Assembly: GCF_013459645.1 (NCBI RefSeq)
Contig: NZ_CP054861.1
Span: forward strand, 1,848,001-1,912,000
Reading direction: 5' to 3'
Source: Martelella sp. NC20
GTDB taxonomy: Bacteria; Pseudomonadota; Alphaproteobacteria; Rhizobiales; Rhizobiaceae
DNA length: 64,000 nucleotides
Numbering within the stretch: the stretch's first letter is position 1; each line of letters begins with the position of its first letter. The notes beneath the pieces were generated by a model. The model saw only the letters and a program-made list of their open reading frames with translations, had not been told where the DNA came from and made no database searches. A program made the translations under genes and the position numbers. This document shows positions 1-64,000 of this stretch, piece by piece.

Positions 1-317
1 GCTACAATGTCGGCGGAAACAACGAGCGCACCAATCTGGAACTGGTGCGCACGATCTGCGCGATCCTCGACGAAAAGCGGCCGCGCGAGAACGGCAGCTA
101 TGCCGATCTCATCACCTTCGTGAGCGACCGGCCGGGGCACGATCTGCGCTACGCGATCGACCCGTCCCGGATCGGCGCGGAACTCGGCTGGCAGCCATCC
201 GTCAGCGTCGAGGAGGGGCTTGCCCAAACCGTTCAGTGGTATCTCGACAATGAGGCGTGGTGGCGGGCGCTGCAGAGCCGGAAGGGCGTCGGCGAGCGGC
301 TCGGGGTGAAGGCATGA
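1..317 (+). CDS. rfbB: dTDP-glucose 4,6-dehydratase, C-terminal part
   Basis: The frame is open from the window edge and opens with YNVGGNNERTNLELV, the conserved C-terminal motif of RfbB/RmlB, followed by the GHDLRYAIDPSRI segment of the sugar-nucleotide-binding region. The enzyme is a cytoplasmic short-chain dehydrogenase/reductase that converts dTDP-glucose to dTDP-4-keto-6-deoxyglucose, the second step of dTDP-L-rhamnose synthesis. About 104 codons are present; the NAD-binding Rossmann half lies upstream of the window. The stop codon overlaps the start of the next gene as ATGA, so the two are probably translationally coupled. The assignment rests on motif recognition and on the rfbD-rfbA context. 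Confidence 0.93.
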   Translation, partial: YNVGGNNERTNLELVRTICAILDEKRPRENGSYADLITFVSDRPGHDLRYAIDPSRIGAELGWQPSVSVEEGLAQTVQWYLDNEAWWRALQSRKGVGERLGVKA

Positions 318-1162
318 TCCTGGTTTTCGGACACTCCGGCCAGGTTGCGACCGAGCTGAAGAAAATACTGCCCGACGCCGTGTTCCTGTCACGGCAGGAG
401 GCCGATCTGAGCAATCCCGCCGCATGTGCTGCAGCGATTGCGGAGCGCAGGCCGACAGCCGTCATCAACGCCGCCGCCTATACCGCCGTCGACAAGGCCG
501 AAAGCGACGAGGAAACGGCGCTGAACGTCAATGCCGCAGCGCCCGGCGCCATGGCGCGGGCGGCGGCCGAACGCGGCATTCCGTTCGTTCATATCTCGAC
601 CGATTATGTTTTCGCCGGCACTGGCGACAAACCGTTCTCGCCCGACGACGCGACCGCGCCGCTCGGCGCCTATGGCCGCACCAAGCTTGCCGGAGAACAG
701 CTCGTGGCGCGCGCCGGCGGCGCGTTCGCGGTGCTCAGAACGAGCTGGGTGTTTTCCGCCCATGGCGGCAATTTCGTCAAGACCATGCTGCGGCTTGCCG
801 AGACCCGCGACAGCCTGAACATCGTCGCCGATCAGATCGGCGGGCCGACTTCGGCGCGCGCGATCGCCTTTGCCTGCCGGGTGATCGCCGAACAGCTGAT
901 GAAGGCCCCGGAAAAATCCGGCATCTATCATTTCTCCGGAGCGCCGGATACGAGCTGGGCCGATTTCGCCCGCGCCATTTTCGAATTGGCGGGCAAGTCC
1001 GTAACGGTCACCGACATTTTGACCTCGGCCTATCCGACGCCGGCGGCGCGGCCGCTGAATTCGCGGCTCGATTGCACGACGCTTTCCGTCTTCGGCCTTG
1101 CGCGACCGGACTGGCGGGTTGATCTGGCAGAGGTCTTGCAGGAACTGGGGGCGATATCATGA
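314..1162 (+). CDS. rfbD: dTDP-4-dehydrorhamnose reductase
   Basis: This 282-residue protein begins with the Rossmann motif GHSGQVA and carries the SDR catalytic motif YGRTK (about residues 130-134) plus the family signatures NAAAYTAVDKAE and HISTDYVFAG. RfbD reduces dTDP-4-keto-L-rhamnose to dTDP-L-rhamnose with NAD(P)H, the last step of the pathway. I chose the ATG at 314, which overlaps the rfbB stop, over an upstream GTG at 257 that would read far into rfbB. The length is normal for the family. It overlaps rfbA downstream by another ATGA. The product probably feeds rhamnose into surface polysaccharide; no glycosyltransferase is visible in the window. Confidence 0.93.
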   Translation: MILVFGHSGQVATELKKILPDAVFLSRQEADLSNPAACAAAIAERRPTAVINAAAYTAVDKAESDEETALNVNAAAPGAMARAAAERGIPFVHISTDYVFAGTGDKPFSPDDATAPLGAYGRTKLAGEQLVARAGGAFAVLRTSWVFSAHGGNFVKTMLRLAETRDSLNIVADQIGGPTSARAIAFACRVIAEQLMKAPEKSGIYHFSGAPDTSWADFARAIFELAGKSVTVTDILTSAYPTPAARPLNSRLDCTTLSVFGLARPDWRVDLAEVLQELGAIS

Positions 1163-2049
1163 AGGCACGCAAGGGTATTATTCTGGCCGGCGGGTCGGGC
1201 ACGCGGCTTTATCCGCTGACGATGGCGATTTCGAAGCAGCTGATGCCGATCTACGACAAGCCGATGATCTATTATCCGCTGTCGGTGCTGATGCTGACGG
1301 GGATCCGCGAAATCGCGATCATCACCACGCCGGAGGATCAGGATCAGTTCAGGCGGCTTCTGGGAGACGGTAGCCAGTGGGGTCTGAGCCTGACCTTCAT
1401 TACCCAGCCGTCCCCGGACGGGCTGGCCCAGGCCTATATCCTGGCGGAGGAATTCCTCGATGGCGCGCCGTCGGCGATGACGCTCGGCGACAACATCTTC
1501 TTCGGCCACGGACTGCCGGAACTGCTGGCCGCCGCCGATGCCAAGACATCCGGCGGCACTGTGTTCGGCTATCACGTTGCCGATCCCGAGCGCTACGGCG
1601 TGGTCGCCTTCGACAGGCAAGGCAAGGCGAGCCAGATCATCGAGAAGCCGGAGGTTCCGCCGTCGCACTATGCCGTCACGGGACTTTATTTTCTCGACGG
1701 CGAGGCCCCGGAACGCGCCCGCGCGGTCAAGCCTTCGCCGCGCGGGGAACTCGAGATCGTGACGCTGCTGGAGAGCTACCTTCACGAGGGCAGGCTGGCG
1801 GTGGAGCGGATGGGGCGCGGCTATGCCTGGCTCGATACCGGCACGCATTCGAGCCTGCTCGACGCCGGCAATTTCGTGCGCACCCTTTCGGTGCGCCAGG
1901 GCATGCAGTCCGGCTGCCCGGAAGAGATCGCCTATCGCAACGGCTGGATCGACGCAGCGCTGTTACGCCAGCACGCCGAAACCTTCCGCAAGACCGATTA
2001 TGGGAAATATCTGTCCGAATTGCTGGCAGACGGTCCTTCCGCAGGCTGA
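1159..2049 (+). CDS. rfbA: Glucose-1-phosphate thymidylyltransferase
   Basis: A 296-residue RmlA/RfbA protein. The N-terminus has the nucleotidyltransferase signature LAGGSGTRLYPLT followed by KQLMPIYDKPMIYYPL, and ALGDNIFFG and EKPEVPPS follow at the usual spacing. It condenses glucose-1-phosphate with dTTP, the first step toward dTDP-rhamnose, and is normally feedback-inhibited by that product. The start overlaps the rfbD stop by ATGA. It is the last gene of this rfb group: a strong hairpin lies 175 bases downstream and the next gene is on the other strand. rfbC (the epimerase) is not seen and may lie upstream of the window. Confidence 0.95.
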   Translation: MKARKGIILAGGSGTRLYPLTMAISKQLMPIYDKPMIYYPLSVLMLTGIREIAIITTPEDQDQFRRLLGDGSQWGLSLTFITQPSPDGLAQAYILAEEFLDGAPSAMTLGDNIFFGHGLPELLAAADAKTSGGTVFGYHVADPERYGVVAFDRQGKASQIIEKPEVPPSHYAVTGLYFLDGEAPERARAVKPSPRGELEIVTLLESYLHEGRLAVERMGRGYAWLDTGTHSSLLDAGNFVRTLSVRQGMQSGCPEEIAYRNGWIDAALLRQHAETFRKTDYGKYLSELLADGPSAG

Positions 2050-2223
2050 ATCACGCCGATGCCAATGCCTGCTCCAGGCCGCCGCCCAGAACATCAAGAA
2101 GATCGCAATGGCCCTGACACAGGCGCCCAGACCAGCATTCGGATGAGGCAACAAAGGCCGTTTTATCCCACGCCGAAAAGCTTCAGAAAAACAGCCGAGA
2201 ATTGGCTACCAACACAAAACGTA

Positions 2224-2249
2224 AAACCCGTCGAAAAATCGACGGGTTT
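2224..2249. terminator. Hairpin between convergent genes
   Basis: AAACCCGTCGA and TCGACGGGTTT form a perfect 11-bp stem around an AAAA loop. It sits between rfbA (plus strand) and the binding-protein gene (minus strand), which converge, so it can serve both as a terminator. There is no long U-tract on either side. The rest of 2050-2330 shows no gene. Confidence 0.65.
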
Positions 2250-2330
2250 GTCAGCAGTCTGAAGACGCGCGGCAATCTTGCCGGACGTGTTTTCGTCTGC
2301 GAAAGCGGGAGGAAAGGCTGCGGGTCCCGA

Positions 2331-3155
2331 TCAGCCGCCGAAGCCGAAGCCGGGGGGCATGTCGGTCAGCGAGATGCCGAACGGCTCAAGGCTCTTCAGG
2401 ATCCAGGTCTGATTGTTGCCGATGCGGCGGTTATACTCGGCCCAGGCGGATACGAAGCTCTTGAAGGTCTCGTCCGCGCCGTAGTTCACGGCAATGACCG
2501 AAGGCGTGGACAGAACCGGGGTCGGCACCTTGACGCTGCCGACATTGGCGGCCTTCTTGGAAATTACCAGCCCGTTGAGCATGGTGTTGATCAGCCCCTG
2601 CGCCTTGCCGGTGGTGACGGCGACAATCGCCTCGTCGCGGGTCTTGAAACGAAGAATGTTGGCCTTCGGCAGGTATTGCTGCGCCATCAGGTCCTGCGCG
2701 GAGCCGAGATCGACCGCGAAAGTGTATTGCGGGTCGTTGAGCTCGTTCCAGCTCTTGCCCTCAAGCGTTTCATCGGCGGAGATCAGCACGAAACTGTTGT
2801 AATAGGTCGGGTCGGAGAACGAAACGGACAGTGCGCGCACCGGCGTCGCGGTGACGGCGAACGCCATGTCGACCTTGCCGCTCTGGACATCCAGGATGGC
2901 GTTGGACCAGCTCGATTCAACGACTTCAAGCTCGACATCGAGCGTCTTGGCGATGTCCCCGGCCATATCGATGACGAAGCCCGTCCATTCACCTGTGCGC
3001 GGGTCCTTGTTGAAATAGGGTACCTCGTTCAGGATCGCCGGAATACGCAGCTTGCCGCGCTCGCGAATTTCACTGACCGTGTCGGCGCTGGCGGCGGATG
3101 ATAACAGCGAAAGCGCCACGGCTGTCGCGCCACAGATCTTGGCAAACAAGTTCAT
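2331..3155 (-). CDS. Amino-acid/opine ABC transporter substrate-binding protein
   Basis: This 274-residue protein has a Sec signal peptide (residues 1-21, cleavage near SSAASA-DT) and a complete SBP_bac_3 fold. Recognisable elements are EIRERGKLRIPAI, DMAGDIAKTLDVELE and SFSDPTYYNSFVLI. It should bind a small amino-acid-like solute in the periplasm. The ATG at 3155 is preceded by GGAGA; a longer frame to 3203 lacks a ribosome site. It is transcribed in the same direction as the LysR gene. Its membrane and ATPase partners lie at the far end of the island (10575-12030, opposite strand), so the transporter is split around the enzymes. The ligand cannot be read from the sequence. Confidence 0.85.
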   Translation of the reverse strand: MNLFAKICGATAVALSLLSSAASADTVSEIRERGKLRIPAILNEVPYFNKDPRTGEWTGFVIDMAGDIAKTLDVELEVVESSWSNAILDVQSGKVDMAFAVTATPVRALSVSFSDPTYYNSFVLISADETLEGKSWNELNDPQYTFAVDLGSAQDLMAQQYLPKANILRFKTRDEAIVAVTTGKAQGLINTMLNGLVISKKAANVGSVKVPTPVLSTPSVIAVNYGADETFKSFVSAWAEYNRRIGNNQTWILKSLEPFGISLTDMPPGFGFGG

Positions 3156-3283
3156 TGAGAGATCTCCATAATTCCCCGGATTGATCGTTTTATTGAACCG
3201 CAACCCCCATCGGTCACGTCCAGGAACAGGCTAGCGACTGCGCCGACGTAGACAATGCTAGAGAAACAACGGCGCTTGTGCGC

Positions 3284-3293
3284 TTTTTTGTAT
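3284..3293 (-). promoter_or_regulatory. Possible LysR half-site upstream of the binding-protein gene
   Basis: On the minus strand this reads ATACAAAAAA, about 130 bases before the binding-protein start. The identical 10-mer occurs in the divergent region at 4275-4284, inside a dyad in front of the dehydrogenase operon. A shared site would place both operons under the same LysR protein. This is inferred from sequence identity only. Confidence 0.35.
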
Positions 3294-3300
3294 GTTCGGA

Positions 3301-4224
3301 TCATAGGGATGGCAGGGCATCGCCGCTCGGCGGGTCCAGAACCGGCCCCACCAGTTCGCGCTGGCAATCCTCAAGAAGCTGCTGGACCATGGGATGGGTC
3401 TGCAGGAATCCGGCGCTTCCGAAATAGACCCGTATTTCCGGCAGGCTGGTGAGGCGGAGCGAGGCGATCTTTTCATCATCGGCAGCCACGCACCATGAGG
3501 GAATGATTGAAAAGCCGAGCCCTTCCTCGACACACCGCTTCACGCTGGAACTGCCCGACGTCGAAATCGAGGGGTGAATGGTCCTGCCTCCACGGCCGAG
3601 AAAATCGACCGAGACATTGCGCAGGGTCTGCCCGGGTTCATACGTCACGAACGGCTTGTCCGCGGCCCAGCCCGGAATATCCTCCTGCGCCGGCAATTCG
3701 CCCCAGGCGCGCGGAAATACGAGCGATAGCCGGTAACTTCCCAGCATGCGCTGCGGCACGACGGGATCGCCGAAATAGCGTTCCGAGATACAGACATCAA
3801 GGCTACCGTTCTTGACCAGTTCCGCAAGCACCGTATCGCGCTCGTAGACGGAAAACTCCATCTCGGGAAAAGCCTCGCGGAAGCGGGCCAGAACCTTCGG
3901 AAACAGATAGAAGAAGATCGCCTGCGGCATTCCGACCCTGAGCGAGGAGCGCTGGTTCTCGATCAGCTTCGTCAGCCGTTCCAGCATGATGTCGAGTTCG
4001 GGATGCAGCAGATTATACAAGGCGCGGCCGCGCGGCGTGAGCGTTATGCGCTTGGCGCCCTGTTCGGACTCGATCAGTTTGCTCTTCAGTATCTGCTCAA
4101 GCCGGCGCACATGGTTGGCAGCGGACTGATAGGACAGGTTCAGCTCGCGCGCAGCCGCCGAGAACGAGCCGTAGCGCGCCACATGATAGAATGTCTGCAC
4201 CAGCGTAAGACTGATCTTTGCCAT
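3301..4224 (-). CDS. LysR-family transcriptional regulator
   Basis: A 307-residue protein with an N-terminal winged HTH (residues 5-64; SFSAAARELNLSYQSAANHVRRLEQ is the HTH core) and a LysR substrate-binding domain from about residue 90 to the end. It is transcribed divergently from the flavin dehydrogenase operon at 4379 and in the same direction as the binding-protein gene. This is the standard arrangement for a LysR activator of an inducible catabolic operon. OccR and NocR, the regulators of opine catabolism, belong to this family, but family membership alone does not fix the inducer. A nested dyad that could be its operator lies in the divergent region. Confidence 0.9.
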   Translation of the reverse strand: MAKISLTLVQTFYHVARYGSFSAAARELNLSYQSAANHVRRLEQILKSKLIESEQGAKRITLTPRGRALYNLLHPELDIMLERLTKLIENQRSSLRVGMPQAIFFYLFPKVLARFREAFPEMEFSVYERDTVLAELVKNGSLDVCISERYFGDPVVPQRMLGSYRLSLVFPRAWGELPAQEDIPGWAADKPFVTYEPGQTLRNVSVDFLGRGGRTIHPSISTSGSSSVKRCVEEGLGFSIIPSWCVAADDEKIASLRLTSLPEIRVYFGSAGFLQTHPMVQQLLEDCQRELVGPVLDPPSGDALPSL

Positions 4225-4273
4225 CGAGAAAATCCCCTTTCTTTTCCTTTAAAGGGTGGCTGCCCGCAAGCCT

Positions 4274-4314
4274 GATACAAAAAACATGACCTTTGAAGGC
4301 CATTCTCTTGTATC
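4274..4314. promoter_or_regulatory. Nested dyad, candidate LysR operator
   Basis: An outer inverted repeat GATACAA (4274-4280) and TTGTATC (4308-4314) encloses an inner 18-bp near-palindrome, ATGACCTTTGAAGGCCAT (4286-4303), with one mismatched pair. It sits between the LysR start (4224) and the divergent dehydrogenase start (4379), where LysR proteins usually bind. The in-frame ATG at 4286 lies inside the dyad, which argues against it as the dehydrogenase start. Confidence 0.5.
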
Positions 4315-4378
4315 GACGCCCGAAGCCGGCAGCGATCAATATGATCGATATCGAACGCTATCAGACCGGTCAAACCAA

Positions 4379-5554
4379 ATGCCCTCCCGCTCATCACCAT
4401 CCGCGATTGTAATCGGTTCCGGCATCGTCGGCGCGGCAACCGCCTATTTTCTGGCGAAAAAGGGCGTCAGCGTCACCCTGATCGACAGCAGCGCGCCGGC
4501 GGCGGAAGCAACCGGCGCGGCCGATGGCGCGGTCTCCGTGGCCAGCAAGCATCCCGGCCCGATGATGAACACGGCCTTGAAGGGCATCGCGCTTTATCGG
4601 GAGCTTGCCGAAGACGGCCTGCTCGCCGGCCTGTTCAAACAGCGCTCAACCTTCATCGTCGCCACCAGCGCCGAAGAATGCGCGGTGCTCGAGGCTCACG
4701 CAGCAGCCCTTTCGTCTGCCGGCGTGAACGTCGAGCACCTCAACAGCTGCGCGCTGCACCGTCGCTTTCCGGTCCTTTCCGACAGTGCGTCGCTTGCCGT
4801 CGAAGTCCATGCAGAGGGACACGCTATCGGCTACCAGATCGTTCATCGGCTGATCACGGCCGCCGGCATTGCCGTACACCGCAACACCCGCGCCAACCGT
4901 CTGCGGCTTGCCGGCAATGGCGAACGGTTCGAAGGCGTTGAAACCGAAAACGGGTTTCTCGCCGCCGACGCGGTCGTCATCAGCGCGGGCTCCGGATCCG
5001 AGCATCTGGTGAATGTCGGGGCCGGCCTCATTCCGCGCAAGGGGCAGTTGCTTGTTACCGAACGGGCCGTCGCCCTCAACGCATCCATGCCCGGCGCGAT
5101 CATGTCGGGCCGCTACCTGCTCTCCAAGCGCACCGGCAACGGCAAAACCGCACGGCCCGAGCGCGGCTTTGGCCTTGTAATCGATCCACTGCAAACGGGA
5201 CAATTCCTGATCGGCGGCACGCGCGAGGCCTTCGGCGACCGCAAGGTCAACGATCTGCAGGCCGTATCCCGGATCCTGAGCGACGCCGTCGCGCTGGTGC
5301 CGGGCCTTGCCAGGCTGCGGCTTCTCAGAGCCTTTGCCGGCGCACGCACCGCCGTTTCAGACGGATTGCCGCTGATCGGGCGGCTGCCCGGCATAGAAAA
5401 CGGATTCATCGCCACCGGTTTTGAAGGCGACGGCATCTGCCTTGGACCGGTCACGGGCAAGGCGATCGCCGAACTTGTCACCGGCCAGCTCCCGTCGATC
5501 GATCTCGGCCCGTTCGATCCTGCGCGCTTCGGCATCTGCGAGGTGGCGGCATGA
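4379..5554 (+). CDS. FAD-dependent amino-acid dehydrogenase subunit (DAO family, beta-type)
   Basis: A 391-residue D-amino-acid-oxidase-fold flavoprotein. The N-terminal dinucleotide motif is VIGSGIVGAATAYFL and the C-terminal FAD-contact region is IATGFEGDGICLGPVTGKAIAELV. With the next two genes it matches the three-part layout of octopine/nopaline oxidases and of D-hydroxyproline dehydrogenase: catalytic DAO subunit, small 2Fe-2S subunit and large FAD/NAD-type subunit. The likely reaction is oxidation of a secondary amine or D-amino acid to an imine, with electrons passed to the respiratory chain. I chose the ATG at 4379 because upstream candidates fall in the operator dyad. It overlaps the next gene by ATGA. 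Confidence 0.82.
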   Translation: MPSRSSPSAIVIGSGIVGAATAYFLAKKGVSVTLIDSSAPAAEATGAADGAVSVASKHPGPMMNTALKGIALYRELAEDGLLAGLFKQRSTFIVATSAEECAVLEAHAAALSSAGVNVEHLNSCALHRRFPVLSDSASLAVEVHAEGHAIGYQIVHRLITAAGIAVHRNTRANRLRLAGNGERFEGVETENGFLAADAVVISAGSGSEHLVNVGAGLIPRKGQLLVTERAVALNASMPGAIMSGRYLLSKRTGNGKTARPERGFGLVIDPLQTGQFLIGGTREAFGDRKVNDLQAVSRILSDAVALVPGLARLRLLRAFAGARTAVSDGLPLIGRLPGIENGFIATGFEGDGICLGPVTGKAIAELVTGQLPSIDLGPFDPARFGICEVAA

Positions 5555-5805
5555 GCCAGGGATCATTCTTCTTCATGGGGCGCGAAATCTTCTTCCGTCC
5601 GGGCGAAACCATCGCAGCCGCTCTTGCCGCCGAAGGCGTGATGCAGTTTGGCGTCGACGGGCTCGGCCAGCCGACCCGCTATTTCTGCGGCATCGGCGCA
5701 TGCCAGTGCTGCATCGCGCGGGTCGACGGGATCGTGCGCGAAACCTGCCTGACCCCTGCCCGCGACGGCATGCAGGTGGAGAGTATGGAGGGCGGTTATG
5801 TCTGA
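5551..5805 (+). CDS. Small (2Fe-2S)-binding subunit of the dehydrogenase
   Basis: An 84-residue ferredoxin-like protein with the cysteine cluster FCGIGACQCC followed by a further cysteine at RETC, the 2Fe-2S pattern of the gamma subunits of D-hydroxyproline dehydrogenase and opine oxidases. It should relay electrons between the two flavin subunits. Its start overlaps the preceding stop and its end overlaps the next start by eight bases, so the three are almost certainly made as one complex. The protein is short but full length for this family. Confidence 0.85.
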   Translation: MSQGSFFFMGREIFFRPGETIAAALAAEGVMQFGVDGLGQPTRYFCGIGACQCCIARVDGIVRETCLTPARDGMQVESMEGGYV

Positions 5806-7144
5806 GCCCGCGGCAATGGCCGAAGTGCTTGTCATCGGCGCCGGTCCGGCGGGGCTGTCAGCCGCCGTGACGCTGAAGCGCGCCGGTGTCTCGGTCGAGA
5901 TCCTCGAACAGCGGCCGACGATCGGCGGCGCGATCTTCCGCCAGCCCATCGACGGCGTCGCGCCGGTTCCGCAACCGCGCGCCGCCAGGGCGCGTTTTGC
6001 ACGGCTGAGAAAAGCCGTGACCGCCGAAAACATCACGATACACCACGAGCAGGTCTTCATCGCGGTGGATGGCGAAGGTTGCGTGGTTTCCGAAAACCGC
6101 CGGACAGGGCGTATCGAAACACGGCGGCCAAGGGCGGTCATCATCGCAACCGGCGCGCTCGAGAAGGTCCTGCCGCGTCCGGGCTGGCACCTGCCCGGCG
6201 TTGCAACCGCCGGCGGCCTGCAGGTGATGATGAAGGAAACCGGACGACCGCCCGCAGGCCGCGTTCTGCTTGCAGGCAACGGCCCGCTGCTTCTGGCGGT
6301 TGCAGCGCAGATGGCGCGACTCGGGAATCCACCGGTCGCCGTCGTCGAGGCGGGCGCGCCTTTTAAAGCGGTTTCCACCGGCCTGCAGCTTGTCCGGTTC
6401 CCCTATCTGCTGATGGAATCCCTCGGCTACATGGCGACGCTCTTCACCCGGCAGGTAACGCTTCTGCAGGCGACAACGGTGCAGGATATCCGCCAGACCG
6501 ATGACGGTCTTGCCGTCACGCTTTCCGGGCGGAAAGGCCACCTCAGGACAATCATCGTCGATCGCGTTGGCCTGCATGACGGTATCCGGCCCAATGACTT
6601 CGGATTGCCGCCGCAGGGTCAACCTTCCGCGAACCGCCCCCTGATCCTTTATGCCGGCGACGGGCGCGAGGCGCTGGGCAGCAACGCCGCCGAAGCCGAC
6701 GGGCGCAATGCCGCAGGCGAAGTGATTTCCGTCATGTCCGGCAGAGCATCGAAACCCGAACCGATGTTGGCGCGCATGCGCGCGGCCCAGGCGGTGCTCA
6801 ACCGGATTTTTGCACCGGTCGCGGACGCTCCGCCATTCGCGACGCTGCCGGATGACACGATCCTCTGCCGTTGCGAAGGCAGAACCGCGGGTGATCTGAA
6901 GAGGCTCGTGCTCGGCGTCGATGCACCCTCCGAGCGCGAGATCAAGCACAATGGCCGCTTCGCCATGGGCGCCTGCCAGGGGCGTTTCTGCGCCCATAAT
7001 ACCGCAGCATTCATGGCCGAGCTCAGAGCGGACCGGAACATCCCCGCAGCCGAGAAACTTGCCGGCAGGCGCTGGCCGGTCCGTCCGATCCCGATCGAAG
7101 CGATGATCACTGCGGATCCCTCCCCAATTGAACCGAAAGACTAG
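5798..7144 (+). CDS. NAD(P)/FAD-dependent oxidoreductase, large (alpha) dehydrogenase subunit
   Basis: A 448-residue pyridine-nucleotide-disulfide-type flavoprotein. It has an N-terminal FAD motif (VIGAGPAGLSAAVTL), a second dinucleotide motif (VLLAGNGPLLLAVAAQM) and a C-terminal BFD-like cysteine segment (CRCEGRT near residue 356; GACQGRFC near 392) that probably ligates another 2Fe-2S cluster. This matches OoxA/NoxA-type and hydroxyproline dehydrogenase alpha subunits. Translational overlap with the gamma gene supports a stable alpha-beta-gamma enzyme. The gene ends ten bases before the aldehyde dehydrogenase start. The substrate is not determined by sequence. Confidence 0.82.
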   Translation: MSEPAAMAEVLVIGAGPAGLSAAVTLKRAGVSVEILEQRPTIGGAIFRQPIDGVAPVPQPRAARARFARLRKAVTAENITIHHEQVFIAVDGEGCVVSENRRTGRIETRRPRAVIIATGALEKVLPRPGWHLPGVATAGGLQVMMKETGRPPAGRVLLAGNGPLLLAVAAQMARLGNPPVAVVEAGAPFKAVSTGLQLVRFPYLLMESLGYMATLFTRQVTLLQATTVQDIRQTDDGLAVTLSGRKGHLRTIIVDRVGLHDGIRPNDFGLPPQGQPSANRPLILYAGDGREALGSNAAEADGRNAAGEVISVMSGRASKPEPMLARMRAAQAVLNRIFAPVADAPPFATLPDDTILCRCEGRTAGDLKRLVLGVDAPSEREIKHNGRFAMGACQGRFCAHNTAAFMAELRADRNIPAAEKLAGRRWPVRPIPIEAMITADPSPIEPKD

Positions 7145-7154
7145 CGAGGCACCT

Positions 7155-8555
7155 ATGGCACAGGCACAGGCGGCGATCCTGCCGCGAACAGAAACGATTT
7201 CCGTCCGCAACCCGTTTTCCGGCGCGCCGGTGGGCGAGCTTTGTGTCAATACGCCGGCCGAGATCAACGCCGTCGTGATCAAAGGCAAGGCTGCTGCCCG
7301 CGCGTTCCGCTTCTCGACGCCGGCCACGCGCCGTGCCCTTCTCGACGCCCTTGCCGCCGAGATGGCCGCGGATGCCGAGAACCTTGCGCGCATCGTGTCG
7401 TCGGAAATGGGCAAGACCATCCGGGAAGCCCGCAACGAAATCCGCCGGGCGCAGAACACGCTGAAGCTCTCGGGCGACGCCGCCACCTTCCTTGACGGCG
7501 AGGCCCTGCACTGCGCCATCGTCGAAGGCGGCGCCGACCGGCTCGCGACCGTCACCTATGAACCTGTCGGCGTTGTCGGTGCAGTCACACCCTTCAACTA
7601 TCCGGTCAACCTCCTCTGCCACAAGCTCGGCCCGGCGATTGCCGCCGGAAACGCCGTCGTCGCCAAACCTTCGCCGAAGGCGCCTCTTGCGGCCAACAGG
7701 CTGTGCGAACTGGCCCGCAAGGCGGGCTGGCCGGACGACCTGTTCCAGGTCGTCAATGGCGCGGCGGAGGCAGCGCTTGCCCTTGCGCGCGCGCCGATCG
7801 ATCTTCTGTCGTTCACAGGCGGGGCGGCGGCCGGGCTGGCGCTCAAGAACGCCAGCGGTCTGGTGCGTTGCCTGATGGAGCTTGGCGGCAATGATCCGCT
7901 GTTTGTCTTGCCCGATGCCGATCTGGACCGCGCCGTGGCCACCACGATCGGCCATCGCTTCGAGATCGCCGGGCAGAGTTGCGCCGCCGTCAAGAAGCTC
8001 TATCTCCATGCCGAAATCGAAAAGACCTTCACAGACAAGCTGATGGCTGCCGTGGACGGGGTAGAATTCGGCGACCCCTCGCGTGACGACACCGACATGG
8101 GAACCGTAATCGACCTCAATGCGGCCCGTATGGTCGCCGAAAGGATCGAAGCGACGATCAGCGCCGGCGGCGGCAGGCTTCTGGCCGGCGGCAATCATGA
8201 TGGCACTGTTTTCGCGCCCACCGTCCTTGCCGATGTCGCCGCCAATGCCCCGGTCATTGCCGAGGAGACCTTCGGCCCCGTGATCGCGATCCGCCGCTTC
8301 AGCGACGCCGGCGAGGCGATCGCGGAGGTCAATGCCGGAGAATATGGGCTGCAGGCGGGCGTTTTCACCAACGACCACGCCCTGATCCGGATGTTTTCCC
8401 GCAACCTCGCCGTTGGCGGGGTGATGATCAATGAAGGTCCGGATTTTCGCGCCGAGCATGTGCCCTTCGGCGGCATCAAGCGTTCCGGCCTCGGCCGAGA
8501 AGGCGTGCGCGTCGCAATCAGGGAAATGTCGGAACAAAAGGTCGTGATCGACTGA
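7155..8555 (+). CDS. NAD(P)-dependent aldehyde dehydrogenase
   Basis: A 466-residue ALDH-superfamily protein with the catalytic glutamate in MELGGNDP (about residue 242) and the catalytic cysteine in GQSCAAVKK (about 276), plus TPFNYPVNL and EETFGPV. It would oxidise a semialdehyde formed after imine hydrolysis or deamination. I chose the ATG at 7155, preceded by GAGG, rather than an ATG at 7128 that overlaps the previous gene. The position after an amino-acid dehydrogenase resembles alpha-ketoglutarate-semialdehyde dehydrogenase in hydroxyproline pathways, but the actual aldehyde here is unknown. Confidence 0.85.
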   Translation: MAQAQAAILPRTETISVRNPFSGAPVGELCVNTPAEINAVVIKGKAAARAFRFSTPATRRALLDALAAEMAADAENLARIVSSEMGKTIREARNEIRRAQNTLKLSGDAATFLDGEALHCAIVEGGADRLATVTYEPVGVVGAVTPFNYPVNLLCHKLGPAIAAGNAVVAKPSPKAPLAANRLCELARKAGWPDDLFQVVNGAAEAALALARAPIDLLSFTGGAAAGLALKNASGLVRCLMELGGNDPLFVLPDADLDRAVATTIGHRFEIAGQSCAAVKKLYLHAEIEKTFTDKLMAAVDGVEFGDPSRDDTDMGTVIDLNAARMVAERIEATISAGGGRLLAGGNHDGTVFAPTVLADVAANAPVIAEETFGPVIAIRRFSDAGEAIAEVNAGEYGLQAGVFTNDHALIRMFSRNLAVGGVMINEGPDFRAEHVPFGGIKRSGLGREGVRVAIREMSEQKVVID

Positions 8556-8565
8556 GGAGTGCACA

Positions 8566-9312
8566 ATGCGTATCGGAATTCTCGGCGCTTCGGGCCGTGT
8601 CGGAACCAGTCTGGTTGAACTGATCGTCTCCAATCCCGGCCTTGAGCTTGCTGCCGCTCTGGTGTCGCCGGGTTCAAGGCTTGTCGGCAAGCCTGTTGCA
8701 GGCAGCAGCATCGAATATCGCCCGGCCGATGCGGCGATGAAGAGCCATTGCGACGTCATCATCGATTTTTCGACCCCGCGGGCCAGCATGGCGCTTCAGG
8801 ACGCCATCGGCCTCAAGACCATACCGGTGGTCATCGGCACGACCGGGTTCTCTGCGGAGGACGATGCTCGCCTGTCGGCCTGCTGCGCGCACCGGCCAAT
8901 GCTCATCAGCGCGAATTTCGCCCGTGGTTTCGAAGCCTTTCGCCTGAATGTTCTCGGCTTTGCTCGGATGATGCCGGAGGGTGAACCGCGTGTGATCGAG
9001 ACCTATCACGCCCGCAAGAAGGCTGAACCTTCCGGAACATCGAAATTGCTTGCCGGACAGATCGAGGAGGCCAGAAGTGCCGTCATGGGCTTTGCCGCCG
9101 CAAAAACGCCGGTCACCGTATTCCGCGAAGGCGATACCGTCGGCATCAACGCCGTCAGCTTCGATCTCGGCTCGGCCGAGGCCCGCTTCACCTACCACGT
9201 TCACACGCTATCGGCCTATGCCGAAGGCGCCATTGCCGCAGCCCAGTGGCTGATTTCCGGTCATCGTGAACCGCGCCGCTATACGCTCGCCGACAGCCTC
9301 GCGGCCCGGTGA
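8566..9312 (+). CDS. DapB-like dihydrodipicolinate reductase paralogue
   Basis: A 248-residue protein with the DapB layout: Rossmann start MRIGILGASGRVG, then IIDFSTPRAS, then VIGTTGF, and the substrate loop KKAEPSGTSKLL. In E. coli DapB the loop is E-x-H-H-x-x-K-x-D-A-P-S-G-T with catalytic His159 and Lys163. Here the aligned residues read E-T-Y-H-A-R-K-K-A-E-P-S-G-T, so the first histidine is tyrosine and the D-A pair is A-E. This suggests a reductase with an altered substrate, not the housekeeping lysine enzyme. A GAGGAG ribosome site precedes the ATG. It is directly followed by a DapA paralogue. Confidence 0.82.
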   Translation: MRIGILGASGRVGTSLVELIVSNPGLELAAALVSPGSRLVGKPVAGSSIEYRPADAAMKSHCDVIIDFSTPRASMALQDAIGLKTIPVVIGTTGFSAEDDARLSACCAHRPMLISANFARGFEAFRLNVLGFARMMPEGEPRVIETYHARKKAEPSGTSKLLAGQIEEARSAVMGFAAAKTPVTVFREGDTVGINAVSFDLGSAEARFTYHVHTLSAYAEGAIAAAQWLISGHREPRRYTLADSLAAR

Positions 9313-9336
9313 ATTCCCCAATCAGAGGAGAAGAAA

Positions 9337-10254
9337 ATGAACGAACTCAGGAGCCGCTTCAACGGCGTTTTCACCGCCCTCGTCACCCCGTTTCGCGATG
9401 GAACGATCGATTTTGCCGCTTTCGATGCGCTTGTCGAGCGACAGATTGCGGCCGGCGTCGCCGGCCTCGTGCCCGTCGGCACCACCGGTGAGGCCGCAAC
9501 CCTTTCCGATGACGAGGCCAATGCGCTGATTGCCCGCACGGTCGAAAAGGCCAGGGGCCGCGCACTGGTAATGGCAGGCGCCGGCGCCAACGACACGAAC
9601 AAGGCGGTTGAAAAAGTCCGCCGCGCCGAAGCGGCCGGCGCCGATGCCGTGCTCGTCGTTACGCCCTATTACAACAAACCGACACAGGCAGGCCTCATCG
9701 CCCATTATGGCGCCGTGGCCGGGGCGACTTCGCTGCCCGTCATGCTCTATTCCGTGCCCGGCCGCTGCGGCATCGAGATCGCACCGGAAACCTGCGCGAC
9801 GCTGATGCGCAATCACGCCAATATCTTCTCCATCAAGGAGGCCGGCGGCTCCGCGGCCCGCGTCAGCGACCTGCGCCGCGCCTGTGGCGACGAACTGATC
9901 GTGCATTCGGGCGATGATGGGCTGACATTGCCGTTCCTGTCACTCGGTGCTGTTGGGGTCACGTCCGTTGTCGCCAATGTCGCGCCGGAATCGATGGTCG
10001 CGATGGTCAGGGCATGGCATGAGGGCAACACCGCCCACGCTCTTGCGCTGCACGATCTGGTGGCGGAACTGACCGACGGCATGTTCGTCGAAAGCAATCC
10101 CGGCCCCGTCAAGGCGGCGCTGGCGCTGAACAACCTTTCGGGTCCGGAAATGCGGCTACCCATGGTGCCGGTTTCGGATGCCAACCGCGAGCGTCTCGCC
10201 GGCATCCTGAACCGTTATACCTGCGCTGCCTCTGCCGTGCTCGGCGCGCGCTGA
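9337..10254 (+). CDS. DapA-like dihydrodipicolinate synthase family protein
   Basis: A 305-residue TIM-barrel lyase/aldolase with the full DapA motif set: GTTGEAATL, TPYYNKPTQ, LYSVPGR (Schiff-base-assisting Tyr), SIKEAGG (Schiff-base Lys, about residue 165), SGDDGLTLPF and NPGPVKAAL. It resembles genuine 4-hydroxy-tetrahydrodipicolinate synthase more than the divergent deaminases of hydroxyproline catabolism. As it sits in a catabolic-looking operon next to a DapB paralogue, it may run an aldol cleavage or condensation on a pyruvate-derived imino acid. AGAGGAG precedes the ATG. A housekeeping dapA presumably lies elsewhere. Confidence 0.85.
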   Translation: MNELRSRFNGVFTALVTPFRDGTIDFAAFDALVERQIAAGVAGLVPVGTTGEAATLSDDEANALIARTVEKARGRALVMAGAGANDTNKAVEKVRRAEAAGADAVLVVTPYYNKPTQAGLIAHYGAVAGATSLPVMLYSVPGRCGIEIAPETCATLMRNHANIFSIKEAGGSAARVSDLRRACGDELIVHSGDDGLTLPFLSLGAVGVTSVVANVAPESMVAMVRAWHEGNTAHALALHDLVAELTDGMFVESNPGPVKAALALNNLSGPEMRLPMVPVSDANRERLAGILNRYTCAASAVLGAR

Positions 10255-10399
10255 GGCGTCGCAGGCGCATACGGCGGCAGACCAGCGCAGGTCCGGCAGG
10301 AAACCTCGCGGTTTTCGGTACGGATTTGCGCGAAGACAATTGATCGGCGCGAGACAGCGGCTAACAGAATGCCGGTTCAGCGCGCAGACATGAACGACA

Positions 10400-10444
10400 G
10401 ACGGCCGGAACCGGCCGTCCGGGACACGACCAGGAACGGTTCCT
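10400..10444. repeat. Two palindromes in the DapA-permease gap
   Basis: GACGGCCGG and CCGGCCGTC (10400-10419) flank an AA, and AGGAAC-G-GTTCCT (10432-10444) follows. They lie in the 320-base gap before the permease gene and could be an attenuator hairpin and an operator. No U-tract follows. The rest of the gap shows no gene. Confidence 0.4.
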
Positions 10445-10574
10445 TGTCTTGAGAGGAGCCGGGCTTCACCAAAACGAGGGGAACCCACATGGAAAGAAAA
10501 CGGCATCAAGAGCAGTGTTCCGGGCAATCGCTGGCCCTGACAAGGCATCGGCATGACAGCCAGGGAGCAAGGTG

Positions 10575-11240
10575 ATGCAGTATCACTGGGATTTTCATTC
10601 GGTATGGCAGTATCGCGACCTGTTCGTGTACGGCCTGGGTATCAGCATTGTCTACACGTTCGGATCGATCTTTTTCGGTGTGTTCCTCGGCTTCGTCACC
10701 TGTGCGGCCCGGCTGTCGCGGTTCAGGATATTCAACTGGATCGGACGAATCTATCAGGAAATCTTCCGCTGCAGTCCGCTTCTGGTGCAGTTGCTCTGGT
10801 TCTACTACGCCTTCCCGCTGCTGATCGGCGTCAATATCGACAACCGGTTTGCCGCCATGCTGACCCTGTCTCTCTATGTCGGCGCCTTTTACGCGGAGAT
10901 CTTCCGCGGCGGGATCGTATCCATCGACAAGGGACAGCGCGAGGCGGCCGCCGCCATCGGCATGAGCCCGTTCCAGTCGATGCGTCGCATCATTCTCCCA
11001 CAGGCGCTGAAACGGGTGCTGCCGTCCTTCATCAATCAGTCGGTCATCCAGTTCAAGAACACCTCGCTCGTCTCCGTCATTTCGGTTGCCGATCTCGCCT
11101 ATATGGCCGCGGTGGTGAACGGACAGACCTACCGGCCACTGGAATCCTACACGGTGATGGCCGTGCTCTACATTGTCGTGCTGCTGCCTCTGATGCAGGC
11201 CGCGGACTGGTTTGAAAAACGGCTCAGGGTCAGCGACTGA
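10575..11240 (+). CDS. Amino-acid ABC transporter permease (HisM/OccM type)
   Basis: A 221-residue inner-membrane protein with about five hydrophobic helices and the permease-ATPase coupling loop EAAAAIGMSPFQSMRRIILPQA near its middle, typical of the polar amino-acid/opine branch. The ATG at 10575 is chosen over an adjacent GTG because it is correctly spaced from AGGGAG. Only one permease gene is present; it could act as a homodimer, as in several glutamine-type systems. It is followed after 16 bases by the ATPase and should serve the binding protein encoded at 2331-3155. Confidence 0.88.
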   Translation: MQYHWDFHSVWQYRDLFVYGLGISIVYTFGSIFFGVFLGFVTCAARLSRFRIFNWIGRIYQEIFRCSPLLVQLLWFYYAFPLLIGVNIDNRFAAMLTLSLYVGAFYAEIFRGGIVSIDKGQREAAAAIGMSPFQSMRRIILPQALKRVLPSFINQSVIQFKNTSLVSVISVADLAYMAAVVNGQTYRPLESYTVMAVLYIVVLLPLMQAADWFEKRLRVSD

Positions 11241-11256
11241 GGGAACGGAGAAGAAC

Positions 11257-12030
11257 ATGACACAGCAAAGCCAGACCGGTGCGCCGGTTCTCGAAGCTGC
11301 CGGCCTTCAGAAAAGCTACGGCATTCACGAAGTTCTCAAGGGAATCGACCTGACATTGTCGCGTGGCGAGGTGGTCGCCCTGATCGGTCCCTCGGGGTCC
11401 GGCAAGTCCACCTTCATCCGCTGCCTCAACGTCATGGAGACGCCCACCGGCGGCACGATCCGTTTCCGCGGGCGCGATGTCGGCACCAGCTTCCGCGATG
11501 CCGGCGACACGGTCGGTATCGGCACGCTCAGGCGCCATGTCGGAATGGTGTTCCAGCATTTCAATCTGTTTCCGCACAAGACGGTCCTCGAAAACGTCAT
11601 CGAAGGTCCGGTGATCGTCTGCCGCAAGCCGAAGAAAGAGGCCATCGCCCACGCGATGGAACTTCTGGCCCAGGTCGGACTCGCCGAAAAACACGCCGCT
11701 TATCCCAACCACCTCTCCGGCGGCCAGAAACAGCGCGTCGCGATTGCCCGCGCGTTGGCGATGGAGCCGGAGGTACTGCTGCTCGACGAGGTGACGAGCG
11801 CGCTTGATCCCGAACTCGTGGGCGAGGTTCTCGCCGTTATCCGAAAGCTCGTTGAAGACGGCATGACCATGGCGATCGTGACCCATGAGATGGCCTTTGC
11901 CGCCGATGTCTCGAGCCGGGTTCTGTTTCTGGACCAGGGCGTGATCGCGGAAACCGGTTCGCCCGATCAGGTGATCCTCAATCCGCGAAATCCCCGGCTT
12001 CAGGCCTTTGTTTCCCGCTTCAGGGGGTAG
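11257..12030 (+). CDS. Amino-acid ABC transporter ATP-binding protein
   Basis: A 257-residue ABC ATPase with Walker A GPSGSGKST, Q-loop VFQHFNLFPHKT, signature LSGGQKQRVAIARAL and Walker B LLLDEVTSALDPE. It belongs to the HisP/GlnQ/OccP branch. Its VGTSFRDAGD insertion after the Walker A region is unremarkable. The ATG at 11257 has GGAG upstream; a TTG further up would overlap the permease. Together with the permease and the distant binding protein it completes an importer for the substrate of this island. It ends four bases before the next gene. Confidence 0.9.
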   Translation: MTQQSQTGAPVLEAAGLQKSYGIHEVLKGIDLTLSRGEVVALIGPSGSGKSTFIRCLNVMETPTGGTIRFRGRDVGTSFRDAGDTVGIGTLRRHVGMVFQHFNLFPHKTVLENVIEGPVIVCRKPKKEAIAHAMELLAQVGLAEKHAAYPNHLSGGQKQRVAIARALAMEPEVLLLDEVTSALDPELVGEVLAVIRKLVEDGMTMAIVTHEMAFAADVSSRVLFLDQGVIAETGSPDQVILNPRNPRLQAFVSRFRG

Positions 12031-12033
12031 ACC

Positions 12034-13107
12034 ATGGACAAGTTCAAGATTGCGATCTTCGGCGCGGGCAAGGTCGGTTCGGCACTCGCGGCAACGCTTT
12101 GCCTGACAGGAGACATCGACGTCACGATCATCGACCCCTCGGAAGAGGCGCTCGACACGTTTGCGGCACTCGGCCTTCCGGTCAAGGCGATGCGCGCGCG
12201 CCAGAATGAAGGGATGCCCGCCGAGGCGCGCGGGAGCGATCTGATCGTTGCCGCCGCCCCCGATTGGGCGGCATCCGGCATTGCCGAGCTTGCCGGCGCC
12301 TCGAGCGCGCATTTTCTGGATTTCTCCCCAGCGCGGCCGGAAAATCTATCTCTGATGCAACAGCTTGCCCGAACACGCGTGGTGCTTTCGGGCGCCGGCG
12401 TGGCGCCGGGGCTGGTGGAAAACATTGCCTGCGGGCTGATGGACCCCGGACGGGCGATCAGCGATCTGACGATCCGGGTGGGATCGCTTCCGCGCTATCC
12501 CACCAACCGGTTGGGTTATGGCCAGATCTGGGACATCGACGCGATGATCGAGGAATATACCCAGGCCTGCGAAGCCGTGCATGACGGAAAGGCGGTGTTC
12601 CTGAAACCGCTGGAGCATCTCGAAAAGGTCATTCTCGACGGAACGGTCTATGAGTGCTTCACCACCGCGCGGGGCCTGTCCGACCTGACGCCCTATCTGG
12701 AGGCAGGGGTCGGGAATGTCACCTTCAAGACCCTGCGCTATCCCGGCCATCTCGATTACATGCGCTTCCTTCTGGACGATCTGGGACTGAAAAACCGCCG
12801 TGACATGCTGAGATCACTGTTGATGAACGGACTGCCTGTCATTGATGAAGACGAACTCCTGCTGTTCCTGACAGCGCGCAGCACGCATCGCAACCGACCC
12901 GCCGAGCGATCGCTGTCCCTGCGCTTTCGCTCCGACAGGCATCAGCCGTTCAACGCCATGACATCGGTCGCCGCGGCTTACGCCGCGAGCCTGATCGACC
13001 TGCTGCGCAAGGGTGCGTTCGGCGCGAGCGGCATGGTGGCGCACCACCGGATCGAAAGCGAGCAATTGCTGGAAAACACCTTCCTCAAGCGGCTGCTGGT
13101 GGCATGA
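12034..13107 (+). CDS. Saccharopine-dehydrogenase-like oxidoreductase
   Basis: A 357-residue protein with an N-terminal NAD(P)-binding motif (IAIFGAGKVGSALAATL) and a C-terminal domain of the saccharopine dehydrogenase/homospermidine synthase-like superfamily (VLSGAGVAPGLVENIACG; YGQIWDIDAMIEEY). Family members oxidise or form secondary amines between an amino acid and a keto acid. In the context of an opine-oxidase-type complex and DapA/DapB paralogues it probably acts on the same or a neighbouring imino/secondary-amine intermediate. It is the last gene of the operon, and its exact reaction is unknown. Confidence 0.75.
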   Translation: MDKFKIAIFGAGKVGSALAATLCLTGDIDVTIIDPSEEALDTFAALGLPVKAMRARQNEGMPAEARGSDLIVAAAPDWAASGIAELAGASSAHFLDFSPARPENLSLMQQLARTRVVLSGAGVAPGLVENIACGLMDPGRAISDLTIRVGSLPRYPTNRLGYGQIWDIDAMIEEYTQACEAVHDGKAVFLKPLEHLEKVILDGTVYECFTTARGLSDLTPYLEAGVGNVTFKTLRYPGHLDYMRFLLDDLGLKNRRDMLRSLLMNGLPVIDEDELLLFLTARSTHRNRPAERSLSLRFRSDRHQPFNAMTSVAAAYAASLIDLLRKGAFGASGMVAHHRIESEQLLENTFLKRLLVA

Positions 13108-13189
13108 ACACGGGAACGCGGCATCCTCCGGCGGCCCGAGAACCCTTCCGGTGGAATGGAGGCGTTCTGTTTGCCCGAACCGATCCTTC

Positions 13190-13302
13190 CACGCGAAGAA
13201 GCCTGCGCGGCATAGCCATAGCTATGGCGAAGGCTTCGACAAAGTGGAGGGTCGGTTTCGGCAAACCCGCAAGAGCGGCATTCCATGATCCAGGGATCAT
13301 GG
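13190..13302. repeat. Mosaic palindromic intergenic element
   Basis: The stretch holds a perfect 14-bp palindrome GCCATAGCTATGGC (13215-13228) nested between GAAGCCT and AGGCTTC arms, and a second hairpin CCATGATCC-AG-GGATCATGG (13283-13302). Such mosaic palindromes are typical of rhizobial intergenic repeats. It may also serve as the 3' end of the upstream operon. 13108-13190 shows no gene. Confidence 0.45.
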
Positions 13303-13570
13303 CACGAGGAAAATATCCGCATCGTTCTGGAAGGCATAGCGCGGTGACGATGGTATCGCGGCGCTATGTCGGCGCGAGGGTATTGCAGAGAGCATGTACT
13401 ACACCTGGTCGAAGGAATTTCTGGAAGCAGGCATGAGGCGGTTGGCAGGCGATACGTCCCGGGCCGCAACCACAGATGAAGTGAAAGCGTTGCGCCGGGA
13501 CGCGCGCGACCTGAAAGAAGCCGTGGCCGACAGACACTGGAACTGCGTCTTCTCAAAAAAAGCATGATCG
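13298..13570 (+). pseudogene. Remnant of an IS3-family transposase orfA
   Basis: Reading across frames gives pieces of an IS3-type OrfA HTH protein: NIRIVLEGIAR, then a block containing MYYTWSKEFLEAGMRRLAGDTSRA, then DEVKALRRDARDLKE and LELRLLKKSM, which is the usual C-terminal leucine-zipper end. Internal stops and at least two frameshifts break it, and no orfB follows. It abuts the cupin scrap on the opposite strand at about 13575. This is a dead insertion-sequence fragment at the edge of the decayed siderophore region. Confidence 0.75.
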
Positions 13571-13589
13571 GGGCGACGAGGAATGCGCT

Positions 13590-13955
13590 ATCTCGCTCCG
13601 GGACCGTAGTTGAACGTCCGGGCATTGCTGACAGCATTGAAGCCCGTCATGCGGGCCTGACCGCTGAGATAATACTGAATCTCGTCCGCATCCGGATGCC
13701 GATGGATTTCGCGTATGCCGCGCGGTTCGATTTCGATCATCAGCATCGCCATCGGCGTAAGCTCGAAATTCTTCGAGTCGATGATCTTGGTCGCGCCACC
13801 CGGCCATTTGCTTTCAGGGACCTCGTGGCTGCGGAAGACGTATTTTCCGGTCATGTTGCCGGTGCCAAGTTCTTCTCGTGCCTGTTCGATCGGCTGACGG
13901 AAGATGTATTTCTCCGATGCCGGGACATTATCGAAAGCGCTTTCCGGAATGAGAT
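13590..13955 (-). pseudogene. Fragment of an oxalate-decarboxylase-type bicupin
   Basis: On the minus strand the frame reads VPASEKYIFRQ, later GGATKIIDSKNF and REIHRHPDADEIQYYLSGQA, then RTFNY, the recognisable middle of OxdC-family bicupins; the family's usual HWHPNADEW is changed to HRHPDADEI. Only about 120 residues remain. The upstream side runs in frame out of a TonB-receptor piece near 13955 and the downstream side stops at the IS3 scrap, so neither cupin domain is complete. It cannot make an active enzyme. The identification is by motif and fairly secure. Confidence 0.65.
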
Positions 13956-14668
13956 CGGCGCTGGAACCGATCTTCGGGTTGAAGAAGGTCGCGGCGCTGA
14001 CATAGGGCGTGATGCCGTTTTCGAACTCATACCGAAATATGTGGGTTCGACCGTGCCGTAATAGGGCGGGAAGCCGTTCGAACCGGTGTTCTGGTCGAGA
14101 TAGGAATAATAGGCGTAGACGTTCAGCGATGTCTCCTCGTCCGGCGACCAGGTGATCTGCGGCATCAGGACGCCGCGGAAATCCTCCGACTGGTCGGCAT
14201 ATTCGTCGCCGCCGGCGATCTTGCCGGTAAAGCGCCAGGAAATGCCCTGATCGTCGGTCGTGCCGTTAACGTCGAGATCGAGATAGGCATTGCCCAAATT
14301 GTTGATCCCGATCTCGCTGGAGCCGAAATCCTCCTGCTGCAGACGCTTCGAAACCATGTTGACGATACCGCCGGGATTGGAGCCGCCGTAGAGAACCGAG
14401 GCCGGCCCCTGCAGCACTTCCACACGCTCGAGGAAATCAGAGTCGATCTGGAACCCGCCGAAGCCGTCGGACCACAGGTTGAGCCCGTCCAGATAAACGC
14501 CGGTCTGTGTCGCGTCGAACCCGCGGACATAGATCCAGTCGGTATCCTGGTCGACGCCGAAGGGCTGGGCGTAGACGCCGGTGGTGTAGCGCAGCGCTTC
14601 GTCCACCTTGCCGCTCGAACCCCGGTCATCGAGCTCTTCGCGGCCGATGACGGACACGAATTGCGGGA
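13955..14668 (-). pseudogene. Fragment of a TonB-dependent siderophore receptor
   Basis: The minus-strand frame contains the plug domain (IPQFVSVIGREELDDRG, YVRGFDATQTGVYLDG, LERVEVLQGPASVLYGG) and early barrel strands (ISWRFTGKIAGG, VYAYYSYLDQNTG). Near 14040 a frameshift moves the barrel segment FENGITPYVSAATFFNP into another frame, after which the sequence changes to cupin. The signal peptide, the TonB box and most of the 22-strand barrel are missing. The N-terminal break at about 14668 is also the N-terminal break of the divergent ATPase, so one deletion probably removed the shared promoter and both gene starts. Confidence 0.82.
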
Positions 14669-15310
14669 TTGCTGAAACTCCTGGCCCGTCAGGAGACGCC
14701 GTCGGCGGGAGAGATCCTGTTCGGGGGCCGGCGATTGCCCGATATTCCGCCGCGAGCATTCGCGCGCAATATCGCATATCTGGCACAGGACACGTCTGCC
14801 GCGACAGGCATGACCGCGCGTGAGCTGGTTGCCTGCGGACGTTACCCCTGGCATGGCGCGATCGGCCGCTTCAGCGAGGCGGATCGCGAAAAGGTCGAAA
14901 GCGCCCTGGCGATGGTCGGGCTCGAGGTGATGGCGGAACGCATGGTGGATACGCTTTCCGGCGGTGAGCGGCAGCGGGCTTCGATCGCCATGCTGATCGC
15001 GCAGGACAGCCGGTGCCTGCTGCTGGACGAGCCGACCTCCGCGCTTGATATCGCCCACCAGATCGAGGTGTTGAGCCTGATCCGCGACCTTTCGCACGAC
15101 AGTGGCCTGACGGTGGTCATCGTCCTGCATGACATCAACATGGCGGCGCGGTTTTCCGATCATCTCTACGCCCTGAAGGGCGGCCGGCTGGTCGCCGACG
15201 GCACCCCTGGCGCATTTCTCACGCCGCAGACCCTGCGCGCGGTGTATGGCGTCGAAATGGATATCATGCCCCATCCGAGCCAGTCCGTGCCGCTTGCCTA
15301 TGTCCGTTGA
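14669..15310 (+). pseudogene. Siderophore ABC transporter ATPase lacking its Walker A end
   Basis: The 213-residue frame begins at LLKLLARQETPSAGEI, the helix that normally follows GPNGSGKST in FecE/FhuC ATPases. It retains signature TLSGGERQRASIAML, Walker B CLLLDEPTSALD and the H-loop VLHDINMA. The first about 40 residues including Walker A are gone, so ATP hydrolysis should be lost. Upstream of the junction is the antisense TonB fragment, with no natural ribosome site or promoter. The C-terminal half is uninterrupted, suggesting the deletion is recent. Its stop overlaps the start of the binding-protein gene. Confidence 0.8.
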
Positions 15311-16205
15311 TGCGACGTCACGCGCGAAACTCAGCCGGCGCTCGTTCGTAGCCGCGCTGGCGGCGTCAGGCACCCTGCCGGCCCTGCCGTCGCGCGCGAA
15401 GCGGCTGCCGGGGATTGCCTGCCTCGATTCTGCGGGGGCGTCGACGCTTCTGGCGCTCGGCGTGACGCGCGCTGCCGTCGCATCGCTTTCCGGCTGGGCC
15501 AAATGGGTGGGTGAACCCGACATGCCGGAAGGTGTGGCAGATATTGGCTCTTCGTGGGAAGTCAGTTTCGAAGTCCTGGCAGCGCTCAAACCCGATCTGA
15601 TCCTGACCTCGCCCTTTCTCGCCCACCTGACACCCCGGCTTGGGGACTACGGTCCGGTTCTCAGTCTTGATGTTTATACCGCCGATGGCGGTCCGGTTCT
15701 GCCGAAGGCCTTTGCCGCGACCGAACGGCTTGGCGGCGCCATTGGCGAGGAGGGGGCGGCAACGGGGTTTCTGAACACCGCCGAGGCGATCTTCGATGAC
15801 TGCGCCGAAAGGCTTGTTCGCCTGAGTGTGCCACCCGTCGCGATCATCAGCTTTCTCGATGAACGCCATGTGCGCGTGTATTCAAGCCCCGGACTTTACG
15901 ACGGCGTCCTGACGCGTCTGGGCGTGGAAAACGCCTGGCGTCGCAGCGCCAATTACTGGGGCTATGAAACCCTGACCGTGGCCGATCTTGCACGGATTTC
16001 CGATCCGCAGACCCAGCTCATCATCATGAAGCCGGTCGCGGCCGATATCCTGTCGCGCCTCGAGCAGAGCCCGCTGTGGCAAGCGCTGCCCTTTGCCGCG
16101 CCGGAGCGTCGCATCGTGATACCGCCGGTGCTGCTGTTCGGCATGGTCAGCGAGGCGACGCGTTTTGCCGGGCTGTTCACCGAAGCCATGGAACAGCGCG
16201 CATGA
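15300..16205 (+). CDS. Ferric-siderophore ABC transporter substrate-binding protein
   Basis: This 301-residue protein has an N-terminal twin-arginine motif (KLSRRSFVAALAASG), suggesting Tat export as in several FhuD/FecB-type proteins, and a class III periplasmic-binding-protein fold (LDSAGASTLLALGVTR, LAALKPDLILTSPF, GYETLTVADLARI). It would bind a ferric hydroxamate or related siderophore. The ATG at 15300 overlaps the end of the truncated ATPase. The gene itself looks intact, but the receptor, ATPase and permease around it are all broken, so it is likely an orphan or on its way to loss. Confidence 0.8.
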   Translation: MSVDATSRAKLSRRSFVAALAASGTLPALPSRAKRLPGIACLDSAGASTLLALGVTRAAVASLSGWAKWVGEPDMPEGVADIGSSWEVSFEVLAALKPDLILTSPFLAHLTPRLGDYGPVLSLDVYTADGGPVLPKAFAATERLGGAIGEEGAATGFLNTAEAIFDDCAERLVRLSVPPVAIISFLDERHVRVYSSPGLYDGVLTRLGVENAWRRSANYWGYETLTVADLARISDPQTQLIIMKPVAADILSRLEQSPLWQALPFAAPERRIVIPPVLLFGMVSEATRFAGLFTEAMEQRA

Positions 16206-17499
16206 GGGGCTGGATACGGGGACCGGCGGCCATCTGCCTCGTTCTGGGTGGCCCAGGGCTAGCGATCGCTATATGGGTGATTGCCGGGGTCGGCGGGGGG
16301 GGCGGCCGGCGGGGACTATGACATCGCCCGGATGCTGCTTTTTTATTCGACGCTGCCGCGCTGGCTGCCATCGTCACCAGCGCGGTCGGTGTCATCGGGT
16401 TTATCGGTCTCGTCGCGCCCACCGTGGCCCGGCTTGCCGGTGCGAGAAGGCCCGCGGAAATTCTGGTGTGGTCGGCGATCACCGGCGCGGCCCTGCTGTT
16501 TCTGACCGATAATGCGGTGATCTGGCTTGCGGCCGGCAATAACTGGCTGTTGCCGACGGGGGCGGTGACGGCGATCTTCGGCGCGCCGCTGCTGATCGCG
16601 CTTCTGCCGCGCCTCAAGACCCGCCATCGCAGGCCGGAAGCGCCGATGCGCACCGACCTTGCGCGGCATCATCTTCGTTTGCGGCTTGCGCTCGCCATTG
16701 TCCTGAGCCTCGCGGTCGTCGCGCTCGCGTTCTTCATCGGGCGCAGCGGGACCGGCGCCTTCACACTGCTGCGGCCTGACCTCTTCGCCGCGATCGGTGG
16801 CCTGCGCGCGCCGCGCTCGGCGTGACGGCGGGCGTTCTGATGTTTGCCACCTTGTCGCTGCCCGCGCAGCTTGCCATGGCGGCGGGCGCGCTTGCCGTGA
16901 TCGCGGTGATCTTCCTGCTCGCGATCCGCTCCGGCCTTGTTCCGGAGCGCGTGCTTCTGGGCGGGATTGCGCTGACCGCGCTCGCCGACGCGGTGATCGG
17001 CTTTCTGGGGGCGAGCGGCGATCCGCGGGCGCTGTTTCTGATGCGCTGGCTGAGTGGCTCGACCTACAACGCCGGCTTCTCGCTTGCGGGTCTTGCTGCA
17101 GTGGCCGTTGTTGCGCTCCTGCCGCTGGCGTTGCTGTCGCGACGCTGGCTGGAGCTTCTGCCGCTGGGGGATGCCGTCGCCTCGGCGCGCGGTGTCGGCG
17201 TCTCCCGTGCCCGGAGCGTATTGTTGCTTCTTGCCGGGCTCATGAGTGCCGCGGCCACGCTTTGCGTCGGGCCTTTGAGTTTCGTCGGACTGATGGCCCC
17301 GCATGCCGCGCGCCTCCTGGGCCTCAGGCGACCGGCCGAGATGATCATCGGCGCAGCTCTTCTCGGGGGCGGGCTGATGACCTTCGCGGACTGGGTTGGC
17401 CGTATCGCGATCTTCCCCTACGAGATCCCCGCCGGCCTCGCCGCCTCCCTGATTGGCGCGCCCTTCCTGGTCATGCTGATGCGTGGCAAGGGCGGGTGA
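16202..17499 (+). pseudogene. FhuB-type double FecCD permease with internal deletions
   Basis: The frame starts at ATG 16202 (overlapping the binding-protein stop) but meets a stop after a G-rich run near 16300. It resumes as YDIARMLLFYSTLPRW, then jumps to AIVTSAVGVIGFIGLVAPTVARL, the end of the first FecCD domain. The second domain runs to DLFAAIGGLRAPR, meets a stop, and resumes as ALGVTAGVLMFATL through KGG. Intact FhuB proteins are about 650 residues; here some 700 bases are missing in two internal deletions, one in each half. The remaining C-terminal 225 codons (16822-17499) are open but not a functional permease. Confidence 0.8.
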
Positions 17500-17602
17500 A
17501 GGCTCGCAGCGCTATTCGCCGAACAGGCGGAAGCTCCCCGACAAGGGCAGTTCCCTCCCGTCGGCCCGCCCGCATCCGGAGAGCATCGGGGAACCGGTCT
17601 CG

Positions 17603-18378
<776 letters not shown>

Positions 18379-18382
<4 letters not shown>

Positions 18383-19461
18383 AGTGACACCTTTCTGATC
18401 CATTGATCGAGGGCAACGGCCGCGATGATCAGCAGGCCGATCAACAGGTATGTCCACTGGGCATCCGCGCCCAACAGCCTGAGGCCGAGCGTGAAGACGC
18501 CGACGATCAGGGCGCCGAACAGCGTGCCGAGCACCGAGCCGCGCCCGCCGAAGAGCGAAATGCCGCCGATCACCACGGCGGTGATGGATTCGATATTGCT
18601 CAACTGTCCCGAAGTCGGCGAGACCGAGCCGATCCGCCCGATCAGGGCCCAGCCGGCAAAGGCGCAGATGAGGCCGGACAGTACATAGACCGAGATCAGC
18701 GTGCGCTTGACATTGACGCCGGCAAGTTCCGCGGCTTCGGGATCGTCGCCGACAGCATAGACATGGCGGCCCCATGCCGTCTGGCGCAGGACATAGGCAA
18801 GCACCATCACCAGCACGATCATGAAGATCACGCCATAGGTGAAGATTGCACCACCCACCGAAAACTTACTCCCGAAGAATTGCAGCAGTGGCGCCTCAGC
18901 CTCGATATCCTGGGCGCGGATGGTTTCATTGGCCGAATAGAGAAAATTTGTTGCCAGCGCGATCTGCCACATGCCGAGCGTGACGATGAAGGGCGGGAGT
19001 TTGACGCGCGCGACCAGGACCCCGTTGATGAACCCGACCGCTGCCCCGCAGGCGAGCCCGCAGACAATGGCCACTGCGGGCGGAAGTCCGTAGCGGAACG
19101 TGAACTGCCCCATGATGACGGAACTCAAGACCATGATCGCGCCAACGGAGAGATCGATCCCCGCGGTCAGGATCACGAGACTTTGCGCCGCCGCGACAAT
19201 ACCGACGATCTGGACCTGCTGCAGGATCAGCGTCAGCGCGAAGGGCGAGAAGAACTTCGACCCCAGCAATGCCCCGAACACCGCGATCGACAGCAAAAGC
19301 ACAATAAACGGCACCAGCGACGGTGTCTTGTGCAGGGCATGTTGGAGCTTGTCGATCAGCCACTCCGGCTTCTGCTCGAATTCAGCGATCCTTGCGGGGC
19401 TTTGCGCAAGCGAGGATTCGTAGTCATCCTGCTCTGCCGTCGGTTCTTGCATGGTCCTCAC
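18379..19461 (-). CDS. frcC: Fructose/ribose-type ABC transporter permease
   Basis: A 360-residue BPD_transp_2-family permease with a hydrophilic N-terminus of about 45 residues and eight or more membrane segments. Signature regions are VILTAGIDLSVGAIMVL, FIVTLGMWQIALA, AVGDDPEAAELAGVNVKR and ITAVVIGGISLFGGRGS, all typical of the ribose/fructose branch. The length agrees with rhizobial FrcC. It lies between frcB and frcA, separated from frcB by a strong hairpin and coupled to frcA by ATGA. Confidence 0.87.
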
Positions 19462-19517
19462 TCCGACATTGCTCCAGGCATCGGGACCGGACGATCCGTC
19501 AGCTCGCTTTCTTGAAA

Positions 19518-19544
19518 CGGAGAGGCCGGTTCACGGCCTCTCCG
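19518..19544 (-). terminator. Intra-operon hairpin after frcB
   Basis: CGGAGAGGCCG and CGGCCTCTCCG pair as a perfect 11-bp stem around a 5-base loop, between the frcB stop and the frcC start. Only a short T-run (TTTC) follows in the direction of transcription, so it may be a partial terminator or 3'-end stabiliser that keeps binding-protein mRNA in excess over the membrane components. Confidence 0.6.
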
Positions 19545-19565
19545 AAAGGTTCAGGAGAGTTGGCG

Positions 19566-20600
19566 TCAGCCCCAGCAAAGCTTCATGCCCTCTTCGGCGG
19601 AGATCGACTCCACGCCGTCAACCGGATGATCGGTCACCAGGGCAACGCCGGTATCGAAAAAGTTCTTGCCCTCGGTCAGCATCGGCTTGGTTCCGTCGGC
19701 GGCAAATTGGGCAATCGCCTCGATACCTTTTGACGCCATCAGCAGCGGGTATTGCTGCGAGGTGGCGCCGATGACGCCATCGGCGACATTCTGGATACCC
19801 GGGCAGCCGCCATCGACGGAGACGATCATGACGTCGTTTTCACGGCCGATCGATTTCAGCGCCTGATAGGCGCCGGCGGCGGCCGGCTCGTTGATCGTGT
19901 AGACGACGTTGATCATCGGATCCTTGGCGAGCAGGTTCTCCATGGCGCGCTGGCCGCCCTCTTCATTGCCGGCCGTCACATCATTGCCGACGATGCGTGG
20001 ATCGGTTTCGTCGCCCCAACGGTTGGGATCGCCCAGATCGATGCCGAAGCCCTGCAGGAAGCCCTGGTCGCGCATGACATCGACGGAAGGCTGGCTGACG
20101 CCGAGGTCGAGCATGGCGATCTTCGCATTGGCGGCGTCATCGCCGAGCCTTGCGGCGGCCCAGGCGCCGATCAGTTCACCTGCCCTGAAATTGTCGGTGG
20201 CGAAGGTCGCATCGGCTGCGTCGATCGGCTCCAGCGAGGTATCGAGCGCGATGACGAGGATGCCGGCATTGCGGGCCTGCTCGACCGAGGGAACGATCGC
20301 CGAACTGTCGGACGGTGTGATCAGTATGCCCTTGGCGCCGTCGGCAATGCAGGTTTCAACAGCCTGAACCTGGGTCTCGTGGTCGCCGTCGATCTTGCCC
20401 GCGAAGGTCTTCAGGTCGATACCGAGTTCCTTCGCCTTGGCGACAGCGCCTTCCTTCATCTTGACGAAGAACGGGTTGGTATCGGTTTTGGTGATCAGGC
20501 AGGCCGAGGTGTCGGCGGCCTGCGCGTTTCCGGCCAGCGCGGCCACGCCAAGCGCCGTTGCACAGTAAAGGGCTTTCGCACTCAGTTTATCGAATGTCAT
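19566..20600 (-). CDS. frcB: Fructose-binding periplasmic protein
   Basis: A 344-residue sugar-binding protein of the Peripla_BP_4 (RbsB-like) family. It has a signal peptide (residues 1 to about 27, [10 protein letters not shown]), then [16 protein letters not shown], close to the start of rhizobial FrcB, and later [19 protein letters not shown] and [10 protein letters not shown]. The ATG at 20600 is preceded by GGAGGAGA; an upstream ATG in frame has no ribosome site. It delivers fructose (and possibly ribose or mannose) to FrcCA. The divergent ROK gene and a dyad in the shared promoter region suggest sugar-responsive repression. Confidence 0.85.
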
Positions 20601-20707
20601 GAGACTTCTCCTCCATTGATCGGCGGACTCTCCCAAGTCCGCATAAACGGCGCCTACCGCCGCATTGACCACAGGAAGCACGATGGCGCAGCCTTTTGTC
20701 AAGATAT

Positions 20708-20724
20708 TAAATCACTCCGATTTA
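20708..20724. promoter_or_regulatory. Candidate ROK-regulator operator
   Basis: TAAATC-ACTCC-GATTTA is a perfect inverted repeat in an AT-rich patch between divergent frcB and the ROK gene. ROK/NagC-type repressors bind AT-rich dyads of this kind. The assignment is positional; there is no second copy in the window to support it. Confidence 0.4.
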
Positions 20725-20790
20725 TTTATTATAGTCAATTTACAATACGTGGGATATGTTGCGCCAATGACTGAATATGGAGCTTGAAAC

Positions 20791-22005
20791 GTGACAACGC
20801 ATTTCACCGGAGATGATCAGGGGCGCAAAAACCTCACGACTTCAAGAGGATCGAACCAATCGGGCGTGCGCGCCCATAATGAGCGCCTGGTGCTTTCGAC
20901 GATCCGCCGGAATGGCCCTCTGGCCAAGGCCGAGGTCGCGCGCATGACCGGACTTTCGATCCAGACAAGTGCCGTGATCGTGCGGTCTCTGGAGCAGGAA
21001 GGCCTTTTGAAACGCGGAGAGCCGGTGCGCGGCAGGATCGGCCAGCCGTCCGTACCGATGGGGCTGGCTCCCGACGGCGCGTTCTTCTTCGGCCTCAAGA
21101 TCGGACGCCGCTCGGCCGATATCGTTCTTCTCAACTTCATCGGCGAGGTTCTGGAAAGCGCCCATCTCGTCTATGACTATCCGCGTCTGGACGACATGCT
21201 GGATTTCGTCCTGCCGGCGATTGCCGCAATGCGGGCGCCGCTTCCGCAGCAGCGTCTGGCCGGTCTCGGCATCGCCATACCGTTCCGCATCTGGGACTGG
21301 GCGCGCATTGCCGGCGCCCCGGACGGAGGGATGGACGAGTGGCGCACCCGCGACATCCGCGCGGAACTGGAGGCACGTCTCGGGCTACCGGTCTATCTGC
21401 AGAATGACGCCTCCGCCGCCTGCGGCGCGGAACTGGCCTTCGGCAAGGGACCACGCCCGCAGGACTTCCTGCATTTCTTCATAGGCTACTTCATCGGCGG
21501 CGGTCTGGTGCTCGACAACCGGCTTTATACCGGCCGTTCGGGCAATGCGGCGGCACTTGGTTCCCTGCCGATCGCGCAGGCGGATGGTTCATATCGCCAG
21601 CTGGCCGATACGGCTTCGCTCTGTCTGCTGGAACGGGCGCTGACCGATGCGGGAAAATCCAGCGAAAGCCTGTGGGGTCCGCCGGATGACTGGGAGGTCG
21701 ATGACAGCATACTGGAACCCTGGCTGGAGGAGACCTGCAGGAGCCTGGCCGTTGCCATCATCGCCTCCTGTTGCGTCGTTGATGTCGAGACCGTGCTGAT
21801 CGACGGCTGGCTGCCAGGCGATGTCCGCGCTGAAATTGTCACAAGAACGGCAGCGATCCTCGGCGAGACCGATGTCCCCGGCATCGACAAGCCCGAGCTT
21901 CGCGCAGGCACGATCGGTCCGAACGGCCGTTCGCTCGGCGCCGCCAGCCTTCCGCTTTCCGACCGCTATCTCGTCGACCTCAATGCCGTGCTGGTTGCGG
22001 GTTAG
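20791..22005 (+). CDS. frcR: ROK-family transcriptional regulator of the frc operon
   Basis: This 404-residue protein has an N-terminal winged HTH (about residues 25-80; GPLAKAEVARMTGLSIQTSAVIVRSLEQ) and a C-terminal ROK sugar-kinase-like domain (QNDASAACGAELAFG; GNAAALGSLPIA). It lies divergent to frcB, matching the rhizobial frc locus with its ROK regulator, hence the symbol. The start is a GTG with GGAG upstream. The canonical ROK zinc-binding cysteines (CxCGxxGC) are not seen in this protein, so the ligand-binding half may be atypical. Confidence 0.8.
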   Translation: MTTHFTGDDQGRKNLTTSRGSNQSGVRAHNERLVLSTIRRNGPLAKAEVARMTGLSIQTSAVIVRSLEQEGLLKRGEPVRGRIGQPSVPMGLAPDGAFFFGLKIGRRSADIVLLNFIGEVLESAHLVYDYPRLDDMLDFVLPAIAAMRAPLPQQRLAGLGIAIPFRIWDWARIAGAPDGGMDEWRTRDIRAELEARLGLPVYLQNDASAACGAELAFGKGPRPQDFLHFFIGYFIGGGLVLDNRLYTGRSGNAAALGSLPIAQADGSYRQLADTASLCLLERALTDAGKSSESLWGPPDDWEVDDSILEPWLEETCRSLAVAIIASCCVVDVETVLIDGWLPGDVRAEIVTRTAAILGETDVPGIDKPELRAGTIGPNGRSLGAASLPLSDRYLVDLNAVLVAG

Positions 22006-22326
22006 ACGACCCATCTCCGGATGGCTTTTCGACCGCAAAGCAGCGGTGCGAATCTTCACAGATTAATTGCGAAAAAACCACAACCGCTGACTTTCGCTTC
22101 CGGGCAGGCAGGGTTTGGAAGTGCTCGGCTTTTTTGAATGCTGATCCAGCGCATGACATCGCTTCGCCAGCGACGGCCGCGCAGAACAACAACCTGAATT
22201 ATTGTTCCTGACGACGAGGCAGCCTTCCCGCAAGTTCTGGCCGATTGCCGCGCAAAAAAACCTGAAAATCGCCGCCTGTCGTGAATTGTCGCGAAGCCGT
22301 TTTCGACAGAAAGCGGAAGCGGCTAC

Positions 22327-22393
22327 TTGACAGCCGTTCAAATCTAACAATTAATATCATAATAATAATTGTTATTTCATTGTAACGGAATAA
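22327..22393 (+). promoter_or_regulatory. Promoter region of the glycoside/amide island
   Basis: TTGACA (22327-22332) is followed about 18 bases later by TTAATA/TAATAT, a good sigma-70-like pair in an otherwise gene-free 400-base gap (22006-22410). A dyad AACAATTA (22346-22353) and TAATTGTT (22366-22373) covers the -10 region. TGTAACGGAATAA (22381-22393) just downstream recurs with one mismatch upstream of the PLP-enzyme gene. These are candidate operators for the island's IclR regulator. Confidence 0.5.
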
Positions 22394-22410
22394 AAGAAGG
22401 GAACTTCCGT

Positions 22411-23934
22411 ATGTTGAAACGAATGTTGCTTGCAGCGACATGCATGGCTTTGCCGCTTGCTCCGATCGCCGCCCAGGCCGATGGAATCATTGATGTTGCC
22501 ACGATCGGCGAACCGCCGACGCTCGACCCGATGGCCTCCACGGCTGATGTGGTCGGCATGACGACCCAGCATCTTTTCGAAACGCTTTTCACCTATGATG
22601 ATCAGTGGAATGTCGTGCCGTTGCTGGCCGAGTCGATGCCGGAAATCTCGGAGGAGGGCACTGTTTACGATATCAAGCTTCGGGACAACGTGCCGTTCCA
22701 CGACGGTTCGATCATGGATTCGAGCGATGTCGTTGCCGCCATCGAACGCTGGATGGCTATCGCCTCACGCGGCAAGCAGGCCGCGCCTTACATCGAAAAC
22801 GTGACCGCAACCGGCGATGACAGCATTCGTATCGAGCTGAGTGAGCCTTACGCGCCGCTGATGTCGCTGCTGGCGTTCAACAATTCAGCGGCCGTCATCA
22901 TGCCGAAGGAAAACCTGGCGGAGCCACTGGCCAAGTTTATCGGTACCGGCCCGTATATGCTGAAGGAGCACAGGCCCGACCAGTATATTCAACTGGTTCG
23001 CTTTGACGACTACGCAGCCCGTTCCGAACCGGCTAACGGCTTCGGCGGCACGCGCGAGGCCGTGCTTGACGAAATCCGCTTTGTCCCGGTTTCCGATCCC
23101 AATACCCGTCTGGAAGGCATCGTTTCCGGACAGTTCGACTTTGCAGAATCGCTGCCGACAGAGAATTTCAGCCGCATCGAGGATTCCGATCAGGCCGTCC
23201 CCGTCGTGCTTGATCCTTATGGCGCGCCGGTCTTCGTGATGAATACCAAGCAAGGCATGATGACCAACAAGGGCATCCGCCATGCCGTTCAGGAAGCGCT
23301 GAACCCGGAAGATATGTTGCTTGCTGCCTTCGGCGATCCGCGCTTCTTCGCCGTCGATGGCGCTCTTTATCCTGAAGGTTACGTCTGGCACACCGAAGCA
23401 GGGATCGAGCGTTATGGCGCTGCCGATCCGATGGCTGCAAAAAAGATGCTTGAGGAAGCCGGCTATGATGGCAGCCCGTTGCGCATTCTGACCAGCCGCC
23501 AGTATGAGTTCCACTACAAGATGGCGCAGGTTGCCGCCGAATATCTGAAGATGGCGGGCTTCCCGGTCGAGCTTGAAGTCTATGACTGGGCAACGCTCAC
23601 CCAGCGCCGCGCCGACCCGGCTCTGTGGGATATCTTCATCACCCATGGTCCGTTCCCGGCCGAACCGGCGCTGAACGGCTGGATGTCCGATGACTATCCG
23701 GGCTGGTGGGCTTCCGAAGCCAAGCATGCGGCCACCGAACCCTTCCTGGCCGAATCCGATCCGGAAAAGCGCAAGGAGCTGTTCGCCAAGGTTCAGGAAA
23801 CCTTTTATGAAGATGCCCCCGTGTTCAAGGTTGGTGATTTCAACTCACTGAGCGCCGAGGCCGTGACGCTTGAGAATTTCCAGCCGTCGCCCTGGCCCTT
23901 TTTCTGGAATGTCAGCACGGAAAACGGCAAGTAA
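22411..23934 (+). CDS. Dipeptide/oligopeptide-type ABC transporter substrate-binding protein
   Basis: A 507-residue SBP_bac_5 protein with a signal peptide (about residues 1-24, PIAAQA-DG) and family motifs GEPPTLDPMASTAD, LRDNVPFHDGSIMDSSDV, GTGPYMLKEHRPD and NTKQGMMTNKGIRHAV. It captures a peptide-like or other medium-sized solute in the periplasm. The ATG at 22411 has AAGGGA upstream. It opens an operon with a beta-glucosidase, two permeases, an amidohydrolase and a RidA protein, which suggests a glycosylated or amide-containing ligand instead of a simple peptide. A stable hairpin follows the gene. Confidence 0.88.
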   Translation: MLKRMLLAATCMALPLAPIAAQADGIIDVATIGEPPTLDPMASTADVVGMTTQHLFETLFTYDDQWNVVPLLAESMPEISEEGTVYDIKLRDNVPFHDGSIMDSSDVVAAIERWMAIASRGKQAAPYIENVTATGDDSIRIELSEPYAPLMSLLAFNNSAAVIMPKENLAEPLAKFIGTGPYMLKEHRPDQYIQLVRFDDYAARSEPANGFGGTREAVLDEIRFVPVSDPNTRLEGIVSGQFDFAESLPTENFSRIEDSDQAVPVVLDPYGAPVFVMNTKQGMMTNKGIRHAVQEALNPEDMLLAAFGDPRFFAVDGALYPEGYVWHTEAGIERYGAADPMAAKKMLEEAGYDGSPLRILTSRQYEFHYKMAQVAAEYLKMAGFPVELEVYDWATLTQRRADPALWDIFITHGPFPAEPALNGWMSDDYPGWWASEAKHAATEPFLAESDPEKRKELFAKVQETFYEDAPVFKVGDFNSLSAEAVTLENFQPSPWPFFWNVSTENGK

Positions 23935-23959
23935 GCCGCCCATTCCGACAATCAAGATA

Positions 23960-23987
23960 GCGCTTCCGGCCGTGCTGCCGGAAGTGC
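23960..23987 (+). terminator. Intra-operon hairpin after the binding-protein gene
   Basis: GCGCTTCCGGC pairs with GCCGGAAGTGC (11 bp, one G-U) around a 6-base loop, 25 bases after the stop codon. No U-tract follows, so it is more likely an mRNA-stabilising or partial-termination element than a full terminator. This matches the higher binding-protein dosage usual in ABC operons. Confidence 0.5.
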
Positions 23988-24062
23988 CCCTCCCGGACTT
24001 TTGCATCAAGCCGGCCCGCTGTTCGGCGGCGCGCTTCGGTATCATTTTCTGAAAGCTGACTG

Positions 24063-25391
24063 ATGGCTCGAAATTTTCCGCCCGATTTTCTCTGGGGGGC
24101 CGCTGCCTCCGCCTATCAGACAGAGGGGGCGACCGAAACCGACGGTCGCGGCCCCAGCGTCTGGGATGCCTATGCGAAAGTGCCGGGCAATATCGTCAAC
24201 GGCGACACTGCCGATATCTCCTGCGACCATTATCACCGTTATCCCGAAGACATAGCTTTGATGCACGGGCTTGGCGTGAAGGCCTTCCGGCTTTCCACCG
24301 CATGGCCGCGTATTTTCCCCGAAGGCAAGGGACAGGTGAACCAGCGCGGTCTTGATTTCTACGACCGGCTGATCGACCTGATGCTGCATGAGGGGATAGA
24401 GCCCTGGATCTGCCTGCATCACTGGGACATGCCGGTGGCGATCGAGGAAGCCGGCGGCTGGCGCTCGCGCGATACCGCCACGATTTTCGGTGATTATGCC
24501 GCCGAGGTGATCCGCCATTTTGGTGATCGGGTAAAGCGGTTCGCGCCGATCAACGAACCCAATGTCATTCCGTGGGTTGCCTATAATCTCGGCCGCCATG
24601 CGCCGGGAAAGCAGAACTATGATGCCTGTCTTCAGGCGATCCACAACCTCAACCTCGCCCATGGCAAGACGGTCTCTGCCGTGCGCGCCGAAGCCCCCGA
24701 TGCCGAAATCGGCAATATCGTCTCGCTCGGTCCGGTTCGTCCGCATTATGACGATGCCGCCCACGAGGAAGCGCGCGTTCTTGGCGATTGCCTGTGGCGG
24801 CGGGTTATGGTCGATCCGCTGTGGCTCGGCAAATATCCAGAGCCGCTTGCCGAAAAGATCGAACCGCTGATCAAGGCCGGCGATATGGCGGAAATCAGCC
24901 AGAAGCTCGATTTCTTCGGGCTCAATCACTACAACCCCGTGTTTGTCGCCCCCAACCCGAATGCTACATGGGGCGTTTCGGAATCGATGCCACCATCGGG
25001 CATGGGACCACTGACCGACGTTAACTGGGTTGTCGATCCGGCCGCCTTCCTGGAGCAGATCCGCGATACCAGCAATCGCTATGGCAAGCCGGTGATCTAC
25101 ATCACCGAAAACGGCGCGTCCTATCCCGACATGCTGCGGGCTGACCGCACGGTCGTCGACAATGAACGGATCAGCTATTTCGACAAATATCTCGGCGCAC
25201 TTCTCGACGCCATCGACGAAGGCCATGATGTTCGCGGTTATTTCGCCTGGTCGCTGATGGACAATTTCGAATGGGGACGCGGCTATTCCAAGCGTTTCGG
25301 GCTCGTCTATGTCGATTACCCGACGCTGCAGCGCATTCCGAAAGCCTCTTATCACTGGCTGAAGGGTGTGATTGGCAACAATGCCCTTTAA
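24063..25391 (+). CDS. GH1 family beta-glucosidase
   Basis: A 442-residue cytoplasmic glycoside hydrolase family 1 enzyme. The start FPPDFLWGAAASAYQTEGA is the family N-terminal signature; the acid/base glutamate is in PINEPNV (about residue 166) and the nucleophile in YITENGA (about 350). No signal peptide is present, so the substrate must be imported first. It hydrolyses beta-glucosides or related beta-glycosides. Its place between a dipeptide-type binding protein and the permease genes is unusual and ties deglycosylation to this importer. The aglycone is probably what the amidohydrolase and PLP enzyme handle. Confidence 0.93.
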   Translation: MARNFPPDFLWGAAASAYQTEGATETDGRGPSVWDAYAKVPGNIVNGDTADISCDHYHRYPEDIALMHGLGVKAFRLSTAWPRIFPEGKGQVNQRGLDFYDRLIDLMLHEGIEPWICLHHWDMPVAIEEAGGWRSRDTATIFGDYAAEVIRHFGDRVKRFAPINEPNVIPWVAYNLGRHAPGKQNYDACLQAIHNLNLAHGKTVSAVRAEAPDAEIGNIVSLGPVRPHYDDAAHEEARVLGDCLWRRVMVDPLWLGKYPEPLAEKIEPLIKAGDMAEISQKLDFFGLNHYNPVFVAPNPNATWGVSESMPPSGMGPLTDVNWVVDPAAFLEQIRDTSNRYGKPVIYITENGASYPDMLRADRTVVDNERISYFDKYLGALLDAIDEGHDVRGYFAWSLMDNFEWGRGYSKRFGLVYVDYPTLQRIPKASYHWLKGVIGNNAL

Positions 25392-25448
25392 GCGCGGACA
25401 CGGCGCAGCGGGCGAGGGTGCGCGCTGCCGAAACAGAAAGATAAATTC

Positions 25449-26390
25449 ATGATACGGTATATTCTCAAACGCCTGTTTGGAATGATCGTGGTGATGTTTC
25501 TGGTCGTGACGATCGTGTTCGTGATCGTGCGCGTCACGCCGGGGGATCCGGCAGCGGTGATGCTCGGACCGGATGCAACGCCACAGGACATTGCCGATCT
25601 GAGAACGAGGCTGGGTCTCGACCAGTCGATCCTCCAGCAATATGTCATCTATATCTGGCAGATGCTTCAGGGGAACCTGGGACGCTCCATCTTCCTCAAT
25701 ATCCCGGTCACGACAGCCCTTGCCCAGCGCGCCGAACCGACTTTTTTCCTGACGATGTTCTCGCTGTTGCTGGCGGCGGTTATCGCGCTGCCGGTCGGCA
25801 TTTATGCAGCCTACCGGCGCGGCTCGTTCATTGACCAGGCATCGACCATTGTGGCGATGACGGCAGCAAGCGTGCCGAGCTTCTGGCTGGGGCTTATCCT
25901 CATTCAGGTGTTTGCCGTGCGGTTCGGGTTTTTCCCGGTCTCCGGCTATGGCGGTCCCGGCGCGAGTTTCTGGGTCAGGCTTCATCATCTGGTGCTGCCG
26001 GCAGTATCGCTCGGCGTTGTTTCCTCCGCACTCATTCTCAGATTCACCCGCGCGGCCATGCTTGATGTCTTCAATGACGACTACATCCGCACCGCCCGCG
26101 CCAAGGGGCTGGCTGAAGGATGGGTGGTGCTGAAACATGCGCTGAAGAATGCGCTGATTCCTATCCTGACGGTTCTCGGGCTGACAGCGGCCGTGCTGGT
26201 CGCCGGCGCGGTCGTCACCGAGACGGTGTTTGCGCTTCCCGGCGTCGGCAGTCTCGTCGTCTCGGCGGTGCTGCGGCGTGACTATCCCGTCATTCAGGGT
26301 GCGCTGCTGGTCATCGCCGGACTTTATGTTCTCATCAATTTTGCAATCGACATGCTCTATCTGCTCGTCGACCCGAGGGTTCGTTACTGA
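25449..26390 (+). CDS. Dipeptide-type ABC transporter permease (DppB-like)
   Basis: A 313-residue inner-membrane permease with the DppB/OppB N-terminus (MIRYILKRLFGMIVVMFLV), the large periplasmic loop after the first helix (GDPAAVMLGPDATPQDIADLR) and the EAA-type loop YIRTARAKGLAEGWVV. About six membrane segments are visible. The stop codon overlaps the next start as TGATG. It pairs with the following DppC-like subunit to form the pore. Confidence 0.92.
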   Translation: MIRYILKRLFGMIVVMFLVVTIVFVIVRVTPGDPAAVMLGPDATPQDIADLRTRLGLDQSILQQYVIYIWQMLQGNLGRSIFLNIPVTTALAQRAEPTFFLTMFSLLLAAVIALPVGIYAAYRRGSFIDQASTIVAMTAASVPSFWLGLILIQVFAVRFGFFPVSGYGGPGASFWVRLHHLVLPAVSLGVVSSALILRFTRAAMLDVFNDDYIRTARAKGLAEGWVVLKHALKNALIPILTVLGLTAAVLVAGAVVTETVFALPGVGSLVVSAVLRRDYPVIQGALLVIAGLYVLINFAIDMLYLLVDPRVRY

Positions 26391-27262
26391 TGGCCGATAC
26401 ACACACAGCCGCCAGCCCGGGGCGTGACCGGGCAAAATTCGTCAGGCAGCTTCTCAAACGCAAGAGCGTGGCTTTTGGTCTGCTCGTGCTGTTGATCTTC
26501 GTGGCGCTGGCCATTCTGGCGCCATGGATCACGCCGCATTCCGCCTACAAGCTGTCGATTGCCAACCGGCTGACGCCGCCGGGCGCCGAATACTGGTTCG
26601 GCACGGATGAATTCGGCCGCGATGTCTTCGCCCGAACGATCTTTGCGGGGCGCCTTTCGCTTCTGGTCGGCGCTGCCGTCGTGGTCTTTTCTGCAGTCAT
26701 CGGCGTCACGCTGGGACTGGTCGCCGGGTTTTTCAGAAGCCTCGATATGCCGATTGCCCGGCTTATCGATGCGATGATGGCGTTTCCCGACATTCTGCTG
26801 GCGATTGCTCTGGTTGCAGCACTTGGTCCCTCGCTGATGACGGTTATCGTGGCCTTGTCGATTGTCTATGCGCCAAGGCTTGCCCGTATCGTGCGCGCGT
26901 CCACGCTCGTGATCCGGGAGCTTCCCTTTGTCGAGGCGGCCCGGTCGATGGGAATTTCCACCCGCCATATCATGACCCGGCATGTGCTGCGCAATCTGTT
27001 CTCGCCAATCCTGGTGCAGGCGACCTTTCTGTTTGCGAACGCCATTCTGGCCGAAGCCGGGCTTTCCTTCCTCGGTCTCGGTGTCAGCCCGGAAGTGCCG
27101 ACCTGGGGCACGATGATTGCCGCGGGCCGCCAGTATCTGGGGGCCGCCGACTGGATGACGCTTTTCCCGGGGCTGGCCATCATCCTTGCCGTTCTCTCTC
27201 TCCAACTCGTCGGCGATGGTTTGCGCGACATGCTGGACCCCCGCCTGAAAAAGGACCTGTAG
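26390..27262 (+). CDS. Dipeptide-type ABC transporter permease (DppC-like)
   Basis: This 290-residue permease has the OppC/DppC pattern: a cytoplasmic N-terminus, a first helix (VAFGLLVLLIFVALAIL), the conserved YWFGTDEFGRDVFARTIFAGR segment, and the coupling loop PFVEAARSMGIST. It is translationally coupled to the DppB-like gene. Length and topology are normal for the family. The ATPase subunits of this importer are encoded 3.9 kb downstream as a fused protein. Confidence 0.92.
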   Translation: MADTHTAASPGRDRAKFVRQLLKRKSVAFGLLVLLIFVALAILAPWITPHSAYKLSIANRLTPPGAEYWFGTDEFGRDVFARTIFAGRLSLLVGAAVVVFSAVIGVTLGLVAGFFRSLDMPIARLIDAMMAFPDILLAIALVAALGPSLMTVIVALSIVYAPRLARIVRASTLVIRELPFVEAARSMGISTRHIMTRHVLRNLFSPILVQATFLFANAILAEAGLSFLGLGVSPEVPTWGTMIAAGRQYLGAADWMTLFPGLAIILAVLSLQLVGDGLRDMLDPRLKKDL

Positions 27263-27266
27263 GAAA

Positions 27267-28475
27267 ATGCCGCTTGAACAAACGGGTTCGCCTCTGCTGA
27301 TCCGCAATGTCCGGCCGATCGCATTCGGAACCGGTACGCCGGAAGACCTTGTCGATATAGCCATTGGCGCTGACGGAAAGGTCGCATCGACCGGTCGAGG
27401 TCTGCCGGCCGGTGAGGGCGTGGAAGTCATCGATGGCGCTGGCGCCTGGATTTCGCCGGGCTGGACCGACCTGCACGTGCACATCTGGCATGGCGGCACG
27501 GATATTTCGATCAGGCCCTCGCAATGCGGAGCCGAACGGGGCGTGACGACGCTGGTGGACGCCGGTTCGGCCGGTGAGGCCAATTTTCACGGCTTTCGGG
27601 AATACATCATCGAACCCTCCGTGGAACGCGTGAAAGCCTTCCTCAATCTCGGTTCCATCGGGCTTGTCGCCTGTAACCGGGTGCCGGAGCTGCGCGATAT
27701 CAAGGACGTGGACTTCGACCGCATTGTCCAGTGCTACGAGGAAAACCGCGAGCATATCGTTGGCATCAAGGTCCGCGCCAGCCATGTCATTACAGGCTCG
27801 TGGGGTATCACGCCGGTCAAGCTCGGCAAGAAGATTGCCAGACTGCTCAAGCTGCCGATGATGGTGCATGTCGGCGAGCCGCCGGCGCTCTATGAGGATG
27901 TTCTTGAAGTTCTCGGCCCCGGCGACATCATTACCCATTGCTTCAACGGCAAGCTCGGCTCGTCGATCATGGAGGATGAAGACCTCTTCAATCTGGCCGA
28001 ACGCTGCGCCGGCGAGGGGGTACGTCTCGATATCGGCCATGGCGGCGCCTCCTTCTCGTTCAAGGTGGCGGAAGCGGCGATTGAGCGCGGCCTGATGCCG
28101 TTTTCGATCTCCACCGATCTCCACGGTCATTCGCTCAACGGCGCGGTCTGGGATATGGCGACCACCATGTCGAAACTGCTGTCGGTCGGCATGCCGTTCG
28201 ACAAGGTGGTCAGTGCCGTCACCCACGCGCCTGCCGCCGTCATCGGTCTGCCGATGGACAATCTTCTGTCGCCGGGCGCGCGCGCTGAATTCACGATGTT
28301 CAACCTTATCGACGAAGCGTTGGACGTGGTCGATTCCAATGGCGACAGGGCGCAGATGACCAAGCTTTTCGATCCCGTCTACGCGGTCATCGGCACACGC
28401 GCTATCAAGGCCTCGCGACACACGCCCGGCACATGGCGCAGCGGCTATGACGGCCAGAATTATGCATTTCGCTGA
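27267..28475 (+). CDS. Amidohydrolase/deacetylase-family metallohydrolase
   Basis: A 402-residue amidohydrolase-superfamily protein related to the dihydroorotase-like EF_0837/AHA_3915 group. Metal-site elements appear in order: DLHVHIWHGG (HxH), VGIKVRAS (candidate carboxylated lysine), MMVHVGEPP, DIITHCFNG and ISTDLHGH (catalytic Asp). It is predicted to hydrolyse a cyclic amide, N-acyl amino acid or similar C-N bond in the cytoplasm. AGGA lies just before the ATG. In other bacteria genes of this group pair with a SelA-like PLP enzyme, as here, which supports a joint pathway. Confidence 0.82.
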   Translation: MPLEQTGSPLLIRNVRPIAFGTGTPEDLVDIAIGADGKVASTGRGLPAGEGVEVIDGAGAWISPGWTDLHVHIWHGGTDISIRPSQCGAERGVTTLVDAGSAGEANFHGFREYIIEPSVERVKAFLNLGSIGLVACNRVPELRDIKDVDFDRIVQCYEENREHIVGIKVRASHVITGSWGITPVKLGKKIARLLKLPMMVHVGEPPALYEDVLEVLGPGDIITHCFNGKLGSSIMEDEDLFNLAERCAGEGVRLDIGHGGASFSFKVAEAAIERGLMPFSISTDLHGHSLNGAVWDMATTMSKLLSVGMPFDKVVSAVTHAPAAVIGLPMDNLLSPGARAEFTMFNLIDEALDVVDSNGDRAQMTKLFDPVYAVIGTRAIKASRHTPGTWRSGYDGQNYAFR

Positions 28476-28521
28476 TCGCCAAGACGGTCAGCCATCACAT
28501 TTTGAAAGTACAGGAGTTTTC

Positions 28522-29019
28522 GTGTCCCAGACATCCGCGATTAAAAAAGGCGAACCGGCCTCTGTAGCAGAACGACTTGCGACACTGGGTATCGAGATAC
28601 CGCCTGCGCAGCCTCCAATCGCCAATTTTGCAGCCTACAAACAGGAAGGCAATATTCTCTATCTTTCGGGGCAGGGACCAAGCGAAAGCGACGGCTCACA
28701 ACATTACGGCAAGGTCGGTGGCGACGTCACCGTCGAGGATGCCTACAGACACGCGCGGCTGACGGGACTCAATCTTCTGGCTGTAATGCAGGAAGCGCTC
28801 GGCAATCTCGACCGTGTCAAACATGTGGTGAAAATCCTCGGCATGGTGAATGCGACCCCCGATTTCACCCAGCATCCGAGTGTTATCAACGGCTGCTCCG
28901 ATCTGTTCATCGAGGTGTTCGGCGAGGCCGGCATTCATGCGCGTTCAGCTGTTGGCCTCGGTTCGCTGCCGAATAATATCACCGTGGAAATCGAAGCGAT
29001 CGTCGCTGTGAAGGATTGA
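28522..29019 (+). CDS. RidA-family enamine/imine deaminase
   Basis: A 165-residue YjgF/YER057c/RidA-fold protein (NILYLSGQGP; DAYRHARLTGLNLLAVMQEALGNLDRV; ARSAVGLGSLP). RidA proteins hydrolyse reactive enamine/imine intermediates released by PLP-dependent lyases. The gene starts with GTG, chosen because CAGGAG sits at the right distance; an upstream ATG at 28447 lies inside the amidohydrolase gene. It ends three bases before the convergent IclR gene. Its presence fits an elimination catalysed by the SelA-like enzyme of the same island. Confidence 0.85.
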   Translation: MSQTSAIKKGEPASVAERLATLGIEIPPAQPPIANFAAYKQEGNILYLSGQGPSESDGSQHYGKVGGDVTVEDAYRHARLTGLNLLAVMQEALGNLDRVKHVVKILGMVNATPDFTQHPSVINGCSDLFIEVFGEAGIHARSAVGLGSLPNNITVEIEAIVAVKD

Positions 29020-29022
29020 ATT

Positions 29023-29844
29023 CTAGTGTTCCCGCCATCCCATCAACCGTTCGATACGTTCAGCAGAATCCCGGACATAGTCGCCGAACGGGGCGTCGCC
29101 TGCCGTGGCCTTCTGCTCGGGCAGCACGATCGAAATCGTGGCGGTGCATTCGCCCTCCGCATTGCGGATCGGCGAAGCGATGCAGGCGACGGAATAGTCG
29201 GATTCGCCAACCTGAACGGAAAGCCGGTTTTCGAACGCTTCCGCCGCCGCCTTCGAAAGCGCTTTCGGATCGATGGTCGCACGGCCTGTCGGCGAGGCGC
29301 GGGCGCCGCGTTTGAACAGTTCGATGCGGTCCTTTTCCGGCATGTGGCCGACCAGAAGCCGGCCCGACGCCGTCCAGTTCAGCGGAATGCGCGAGCCGAC
29401 GCGCGACATCACCTGGAAATGGCTGGGTCCGTCGGCCATCGCCATGACCAGCATATGATGGCCGTCCCGGCCGCAAAGCTGGACGGTTTCGCCGGCGCGG
29501 CGGCAAAGATCGTGCATCTCCTGTGTGGCCACCCGCATGAAGTCAACGGAGCGGGCATAGGCAATGCCGTAATTGTAAAGGCGGGGGCCGAGCCACAGCA
29601 TGCCGTCATGGGCGCGGGTCAGCACAGCCTTTTCAACGAGGTCCTCGGTGATGGTATAGATCGTCGAAAGCGGCGCTCCGATGGCCTTTGCAATCGCATA
29701 ACCGCCGGCAGGTTCACCGGTTTCATAAAGATAGTCGATGACCTGGAGGATGCGGTCAATGCCGCTGACCCGGGTTCTCTTCTTCTTTTTTTCAGGGGCG
29801 GTTTCCGGTTCGTCAAAGGATCCGGTTTCATTTGTCTCGGTCAT
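29023..29844 (-). CDS. IclR-family transcriptional regulator
   Basis: A 273-residue regulator with an N-terminal charged tail (EKKKKRTRV), a winged HTH (residues 29-85; GYAIAKAIGAPLSTIYTITEDL) and a C-terminal IclR effector domain (about 100-270) with VACIASPIRNAEGECTATISIVLP. It separates two plus-strand operons of the island and is divergent from the PLP-enzyme gene, so it can control both. A 13-base motif shared by the two promoter regions is a candidate operator. The inducer is presumably the transported compound or a breakdown product. Confidence 0.92.
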   Translation of the reverse strand: MTETNETGSFDEPETAPEKKKKRTRVSGIDRILQVIDYLYETGEPAGGYAIAKAIGAPLSTIYTITEDLVEKAVLTRAHDGMLWLGPRLYNYGIAYARSVDFMRVATQEMHDLCRRAGETVQLCGRDGHHMLVMAMADGPSHFQVMSRVGSRIPLNWTASGRLLVGHMPEKDRIELFKRGARASPTGRATIDPKALSKAAAEAFENRLSVQVGESDYSVACIASPIRNAEGECTATISIVLPEQKATAGDAPFGDYVRDSAERIERLMGWREH

Positions 29845-29874
29845 GCCTATTCCTCAGTTTTGAGTGACATTGCA

Positions 29875-29887
29875 TTATTACGTTACA
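29875..29887 (-). promoter_or_regulatory. Candidate IclR operator in the divergent region
   Basis: On the minus strand this reads TGTAACGTAATAA, matching TGTAACGGAATAA at 22381-22393 at 12 of 13 positions. Both copies sit in promoter regions of the same island and none was noticed in other promoter regions read. It lies 31 bases upstream of the IclR start and 49 bases upstream of the PLP-enzyme start. Confidence 0.45.
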
Positions 29888-29936
29888 GTTGTCGAGTTGC
29901 GCACGGGCGTGTCCGGCACATCCACGGAGAATCTCA

Positions 29937-31133
29937 ATGAGTGAAGATATCAGGCAGTCGCTCGGATTGCGGCCTGTCATCAATGTTTCCGGCACGATGA
30001 CCAGTCTTGGCGCTTCGATCGCCGTTCCGGAGGCTGTTGCCGCTGTCGCGAAGATCATGCCGCAATTCGTCGACATGAACGACCTGCAGCGCAAGGCCGG
30101 CAAGGTCATCGCCCGGCTGACCGGTGCAGAAGCGGGTTTTGTCACGGCATCCTGCGCCTCCGGCATCAGCCTCGCCGTTGCCGGGGCCATTACCGGTCCG
30201 GATCTCCTTGCTGTCGAGCGCCTGCCGATGGCGACGACGGCCAGAAAAGAAATTATCGTACAGGCTGGCCATATCGTCAATTACGGCGCGCCGGTCGACC
30301 AGGCCATCCGCCTTGCCGGGGGAACGGTCGTGTCGATCGGGCAGGCAACCTCGACCCACCGCTTCCACCTTGAAAACGCGATCACCGAAAACACGGCGGC
30401 GGCGGTTTATGTCGTCTCTCACCATGTCGTCGACTACGGCCTGCTGCATCTCAGCGAGTTCGTCGAGATCGCCCACGCGCGCGGCGTTCCGGTGATTGTC
30501 GATGCGGCGTCGGAATATGACCTGAAGGGCTTCCTTGCGACCGGCGCCGATATTGTTCTCTATTCCGGCCATAAATTCCTTGGCGGGCCGACGTCGGGCA
30601 TCGTTGCCGGTCGCAAGGATATGGTCCGCAATGCCTATATTCAGAACTACGGCATCGGCCGCGGCATGAAGGTCGGCAAGGAAAGCATTTTCGGCGTCAT
30701 GGCCGCGCTTGAAGCCTGGGAAACCCGCGATCACGAGGGTATCCGGGCGCGTGAGAGAGGCTACCTTGATCTGTGGAAGGACGCACTCGACGGCCGCCCC
30801 GGCATTCATGCCGTGATCGACCCCGATCCGACCAACAATCCGCTCGACCGCCTCAAGGTCATGATCGACCCTTCCGAGGCACGCATTACCGCGTGGGATC
30901 TTTCCGCAGCGCTTGCCCATGGCGAACCGCCGATCATCGTGCGTGATCATGAGGCGGAGCATCATTATTTCTACCTCGATCCGTGCAATCTGCATCCGGG
31001 GCAGGAGCATATCGTGACGCGTCGTCTTGGCGAGGAACTCGACAAGGCCCGCCGCTCAAACGACATCATCGCCACGCCGATCGAGGACCTGAGCCGCCAC
31101 CGCTTCGATGGCCTGCTCAAATGGCCGGACTGA
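29937..31133 (+). CDS. SelA-like PLP-dependent enzyme (aminotransferase-fold lyase)
   Basis: A 398-residue fold-type I PLP enzyme related to the SelA-like/DgaE group (D-glucosaminate-6-phosphate ammonia-lyase). Key features are [16 protein letters not shown] at the N-terminus, [30 protein letters not shown] with the PLP lysine (about residue 213), and [13 protein letters not shown]. It is not selenocysteine synthase: no selB or tRNA-Sec is nearby and the island is catabolic. The likely reaction is ammonia elimination from an amino sugar acid or amino acid, giving an enamine for RidA. The ATG at 29937 follows GGAGA. Confidence 0.82.
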
Positions 31134-31162
31134 AGATCTGGTTTCGCGAAGGGGACAGCAAA

Positions 31163-32998
31163 ATGACAAATCAGGCAACCACGAATGACGGCGACCATGC
31201 ACCGGTTCTGTCGGTTCAGAACCTGACCACATCCTTCTATTCGGAAGGAGACTGGCGCAGCGTCGTCCGCAATGTCTCGTTCGACGTCATGCCGGGGGAA
31301 ACGCTGGCGATTGTCGGCGAAAGCGGATCGGGCAAGAGCGTGACCTCGCTTTCCATCATGGGCCTTCTGCCGCGCGACATGTCGCGCGTCGAGGGCCGCA
31401 TCCTGCTCGATGGCCGCGATCTGCTGACGGCTTCCGACAGGGCTATGCGGGCGACTCGTGGCGCCGATATCTCGATGATCTTTCAGGAACCGATGACGAG
31501 CCTCAATCCGCTTTTCACCATCGGCGACCAGATTTCCGAGGCGATCCGCTGCCATAGCGCGGTAACGAGGAAAGAAGCGCGGCAAGAGACGGTCCGGCTT
31601 CTGGAGAAAGTACGCATTCCCTCCGCCGCGTCCCGTTTTGACGAATATCCGCATCGGTTTTCAGGCGGCATGCGCCAGCGGGTGATGATTGCCATGGCGC
31701 TGGCGGCCCGCCCGAAACTGCTGATCGCCGATGAGCCGACAACGGCGCTCGATGTCACCATTCAGGGGCAGATTCTCGACCTCATCAAAACCCTGCAGGA
31801 GGAAGAAGGCACCTCCGTGCTGTTTATTACCCATGACATGGGCGTGGTTGCCGAAATCGCCGACCGCACTGTGGTGATGTTCCGCGGCGAACAGGTTGAG
31901 AGCGGCAAGACCAGCGATATTTTTGCAAACAGCCGTGAGCCCTATACCCGTGCGCTGCTGTCCGCCGTGCCGGTGCTCGGCTCGATGTCCGGCAGTGAAC
32001 TGCCGGCGCGCTTTCCTATTACCGATGTCCAGACCGGGCAAATCACCCCGGCCGCTGTTTCGAAAGATACAGTCGCACGCGCTGAAAAGCCTGTTCTCGA
32101 GGCCAGGAACATGTCGGTACGGTTCGACATCCATTCCGGCCTGCTGTCGCGGCTTTCCGGCCGTGTTCATGCGGCAGAGAATGTGTCGTTCAAACTGCAT
32201 GCCGGGGAGACGCTGTCACTGGTCGGGGAATCGGGCTGCGGCAAATCCACAACCGGGCGCGCGGTCATGCGGCTCATCGAACCGGACAGCGGTGAGGTCC
32301 TTGTCGATGGCGAGGATGTGCTTGGCGATGACGTGCGCTCGATGCGCAAGCTCAGGCAGACAGTGCAGATGATCTTTCAGGACCCGTTCGCCAGCCTCAA
32401 CCCCCGCATGACCGTTGGCGAGGCGGTTGCCGAACCCTATCTCGAGCACCGGCTGGGAACGCGGCGCGAGGCCCGCGAGATGGTCGCGGATATTCTCGGA
32501 AAGGTCGGGTTATCCGCCGACATGGGGAGACGTTATCCGCACGAGTTTTCCGGCGGCCAGCGCCAGCGTATCTGTATCGCCCGCGCTTTGGCGCTCAATC
32601 CAAAGGTCATCATTGCCGATGAAAGCGTGTCCGCGCTCGATGTTTCGATCAAGGCGCAGGTCATCAATCTGATGCTGGATCTGCAGGAGAGCATGAACAT
32701 CGCCTTCCTGTTCATCTCCCACGATATGGCCGTGGTCGAACGCGTCAGTCATCAGGTTGCGGTGATGTATCTGGGCGAAATCGTCGAGATCGGCCCGCGC
32801 GATGCTGTCTTCTCCAATCCACAGCATCCCTATACCCGCAAGCTGATGCAGGCCGTGCCGATTCCAGATCCCGCGCGGCTCGGCATGAAGCGCGGCGGCC
32901 AGGTTGATGAATTGGAAAGCCCGATCCGTCCGCTGAACTATACGGCGAAGGTGCAGCGCTACAACGAGATTTCACCCGGTCATTTCTGTCTGTATTGA
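31163..32998 (+). CDS. Fused dipeptide-type ABC transporter ATPase (DppD-DppF)
   Basis: A 611-residue protein with two complete ABC ATPase domains. Domain 1 has Walker A GESGSGKSVTSL, signature FSGGMRQRVMIAMAL and Walker B LLIADEPTTALDVT. Domain 2 has Walker A GESGCGKSTTGRA, signature FSGGQRQRICIARAL and Walker B VIIADESVSALDVS, and each ends with an oligopeptide-type C-terminal extension. Such fusions are common in rhizobia. It energises the DppB/DppC pair encoded upstream. The ATG at 31163 with GGGGAC upstream is chosen over a start inside the PLP-enzyme gene. Confidence 0.93.
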   Translation: MTNQATTNDGDHAPVLSVQNLTTSFYSEGDWRSVVRNVSFDVMPGETLAIVGESGSGKSVTSLSIMGLLPRDMSRVEGRILLDGRDLLTASDRAMRATRGADISMIFQEPMTSLNPLFTIGDQISEAIRCHSAVTRKEARQETVRLLEKVRIPSAASRFDEYPHRFSGGMRQRVMIAMALAARPKLLIADEPTTALDVTIQGQILDLIKTLQEEEGTSVLFITHDMGVVAEIADRTVVMFRGEQVESGKTSDIFANSREPYTRALLSAVPVLGSMSGSELPARFPITDVQTGQITPAAVSKDTVARAEKPVLEARNMSVRFDIHSGLLSRLSGRVHAAENVSFKLHAGETLSLVGESGCGKSTTGRAVMRLIEPDSGEVLVDGEDVLGDDVRSMRKLRQTVQMIFQDPFASLNPRMTVGEAVAEPYLEHRLGTRREAREMVADILGKVGLSADMGRRYPHEFSGGQRQRICIARALALNPKVIIADESVSALDVSIKAQVINLMLDLQESMNIAFLFISHDMAVVERVSHQVAVMYLGEIVEIGPRDAVFSNPQHPYTRKLMQAVPIPDPARLGMKRGGQVDELESPIRPLNYTAKVQRYNEISPGHFCLY

Positions 32999-33024
32999 GA
33001 CCCCATGTCCCTGATCGGCATGGT

Positions 33025-34329
33025 GGCTCGCGTCGCAATATGTTGGCAACGAGGGTTAACTTTGCAGCCAGAGCCTCAAACATAGGAGACGATCCGTGAC
33101 CGATGATACAGCACTTTACGTTGGTTTGGATGTGAGCAAAGAAAAAATAGCCATTGGCCTGGCGGAAGCTGGCCGCAAGGGAGAGGTGCGTTACTACGGC
33201 GAAATCGCCAACCGTGCTGATGCAGTGCGCAAATTTGTCGATAGGCTTGCAGGACGTCACAGACGCCTGTGCCTTTGCTATGAGGCTGGCCCGACAGGCT
33301 ACGGACTGTATCGCCAACTTCGCGATCTTGGCCATGAATGCCTTGTCGTTGCACCATCGCTCGTTCCGACCCGTCCGGGACTTCAGGTCAAAACGGATCG
33401 GCGCGATGCTGTCGCGCTTGCCGCCTTGTTGCGTGCAGGCGAACTGTCATCCATCTGGGTTCCCGACGAGACGCATGAGGCCATGCGCGATCTTTGCCGG
33501 GCACGGGAAGCGGCCGTCTCGGATTTACGACGAGCCCGCCAGCATCTCTTGTCATTTCTGCTCAGGCACGGCAGGGTCTTCGAAGGTCGCTCCCACTGGA
33601 GCAAAGCTCATCGAAACTGGTTGGCGACACAGCGCTTTGATCATCGCGCGCAGCAAATTGCCATGGAAGAATATATTCGTGCCATTGAGCAGATCGAGGA
33701 GCGGCGCGACCGGCTGACACGGCAAATGGTGGAGCTCTTGCAGGATTGGTCGCTTAACCCGATCGTCGAAGCGATCCAAGCCCTGCGTGGTGTCGCGCAG
33801 ATCTCGGCGATGACATTGGTATCGGAGATCGGCGACTTTAGACGCTTCAGTAATCCGCGTCAGTTCATGGCCTGGCTGGGGCTGGTTCCCAAAGAGCATT
33901 CGACCGGTGCCAGCGTGTCGCGTGGGTCGATCACGAAGGCCGGCAACATCCGTGCGCGACGCATGCTGGTCGAAGGCGCCTGGACCTACAGACTGCCCGC
34001 GCGTGTAAACCAGGAAATCCTGAAGCGAACGGAGGGGCTGCCTGAAGCAATCAGAGCGATCGCCTGGAAAGCGCAAGTGCGGCTATGCCAGCGGTATCGG
34101 CGCATGCAAGCCAGCGGTCGCCCCACCAACATTGTCATCGTCGCCATCGCGCGCGAGCTTGCGGCTTTCGTCTGGGCTATTGCGACAACAGTTCCCATTC
34201 CCCCAACAAAGACAGCCTGACGAAGAGGCATCAACGCGAAGGAGAGAAAAACAAGTTCAATTCCATCACGCTGCTTATTGCCGGGCGTGGCGGCCGGTCA
34301 GGGCAACCCTCGTTGTGATTCTGCGAGCC
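33025..34329 (+). mobile_element. IS110-family insertion sequence (IS1111-like subgroup)
   Basis: The transposase gene is flanked by imperfectly spaced inverted repeats: GGCTCGC (33025-33031) plus CAACGAGGGTT (33047-33057) on the left, and AACCCTCGTTG (34305-34315) plus GCGAGCC (34323-34329) on the right. Subterminal inverted repeats are a mark of the IS1111 subgroup. The outer ends are not defined by a target duplication, as expected for IS110-type recombination, so the limits are approximate. The 34221-34600 stretch after the transposase is gene-free and may hold the element's guide (bridge) RNA. Confidence 0.75.
33096..34220 (+). CDS. IS110-family transposase
   Basis: A 374-residue DEDD transposase. 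The RuvC-like N-terminal domain has YVGLDVSKEKIAI, LCYEAGPTGYG and KTDRRDAVALA, carrying the acidic residues. The C-terminal Transposase_20 domain has LRGVAQISAMTLVSEIGDF, FMAWLGLVPKE and SRGSITKAGN, where the serine recombination nucleophile of the family is expected. It looks full length and active. IS110 enzymes are directed to target and donor sites by a structured RNA from the element's non-coding end. Confidence 0.93.
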   Translation: MTDDTALYVGLDVSKEKIAIGLAEAGRKGEVRYYGEIANRADAVRKFVDRLAGRHRRLCLCYEAGPTGYGLYRQLRDLGHECLVVAPSLVPTRPGLQVKTDRRDAVALAALLRAGELSSIWVPDETHEAMRDLCRAREAAVSDLRRARQHLLSFLLRHGRVFEGRSHWSKAHRNWLATQRFDHRAQQIAMEEYIRAIEQIEERRDRLTRQMVELLQDWSLNPIVEAIQALRGVAQISAMTLVSEIGDFRRFSNPRQFMAWLGLVPKEHSTGASVSRGSITKAGNIRARRMLVEGAWTYRLPARVNQEILKRTEGLPEAIRAIAWKAQVRLCQRYRRMQASGRPTNIVIVAIARELAAFVWAIATTVPIPPTKTA

Positions 34330-34607
34330 TGAAATGGCGACACGCGCTATGTGAGACAGAGGAAGGCCCGAGACGAACCACGGTCTTGCGGTATCCAACC
34401 CGCGCATCAGAGTCTGATCAACCGTCGTCTCAGCGCCGCCGCGCCCTGCAATAGGCAGCATATCCCCCCTCGTCGACGCTGAAAAAGCGACGCGAAATAC
34501 CTATGCCAAAAATCTTGAAAACGGACATGAGAATCACCGGCATCAACAAAACAGTATCCAAATCTTGCCCCCGCGGCCAATGATATTTTATCAATAATAT
34601 CAAAGGC

Positions 34608-35226
34608 TTAACTTTTATCAGGTGAAGCCTTTTTGTCGGTTGCCGACGAAACACCTGTCGCGAGATGCAGTAACCCTGCGATCGCGCCATAGAGATCGAT
34701 ATCGAGACCCGCGCCGTCTTCAGACGGCGTCAGAACAATCCTGTCGATCAGATCACGCAGCGCTTCCTTCGAGCCCAGCATCTGATCTGCCTGGTTCAGA
34801 CCGGCAATGAGCTTTGTAATCTGTTCGCGATAGCGCGCCGCCATCGACGGATGGAAGAGGACTGGTTCCGGTGCTTCGACTGATGCAAGTTCGCGCTCAA
34901 GGGCCTTTCGGCAGCGATCGAGGTCGTTCATGCGGTCCTTGACCTGATCGGCAGGCACGCCGGCGACAATCGCATCAACCAGTTTGGCATGGTCGCTTTT
35001 GTCTCTGGCGAGTTCTGCTTCCTTGTCTTTGCGATCTGATGCGCTGAATTGGCCAGCCGGTTCCGTTCTGCGGTATATTCCTCACAGAATATCCTGACAG
35101 CTTCGGGGGCCATCAGATTATTGGTCAATGCCTCAAGGACACCGGTCTCAAGATCACGCTGCTTTATGGTGAGCATGTTGGTACACACGGCATTGCCCTT
35201 GTTGCGTGCAGCAGAGCAACCGAAAG
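34608..35226 (-). pseudogene. C-terminal scrap of a serine site-specific recombinase
   Basis: On the minus strand the piece begins with a zinc-ribbon-like GCSAARNKGNAVC, runs through TNMLTIKQRDLETGVLEAL and EYTAERNRLA, shifts frame near 35050, and continues as DQVKDRMNDLDRCRKALERELA to SPDKS. These are the C-terminal zinc-ribbon and coiled-coil regions of large serine recombinases. The catalytic resolvase domain is absent; at about 35226 the sequence changes abruptly into IS66 orfA. It is a dead fragment. Confidence 0.75.
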
Positions 35227-35488
35227 CTGCGGCGTCAATCCGTGGCGCCGCGCCACGGAGCAGACCGTCACGCCCGGCTCATAGCTCTCCGCGACGATCT
35301 CAGCCTTGCGCTCGTCGCTCCACGCGCGCCGACGACCGCTGCCCCTGAAAACCTCGAAACGGCGCGCCGGCTCTTCATCGCTCGATGTAAGCGTAAACTC
35401 TGAAGTCGACATATGTCCAACCCTTCGTGCGGGCTCAACATCGTCAATCAAGCCGAGATCCGGAAGGTGGGGCCAAAACACCGCTTAC
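35224..35488 (-). mobile_element. Truncated IS66-family end with orfA fragment
   Basis: The minus-strand frame from ATG 35412 encodes MSTSEFTLTSSDEE and RRAWSDERKAEIVAESYEPG then VARRHGLTPQL, the N-terminal two-thirds of the IS66 accessory protein TnpA. Outside it lies the IS66-type terminal repeat, minus strand GTAAGCGGTGTTTTGG (35473-35488) running into CCCCACCTTCCG, so the element's outer end is at about 35488. The tnpB and tnpC genes are missing. 35489-35636 shows no gene. Confidence 0.8.
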
Positions 35489-35636
35489 ACTCCAGGACGT
35501 CTCGCACTTCCTACAGGTAGGCGGGTCCCGAGCGCGGCTTCAAGACCTCCGACGCCGCCGCGGGTCGCCGGCGGCGCGCTCAACCCAACGGCACGTGCGC
35601 CGCCGGCAAAGCTGACATGCGATCGACGGAAGGCGT

Positions 35637-36545
35637 TCAATATTTTGACTTGCGCAACGCGGCTGGCGTGACGCAATGCAGCCGGCGCATGGTTGACGTC
35701 AGATGGCTCTGACTGCTGAACCCCGCCAATGTGGCGACCTCGGCCAAGGCGAGATCGCTGCGGAGAATGATATTCTGGGCATAGATCAGACGCTGGTTCA
35801 GGACATAGCGATAAGGGGACATGCCGGCGGTTTTGCGAAAGGCCCGCGTAAAGTGGCTGTAGGAGAGATTGCAGAGTTCAGCCAAAGCGGTGAGGCTGAA
35901 GTTCTCGGTCAGATTGGCTTGAATGAAGTCCTCGACATCCTTCCAGTTTCGGGGAGACAGTCCGCCTTTCGCATGACCGGGGGCCAGCTTCCGATCTCTT
36001 GCGGAGGAATGATTGCGCAGAATTCGCGCGGCATAGCTGAGCGCCAGCCCTTCCAGATACATGTGGCTCGGGCGGATTTCATGATCGATTTCATCGCGTA
36101 TCAGGCCCGCGATCTGATAGCCCGCCTGATCGACCGTTCCAGGCGGAGGAGGTTGCAGTTCCAGATGGCCGCAATCAAGCTCGCGCGCAGCAAAGCTCTC
36201 GAGCCAGTCGTGATCAAACGCGAAAAGGCAGTTCTCCTTCGGTGTGTACCAGCGACCCGAGAATTCCGATGCGTGCGGTATGAGCTCCAGCGTGCCGCGG
36301 TCGGCCGCAAACCGCCGCATTCGATCTGACGAAAGGGCCGTCTCCCGGTCCGGCTGGGCGGAAAGCATCTGTACGGCATAATGAAAGCCGGCAGAAAATG
36401 ACACGCTGTTTGGCCCGATGCGGGTCAATGTCACGCCGAACGGACCGAACTCGAATTTCCGGCCCCAATCGTCCGGCACAAAACCGAGCAGGTTTCCGGG
36501 TTTGTCCCCGGATGTCGCGTCGATATGAGCAGCGCGGTCATCCAC
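35637..36545 (-). CDS. AraC-family transcriptional regulator
   Basis: A 302-residue protein with an unassigned N-terminal sensing domain and a C-terminal pair of AraC HTH motifs (about residues 200-295): LTALAELCNLSYSHFTRAFRKTAGMSPYRYV and LALAEVATLAGFSSQSHLTSTMRRL. It lies downstream of the TRIC/glutamate-receptor-like operon in the same direction but 235 bases away, so it may be transcribed separately. A 14-bp dyad 48 bases upstream of its start could be an autoregulatory site. Target genes are unknown. Confidence 0.9.
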   Translation of the reverse strand: MDDRAAHIDATSGDKPGNLLGFVPDDWGRKFEFGPFGVTLTRIGPNSVSFSAGFHYAVQMLSAQPDRETALSSDRMRRFAADRGTLELIPHASEFSGRWYTPKENCLFAFDHDWLESFAARELDCGHLELQPPPPGTVDQAGYQIAGLIRDEIDHEIRPSHMYLEGLALSYAARILRNHSSARDRKLAPGHAKGGLSPRNWKDVEDFIQANLTENFSLTALAELCNLSYSHFTRAFRKTAGMSPYRYVLNQRLIYAQNIILRSDLALAEVATLAGFSSQSHLTSTMRRLHCVTPAALRKSKY

Positions 36546-36592
36546 GTGCCTGCACCTCTTGGAGCTCTTTTGCAGCCTGGCACAGCGAAAAT

Positions 36593-36606
36593 ACGTGAAA
36601 TCACGT
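36593..36606. promoter_or_regulatory. Dyad upstream of the AraC gene
   Basis: ACGTGA-AA-TCACGT is a 14-base inverted repeat in the 236-base gap between the AraC and TRIC genes. It could be an operator for the AraC protein; there is no second copy to test this. The remainder of the gap holds nothing recognisable. Confidence 0.3.
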
Positions 36607-36780
36607 CTAGCGGCAAAAAACCGGCGCTGCCCTGACAGCCATTGTCGACGACGAACTGATCTCCGTCAATATCGGCCGATCAGACCAACTTCAAGAGGGA
36701 GCGGATTGACCCGACAGGATTGACGCGAACCGCCCCAGACGCCATCGCAACCGGAGGCGGGATGGTATCCGTCGCAGACG

Positions 36781-37422
36781 TCAGTGCAGATCGTGTTTGT
36801 AGACGAATTTGGGCATGCTCCAGCCGAACCGCAGCGCCAGCAAACGCAGGCAAAGGCCGGCACTGAGGGCGAGCAGCAGGACGAGGTTGTGATCGAGCCC
36901 CAACCGCCCCCCGCCTGCGAAGATCGCAACCGTGATGACGGAGACGGTCGCATAAAGTTCCGCGCGAAACAGCAGCGGAACATCGTTGCACAGAATGTCA
37001 CGCAACACGCCGCCGACGCAGCCGGTGATCATGCCGGCGGCGATCACGACGAGAAACGGCTGATCGAGGCCGATGGCGATATTGCTGCCGATAATGCTGA
37101 AGACGACGAGCCCGACCGCGTCCAGAAAAAGAAAGACGCGCTGCAGCCGATGCATGTGCCGGGCAATGATGATCGTCAGGATCGCAGCCCCGCCCGTGAC
37201 CAGAAGAAGCTCCGGCGAGCCAACCCATGAAAGCGGATGATGGTCCAGAAGCAGGTCCCGAACAGAGCCTCCCCCGAGCCCGGTGATACAGGCAAGCAGG
37301 ATCACGCCGACCCAATCCATGCTGCGTCGCCCGGCCGCGAGTGCAGCGGTCATGGCTTCTGCGGCGAGGGCGACAAGATAGATGATGTGCAGGAGATAGA
37401 GCGTCGTCGGATCGGTAATCAT
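36781..37422 (-). CDS. TRIC-family trimeric cation channel (UPF0126/YadG-type)
   Basis: A 213-residue protein with about seven hydrophobic helices arranged as two homologous three-helix repeats. Each repeat contains the family motif: GLGGGSVRDLLLDHHPL and GCVGGVLRDILCNDVPLLFR. Bacterial TRIC proteins form homotrimeric, potassium-conducting channels. Its ATG overlaps the stop of the glutamate-receptor-like gene (ATGA at 37419-37422), so its translation is probably coupled to that gene. TRIC and a ligand-gated channel in one operon is not an association I recognise. Confidence 0.85.
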   Translation of the reverse strand: MITDPTTLYLLHIIYLVALAAEAMTAALAAGRRSMDWVGVILLACITGLGGGSVRDLLLDHHPLSWVGSPELLLVTGGAAILTIIIARHMHRLQRVFLFLDAVGLVVFSIIGSNIAIGLDQPFLVVIAAGMITGCVGGVLRDILCNDVPLLFRAELYATVSVITVAIFAGGGRLGLDHNLVLLLALSAGLCLRLLALRFGWSMPKFVYKHDLH

Positions 37423-38606
37423 GGCATGCTCCCGAAATATCTGAGGCGTAATTGCTCAATTACACCCAGTTCGTGAAGTTCGAGAAGCTCCAAAGTGACA
37501 CGCTCGGCGAGCGGACTTTGCTGGCGAACCGCGAAACCATACTTGTCCGGATGAAATAAATTGCCGACGACGGAAACATTTTCATCCGGATGACGGTGCG
37601 CATAATATTCCAGGATCGGCGCGTCGGCGACGATCGCATCGATCCTGGCCGCCTGAAGGGCATCGACGGCGCTGTCGATATTGTCGAAGGTGCGGACCCT
37701 GATGCCCCTGTTGCGCAGATACTCCTCGGATGCGCTTCCGGTGAAAACGCCCGTGACGTTGTCGGAAAGGTCGGCAAGGGAATGGATGCCGCTTTCCAGG
37801 GAAACGGTGGTCATGACGCTTGTGACCGATGACGTGATGTAGGCGACGACAGCGACGCCGCAAATCATCCAGAATGCCCCCCAGATACGCCCTTTCCAGC
37901 CAAACAGGTTTTTTCGGGTGGCCTTTCCCGAGGTCGCGATTGAGACGACGTGATAAAGGCTCTCGGAGATGCCCTCCTGCCATTTCCTCGGAAACTCTCT
38001 ATCGAAACGGCGGTCGAAAAGCGTCATTGCAACCGTGGCCACGGCGATGACCAATGCCAGCCAGGCATAGGCTCTCAGATGTCCGGCGCTCCGCAGACCG
38101 GCAATCACGCCGGAAAACCCGGAAGGGCTTGTGTCGGCAACCATGATCCTCAATCCCGCATCATACCATGGCTGCGTGAAATCAAGCACCTTTTCCCGGA
38201 CGCGGGTAATCGTCAGATTGGTGACGGCGATATCGACCTCGCCGTCCCTGGTCGCCCGGACCAGGTCCCGGAAGGTCGGATAGACGACATAGTGGGACGC
38301 GATATCCAGGTTTCCCGCCGCTCTTTCCCAGATGTCGATCGCCATGCCTTCATACGTGCCATCGCGTTCACTGACGAAGGGAGGACTGAGATAGAGCCCG
38401 ACTTCGGCGCGATCCCCCGCAAGCGGCTCGTCAGATTGAGCCAGAGCGCCTTTGCCGATTGCGGCGGCAAGGATGAGGAAGAGGATCGTCAGGAGGCGCC
38501 ACAAACGGGAGCACGGTCGTTTTTGCGCGACAGCTGTCATCGATGAATTCCGGCTTGAGTTCACATGCTGGATCACGGCGCGCTCCGGCGCGGGACGTCC
38601 CTTCAT
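37419..38606 (-). CDS. Ionotropic-glutamate-receptor-like ligand-gated channel
   Basis: A 395-residue protein in which an SBP_bac_3 domain is split by a membrane module, the S1-TM1-P-TM2-S2 plan of GluR0. Signal/anchor helix about 35-55; S1 about 65-160 with NLTITRVREKVLDF (ligand carboxylate Arg) and FTQPWYDAGLRI; TM1 about 179-197; pore-loop candidate about 213-232 (SLYHVVSIATSGKA); TM2 about 240-262; S2 to the end, with ADAPILEYY. The potassium filter TVGYG is absent, so ion selectivity is open. ATG 38606 is chosen because AAGGAG sits seven bases upstream. It is coupled by ATGA to the TRIC gene. Confidence 0.75.
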   Translation of the reverse strand: MKGRPAPERAVIQHVNSSRNSSMTAVAQKRPCSRLWRLLTILFLILAAAIGKGALAQSDEPLAGDRAEVGLYLSPPFVSERDGTYEGMAIDIWERAAGNLDIASHYVVYPTFRDLVRATRDGEVDIAVTNLTITRVREKVLDFTQPWYDAGLRIMVADTSPSGFSGVIAGLRSAGHLRAYAWLALVIAVATVAMTLFDRRFDREFPRKWQEGISESLYHVVSIATSGKATRKNLFGWKGRIWGAFWMICGVAVVAYITSSVTSVMTTVSLESGIHSLADLSDNVTGVFTGSASEEYLRNRGIRVRTFDNIDSAVDALQAARIDAIVADAPILEYYAHRHPDENVSVVGNLFHPDKYGFAVRQQSPLAERVTLELLELHELGVIEQLRLRYFGSMP

Positions 38607-38671
38607 TCTGAAACTCCTTCATGCGAACCACAACCGACCTCAACTCAGCGGGCGATGCGCTTTGATCCGCG

Positions 38672-38778
38672 TTAGAGCGTCGGGCGAAAAAGTGGGATCC
38701 GGTTTTTCGTTAACCCGACGCGTCAAAATAAAGAATCTAGAGCATCGGGTGATGCCAATTAATCGCCCGATGCTCTAG
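38672..38778. repeat. RIME-like intergenic mosaic element
   Basis: About 107 bases made of two palindromic blocks: GTCGGGCGAAAAAG pairing with the later TTTTTCGTTAACCCGAC, and CTAGAGCATCGGG pairing with CGCCCGATGCTCTAG. Size and two-palindrome design resemble the 108-bp Rhizobium-specific intergenic mosaic element. Its right edge (CTAG) is the target of the adjoining IS5-family insertion. 38607-38671 holds no gene. Confidence 0.55.
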
Positions 38779-38791
38779 GGTCTGTGGGGAT

Positions 38792-39178
38792 TCACCTTGA
38801 GTTGATCACAGCCGCTGCCAGATAGATCATGGCCTCAAAGCTCTGGTCCGTTTTACAGGCTCTCATAGCGATGCGCTTGAATTCTTTGAGTTTACAGAAG
38901 AAGTTTTCGATCAGGTGTCGCCATTTGTAAATCTCAGTGTCGATTTGGAGAGGCACTGATCGACGCGGATGTTGCGGGATTACTATTTTCGCGCCGCGCT
39001 TGTTGAGATCGGCTACAATGTTGTTGCTATCGAAAGCCTTGTCGGCGAGTAGCGCACCGAACTCGATGCCATCGATGAGCGGCGCGACGCCGACCGTGTC
39101 GAAGCGATGGCCCGGCAGCAATTCGAACCGGACCAGATTGCCTAAAGCATCGGTCAGTGCCAGGATTTTGGTTGTCAT
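38792..39178 (-). CDS. IS5-family transposase, second frame (OrfB)
   Basis: A 128-residue C-terminal half with TTKILALTDALGNLVRF, GALLADKAFDSNNI (second Asp) and IYKWRHLIENFFCKLKEFKRIAMR (third catalytic residue, Glu, in the YREN-like motif). It overlaps the first frame by four bases and is probably expressed as an OrfAB fusion by -1 frameshifting. It ends 13 bases from the left end of the element. Confidence 0.82.
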   Translation of the reverse strand: MTTKILALTDALGNLVRFELLPGHRFDTVGVAPLIDGIEFGALLADKAFDSNNIVADLNKRGAKIVIPQHPRRSVPLQIDTEIYKWRHLIENFFCKLKEFKRIAMRACKTDQSFEAMIYLAAAVINSR

Positions 39179-39543
39179 CCCACCTTTTGAGCGACCAATG
39201 GCCTGGCTCTGAGTCCCCCTTTTGCGCCCTGACCGTGTCGGTGGACCTTGACGATGGTGGCATCCACCATGGCGTATTCCATGTCCGGTTCTTCAGAGAG
39301 GGCATCGAATATGCGTTTGAAAATGTCGGCTTCACGCCAGTCGCGAAACCGGCGGAATGCCGTGCTCCAGTTGCCAAACGCAGCGGGCAGGTCACGCCAT
39401 GGGCTGCCCGTGCGTACAATCCAAAGCACGGCTTCAATAAACAGCCGGTTGTTTCTTCCGCTGCGACCGGGATCCATAGGCTTCCCCAGACAATGCGGCT
39501 CTATCTTCGCCCATTGGGCATCTGTCAGTACAAAACGATCCAT
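39175..39543 (-). CDS. IS5-family transposase, first frame (OrfA)
   Basis: A 122-residue N-terminal half: DUF4096-type start MDRFVLTDAQWAKIEPHCLG, then GRNNRLFIEAVLWIVRTGSPWRDLP and YAMVDATIVKVHRHGQGAKGG with the first catalytic Asp (VDAT). A run of four A followed by five G in the GQGAKGG codons is a likely -1 slippage site. After a -1 shift the frame continues TQSQAIGRSKGGMTTKILAL into the second frame. This is therefore probably programmed frameshifting, not a mutation. Confidence 0.82.
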   Translation of the reverse strand: MDRFVLTDAQWAKIEPHCLGKPMDPGRSGRNNRLFIEAVLWIVRTGSPWRDLPAAFGNWSTAFRRFRDWREADIFKRIFDALSEEPDMEYAMVDATIVKVHRHGQGAKGGLRARPLVAQKVG

Positions 39544-39719
39544 CCAAAGCGTGAATCACATTCGCGCTGATTTGTGAATCCCCACAGACCCTAGAAAGGG
39601 GCGGTTTCCTAGTGGTTGTTCAGGTCGACGGCTCTCCAGGCCGTATTTGAAGCGCCTCAAACTTGCCGCCTCTGTGACTGTTCACATTGCCTTTTTTTGA
39701 ACCCTGACTTTGGTGGAGG

Positions 39720-40373
39720 CTATCCCCTGCTGGCATGCATGCCCACCAGCCGCGAAAGCAGGATTACGGTATAGAGCGTGCCGCCGATCGCTTCGAAGGT
39801 GACGAAGGACTGGGCGTAGAAGCCCACCGGAGTGATGTCGCCATAGCCCAGGGTGGTGAGGGTTACGTAACTGAAATAGACCATCTGCTGCCAGTCGATC
39901 TCTGTCCCCGAACTGGCAATGAAGGAACCTGGAGCGCACCATTCAATGAGGGCCAGGACGGCCGCGAAACCCGACCCGATTACCAGATAGAGGGAGGTGG
40001 CCGAGAGCAGTACATCGGTCATGACCGTGCGCGTTCCGAAGGTGTAGCGGGCCAACACCGCAATCATGCCGAGGTGATAGGCGATGGAGGTCAGGTAGAC
40101 GGCCAGCGCCGCGCCGGAAGAGGGGGCATATGAGTTCAGTATGCCGGCCGAGAAGACCGCCAGTCCGGCGCACCCGACGAAGAAACGCAGGGGCTTGAAA
40201 TCGGTCAATGCCCACGTCGCCGCCACGAAAATCGCCGCGTAGAAACCGTAGAACAGCGCGGGCCAGGGGCCGCCCGCCGCTGACAAAGGGTAGGTCAGGT
40301 TGTGGATCAGGATCGCAGCCAGAAACCATGCGTTGGCCGCCACCTTGTTGCGGGCGGTGGGAAGCGACAGCAT
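39720..40373 (-). CDS. Two-transmembrane-pore potassium channel
   Basis: This 217-residue membrane protein has about four N-terminal hydrophobic helices followed by an Ion_trans_2 module. The pore helix and filter read YVTLTTLGYGDITP, the canonical potassium-selectivity sequence, followed by a last helix (FEAIGGTLYTVILLSRLVG). No RCK/TrkA-N domain is present. The ATG at 40373 has GGAAGG upstream and lies two bases after the ltrA stop, so it is co-transcribed with ltrA; a longer TTG frame overlaps ltrA. It probably mediates potassium flux across the inner membrane. Confidence 0.85.
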   Translation of the reverse strand: MLSLPTARNKVAANAWFLAAILIHNLTYPLSAAGGPWPALFYGFYAAIFVAATWALTDFKPLRFFVGCAGLAVFSAGILNSYAPSSGAALAVYLTSIAYHLGMIAVLARYTFGTRTVMTDVLLSATSLYLVIGSGFAAVLALIEWCAPGSFIASSGTEIDWQQMVYFSYVTLTTLGYGDITPVGFYAQSFVTFEAIGGTLYTVILLSRLVGMHASRG

Positions 40374-40374
40374 C

Positions 40375-41571
40375 TCAACACGCCTTCCGGTGGCCAAGGG
40401 CGGCCATGACCACCATGATCAGTAAAATGCCGGCGCCGAGCCAAAGTCCGTTGAGATGCAGGAGCAAAGCGGTCCAGCCCCATGCGGCCAATGCGACCAC
40501 GGCCAGAAGATAGAGGGCGCGCAGCCGCTCTGCCGTGACCCGGTGGAAGATCGTGCATCCGAGAAGAAACGCCGATGGTCCGGCAAAGGCGATGAGTGCG
40601 GTTTCGCCGTGGATTGCGTCGTGCGGATGCGCCACGATCATTTCGATGGCGACCGCTGTGATGACTGCACCACAAACGGCGACACCGTGTGCATAGGCGA
40701 GACCTGCGCGGGCGAGGCTGGTGTGATCTGTTGCACGTTTGAAACGATGCTCTCCGGGTTCAGAAAGGTCGACAAAATAGATCCACCACAGCGTCACGAT
40801 CAGCAGAAAGCCGATCAGAGCGGCAAAACCGGTGTCTGCATGGATGTCGTGGCTGACCAGATAGCCGCCCAGAAGAAGTATGGATTCGCCAAGCGCAATG
40901 ATGAAAATCAGCTGGTTGCGCTCAAACAGGTGCAGGCCTTTCAGTGTCCAGCTCGACATCGGCGTAGCGCCCTTTCCGGGTAGCCAGAACCCGGCGTAAG
41001 GCGCGGCGTAGTCGATAAGGACGGCCAGTATCCATAGCTCGAGCCGGGCGGGTGCGAAAAAGGCGCCGGCGATCCAGAACACGCCGGAAATCGCGCTCCA
41101 TGCTCCAAGCTGGAAATAGTTGCGCGCCATTACCTGTCCGCGAAACACGAAGACCATGTAGGCCGCGCGGATCAGAGCCATGGCGACATAGGCAAAAGCA
41201 AACAGGCCTGAACGGTCGCTGAAGGCCTGTGGCGCGGCCACCGCCATCAGCAGTGCACAGCCCATCAGCACGATCATCAGTCCGCGTCCGCTGGGGTGAT
41301 CGGGGTTTACCCAGTTCGCGGCCCAGGCCGTATAGTTCCATGCCCACCAGACGGCAGCAAAAAGCGTTACGTACTCCAGCGCTCCGAGCCAACTGGCGTG
41401 TTCCAGCAGGTAGTGAGATAGCTGGATGATCGTGAAGACGTAAACCAGATCAAAGAACAGTTCCATATTCGTAACACGGGGCGTGTCTTGCGGGGCGAGG
41501 TCACGCAGGGCACCGGTCGGGACGAGCCGGTGGAAAATGCTGGAGATGGAACTTTCCTGTCGAATTTTCAT
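40375..41571 (-). CDS. ltrA: Low-temperature-requirement A family membrane protein
   Basis: A 398-residue polytopic protein of the LtrA family. Its N-terminal signature VTNMELFFDLVYVFTIIQLSHYL is diagnostic, and more than ten hydrophobic helices follow (for example YVTLFAAVWWAWNYTAWAAN and GLHLFERNQLIFIIALGESILLLGG). The biochemical role of the family is unknown; the founding gene was linked to growth of Listeria at low temperature. Here it directly precedes, and is probably co-expressed with, a potassium channel gene. Length is normal. Confidence 0.88.
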   Translation of the reverse strand: MKIRQESSISSIFHRLVPTGALRDLAPQDTPRVTNMELFFDLVYVFTIIQLSHYLLEHASWLGALEYVTLFAAVWWAWNYTAWAANWVNPDHPSGRGLMIVLMGCALLMAVAAPQAFSDRSGLFAFAYVAMALIRAAYMVFVFRGQVMARNYFQLGAWSAISGVFWIAGAFFAPARLELWILAVLIDYAAPYAGFWLPGKGATPMSSWTLKGLHLFERNQLIFIIALGESILLLGGYLVSHDIHADTGFAALIGFLLIVTLWWIYFVDLSEPGEHRFKRATDHTSLARAGLAYAHGVAVCGAVITAVAIEMIVAHPHDAIHGETALIAFAGPSAFLLGCTIFHRVTAERLRALYLLAVVALAAWGWTALLLHLNGLWLGAGILLIMVVMAALGHRKAC

Positions 41572-41677
41572 AATTATCCCTGAAATTCGCCGACGCCTGA
41601 CTCTGGTCTACGACGGCATCGCACGTTGCAAGATCGCGGGCCGTAGCAACATCATACTTTGTCGAGACGTCGGGGCG

Positions 41678-41932
41678 TCAAGACAGGCGCCACGAAATGA
41701 ACCATCCAATGAGGCATGGCACGCCAAACACCACTGCAAATATGGGCAGTTCTGCTGCCACGGAGTAACCCGCATGGGCCACGCCGATCCAGAGATTGAC
41801 CGATGCCGCCACAGCCCAGACAATGACGAAGATCAGGAAAGCTCGGCGCAAGGAGGCGTTGAGCCAGAGGGCGATCCCGTAGATCAGAGCCATCGAAACC
41901 AGGCCGCCAAGAATAATGAAAATGGTGTGCAT
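41678..41932 (-). CDS. Small membrane protein of unknown function
   Basis: An 84-residue protein with three predicted hydrophobic helices (HTIFIILGGLVSMALIYGIAL; AFLIFVIVWAVAASVNLWIGVA; LPIFAVVFGVPCLIGWFIS). The ATG at 41932 has GGAG nine bases upstream; a longer frame to 42013 has none. I do not recognise a family. It lies between ltrA and a secreted hypothetical protein, all on the minus strand. Gaps on both sides are just over 100 bases, so it may be a separate unit. Confidence 0.6.
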   Translation of the reverse strand: MHTIFIILGGLVSMALIYGIALWLNASLRRAFLIFVIVWAVAASVNLWIGVAHAGYSVAAELPIFAVVFGVPCLIGWFISWRLS

Positions 41933-42052
41933 AGGAAAGCTCCGGATGTCAGACGAATGGTGCAAGCAACGCTCTTGTTCGCCTGGCACTACAGCGATGA
42001 GCTTTCGGTTCATTCCGTGCCTTCATGCGAGACAATCCGGAAAAGACCGACG

Positions 42053-42541
42053 CTAATCCAGCGTATATGTGTCGGCACTGCAGGCGCCCAAGGCGTCCGG
42101 CTTGTATTTGCGCCAGTCATCGATACTGAGCATCCCGATGCGAACAGCCCCATCTCCGATCTGACCGCTGATATCCTTGACGGTAAGCCACCGCACGGGC
42201 TGGTCGCAAAAGCCGTTCTTCTTCTTGTTTTGCGAGAAAAACGTGTCGGCGTTGAGTACCTTGTATACATTTCCGCCGAATTCAGCGTCGTTGCCGCTGT
42301 TCCAGACATCGATATACTGCAGCTTCATTTCGCCTTCGAGCCTCGAGAAACTTGCCGATGTGCGGCTCAGTTTCATCGTGTCCCCCAAGGTCGAAGACGT
42401 GCCGTTCGACAGAGCGGCATAGGAGCGGGCACTGTCAGTCGGCATGGGAGAGACTTGCGATTTGGCGGCAGCGCCAAATGCCAGCGCCAGACCAACGACT
42501 CCGACGAAAACGGCCAGAGTACCGCGTTTGAATTCAGCCAT
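42053..42541 (-). CDS. Secreted protein of unknown function
   Basis: A 162-residue protein with a clear Sec signal peptide (about residues 1-27; FKRGTLAVFVGVVGLALAFGAAAKS) and a mature domain of about 130 residues containing two cysteines (GFCDQPVRWLTV and LGACSADTYTLD) that could form a disulfide. The ATG at 42541 follows GGGAA; an upstream frame to 42607 lacks a site. No family is recognised. It is probably periplasmic and probably a monocistronic gene. Confidence 0.6.
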   Translation of the reverse strand: MAEFKRGTLAVFVGVVGLALAFGAAAKSQVSPMPTDSARSYAALSNGTSSTLGDTMKLSRTSASFSRLEGEMKLQYIDVWNSGNDAEFGGNVYKVLNADTFFSQNKKKNGFCDQPVRWLTVKDISGQIGDGAVRIGMLSIDDWRKYKPDALGACSADTYTLD

Positions 42542-43067
42542 AGATTTCCCGTGCCTTTCAACGTGCATCGAAACTTGCCGTTTCGAATTGATACAGGTAA
42601 TCAACAACTTCGGATATTGCGAAACAAGAGCGCCCCATCACGGAACCTGCGGTTTGTGATCTTTTCCTGATAGGATAGCCGTTTTCTGGAATCCTGCTGA
42701 AACGATATCGACGCAGGCCGCAGTGGAAAACCGGATGCCACCTGCCGATCTCCGGCTCACGGTTGTCGGCGGCCGCGTTGTTGCCTGCTTCCGGTGCAGC
42801 CACGCCGCGCGGCTCCCCCGGTCTGGGTCGTGGTATTGGCAAGGTAATGAACGGGCGTGGGTCGCCCTTGGAGGCCCGTAGCGCCTGGTCGAGCTGTTGC
42901 AGGAAGTCTGGTGAATCTCGCAGCGAAAGATACATCTCGGCGAGTTCATTGAGCGCAGGCCGAACTTGGGACCAGCGCGCATCCGCATTATAGCTCGGAC
43001 ACCATGTCTATCCTAGACTGTCAACCGCTCGGGGACCGCCGGCATCGCGCCGGCGACCCTGAGGCAA
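42542..43067. other. Gene-poor stretch with a coding-like scrap
   Basis: A minus-strand open frame at 42558-42935 reads like a protein near its start (MYLSLRDSPDFLQQLDQALR, then a proline-rich linker) and stays plausible upstream until a stop at about 42995. It degenerates toward 42700. No ribosome site or recognised family supports it, so it may be the remnant of a lost gene. Nothing else is seen here. Confidence 0.25.
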
Positions 43068-43826
43068 TTACCAGGGGTAGCTTTCATTGACCGATCCGGT
43101 GAAGGTGCCCGTAGGGCTGTCACTGCCGAGCAGCGCGACGCGGACGGCCTCCGCGGCACCCTGCTGGACAGTTTCGGTGCCTTCATAATTGTTGAGGGCG
43201 GTGCTGGTGAAGCCGGGCGTCACCGCGTTTACCTTGATGCCTTCGGCTTCAAGATCGATGGCAAAGGCCAGCGTGATGGCATTGAGCGCGGTCTTGGAGG
43301 CGCCATAACCGGGGTTGAAGGTCGCCCGGTAGGGATTGGGCGTGGAGTTGATGGTGAGAGAGCCGAGAGCGCTCGAGACGTTGACGATGCTTGCCGCTTC
43401 CGATTTGCGCAGCAGGGGTACGAAGGCCTGGGTGACGGCGAGGACGCCAAAGACATTGGTCTCCCAGATGGCTCGAACTTCATCGACCGGGATGAGCGTT
43501 GCCCGCGAGCGCTGGATATAGTCCTGCATGGTCTCGCTCTCCGCGCCATTGGCTCGGGAAATCGCGGCATTGTTGACCAGAATGTCAAGGCGGCCGAACT
43601 GCTGTTCGACCTGTGCCGCGGCGGCATGAATCGACGCTTCGTCGGTGACATCGAGCTGAATGGGGTGAACATCGCCGGCGATGGCTTGTGCTGCCGTTTT
43701 GCCGCGCTCCAGATTGCGCGAGGCGAGCAGCACCGTCAGGCCGCTGGCAGCGAGGTCGGTCACTATTTGCAACCCGATGCCTTGGTTGGCGCCGGTGACG
43801 AGTGCGATGCGTGAGTTTTCAGTCAT
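43068..43826 (-). CDS. Short-chain dehydrogenase/reductase
   Basis: A 252-residue classical SDR with cofactor motif VTGANQGIGLQI, NNAAISRA and catalytic YGASKTAL. The sequence RNLERGKTAAQAI after strand two suggests preference for NADP. It resembles the SDR group repeatedly found divergent from AraC regulators, as here. The ATG at 43826 is chosen because it lies directly before the HTH-divergent gap. The substrate is unknown; candidates include small aldehydes and ketones. Confidence 0.88.
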   Translation of the reverse strand: MTENSRIALVTGANQGIGLQIVTDLAASGLTVLLASRNLERGKTAAQAIAGDVHPIQLDVTDEASIHAAAAQVEQQFGRLDILVNNAAISRANGAESETMQDYIQRSRATLIPVDEVRAIWETNVFGVLAVTQAFVPLLRKSEAASIVNVSSALGSLTINSTPNPYRATFNPGYGASKTALNAITLAFAIDLEAEGIKVNAVTPGFTSTALNNYEGTETVQQGAAEAVRVALLGSDSPTGTFTGSVNESYPW

Positions 43827-43923
43827 GGAAGGGTCCTGTTCCTGATTGGCTAAACAGGAGATGGCCACGGGCGACTGGACAATCTATATTCAAGTGTCCA
43901 AGAAAATTTTGAATGAGTCCATA

Positions 43924-44871
43924 ATGGCGGATCCCCTCGCACAGATTGTTAGCTTGCTTCAGCCAGGCGCGCCGTTTTCCAAGTGCGTCACCGGATCAGG
44001 GCCATGGCGCGTGCGGCGGACGCAATCGCCCAATCCATATTATGTCGCCGTGCTCAAAGGAAGCATGCGCTACGGGGACCAACGGGGCGAAGAGGTCCTC
44101 GTCAATGCGGGCGATTTCATCCTCATCCCCTGGGCGCAGGACTTCATGATGTGGAGTGAAGTACCCAGTACAGATAAGGATATGGTGATCGATCCGGTCA
44201 TCCTGCCCGGCGGCGGCTATCGTGTCGGCAGTGCGGATGGTCCGGTCGATATGCGGGCTCTGGTGGGCTACTGTATATTCCGGTCGAATGATGCGACGCT
44301 GCTGTCATCATTGCTGCCCGAACTGATCGTGGTGCGCGGCGAGTATCGCCTCGCCATGCTGATGCAGTTGCTGGGCGACGAAGCAGCAAGCAGCAAGCCG
44401 GGCCGTGAGGCAGTGCTGCAGCATCTGCTGGAAGTCCTGCTGATCGAGGCTTTGCGCTCCTCGGTCGAGCTTGGCGCTTCTCCGGGGCTGTTGCGCGGCT
44501 TGTCGGACGACCGGTTGTCCGCGGCGATCAGGGGTATGCATGCAAGGCCCGAGCATGGCTGGACGGTGGCCGAACTTGCGCGCGAGGCTGCCCTGTCGCG
44601 GTCGGGTTTCCATCAACGCTTCCTGTCGGCCGTGGGAATGGCGCCAATGGAATATCTGACGGCGTGGCGGCTGGCCTTATCCAAGGATCTGCTTCGCAAG
44701 CAGGAGTGCAGTGTCGGCGAAATTGCCCGGCAGGTAGGGTACCGCTCGGCAAGCGCCTTCAGCGTGGCGTTTCTGCGCAATGTCGGGATATCGCCGGCAC
44801 GTTATGCGCGCGAGACTGCAAAGACGTTGCCCGGCGCGACCGCAGAGGACTTCAAGAGCGCCATCGCCTGA
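43924..44871 (+). CDS. AraC-family regulator with N-terminal cupin
   Basis: A 315-residue protein with an AraC_N/cupin_6 domain (about residues 5-185; RTQSPNPYYVAVLKGSMRYG, VNAGDFILIPWAQDF) and a C-terminal HTH_18 (about 205-300; WTVAELAREAALSRSGFHQRFLSAVG and SVGEIARQVGYRSASAFSVAFLRNVG). It is divergent from the SDR gene and probably regulates it, the arrangement seen for many redox- or aldehyde-responsive AraC/SDR pairs. The ATG at 43924 is chosen over an in-frame ATG at 43846 that lies nearer the SDR start. Confidence 0.9.
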   Translation: MADPLAQIVSLLQPGAPFSKCVTGSGPWRVRRTQSPNPYYVAVLKGSMRYGDQRGEEVLVNAGDFILIPWAQDFMMWSEVPSTDKDMVIDPVILPGGGYRVGSADGPVDMRALVGYCIFRSNDATLLSSLLPELIVVRGEYRLAMLMQLLGDEAASSKPGREAVLQHLLEVLLIEALRSSVELGASPGLLRGLSDDRLSAAIRGMHARPEHGWTVAELAREAALSRSGFHQRFLSAVGMAPMEYLTAWRLALSKDLLRKQECSVGEIARQVGYRSASAFSVAFLRNVGISPARYARETAKTLPGATAEDFKSAIA

Positions 44872-45410
44872 CCGAGGACTGAGGCCGTTGCCGTGGTTCG
44901 GTTCCGGCAGTTCCTCTAGGGCACGAATACTGCCACCGCTCCAGTCCAGGTGAGGAAGAACCCATTCAAGTGCCAGGCGACACGAAGCCGCGCAGGCGCT
45001 TGCCGCGATTTGCCCCCCTTGGCTGATTGGCCGACCATGCATTCCACGGGGTCGGATCGAGGCGCGAAAACGGACTTCTGGCGAACGGCAGTTTCGTCTG
45101 CATAGCCGCCTTCGTTGCCCGACCGTGGGGAACGGCAGGTTTCCACCCCCAACTGGCCGTTTGGGCAACAATCCAGGACTGGCGGGAGCCGACCTCGTCT
45201 CTGTCGTTCCAAAGTCAAGGACAGCTTCCCGAAAGCCGCCGTTCCTAGCACGCCCAACGGTCGACTTGGTCGGGGCCGTGTCCGGACCGGCGGGTTTGAA
45301 CTCAGATCATGAGCTAGGCGGCCCTTCACGCTTCATGGGCTTGGAACCGCTTTCGACCCGGACTGGTCGTTCGAGCCGTTCAGCTCAAACGACCGCAGTG
45401 AAAGATGCGC
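44872..45410. other. Gene-free stretch
   Basis: About 540 bases between the AraC gene and the next SDR gene. Open frames here have no ribosome sites and no recognisable products. No clear hairpin terminator, tRNA or insertion-sequence end was found. Confidence 0.5.
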
Positions 45411-46160
45411 CTATTTCACCGCCGAATTTCCCCCGTCCGCGAATAGCGCGGAACCTGTCACGAAGCTCGATGCTGGCCCCGCCAAAAACAACGCGGCCTG
45501 CGCGATTTCTTCTGGTTGGGCTATTCGCTTCATCGCATGGAGACCGGCGGCCCAATCTTTCTGCGATTGATCGCCCGCCATCCCCGTGTCTGTGCCGCCC
45601 GGAAGAAGGGCGTTGGCCCGTATATTTTTTACGCCATAGTCCGCCGCGATGCCTTTGACCAAGCCCATCAGTCCTGCTTTTGCGGCGGCGTAGGCACTCA
45701 TCCCTGGCAAACCGACGCTCGTGCCGACAAAGCTGGAGGTAAAAACAATAGAGCCGCCTCCGCGTTCGAGCATTGCCGGTATCTGATAACGGCTCGCAAA
45801 AAATGCACCGTTCAGGTTTGTGGCGATCGTTTGAATCCATTCTTCGGATTCCAGTTCAGCGACCGGTTTTAAGGCACCCACGGTCCCGGCATTGTTGAAG
45901 GCGATATCAAGACCTCCAAAAACCTGCACGGCTTCCGCGACCAGTTGTTCATGTGTTTCAGCCGAACTCACATCGCCGGCAACTAAATGCGCGCGTCCGC
46001 CTGTTTCTTGGATACGCTTCGCGACGTCCTCCAAAGCCGCTTTCCCACGCGCGTTCAAAACCACGCATGCGCCCTCAGCGGCAAAAAGCAACGCGGCCGA
46101 ACGGCCGATGCCGGATGACGCGCCGGAGATAATTGCAACTTTATCCTGTAATATTCCCAC
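45411..46160 (-). CDS. Short-chain dehydrogenase/reductase (glucose-1-dehydrogenase-like)
   Basis: A 249-residue classical SDR: ISGASSGIGRSAALLF cofactor site, FNNAGTVGALKPV, catalytic YAAAKAGLMGLVKG, and the C-terminal FVTGSALFADGGNS typical of the FabG/glucose dehydrogenase branch. The length is typical. It stands alone on the minus strand, with gene-poor regions of more than 250 bases on both sides. The substrate cannot be deduced. Confidence 0.9.
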   Translation of the reverse strand: MGILQDKVAIISGASSGIGRSAALLFAAEGACVVLNARGKAALEDVAKRIQETGGRAHLVAGDVSSAETHEQLVAEAVQVFGGLDIAFNNAGTVGALKPVAELESEEWIQTIATNLNGAFFASRYQIPAMLERGGGSIVFTSSFVGTSVGLPGMSAYAAAKAGLMGLVKGIAADYGVKNIRANALLPGGTDTGMAGDQSQKDWAAGLHAMKRIAQPEEIAQAALFLAGPASSFVTGSALFADGGNSAVK

Positions 46161-46462
46161 AAGTGTTCTCCTTAAATTGGAGACTGACGGATATGAAATA
46201 CTCAGCTACTTCGACACCCGATTCCTGCGGTCAGCTTCAGAAAGCCGCCATTCATCTGCATCGCAACAAAAGTTAGCCATCCGCCGCAACCTCGACGTTT
46301 GCCGCGTCGCAGCGCATGGCAGATTTCGGGATACGTAACTGGCTGATTGATCGTCCGAAATGGAGGCGCTTTACCGCCGAAGCTCGTTGACCCTATGAAG
46401 GTCAGCGTTCCCAACGTAGTTGCCCGATACCTGCCAGTCCGTTTTCCACCCGAGCCGGACAT
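46161..46462. other. Gene-free stretch
   Basis: About 300 bases between the SDR gene and the ATPase scrap. No ribosome-site-supported frame, hairpin terminator or RNA gene was seen. Confidence 0.4.
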
Positions 46463-46723
46463 TTAACTTGATAAACCCCAGGGATTTCGAGTGAGGTCAT
46501 TGTTCAGCAGACCGGCCGATCTGCCGGCCATGTCGAGGATATGCCAATGCTGGACAAACCCGAGCGTCAGAAATGTCACGGTCAAAGTGGCCTGATGATC
46601 GAGACGAAGCGCCAGGTGGGCAATCACCAGAGCCAGGAACACGCTGGAGGTCATCAGCACGCTGTGGACGATGATGCTCGTCCATTGCGACCGGCCCACA
46701 ACAACGGTTCGGACAAGCCGCAA
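46463..46723 (-). pseudogene. C-terminal scrap of a calcium/cation P-type ATPase
   Basis: The 86-codon frame reads SIIVHSVLMTSSVFLALVIA, then TLTVTFLTLGFVQHWHILDM and LLNNDLTRNPWG, the last helices of PacL/PMR1-type cation ATPases (usual form: TVSFLTLAFAQLWHVFNM...NPW). The catalytic and N-terminal parts are missing, and the end is cut after NPW, where the family normally continues with another helix. It is a remnant upstream of the kdp operon. Confidence 0.6.
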
Positions 46724-46993
46724 CTCATCGACACTTCGAGCAGGCGAGCACCTCTCTCTGCCCCCCGGCCGATCGAAAATTCGCGCTTTTCATATGAGAT
46801 TTTTATGTCTTGATCTCTTCGCCACTCTCGAACCTTTATGCGGTTTAGCGCCATATTCTTGCCACGATCGGTGATCGGCGGGGGCGGAAATAGGACTATG
46901 GGCACGTTCGTACCGCCCCCAATTGCCTGGCGACGACCTGCATTGGAAATGCGGAGAGCAAACACAGGCCCCGCATACGAGAAGAGGTGTCAA

Positions 46994-47083
46994 ATGATAC
47001 TGGAATACGTTCTTAGCGGAGCGGTGACGCTATTTGTCGCCGCCTATCTGATTTACGCACTGCTTCGGCCGGAACGCTTCTGA
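46994..47083 (+). CDS. kdpF: KdpF subunit, potassium-transporting ATPase
   Basis: A 29-residue single-helix peptide, MILEYVLSGAVTLFVAAYLI followed by the ending YALLRPERF, which is the hallmark of KdpF. KdpF stabilises the KdpABC complex in the membrane. AGAGGTG precedes the ATG. In the usual operon it lies directly before kdpA; here it is followed by an unassigned 60-codon ORF and kdpB. It marks the start of the operon. Confidence 0.85.
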   Translation: MILEYVLSGAVTLFVAAYLIYALLRPERF

Positions 47084-47103
47084 TTTCCCGAAGGTCCAGT
47101 CCG

Positions 47104-47286
47104 ATGAAACCGGCGGTGCGGGCCATCGGAACATGGCTCCGCCACATCCGCAAATCCTTCAATCCGCGATCCGAATTCCTGACAGCGGAAAAGCCGCTCC
47201 GAGCATCGAACATCATCCTCGCCATGACCGTGGCGATGGTGCTGCTCGCGCTCGTCGCCCGGCTTGGTGCTGAGCTTTTCGGGTAG
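47104..47286 (+). CDS. Small membrane protein in the kdp operon (orf60)
   Basis: A 60-residue protein with a basic, amphipathic first half ([21 protein letters not shown]) and one C-terminal helix ([21 protein letters not shown]). A GAAGG lies upstream of its ATG. It sits 20 bases after kdpF and 47 before kdpB, on the same strand with tight spacing, so it should be co-expressed. I do not recognise the family and it is not part of the classical KdpFABC complex. It may be an accessory or assembly peptide. Confidence 0.6.
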
Positions 47287-47333
47287 GGCTGAAGGCCGGG
47301 GCCACCATCACAAACAACATGCTGGAGTCACGC

Positions 47334-49406
47334 ATGAGCCAGTCCAATTCCGCGAGCCTGTTCGATGCTCGCATCCTTGTCCCCGCGCTTGGGGGCGCAT
47401 TCAGGAAACTCAATCCGCGAACGCTGGCGAAGAACCCGGTGATGTTCGTTGTCGGCGTCGTCTCGGTTCTGACGACAGTGCTGTTCCTCAAGGACGTCGC
47501 CACCGGCGCAGCGGATCTCGGCTTTTCCTTCCAGATCATTCTATGGCTCTGGTTCACGCTCCTGTTCGCGAACTTCGCGGAAGCGGTCGCGGAGGGGCGC
47601 GGCAAGGCGCAGGCCGACTCGCTTCGCCGTTCTCGCACCGAGACCCAGGCCAAACTCCTCGCCGATCCGGACAGCAACGAGACGAAGCTCGTGCCGGGCA
47701 CGAGCCTGAAGACGGGCGACGTCGTCCTGGTCGAGGCTGGAGAGATCATCCCGTCCGATGGCGAGATCATCGAGGGCATCGCCTCGGTCAACGAGGCGGC
47801 AATCACGGGCGAGTCCGCACCGGTCATCCGCGAATCCGGCGGCGACCGTTCGGCGGTAACGGGCGGCACACAAGTGCTGTCCGACTGGATCAAGGTCAGG
47901 ATCACGGCCGAGGCGGGCTCGACTTTCATCGACCGCATGATCGCCCTGGTCGAGGGCGCCGAGCGCCAGAAGACGCCGAACGAAATCGCGCTGAACGTCA
48001 TGCTTGCCGGTCTGACGCTGATCTTCGTCATGGCGACGGCCACGATCCCCGCCTTCGCCGCCTATGCCGGCGGGTCCATTCCGATCATCGTACTGGTGGC
48101 GCTGTTCGTAACGCTGATCCCGACGACGATCGGCGCGCTGCTCTCGGCGATCGGTATCGCCGGCATGGACCGTCTCGTGCGCTTCAATGTGCTCGCCATG
48201 TCCGGCCGCGCCGTCGAGGCCGCAGGTGACGTCGATACGCTGTTGCTCGACAAGACCGGAACGATCACGCTCGGCAACCGCCAGGCAACCGAATTTCGTC
48301 CGGTAAAGGGTGTCACCGAACAGGAACTGGCCGACGCGGCGCAACTCGCCTCGATCGCTGACGAGACGCCGGAAGGCCGCTCTATCGTCGTGCTTGCCAA
48401 GGAAAAATACGGCATTCGCGGACGGGACATGCAGTCGCTTCACGCGTCTTTCGTGCCGTTCACCGCGCAGAGCCGCATGTCGGGCGTCGACCTTGACGGG
48501 TCGTCGATCCGCAAGGGCGCCGTCGACGCCGTTCTCAAATATGTCGAACAGGCATCGGCCGCGAACGGATCGACGCGCGCCAGCGCCGAGAGCAAGCGCG
48601 AACTCGATATGATCGCCAACGACATCGCCAGGAGCGGCGGAACACCGCTCGCGGTCGTCAAGGATGGCGTGCTGCTCGGCGTCATCCATCTCAAGGACAT
48701 CGTCAAGGGCGGCATACGCGAGCGTTTCGCCGAGCTGCGCAGGATGGGCATTCGCACGGTGATGATCACCGGCGACAATCCGATGACGGCGGCGGCGATC
48801 GCCGCCGAGGCCGGCGTCGACGACTTCCTCGCCGAAGCCACGCCGGAAAACAAGCTCACGCTGATCCGCGAGGAGCAGGCCAAGGGCAAGCTCGTCGCCA
48901 TGTGCGGCGACGGCACCAACGACGCCCCTGCCCTTGCCCAGGCCGATGTCGGCGTCGCCATGAACACCGGCACGGTTGCCGCGCGCGAAGCCGGCAACAT
49001 GGTGGATCTGGATTCCGATCCGACCAAGCTGATCGAGATCGTCGAGATCGGCAAGCAGCTTCTGATGACACGCGGGGCGCTGACCACCTTCTCGATCGCC
49101 AACGACGTCGCGAAATATTTCGCGATCGTCCCGGCGATGTTCATCGCGCTTTATCCGCAGCTCGCTGTACTCAACATCATGGGGCTGGCAACGCCGCAAA
49201 GCGCGATCCTGTCGGCGATCATCTTCAACGCTCTCATCATCATCGCCCTCATCCCGCTGTCGCTAAAGGGCGTTGCCTACAAGGCCATCGGCGCGGACGG
49301 GCTTTTGCGGCGCAACCTTCTCATCTACGGACTTGGCGGCCTGATCGCGCCCTTCATCGGCATCAAGGCGATCGACCTCGCCATCACCGCCATCGGCCTC
49401 GCCTGA
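47334..49406 (+). CDS. kdpB: KdpB, catalytic subunit of the potassium P-type ATPase
   Basis: A 690-residue P-type ATPase: phosphorylation motif [14 protein letters not shown] (Asp about residue 306), TGES actuator motif ([10 protein letters not shown]), [18 protein letters not shown] and [18 protein letters not shown]. KdpB hydrolyses ATP to drive potassium uptake through KdpA. The ATG at 47334 follows GGAG; a nearby upstream ATG at 47319 overlaps that site. The gene precedes kdpA, the reverse of the usual order, with a 26-codon ORF between them. Confidence 0.96.
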
Positions 49407-49424
49407 CCACAAGGAGTTCGGCAC

Positions 49425-49505
49425 ATGACCATCCTCTATCTCATTCTCGGCCTGGCGGTCTTCGGGCTGTTGCTCGTCATGACCAATGCCGTCGACCGCG
49501 CCTGA
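49425..49505 (+). CDS. 26-residue membrane peptide between kdpB and kdpA (orf26)
   Basis: The ORF MTILYLILGLAVFGLLLVMT-NAVDRA has AAGGAG ten bases upstream and is almost entirely one hydrophobic helix with a short polar tail. It occupies the place KdpF normally holds (directly before kdpA) but lacks the KdpF ending; a separate canonical KdpF lies at 46994. It could be a second KdpF-like stabiliser. It is too short for a family assignment. Confidence 0.6.
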   Translation: MTILYLILGLAVFGLLLVMTNAVDRA

Positions 49506-49532
49506 CCTTTCAACGATGTCGGAGACTTACCG

Positions 49533-51206
49533 ATGCTGACACAATCCGTTCTCTTCGTCGTCCTCATCGTGGGAGGCACGGCGCTCATCTCCTGGCCGCT
49601 CGGCCGCTACATGAAATGGGCCATGGACCCGAACAAGGGCGAGGCCCGCGGCCTCACCCGCCTGTTTCAATCGGTCGGTGGTTCCGTATGCGCGCAAGAC
49701 CAGAACTGGAAGCGCTACATGGTCGCCATGCTGGTCTTCAACGTCGTCATGTTCGTTGTGACCTTCGGCTTCCTTGCCCTGCAACAGGTTCTGCCGCTCA
49801 ACCCCGACGGCAAGGGAGCGCTCTCCGGCGACCTGATCTTCAACACGGCGGCGTCCTTCACCTCCAACACCAACCTGCAGCACTATTCCGGCGAGGTCTC
49901 GCTCAGCTACCTGTCGCAGCTCGGCGGCCTGATGTGGCTGCAGTTCGTGTCGGCGGCCACCGGTATCGCGGCGCTCGCCGCGCTCGCCCGCGGGCTTGCC
50001 GGAAAGCCGCTCGGCAACTTCTTCATCGACCTGCAGCGCGCGTCCTTTCTGGTCCTGCTGCCGGTCGCCTTCGTCTTTGCAATCCTGCTGGTTGTTGGCG
50101 GCGTGCCGATGACTTTCGACGGGGCGGCCGTGGCGACCACGCTGGAAGGCGTACAGCAAACCATTGCGCGCGGTCCGGTCGCCGCCTTCGTGTCGATCAA
50201 GCAACTCGGTACCAATGGCGGCGGCTTCTTCGGTCCCAACTCGACCCATCCGCTGGAGAACCCCAGCTTCTGGACCAACATTATCGAGATGGTCGCCATC
50301 ATCCTGATCCCGATGGCCTGTGTGTGGATGTTCGGCCGGATCATCGAGCGCAAACGACATGCCATGGTGATCTTCGCGGTGATGCTGGGCTTCATCCTGG
50401 TCAAGATCACAGGCGCGGTCTATTTCGAATCCGCGCCGACCGAAGCCTTCGCCAACCTGCCGATCGAGCAGACCGTCGGCAATCTCGAGGGCAAGGAACT
50501 GCGCTTCGGCGCTACCGGCGGTCCGCTCTGGTCGGTGCTGACCACGTCGACCTCGAACGGCTCTGTCGGCGCCATGCATGACAGCCTCAATCCGATGACC
50601 GGACTGATGCCGATGGTCGGCATGTGGCTCAATTCCACCTTCGGCGGCGTCGGCGTCGGCATGATCAACATGTTTCTCTATATCGTCGTCGGCGTCTTCA
50701 TCGCCGGCATGATGATCGGGCGCACCCCGGAATATCTCGGCTGGCGCGTGGAAGCGCGGGAAGTGAAGTTCGCGCTGTTCGCGCTGTTGGCGCACGGCTT
50801 CTTCATTCTGGGGGGCACCGCCATCTTCGCGGCGACGCCGTGGGGTGCTGCTACGCTCAACAATGTCGGCCCGCATGGCTTTTCCGAGATGCTCTACGAG
50901 TTCACGTCGGCCAGCGCCAATAACGGTTCCGGCTTCGAGGGGCTGGGCGACAACACCGTGCCGTGGAACATCGCGACCGGAATCGTGATGCTGCTCGCGC
51001 GGTTCATCCCGATCATCCTGCCGCTCGCGATCGTCGGCTCGCTGTCGGCCAAACGGCGCAGCGTCGAATCGAGCGGAACGCTCAGCGTCGAAAGCGGTGT
51101 CTTCGCCGCGATGCTCGCTTCGACGATCTTCGTCATCGGCGCGCTCACCTTCTTCCCGGCGGCGACGCTCGGCCCGATTGCCGAACACGTCATGTTCATG
51201 AACTGA
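49533..51206 (+). CDS. kdpA: KdpA, potassium channel-like subunit
   Basis: A 557-residue polytopic protein of the superfamily of K+ transporters with KdpA hallmarks: TAASFTSNTNLQHYSGE (first filter region), LGTNGGGFFGPNSTHPLENP (second), NPMTGLMPMVGMWLNSTFGGVGVG (third) and TSASANNGSGFEGLGDN (fourth). It binds and passes potassium for the KdpB pump. The ATG is 27 bases after the orf26 stop. Length matches the family. Confidence 0.96.
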   Translation: MLTQSVLFVVLIVGGTALISWPLGRYMKWAMDPNKGEARGLTRLFQSVGGSVCAQDQNWKRYMVAMLVFNVVMFVVTFGFLALQQVLPLNPDGKGALSGDLIFNTAASFTSNTNLQHYSGEVSLSYLSQLGGLMWLQFVSAATGIAALAALARGLAGKPLGNFFIDLQRASFLVLLPVAFVFAILLVVGGVPMTFDGAAVATTLEGVQQTIARGPVAAFVSIKQLGTNGGGFFGPNSTHPLENPSFWTNIIEMVAIILIPMACVWMFGRIIERKRHAMVIFAVMLGFILVKITGAVYFESAPTEAFANLPIEQTVGNLEGKELRFGATGGPLWSVLTTSTSNGSVGAMHDSLNPMTGLMPMVGMWLNSTFGGVGVGMINMFLYIVVGVFIAGMMIGRTPEYLGWRVEAREVKFALFALLAHGFFILGGTAIFAATPWGAATLNNVGPHGFSEMLYEFTSASANNGSGFEGLGDNTVPWNIATGIVMLLARFIPIILPLAIVGSLSAKRRSVESSGTLSVESGVFAAMLASTIFVIGALTFFPAATLGPIAEHVMFMN

Positions 51207-51222
51207 TCCGGAGATCCGAAAG

Positions 51223-51777
51223 ATGCAGCTTCTTCTCTCAAGTATTCGCATCGCCGCGGCGACCATGCTGATTTGTGTCGCCGGTTATGCAACCGCCGTC
51301 TGGGCCGTGGCTCAGGCGATCGCTCCCGACACGGCCAATGGTTCGCTGATCGTCGGAGCGAGCGGTCAAGTCGTCGGCAGTCGCCAGGTGGCGCAGGCCT
51401 TCACCGAACCGCGCTACTTCTGGCCGAGGCCGTCAGCCGTCGACTATGACGGCGCGGGCGCCGGCGGCAGCAACAAGTCGCCGACGAGCACCGATATCGC
51501 TGACCGCGGCCGCGATCTGGTGGAACGCTACGGCGCGACGTCGGACAATCCGCTGCCGGCCGACCTTGCGGCCGCCTCCGGAGCAGGTCTTGACCCGCAT
51601 ATCTCCGAGGAAGGCGCGCTCTATCAGGTCTCCCGGATCGCTGAGGCACGTGGACTGGACAGGACACAGGTTGAGGGGCTGGTTTACAGGGAGGCGTTCT
51701 CGCCGGGCGGCTTCATGACCCCGGACCGCATCGTCAACGTCCTCGAGCTCAACATCGCGCTGGATGCGATCAACTGA
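51223..51777 (+). CDS. kdpC: KdpC subunit, potassium-transporting ATPase
   Basis: A 184-residue protein with one N-terminal membrane helix (IRIAAATMLICVAGYATAVWAV) and a periplasmic/soluble domain containing GSRQVAQAFTEPRYFWPRPSA, DLAAASGAGLDPHISEE and VNVLELNIALD, the KdpC signatures. It stabilises the complex and promotes ATP binding to KdpB. It starts 16 bases after kdpA. A 248-base gap to kdpD follows. Confidence 0.95.
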   Translation: MQLLLSSIRIAAATMLICVAGYATAVWAVAQAIAPDTANGSLIVGASGQVVGSRQVAQAFTEPRYFWPRPSAVDYDGAGAGGSNKSPTSTDIADRGRDLVERYGATSDNPLPADLAAASGAGLDPHISEEGALYQVSRIAEARGLDRTQVEGLVYREAFSPGGFMTPDRIVNVLELNIALDAIN

Positions 51778-51801
51778 ACGCCGGGACGTTGACGGGTGTC
51801 G

Positions 51802-51855
51802 AACGCATGGGCCCAGGTGTTTGTCCGCAGACCGATCACACCGTACCCATGCGTT
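51802..51855. repeat. Inverted repeat in the kdpC-kdpD gap
   Basis: AACGCATGGG (51802-51811) and CCCATGCGTT (51846-51855) are perfect 10-bp arms 34 bases apart in the 248-base gap between kdpC and kdpD. It could attenuate read-through from the structural genes or mark a separate kdpDE promoter; no clear promoter was identified. Confidence 0.4.
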
Positions 51856-52025
51856 GACCTAACCATCAATGCCGTCTCCGGGGTCGGCAGATTGCGAGCC
51901 TGGAGGCGGTATTTTGGAGCAACCGACCGCACCCACACCGGAAAAATTGGCGGCCGAATGTTCAATAAGCTATTGTATTGTTTGGCTCTTGCATTTGATT
52001 GCCTCAAAATGGCGGGAATAACGAG

Positions 52026-54746
52026 ATGGGTTCGGAAGAGTTAGCGCGCGACACAACACGACCTTCTCCTGACGCCCTGTTGGAAAAGGCGGAACAGGAG
52101 ACACGCGGTCGTCTCAAGATCTTCCTGGGCGCCGCGCCCGGGGTCGGCAAGACCTACGAGATGCTGCTGTCCGGCAGGGCCCGCAAGTCCGACGGCGACG
52201 ATGTCGTCATAGGCGTGGTCGAAGCCCATGGCCGGAAGGAAACAGAGGCCCTGGTGCGCGGCCTCGATATCGTTCCAAGGACCAGGATCGAATACAAGGG
52301 CCGGATCCTTGAGGAAATGGATCTGGATGCGGTGCTGGAGCGCAATCCTGCACTGGTGCTTGTCGATGAACTGGCTCATACCAACGCGCCGGGCAGCCGT
52401 CACCCCAAGCGGTATCTCGATGTTCTGGAACTCCTCGATCATGGCATTGACGTTTATACCACGCTCAATATCCAGCATCTTGAGAGCCTGAACGACGTGG
52501 TCGCGCAGATCACGCGTATCCGGGTGCGGGAGACGCTTCCCGATTCCATTCTCGACAAGGCCGATGATGTCGAGATCATCGACATTACGCCCGACGACCT
52601 GATCAGACGGTTGAATGAAGGCAAGGTCTATGTTCCCAGGACGGCCAAACGCGCGATCGAGAACTATTTCTCTCCTCGCAACCTGACGGCGCTGCGCGAA
52701 CTGGCCTTGCGCCAGACCGCCCAGCGCGTCGACCAGCAACTGCTCTCCCAGATGCGTCAGGGCGCTATCGAAGGTCCATGGCCCGCGGGCGAACGGATCC
52801 TCGTTTGCGTCAGCGAGGATCCGCGTTCGGCAGGGCTTGTGCGCTACGCCAAAAGGCTCGCGGACCGACTGCATGCGCCATGGGTTGCGATCTATGTCGA
52901 GGGGCGGCGCACTCAGGATCTGGATGACGATGGCCGGGACCGGGTAGCGGCGGCACTGCGTCTGGCCCAGAATCTCGAAGGGGATGCAGTGACCGTTCCT
53001 GGCGGAGATGGTCGCATCTCCGCCGAAGTGGTTGCCTATGCCCGCGCCAACAACATTGCACATATCGTCATCGGCAAGAGCAGCCGGTCCCGATGGTTCG
53101 AAATCCTGCACGGTTCCGTTGTGCACGAGCTTGTCCGTCATGCCGGCGACATCAGCGTTCATGTGGTGGCCGGAAGCAAGCAGACGGGCGTGCTGGCGTC
53201 CAGGGCGTCCGTTGCGGTCGCGGAACCGCGCTGGCGCCCGGACTGGACGGCCTATCTGAAGTCGACGATGGTCGTTGCCACGGCGATCGGCTTCGGCATG
53301 GTCCTCTGGCCATGGCTCGGCGTCGAGCACATCGGGCTGATTTTCCTGACGGGTGTTGTGGCCGTCGCCGTATGGTTCGGCCTGTTGCCGTCGCTCTACG
53401 CAAGCGTATTGTCGGCCGCCTGCTACAATTTTTTCTTCACCAATCCTTACCATACATTTTTGATCTCGCGGCCGCGCGAGATTGTCTCCGTCGTCTTTTT
53501 CACGATCGTGGCTGTCATCGTGTCGAACGTCGCCGCTCGCGCCAGAGCGCAGACAGTTGCCGCCAAGGCACGGGCGCGAACGACCGAATCTCTCTATTCT
53601 TTCAGCCGGAAACTGGCCGGAGCAGGCACGCTGGATGACGTGCTCTGGGCTGCGGCACATCAGATGGCCACCATGCTCAAGTCGCGCTGCGTCATCCTTC
53701 TGCCGGAGAATGGCACTGTGGCCGTCAGGGCGGGCGTACCGCCTGACGACACTCTGGGCGATGCCGACATAGCGGCCGCACGCTGGGCGTGGGAGCACAA
53801 CCGACCGGCTGGACGGGGGGCGGATACCTTGCCGGGCGCCGCCCGCCTCTATGTCCCCCTTACGACAGGCAAGACGCCGGTGGGCGTTGTCGGACTGGAC
53901 AGTGACAAGGAGGGGCCACTGCTCACGCCCGAAGAACAGCGGTTGCTGGATGCACTGGCCGACCAGGCAGCGGTCGCGATCGAGCGTATTCAACTTGTCG
54001 CGGATGTCGACAAGGCCAAACTGGCGGCGGAAGCCGACAAGCTGCGCTCGGCATTGCTCGCATCGATATCGCACGATCTCAAAACCCCGCTTGCGGCCAT
54101 TCTCGGCGCGGCCGGAAACCTCCGCGACTATTCGACGGCGCTTCCTGAGCAGGATCGCAACGACATGCTTTCCACCATCGTCGACGAGTCGGAGCGATTG
54201 AACAGATTCATTGCCAATCTCCTCGACATGTCGCGGATCGAGACCGGTGCGATGGAGCCCAATGCCTCACTGCAATATCTCGACGATATGGTGGCCTCGG
54301 CGCTCCGCCGGGCGAAAAAGATGCTGTCGCATCATAAAATTCGGACCGAGGTTCCGGCTGACCTTCCGATGCTCAAGGCTGATCCCGTCCTGTTCGAGCA
54401 GGCGATCTTCAATCTCCTCGATAACGCGGCGAAGTATGCGCCGCCCGAAACCACGATCCGGATCCGGGCCTGGGAGGACGGACGATGGATGATGATCCAG
54501 ATACTGGACGAAGGGCAAGGCATTCCATCGGCTGATCTGGAACGGATCTTCGACAGCTTTCATCGTGCCCGCAAGCGCGATCACGTCCTCGCCGGCACTG
54601 GCCTTGGCCTCTCCATCTGCCGGGGATTCATCGAGGCGATGGGTGGCACGATCGCGGCCGCCAACAGGACGGATCGCAGTGGCGCCGTCTTTACGATCCG
54701 AATGCCTGTTCCGGCGGACCTGCCGAGATTGGAAGATGTGCGATGA
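52026..54746 (+). CDS. kdpD: KdpD sensor histidine kinase
   Basis: A 906-residue membrane kinase. N-terminal KdpD domain with Walker A GAAPGVGKTYEML and VDELAHTNAPGSRH; a universal-stress-protein-like domain (about 255-390); four clustered helices near 425-520; a GAF-like region; HisKA with SISHDLKTPLAAILG (phospho-His about 683); and an HATPase domain with NLLDNAAKYA and GTGLGLSICRGF. It senses potassium limitation and ionic strength and phosphorylates KdpE. The ATG at 52026 is preferred to a TTG at 51999. It overlaps kdpE by ATGA. Confidence 0.95.
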   Translation: MGSEELARDTTRPSPDALLEKAEQETRGRLKIFLGAAPGVGKTYEMLLSGRARKSDGDDVVIGVVEAHGRKETEALVRGLDIVPRTRIEYKGRILEEMDLDAVLERNPALVLVDELAHTNAPGSRHPKRYLDVLELLDHGIDVYTTLNIQHLESLNDVVAQITRIRVRETLPDSILDKADDVEIIDITPDDLIRRLNEGKVYVPRTAKRAIENYFSPRNLTALRELALRQTAQRVDQQLLSQMRQGAIEGPWPAGERILVCVSEDPRSAGLVRYAKRLADRLHAPWVAIYVEGRRTQDLDDDGRDRVAAALRLAQNLEGDAVTVPGGDGRISAEVVAYARANNIAHIVIGKSSRSRWFEILHGSVVHELVRHAGDISVHVVAGSKQTGVLASRASVAVAEPRWRPDWTAYLKSTMVVATAIGFGMVLWPWLGVEHIGLIFLTGVVAVAVWFGLLPSLYASVLSAACYNFFFTNPYHTFLISRPREIVSVVFFTIVAVIVSNVAARARAQTVAAKARARTTESLYSFSRKLAGAGTLDDVLWAAAHQMATMLKSRCVILLPENGTVAVRAGVPPDDTLGDADIAAARWAWEHNRPAGRGADTLPGAARLYVPLTTGKTPVGVVGLDSDKEGPLLTPEEQRLLDALADQAAVAIERIQLVADVDKAKLAAEADKLRSALLASISHDLKTPLAAILGAAGNLRDYSTALPEQDRNDMLSTIVDESERLNRFIANLLDMSRIETGAMEPNASLQYLDDMVASALRRAKKMLSHHKIRTEVPADLPMLKADPVLFEQAIFNLLDNAAKYAPPETTIRIRAWEDGRWMMIQILDEGQGIPSADLERIFDSFHRARKRDHVLAGTGLGLSICRGFIEAMGGTIAAANRTDRSGAVFTIRMPVPADLPRLEDVR

Positions 54747-55435
54747 CCAGCCCGACCGTCAGGATACTCGTTGTCGATGATGAAGTGCCTATCCGAAAGC
54801 TATTGCGCGTGGGTCTCTCGGTCGAGGGCTATACGGTCATTGAAGCGATGAATGCCAGGGATGCGATGGAGAGCGTCGCTGCAGACAAGCCGGACCTGAT
54901 CATCCTGGACCTCGGTCTTCCCGACATGCCGGGTCATGAACTCCTGACCAGGTGGCGCAGCGAACAACTCGAACTGCCGATCATCATTCTATCGAGCCGG
55001 ACCGACGAAGCCGGCATCGTCAAGGCGCTTGAACTCGGCGCAGACGACTATGTCACCAAACCCTTCGGCACAAAGGAGCTGGCGGCGCGCATCCGCGTCG
55101 CTTTACGTCACAAGCTCCAGCAACAGGGTGAACGTCCGATATTCCAAACCGGCGCGCTCTCCGTCGATCTCGTCAAGCGGATCGTCAGGGTCGGCGACAA
55201 GGAGGTTAAGCTGTCGCCCAAGGAGTACGACATCCTGCGCGTTCTCGTGCAGCACGCGGGCAAGGTTATCACCCATCGGCACTTGCTCGAGGCGGTCTGG
55301 GGCAGCTCTGCCGATGTGCAGTATCTCCGCGTCTATGTCCGGCAACTTCGCCAGAAGATCGAGTTGAGCCCCGAAGAACCGCAATACATCACAACGGAAA
55401 CGGGTGTCGGCTACCGGCTGCGTGAAGCCGACTGA
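54743..55435 (+). CDS. kdpE: KdpE response regulator
   Basis: A 230-residue OmpR/PhoB-family regulator. The receiver domain has IILDLGLPDMPG (phospho-Asp about 55) and KALELGADDYVTKPFG; the winged-helix output domain follows (VKLSPKEYDILRVLVQHAGKVITHRHLLEAVWG, ending TGVGYRLREAD). It activates kdp transcription when phosphorylated by KdpD. The ATG overlaps the kdpD stop. A mosaic repeat begins at the last base of its stop codon. Confidence 0.95.
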   Translation: MTSPTVRILVVDDEVPIRKLLRVGLSVEGYTVIEAMNARDAMESVAADKPDLIILDLGLPDMPGHELLTRWRSEQLELPIIILSSRTDEAGIVKALELGADDYVTKPFGTKELAARIRVALRHKLQQQGERPIFQTGALSVDLVKRIVRVGDKEVKLSPKEYDILRVLVQHAGKVITHRHLLEAVWGSSADVQYLRVYVRQLRQKIELSPEEPQYITTETGVGYRLREAD

Positions 55436-55558
55436 TACCAGCGGTCATTGAAAATGGCCGCTGGTATTCCGTTTGCGAATTCCCGAGTCACCAGGACAAT
55501 CGGGAAATTCGCAATTCCTTCAAGGCGGGGATGCGTCAGCATCTTCGCGCCTTGGTAT
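55435..55558 (+). repeat. 124-bp mosaic repeat, copy 1
   Basis: The repeat starts on the final A of the kdpE stop and ends ...CGCGCCTTGGTAT. It contains three palindromes: ATACCAGCGG with CCGCTGGTAT; GCGAATTCCCGA with TCGGGAAATTCGC; and AAGGCGGGGATGC with GCATCTTCGCGCCTT. An inverted copy about 93% identical lies at 59225-59348. The three-palindrome layout recalls the ABC-type intergenic mosaics of Sinorhizobium. As RNA it would fold into three hairpins at the 3' end of kdpE. Confidence 0.85.
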
Positions 55559-55622
55559 GATATCGTCCTGAGAGCGGGCGCGGTCCAGCGCCGCGAGCGA
55601 AGAACTGGAAGTGAGTAGACGT

Positions 55623-56075
55623 ATGAAAATCTCCGAGGTCATGCGGCCGGACGATGTACTGGTCGATGTATCCGCCGTCTCCAAAACCAACCTGCTGCAG
55701 CTATTGTCCAATCGGGCGGCGGAGTTCCTGGGCGTCAATCGATCAGACATTGTTGGCGCCCTGGAGCATCGGGAAAACCTGGGATCAACAGGTTTCGGCG
55801 CCGGGATCGCCATTCCTCACGCGCCGGTTGCCGGTGTGACCGCGCCGTTCGCGCTTCTGATCCGGCTTGCGCGGCCGATCGAGTTTGAGGCAATCGACGA
55901 TAGGCCCGTGGATGTCATCTGCCTGATCCTCACGCCGCCCGGCGATCAGGCGGAGTATCTGAAGCTTCTTTCGATGATATCCCGCAAGTTGCGGTCTCCC
56001 GAAACACTCAAGACCATCAGATCCGCAACCGACGCCGGGCAGATCTACGCCACGATCGCGATGTGCGATGACTGA
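55623..56075 (+). CDS. PTS EIIA-Ntr (PtsN-like) regulatory protein
   Basis: A 150-residue PTS_EIIA_2 protein with the phospho-acceptor histidine in GAGIAIPHAPV (about residue 66), preceded by LEHRENLGSTGFG and followed by VDVICLILTPPG. It belongs to the nitrogen-PTS branch, which acts in regulation and not sugar uptake. In E. coli, unphosphorylated EIIA-Ntr binds KdpD and alters kdp expression; a paralogue directly after kdpDE makes a local role likely. The ATG at 55623 is chosen over a GTG 12 bases upstream. The rpoN-linked ptsN is presumably elsewhere. Confidence 0.82.
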   Translation: MKISEVMRPDDVLVDVSAVSKTNLLQLLSNRAAEFLGVNRSDIVGALEHRENLGSTGFGAGIAIPHAPVAGVTAPFALLIRLARPIEFEAIDDRPVDVICLILTPPGDQAEYLKLLSMISRKLRSPETLKTIRSATDAGQIYATIAMCDD

Positions 56076-56215
56076 CAGAAATAGCTCGGTTTGTGTGAGC
56101 AATTGATCTTTCCATTGCTCGATCTGATTGGCGTGAACGTCGAGCTGCCGCCAAACCTCGACCATCGTCTTCTCGCCCTTGATCGCTGCCGGGAAAATGT
56201 CGCGGAAAACGCCAA
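56076..56215 (-). pseudogene. Remnant of an IS3-type orfA
   Basis: The minus-strand frame reads AAIKGEKTMVEVWRQLDVHANQIEQWKDQLL, close to the HTH of IS3-family OrfA (usual: AALKGEKT...FDVHPNQITQWKAQLL). It starts and stops abruptly, with no orfB. The 56216-56680 stretch after it has no supported gene apart from a short repeat at 56284-56336. Confidence 0.65.
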
Positions 56216-56283
56216 CATAAAACCATCCCGTTTTCAGGGGCAGAGCACTGCCTTTCGGGCATTCGTCCGGATATTGGAGTGAG

Positions 56284-56336
56284 ACAGCCCGTATCGACGG
56301 ACAGCATCAAGGTCTTGAAAGGATATGAAGCGTCGA
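56284..56336 (+). repeat. 53-bp direct repeat, copy 1
   Basis: About 80% identical to 61610-61662, including an identical GCATCAAGGTCTTGA and GGATATGAA. Both copies lie near IS3-family scraps (an orfA scrap here, an orfB scrap near the other), so they may be internal or flanking parts of related dead elements. Confidence 0.45.
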
Positions 56337-56680
56337 GCCGATCAGCCTTTCAGGGATGCTATCACGGCTCAGTATTGGATGAACTATGCCTTGCAGTTCT
56401 ATCGCATCATAAGGGACCGACGACCTGATGCGAGGGCAGATGGCGGTAAGGTCGCCACATCTTCCCGCCGCCCCTCGTTCAATCCAACGCGCGACCTGAG
56501 AAGATCGGTCTTGACGAATTGGATTTCTCGGGCGGGAAAATTCTGCTTTGATCAAGTCGCTCCAAAAGGTCCGGCAATGGGCTTCACACCTCCAGCCGTA
56601 GCCTTGGCATCCTGCTTACCTGTCGTCGCCGGAAGATTTACGCAATTCTCCTCCGTCTCAAAAACCCGACATGCCCGGCC

Positions 56681-56711
56681 TTGACCTTCCGGTTACTGGA
56701 AGGACCATATG
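56681..56711 (+). promoter_or_regulatory. CueR/MerR-type promoter of the copper module
   Basis: TTGACC (56681-56686) is followed by the dyad CCTTCC-GGTTACT-GGAAGG (56685-56703) and a weak -10 at 56706-56713, a lengthened spacer as in MerR/CueR promoters, where the activator untwists the DNA. The dyad matches the usual CueR operator pattern. The -10 covers the ATG at 56709, so translation of copA must begin downstream, at 56742. No cueR gene is in the window. Confidence 0.7.
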
Positions 56712-56741
56712 AAGGAGATCGAAACCAGCAGGAGACCACAG

Positions 56742-59225
56742 ATGCAGCATTCGCACATGAATCATTCGTCTGGCTCCGGTCATCGAGGCGGGCCGTCAGG
56801 GCAGAAGGTGACGCGCGATCCCGTCTGCGGCATGACGGTCGAGCCGGGCGACGGAAAGCCGACCGCCGAACACGACCACCGGCTGCTTCATCTCTGCTCG
56901 GAAAAATGCCGCAACCGTTTTCTGGAAAATCCTTCGGCCTATCTGACAGCAGAAGACCCTGTCTGCGGCATGTCCGTCGACCGCGCCAGCGCTGAACATA
57001 TGATCAAGCATAGTGGAAAGCGCTATTACTTCTGCTCAGCGGACTGCCAGGCGAAATTCGAGGGCGACCCAGAACGCTATAGCGGCGGGCCACCGGAGCC
57101 CGAACCTGAACCGGAGGGCACGCTCTATACCTGCCCGATGCACCCCGAGGTCGTGCAGGATCACCCCGGCAATTGCCCGAAATGCGGCATGGCGCTGGAG
57201 CCCACGACGCCTTCGGCGGATGCCGGACCCAATCCGGAATATGTCGATTTCAAGCGCAGATTGATGATTGCAGCACCCCTGGCGCTCGCGGTCTTCGTCC
57301 TCGAGATGGGCACCCATCTGGGTCTGCCCTTTGCGGACTGGCTCGGCCACACGCTGTTCGGCTGGCTGCAGTTTGCGCTGGCGACGCCGGTCCTGATGAT
57401 CTGCTGGCCGTTCTTCGAGCGCGGCTGGTCGTCGATCATCAACAGAAGCCCCAATATGTGGACCCTGATCGCGCTCGGGACCGGGGCCGCCTACGTTTTC
57501 TCCGTCGTCTCCCTTGTCGCGCCCGGGCTGTTTCCTGAGGCAATGCGCGACACCATGGGCATGGCGCCGGTCTATTTCGAGGCCGCCGCCGTCATTCTGG
57601 TACTGGTGCTGCTAGGCCAGGTGATGGAGCTTGCCGCGCGTGAACGGACGGGGGATGCGATCCGCGCGCTTCTGGATCTGGCGCCAAAGACCGCGCGCAA
57701 GGTCACGGATGCCGGCGAGGAGGATGTGCCCGTCGAAACACTGCAGGCCGGCGATATCCTGCGTGTCCGGCCCGGTGAAAGCGTTCCCGTCGATGGTGTG
57801 GTGACCGAAGGACATTCATCCGTCGATGAAAGCATGATCACCGGCGAACCGGTTCCGGTCGAAAAGACCGAGGGCGAGCCTGTAACGGGCGGCACGCTCA
57901 ACAAGAACGGCAGTTTCCTGATGCGCGCCGAAAGCGTCGGCGCGGAGACGACGCTGTCCCGGATCGTCGACATGGTCTCGAAGGCCCAGCGTTCGCGCGC
58001 GCCGATCCAGGCGATGGCGGACCGGGTCGCGGCCTATTTTGTGCCGGCCGTCGTGGCCGTCGCGGTGATCGCCTTTCTGGCATGGCTGGCGTTCGGTCCT
58101 TCGCCCGCGCTTTCCTATGCCTTTATCGCGGCCGTGTCGGTGCTGATCATCGCCTGCCCCTGCGCGCTGGGGTTGGCAACGCCGATGTCGATCATGGTCG
58201 CCACCGGACGCGGCGCCCATGCCGGCGTGCTGATCCGCGATGCGGAGGCGCTGGAACGCTTTTCGAAGATAGACGTGCTGGTCGTCGACAAGACTGGCAC
58301 GCTGACTGAAGGCAAGCCCGCGCTCACCGATGCCGAGCCGCTGGACGGCTTCGACCGCTTGGAACTGCTCTCGCTCGCCGCAGCCCTTGAGCGCGGCTCC
58401 GAGCATCCACTGGCCGAAGCGATCGTCGCCGGCGCGCGCGAGGCCGGAGCGCCGGAACGCGAAAGCAGCGACTTCGGTGCTGTCACCGGACAGGGCGTGA
58501 CCGGAACGGTTGACGGAAGAAAGGTAGCGCTTGGAAACGTCGTGCTGATGGAGGCGAACAACATCAATGTCGCCGCCTTGCGGGAACGCGTCGGCGCCCT
58601 CCAGGGCGAGGGCAAGACCGCGATGTTCGTTGCCATCGATGGCACGGCGGCCGGGATTGTCGCGGTTGCCGATCGCATCAAGGAAACCACGCCGGATGCG
58701 ATCCGGGCGCTTCACGAAGCGGGCATGCGCATCGTGATGGCGACCGGCGATGCCGAGGCGACCGCGAACGCCGTGGCGCAGACGCTCGGGATCGACGAGG
58801 TCCATGCCGGGGTGAGCCCGCAGGACAAGCAAGATCTGATCGAGCGGCTGCGCCGCGACGGCCACTCGGTGGCGATGGCGGGCGACGGCGTCAACGATGC
58901 GCCGGCGCTCGCGGCCGCGGATGTCGGCATCGCCATGGGTACCGGCGCGGATGTCGCGGTCGAGAGCGCCGGCATCACCCTGGTCAAGGGTGATCTTACC
59001 GGCATCGTCCGCGCCCGCCACCTCGCCGAGGCGACGATGGCCAATATCCGCCAGAACCTGTTCTTCGCGTTCGTCTACAACACTGCGGGCGTACCGCTCG
59101 CGGCGGGGATACTCTACCCCTTCTTCGGCATATTGCTGTCGCCGATCATCGCGGCTGCGGCGATGAGCCTGTCCTCGGTCTCGGTCATCGGCAATGCGCT
59201 GAGATTGCGGGCGACGAAGCTTTAA
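56742..59225 (+). CDS. copA: Copper-exporting P1B-type ATPase with YHS domains
   Basis: An 827-residue metal ATPase. The N-terminus has two YHS/TRASH-like segments ([25 protein letters not shown]) and a heavy-metal-binding YTCPMHPEV...NCPKCGM block in place of the usual HMA domain. The core has [10 protein letters not shown] (metal site, about residue 471), [10 protein letters not shown] (phospho-Asp about 516), SEHPLAEAI and [18 protein letters not shown]. It should export Cu(I). Start 56742 (AGGAG seven bases upstream) is chosen because the promoter -10 overlaps the upstream ATG at 56709. The stop codon touches repeat copy 2. Confidence 0.9.
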
Positions 59226-59348
59226 TACCAAGGCGCGAAGATGCTGACGCATCCCCGCCTTGAAGGAATTGCGAATTTCCCAATTGTCCTGGTGACTTGG
59301 GAATTCGCAAACGGAATACCAACGGTCATTTTCAATGACCGTTGGCAT
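59225..59348 (-). repeat. 124-bp mosaic repeat, copy 2 (inverted)
   Basis: Reverse-complement copy of 55435-55558, about 93% identical, beginning on the last base of the copA stop codon. Differences often keep the palindromes paired (for example AACGGTCATT with AATGACCGTT), which suggests selection on the folded form. The two copies bracket the PtsN-like and copA genes in opposite orientation. Confidence 0.85.
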
Positions 59349-59466
59349 AAGACGGTTTATGCTTCGGGACCTGCAAGACGCCGGGACAGGCCAAAGATCG
59401 GCCACGATCGAGCCGCACTGTCTGCGGGACGTCGGGGCGCTGAGGATTTCCGGCGGTGGTGAATGG

Positions 59467-59835
59467 ATGGCGGGCATGCGGCGAATGAGAGCGGCGGTGA
59501 AGGTGCTGTGCATTGTCACGGCCATCATGCTCGGCATGCTTTTGCCCTCCGTCAGCAGCGCCGCCGCCCATTGCGCAACGTCGCCCCAGGTCGCAATGCA
59601 CCATGCGCAGCCTTCTGATGCCATGGTCCAGCATGGCATGGACCACCAGGATGGCAACCACGGCGCGAAGAACTGCTGCCTCGCGGTTTGCAGCCCGCAG
59701 GCCGGCATCACGCCCGCGCAGCCGTCGGGTCTTCCGGCGGCCGTTCTCAGGGATCTGGTCTTCCTCGATCGCTCCGCGCCCCTGACCGGTCACCCCGTTT
59801 CTCCCGCCTTCGAACCTCCCCGGACACTCGCATGA
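59467..59835 (+). CDS. Met/His-rich secreted protein of the copper module
   Basis: A 122-residue protein with a signal peptide (about residues 1-30; VKVLCIVTAIMLGMLLPSVSSAAA) and a mature part rich in metal ligands (CATSPQVAMHHAQPSDAMVQ then HGMDHQDGNHG, KNCCLAVCS). It lies between copA and the multicopper oxidase, so a periplasmic copper-binding role is plausible. The ATG at 59467 is likely, with a second possible ATG at 59476; an open frame to 59335 starts inside the repeat. No family is recognised. Confidence 0.65.
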   Translation: MAGMRRMRAAVKVLCIVTAIMLGMLLPSVSSAAAHCATSPQVAMHHAQPSDAMVQHGMDHQDGNHGAKNCCLAVCSPQAGITPAQPSGLPAAVLRDLVFLDRSAPLTGHPVSPAFEPPRTLA

Positions 59836-59920
59836 ACCGGGGCTGCCGCGACATGTCGGCAGCCCGCCATCCTTCATGTGACACCATCCGGTCCGTTGAC
59901 CGGTCTTCGGGAGAACGATC

Positions 59921-61348
59921 ATGTATCGCCGACAATTCATGCAGAGGCTCGCGCTCGGCGCGGCAGCCTTCGGACCCAGCCTGCCTCTGGCCTGGGCCAG
60001 TCCCTCGTACGCCCAGCAAGCTCCATCCAGGCTGGAGATCACCAACCGCACGATCGAAGTGAATGGAAAGCCCGCCAAGGTTTTCGGCCTTGTCGGGCCT
60101 GACGGAAAGCCCGGCCTCACGCTCAAAGCGGGGCGCCCTTTCGACGTCCGCCTTGTGAACCACAGCAACGAAGCAACGCTCGTTCACTGGCATGGCCTGA
60201 CCCCGCCATGGGACATGGACGGGGTTCCCGACAATCCGGCGCCGATGATCGCGGCGGGAGGAGAGCGCCGCTACAATTTTCCATTGCTCAACAGCGGCAC
60301 ACACTGGATGCACGCCCATACGCTGCAGGAACAAAACCTGCTGGCAGCGCCGCTGATCGTCCTTTCGGAAGAAGACAGAAAGGCTGATGTCCAGGAGGTC
60401 GTCATCCTGCTCCATGACTTCTCGTTCCGCTCGCCCGAGGAACTGCTCGCCGGCCTGAAAGAAGGCGGCAGCGGTGGCCATGGAGGGATGGGCGGCCAAG
60501 CGATGCAGGGACATCAGATGTCCGGCATGGCGATGCCGGGAATGCAGATGGACCTGAACGACATCGACTATGATGCCTATCTGGCCAATGACCGGACGCT
60601 GGACGATCCGGAGGTGTTTTCCGTCGAAAAAGGCGGGCGGGTGCGCCTGCGCATCATCAATGGCGCCACCGCGACCAATTTCACCATCGATACCGGCACG
60701 CTCCCCGGTCGCCTGGTGGCCGTGGACGGCCAGCCGGTCCAGCCTCTTTCCGGCGCCCGGTTCGGCATATCGATGGGACAGCGCCTCGATATCATGCTCG
60801 ACGTACCGGCCGAGGGCGGCGCCTTTCCGGTTCTCGCCCTTCGCGAAGGCGCGCGCGAACGGACCGGCATCATCCTGGCGACGCGCGGCGCGGCCGTTAC
60901 CAAGGTTTCCGGCCTCGGGGCGGAAGACGGGCCGGTGCTGGATCTTTCGCTGGAAAGCCGGCTCCGCGGCCTTTCCACTTTAGAAACCGGCCCCACAACC
61001 CGTACCTATGACCTCGTATTGTCCGGCAGCATGTCCGGCTACGACTGGCGGATCGACGGCGCGGACCAGTTGCGCGCGCGCCGTGGCGACCGCATCCGGC
61101 TCACCATGACCAACATGTCGATGATGGGGCACCCGATGCATCTGCACGGCCACCACTTTCAGGTCGTCGGCCTCAATGGCCGGCCTCTGGAGGGCGCGCT
61201 CCGGGACACCGTCTATGTACCGCCGATGGCGACGGTCGATATCGCGTTCACCGCCGACAATCCCGGCCGCTGGCCCTTCCACTGCCACCACCTCTATCAC
61301 ATGGCGAGCGGCATGATGGCCTATCTGGACTACGAAGGATCGATCTGA
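59921..61348 (+). CDS. Multicopper oxidase
   Basis: A 475-residue cupredoxin oxidase. The N-terminus YRRQFMQRLALGAAAFG suggests Tat export, as for CueO/CopA-type oxidases. Copper ligands occur as HWHG (about residue 89), HWMHAHT (129), HPMHLHGHHF (404) and HCHHLYHMASGM (453). A Met/His/Gly-rich loop (GGHGGMGGQAMQGHQMSG, about 188-205) resembles the methionine-rich copper-sensing segment of CueO. It probably oxidises Cu(I) in the periplasm. GGGAGA precedes the ATG. It follows copA and the Met/His-rich protein. Confidence 0.92.
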   Translation: MYRRQFMQRLALGAAAFGPSLPLAWASPSYAQQAPSRLEITNRTIEVNGKPAKVFGLVGPDGKPGLTLKAGRPFDVRLVNHSNEATLVHWHGLTPPWDMDGVPDNPAPMIAAGGERRYNFPLLNSGTHWMHAHTLQEQNLLAAPLIVLSEEDRKADVQEVVILLHDFSFRSPEELLAGLKEGGSGGHGGMGGQAMQGHQMSGMAMPGMQMDLNDIDYDAYLANDRTLDDPEVFSVEKGGRVRLRIINGATATNFTIDTGTLPGRLVAVDGQPVQPLSGARFGISMGQRLDIMLDVPAEGGAFPVLALREGARERTGIILATRGAAVTKVSGLGAEDGPVLDLSLESRLRGLSTLETGPTTRTYDLVLSGSMSGYDWRIDGADQLRARRGDRIRLTMTNMSMMGHPMHLHGHHFQVVGLNGRPLEGALRDTVYVPPMATVDIAFTADNPGRWPFHCHHLYHMASGMMAYLDYEGSI

Positions 61349-61434
61349 AGCGATTCAGGCCAGGATTTCCGACGGAGCGCTCCCGCAGACGGGGCGCTCC
61401 GACAATGCTGTCGCTGGTTGTGGCGCGCCATCGA

Positions 61435-61620
61435 TCAGACCGCCCGCTGCAGCATGCCGAACAGGTCGCGCGGGTCGTCCGGATCGGCGATCATGTCGAG
61501 GTCTTCATAAAGGTCGGCGCCCCCGACCCGTTCCGCGACGTAGCGCAGCACGGTGAAACCCTCGATCGCGAAGCTGCCTTTCAAACTTTCGCCTAACTCT
61601 TGGGGCGACACAGCCGGCAT
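61435..61620 (-). pseudogene. C-terminal fragment of an unrecognised protein
   Basis: The minus-strand frame ends with FAIEGFTVLRYVAERVGGADL, then EDLDMIADPDDPRDLFGML, which looks like genuine coding sequence, but it starts without a ribosome site beside an IS3-type scrap. It may be the 3' end of a gene interrupted by the mobile elements to its right. Family not recognised. Confidence 0.3.
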
Positions 61621-61662
61621 TGAGGGACGGCATCAAGGTCTTGATGGGATATGAACCAACGA
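61610..61662 (+). repeat. 53-bp direct repeat, copy 2
   Basis: Partner of 56284-56336. It sits at the left edge of the IS3 orfB scrap. Confidence 0.45.
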
Positions 61663-61766
61663 CCCCGTCGAAACGATATTCATTCGCGTAAACTGCTAGT
61701 AGCCGAATGCGAGCCCAAGTACGGTCCACCATCAGGTTAAATTCAGATACAGTCCGCTTGGTTCTA

Positions 61767-62022
61767 TCGTCTCAATACCGGCATAGGGGCTTGCGTGAAC
61801 CGTCAGCAGCAGTCTGGCTTCAAATGAAGCGGGAGGGCTTCGACATAGCCCGCCGCACCGTCGCCTGGCTCATGCGATCGATGGCACTTCATGGTGTCAT
61901 TCGGGGCAAGCCGATCCGCACGACGATCACGGATAAGTCGGCTCCAAGCCCGCTCGATCGGGTGAGCCGCCAGTTCAAGGCTCCCGCGCCGAACAGGCAT
62001 TGGGTTTCGGATTTCACCTATG
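61767..62022 (+). pseudogene. Remnant of an IS3-family transposase orfB
   Basis: The frame encodes YRHRGLREPSAAVWLQMKREG, ARRTVAWLMRSMALHGVIRGK and APAPNRHWVSDFTY, the HTH_21 region and the first beta-strand of the rve/DDE domain of IS3 OrfB (usual: LWVADFTYV with the first catalytic Asp). It then runs into unrelated sequence, so the catalytic core is missing. Confidence 0.8.
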
Positions 62023-62193
62023 GTGCGCCTCGCCCCAATCGGGGAGGCATATGACTGGAATGCAAAGAGAAAGGAGGTTGCTAAGAATTGCCTGCCCTCT
62101 GCTGTAATACGGTTTCCGCCTGATTGACTCGATGGATTCCGGCGCATTTGATGATCTGCTATTCTGCGGTTGAACAAGTCGTGGGAGGAGATG

Positions 62194-62806
62194 ATGGTTG
62201 CGATTGCAGATCACCTGAGCGTGGATGAGTTGGATCGCGGATACCGATCTGCCAAGGATGGGACGACGGCGCGGCATTACGAGGTGATCCGGTTTCTGGC
62301 CAAGGGCCATTCGACGACGCAGGTCGCGGCACTGAGCGGTTTCGGCCTGCGCTGGATTGAAGAACTGGTGGTTCGTTACAATGCGTTCGGCCCCGACAGC
62401 CTTGGTGATCTTCGCCGCAAAAACGGCAAGCCCGCCAGCATTCTGACCGACGGTTTGCTGGAGGCGTTGAGACGTCGGCTCGACAGCCCGCCTGACGACG
62501 GCGGCGTGTGGACATCGAAGAAGGCTGCCGGCTTCATCGCCACTTTTCATGGCCTTTCCTCCTGCTCTACCCAGCGTACCGGAAGGCGTTCAGCTCATCT
62601 ACATGCCGCCTTATACGCCCGAACTGCAGCCGGCAGAAACGCTGTGGGTCCATGTCGACGAACCCATCGTCAACAGCCACCTCAAGACCATCGAAGAACT
62701 TGATGACATCATCGCCGCACAGTGCCGAAAGCTCACCGCCGACCCGGACCGCATCAGGACACAGACATGCTTCAAGTGGTGGCCACAAAAACCAACATCG
62801 AATTGA
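62194..62806 (+). pseudogene. IS630-family transposase with internal deletion
   Basis: The first frame (from ATG 62194) gives the N-terminal HTH half: VIRFLAKGHSTTQVAALSGFG, then LRRKNGKPASILTDGLLEAL and DGGVWTSKKAAGF. Near 62540 the sequence jumps to the C-terminal DDE half in another frame: PSVPEGVQLIYMPPYTPELQ then PAETLW and IVNSHLKTIEELD. The middle, with the first catalytic aspartates, is deleted. This is an inactive IS630-type remnant. 62807-63000 shows nothing else. Confidence 0.82.
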
Positions 62807-63000
62807 TCAGCCGGATTTGGTATGACGCCTCGGATTCTCCAAACAAGTGGAGGGAAGACAGGCCCCAAGTAACCTCTCCTCCGGCTGCACTCCTCGACGT
62901 ATGCCACCTGCTCGGTGAATCCGATGCTTCACATCGGAACCAAAACCCGTCTTTTTTGTGACTTTTATGGGTGCATTTACAGCATGAGATGTGAGGCCGG

Positions 63001-63558
63001 TTACGGTTCCAGTTCGCTGTCCCAATAGAGATAATCGAGCCAGCTTTCGTGCAGATAGTTCGGGGGAAACTGGCGGCCGTTGTTGTGCAGGTCCTGGACC
63101 GTCGGCTGGAAGGGCTTCTGGTGCGGGATCATGCCCGCCTGTTTCGGCAGCCGCGATCCCTTTTTCAGATTGCACGGCGAGCAGGCCGCGACGACATTTT
63201 CCCAGGTGGTTTCGCCTCCGCGACAGCGCGGGATCACGTGGTCGAAAGTCAGTTCCTCGCGCGTGCTGCAATACTGGCACTGGAAGCGGTCTCTGAGGAA
63301 CAGGTTGAAGCGGGTGAAGGCCGGGTGGCGGGATGGCTTGATGTAGGTTTTCAGGCAAACGACGCTCGGCAGCCGCATCGAGAAGCTGGGAGAGGACACG
63401 GCCTGATCATACTCGGCGATGATGTTGACACGGTCGAGGAATACGGCCTTGATCGCATCCTGCCAGGACCAGAGCGACAAGGGATAATAGCTCAGGGGCC
63501 TGTAGTCGGCGTTCAGAACGAGCGCCGGCAAGGCTTGAGGCGAGACTGCAATCGTCAA
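63001..63558 (-). CDS. HNH endonuclease-family protein
   Basis: A 185-residue protein with an HNH domain: FQCQYCSTREELTFDHVIPRCRGGETTWENVVAACSPCN, with two Cys-x2-Cys pairs and the catalytic His in FDHVIP. The N-terminal part (ALPALVLNADYRPLSYYPLSLWSWQDAI) is conserved in a widespread family of bacterial HNH proteins. Its substrate is not known. It lies upstream of and on the same strand as the DNA glycosylase fragment's end, 115 bases apart. Confidence 0.88.
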   Translation of the reverse strand: MTIAVSPQALPALVLNADYRPLSYYPLSLWSWQDAIKAVFLDRVNIIAEYDQAVSSPSFSMRLPSVVCLKTYIKPSRHPAFTRFNLFLRDRFQCQYCSTREELTFDHVIPRCRGGETTWENVVAACSPCNLKKGSRLPKQAGMIPHQKPFQPTVQDLHNNGRQFPPNYLHESWLDYLYWDSELEP

Positions 63559-63673
63559 GTTGCTCTCCTGATCGATTCGGCATCTGTCTTCTGTATATTA
63601 GGCGCGTTGTTACAGTATTGTGAAGCCTGATTGATCACTTGGTCCGCTTGTGCCCGAAAACCCCGCAAAAGCC

Positions 63674-64000
63674 TTATCCCACCGGCAGGACGTCCCGTTT
63701 CGTGATCCGGGCGTAATGCGCCCAGAGAATGCGGGCCGCCACCGAACGGTAGGGTTGCCACTCGCGCGCGACCGCCCGCAGCGCCTCGGCTTCGATTCGG
63801 TCGCTTTTGCCCAGCGCCTGGGAAGCGGCTATCCTCAGCGCCAGATCGCCCGCCGGGAAGATGTCGGCATGGCCGGCGCAGAACATCAGATAGACCTCCG
63901 CCGTCCATGCGCCGATCCCGCGATAGGTCGTCAGAAGCTTCATCCCCTCGTCCGCCTGCAGCGTCTCCAGCGCGGCAAGATCGAGCCTGCCGTCGTCGAT
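63674..64000 (-). CDS. AlkA-type DNA-3-methyladenine glycosylase, C-terminal part
   Basis: The minus-strand frame is open to the window edge and encodes LTTYRGIGAWTAEVYLMFCAGHADIFPAGDLALRIAA, the helix-hairpin-helix and Gly/Pro-Asp motif of the HhH-GPD glycosylases (GIGPWTAE...FPAGDLAL, catalytic Asp in GDLAL), then EWQPYRSVAARILWAHY. It excises alkylated bases. The N-terminal half lies beyond the window. About 108 codons are visible. Confidence 0.88.
   Translation of the reverse strand: MDDGRLDLAALETLQADEGMKLLTTYRGIGAWTAEVYLMFCAGHADIFPAGDLALRIAASQALGKSDRIEAEALRAVAREWQPYRSVAARILWAHYARITKRDVLPVG

Follow-up and report, generated by a model that had tools for sequence, protein, structure and literature searches.

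The glutamate-receptor-like protein REC1, encoded within the window (the whole 64,000-nucleotide stretch of DNA that was analysed), is probably, at about 60%, an amino-acid-gated homologue of the "Group 2" prokaryotic iGluRs that is loosely linked to an independent TRIC protein. The pair formed by the two genes is real, was rightly described by the sequence-only reading, is sporadically conserved and is made up of known families; two uninterrupted frames, of 395 and 213 codons, whose family scores exceed threshold, are far beyond chance. Among the titles and abstract openings listed in literature searches, none shows such a receptor/TRIC pair.

As to assembly, gating and ion species, we infer that an alpha-amino-acid-like periplasmic ligand would close the two-lobed binding domain of REC1, and that the closed domain would draw apart a four-fold pore formed by M1, the pore helix and M3, so letting ions pass. 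TRIC would be produced by translational coupling and yet have its own Shine-Dalgarno-like site within the REC1 tail, and it would work independently, probably moving a small amino acid (glycine) or letting cations permeate passively. The REC1-TRIC operon, which also occurs in Nitratireductor and would date from an ancestor shared by at least part of the genus, would then provide a co-expressed amino-acid sensor and transporter, with no single obligate machine. The receptor family is modular, joining cation-transport genes again and again. The readings weighed here overlap, and the confidence given to each need not sum to 1.

The gene pair and its recurrence

Both genes were found on the minus strand where they had been reported: REC1 (395 aa; S1 - M1 - pore-helix-like element - M3 - S2) at 37419..38606, from Pfam, PDB sequence matches, an AF2 model, Foldseek and VIA-align, and TRIC (UPF0126, Pfam Gly_transporter; 213 aa) at 36781..37422, from Pfam and PDB sequence matches. 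The ATGA described as common to the two was seen in the sequence at 37419..37422 (minus strand), where the REC1 stop TGA (37421-37419) overlaps the TRIC start ATG (37422-37420). A Shine-Dalgarno-like GGGAG (37429..37433, minus strand) lies 6 nt ahead of the TRIC ATG, within the final codons of REC1, and also stands ahead of the TRIC start in four congeners without REC1; its letters and position suggest a putative ribosome site. Rfam at gathering thresholds gave no match in 35000-43000, and promoter and terminator scans of the sequence returned site numbers about equal to those of shuffles.

Comparison of 53 receptor loci from named genomes showed that TRIC was present in the flanks (up to 6 kb) of one, that of N. 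soli (L037), in which TGATG joins the receptor and TRIC frames and an AraC gene, 58% identical to that of the window, follows. A pairing unique to this genome, which had been raised as a possibility, is thus excluded, as the overlapping pair recurs in a second genus. The receptor was found in 41 of the 247 genomes of the family sample (threshold E <= 1e-40), 33 of which also hold some TRIC; receptor and TRIC lay within 10 kb of each other in this genome and in G231 only, a count from which contig ends could hide others. Two small genes stand between receptor and TRIC in G231. Among plasmids, 18 carried the receptor, 34 carried TRIC and two carried both, one an Agrobacterium plasmid in which TRIC lies upstream of the receptor at a distance of about 3.7 kb and the other with the genes about 20 kb apart.

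When 100 distinct receptor loci were taken together, TRIC was located within 6 kb of three, with 0.17-0.20 expected from 1.0-1.2 TRIC per 5 Mb (P about 0.001). This test left out the locus of REC1, included the paralogue REC2 of this genome, and spanned 848,638 bases of flanking DNA, with 64 of the 100 in loci longer than 5 kb; seven of the 18 receptor plasmid matches were examined in it, and the G231 stretch was lengthened after its TRIC had been seen, this TRIC lying already in the first 1.5-kb flank (L020). Genes in these G+C-rich loci were called from codon models and homology clusters, greedy longest-ORF calls being unreliable there. It is unlikely that the adjacency arose by chance through island shuffling and has no functional meaning, the overlap just saving space. 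The rarity of the pairing, the many and varied neighbours of the receptor and the IS elements nearby fit such an origin, whereas the repetition of gene order, overlap and a related downstream AraC gene in another genus, where the proteins are 58-70% identical, and the low P value for TRIC near receptors argue against it.

Screening of 397 genomes of the order (receptor E <= 1e-60, TRIC subfamily E <= 1e-50) gave the receptor in 37, the TRIC subfamily in 42 and both in 11, against about 4 expected (Fisher P 6e-4, kinship ignored). This genome was the only one of the 11 with receptor and TRIC within 10 kb. In the other 31 of the 42 genomes with this TRIC subfamily, the receptor was not matched at E <= 1e-60, and this favours a role of its own for TRIC.

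Architecture, ligand contacts and filter of the receptor

The architecture of REC1 was established from its domains and its predicted fold. Its N terminus is signal-peptide-like, and Pfam gave SBP_bac_3 (E 1.4e-18), Lig_chan-Glu_bd (2.6e-9) and Lig_chan (4.7e-8), each above cut-off, while the PDB sequence search matched the binding core of Nostoc GluR0 (E 4.9e-29) and, across the membrane part, AMPA receptors. The AF2 monomer (mean pLDDT 82.4) showed helix 176-201 (M1, 38004..38081), helix 209-226 in the place expected for a pore helix, helix 236-271 (M3, 37794..37901) and, after it, the other half of the binding domain. The pore-helix and filter segment, defined from the model and the alignment columns as residues 209-231 with the family motif T-S-G-[K/R], corresponds to 37914..37982, all of these being on the minus strand. 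The 10-residue confidence means ranged from 72 to 87 over residues 201-240, and comparison of the whole model with animal receptors gave, among the matches listed, TM-scores of 0.44-0.52 with an rmsd of about 9-16. Helix order and alignment to animal receptor chains point to a re-entrant pore-loop geometry, and the lack of a pore loop, which had been considered beforehand, is not indicated by the AF2 model, in which a predicted pore-helix-like element is present.

The ligand contacts were established from an alignment of 40 sequences, in which the residues contacting an amino-acid backbone were kept at T132 (40/40), R137 (39/40), S291 (38/40) and D328 (40/40). T132 and S291 are further backbone-binding contacts of the superfamily. 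The conservation of these contacts supports the amino-acid-like ligand that had been proposed for REC1. According to Ger et al. 2010 (PMC2950845, cited in part), an Arg in S1 and an Asp in S2 bind the amino-acid backbone and are conserved in prokaryotic iGluRs, and the P regions of Group 2 are there described as having no recognised similarity to any channel of known selectivity. REC1 resembles this group in its binding domain around two membrane helices, in the lack of a recognisable K filter in its P region, and in the Arg of S1 and the Asp of S2 (R137 and D328); by these features it would belong to Group 2. In the main text of that paper the word "operon" has 0 occurrences. The papers and listings covered gave no physiology for prokaryotic glutamate-receptor relatives without a K filter.

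The filter columns of the same alignment read T225 (38/40), S226 (34/40), G227 (39/40) and K or R at 228 (39/40). The GluR0 proteins of Synechocystis and Nostoc (PMC13099474, cited in part; structures 2pyy and 1ii5) are like REC1 in binding-domain fold and ligand contacts and unlike it in the filter, since GluR0 carries the Gly-Tyr-Gly of K channels whereas REC1 has T-S-G-K/R. The GluR0 plan attributed to REC1 by the sequence-only reading thus holds for the architecture, as given by Pfam and the AF2 helix order, and does not hold for the filter. A GluR0-type (Group 1) K filter was ruled out, and a T-S-G-K/R filter without GYG makes REC1 fit Group 2 of Ger et al. The basic residue after the filter glycine might favour anions or block cations.

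A non-conducting REC1, acting as a membrane-anchored amino-acid sensor or scavenger in which the loop is structural, is improbable, and it is compatible with the other readings. Such a protein would accord with the absence of the K-channel filter, with the nearly invariant basic residue directly after the filter glycine (39/40), with the moderate model confidence of the pore region and with the weak matches of the pore segment alone: its profile search against the PDB gave two (plant glutamate receptor 3.4, E 0.0096; Lmo2059 protein, E 0.14) and its single-sequence search just two decarboxylase chains (E 1.4). However, conservation is no lower in the membrane segment than in the protein overall (mean column identity of 71% over 34 sequences for the segment and 56% over 40 for the whole), and Lig_chan is matched by each of the 34 segments at the loose limit of E 1 (7.5e-6 at best), the segment from the window, when cut out alone, scoring 25.2 bits, below the 30.8 cut-off.

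TRIC and the loss of the receptor within the genus

The naming of the second gene as a TRIC was borne out by two PF03458 repeats (E 7e-37, above the Pfam cut-off) and by a full-length match to solved TRICs. It matched five distinct PDB sequences, the best being 5wuf (E 6e-35), and two of the five are named TRIC (5h35 and 5h36, the latter RsTRIC, which it resembles over its full length and in having two repeats). No other PF03458 gene was found in this genome. The subfamily to which it belongs shares 31-39% identity with the TRIC common in related genomes and 49% with a Klebsiella yicG product. The glycine-rich kink motif of prokaryotic TRICs lies in TM2 and TM5 (PMC5477506, cited in part); the corresponding letters in the window's TRIC are GGGSVRD in the first repeat and only GG (CVGGVLRD) in the second. 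Prokaryotic TRICs are named channels, and their physiological roles in prokaryotes are called almost wholly obscure in that part of the same source. Counter-ion flow is not the sole role proposed for the family: bacterial UPF0126 genes, for proteins other than this subfamily, are tied to glycine utilization and reported as required for it (PMC12173739, cited in part). A glycine transporter beside an amino-acid-gated receptor would be at least as natural as counter-ion flow.

Comparison of the 13 genomes of the genus showed that REC1 was intact in one, the window's own, while REC2 was present in 10, this one included, and TRIC in five. The four congeners with TRIC and without REC1 had TRIC at 90-99% amino-acid identity, and no receptor match was found in the 14-16 kb beside it save a short tail match in G636. 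The dN/dS between the TRIC of the window and those of the congeners was 0.024, 0.038, 0.052 and 0.069 (own script); as judged from these substitutions, TRIC is under strong purifying selection in the four congeners lacking REC1. A remnant of the receptor end was detected in the 70 bases at -90 to -20 of TRIC in G636 (55/70), G638 (49/70) and G634 (40/70), each with P <= 0.0005, and was not found upstream of the G630 TRIC (10/70 over the same 70 bases). Stops are located inside the receptor tail in G636 and G634; the tail frame of G638 is open, but a stop occurs about 40 codons before its end. These decayed tails, with the purifying selection on TRIC, make it most likely that the pair was ancestral in at least the G636, G638 and G634 lineages, and that the receptor was lost while TRIC is still selected; as G630 has no remnant, an ancestral pair is indicated for three congeners and not four. 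The loss of the receptor and the retention of TRIC in close relatives suggest that the pair is probably not one indispensable machine. REC2 is carried elsewhere in the genome by all four congeners, so a receptor may yet partner TRIC in trans.

The proposal that the two channels form one device, in which amino-acid-gated REC1 depolarises the membrane and TRIC gives counter-ion flow, the proteins acting jointly, is unlikely and was not supported: the overlapping genes here and in N. soli, the enrichment of TRIC near receptors, the co-occurrence in 11 of 397 order genomes (about 4 expected, kinship ignored) and the presence of REC2, which could replace REC1, in all four TRIC-only congeners speak for it, but purifying selection on TRIC persists after REC1 loss in those congeners, TRIC flanks one of 53 named-genome receptor loci, of the 11 genomes in the order that carry both this one alone has them less than 10 kb apart, and 31 of 42 with this TRIC lack such a receptor. 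The preferred reading, a Group 2 receptor loosely linked to TRIC, separates the receptor from TRIC in a pair otherwise open to over-reading as one device.

Neighbouring genes and other partners of the receptor family

REC2 was directly downstream of an Na_Ca_ex (PF01699) gene in all 10 genus genomes that carry it, own included; in this genome REC2 and the Na/Ca-exchanger-family gene are at 8197-10478 of L102, outside the window. The exchanger-then-receptor order was also found in two other genera: in G040, where the exchanger was called by 40% identity, and in Pseudodonghicola, where it was Pfam-confirmed with a gap of 54 nt. An LtrA-family gene and a K-channel gene were found near the receptor in two of 100 other loci, L036 and L080 (P about 1e-5), the order in L036 being receptor, LtrA, K channel, AraC.

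The window has both of these genes upstream of REC1 on the minus strand: a K-channel-type protein (39720..40373; Ion_trans_2, filter TLGYGD; Pfam and sequence) and an LtrA-family membrane protein (40375..41571; Pfam and fold prediction) whose stop is 1 nt before the K-channel ATG. Between the K channel and REC1 lies an insertion element (38774..39595, minus strand), presumably IS5-like, whose inverted ends are perfect over 22 nt and whose transposase comes in two parts. A palindromic repeat (38732-38783) adjoins this element. The AraC-family regulator of the window (35637..36545, minus strand; Pfam) has relatives at 62% and 58% identity downstream of the receptor in Nitratireductor L036 and L037, respectively.

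LtrA and the K channel also make up a conserved pair of their own, adjacent in all seven LtrA matches of at least 60% identity (own included) and in none of the 17 below 60% (1.5-kb flanks). Both are 87% identical in one other genome of the family. The predicted fold of the window's LtrA is TMEM175-like. Its profile gave no match in the PDB up to E 10, and the profile-profile comparison with TMEM175, built with 11/17 sequences, gave E 0.22 for the whole, 0.14 for the N half and 0.095 for the C half, an FSD-like motif being in register in the whole and N-half comparisons. TMEM175-family genes were found in 0 of 41 relatives and in 16 of 200 genomes in the phylum.

A wider role for the basic-tipped receptors without a K filter is conceivable, if rather unlikely: they would be an exchangeable sensor module for varied cation-transport outputs (Na/Ca exchanger, TRIC, TMEM175-like LtrA plus K channel), controlling membrane potential or calcium by amino acids in Alphaproteobacteria, and the ring of basic filter residues may even give the pore a preference for anions. 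The pattern of receptor and cation transport beyond this pair is worth testing, and the receptors repeatedly placed beside cation exchangers and channels, together with the natural receptor loss in one genus, offer concrete genes for assay.

The other neighbours of the receptor family were small secreted proteins, AraC regulators, DedA, UPF0114, DUF4424 and efflux genes, and the family looks like a mobile module amid changing envelope and ion-transport neighbourhoods. Receptor relatives at 44-45% identity are present on four Salmonella plasmid records, one of which (L191, plasmid CP074271.1) has its relative near transposase genes; these plasmids and the nearby transposase genes suggest horizontal spread. 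A third Lig_chan protein of this genome, outside the window (L103 7552-8616), is 24% identical to REC1; at a distance of about 2 kb, on the opposite strand, lies an exchanger-like gene (31%).
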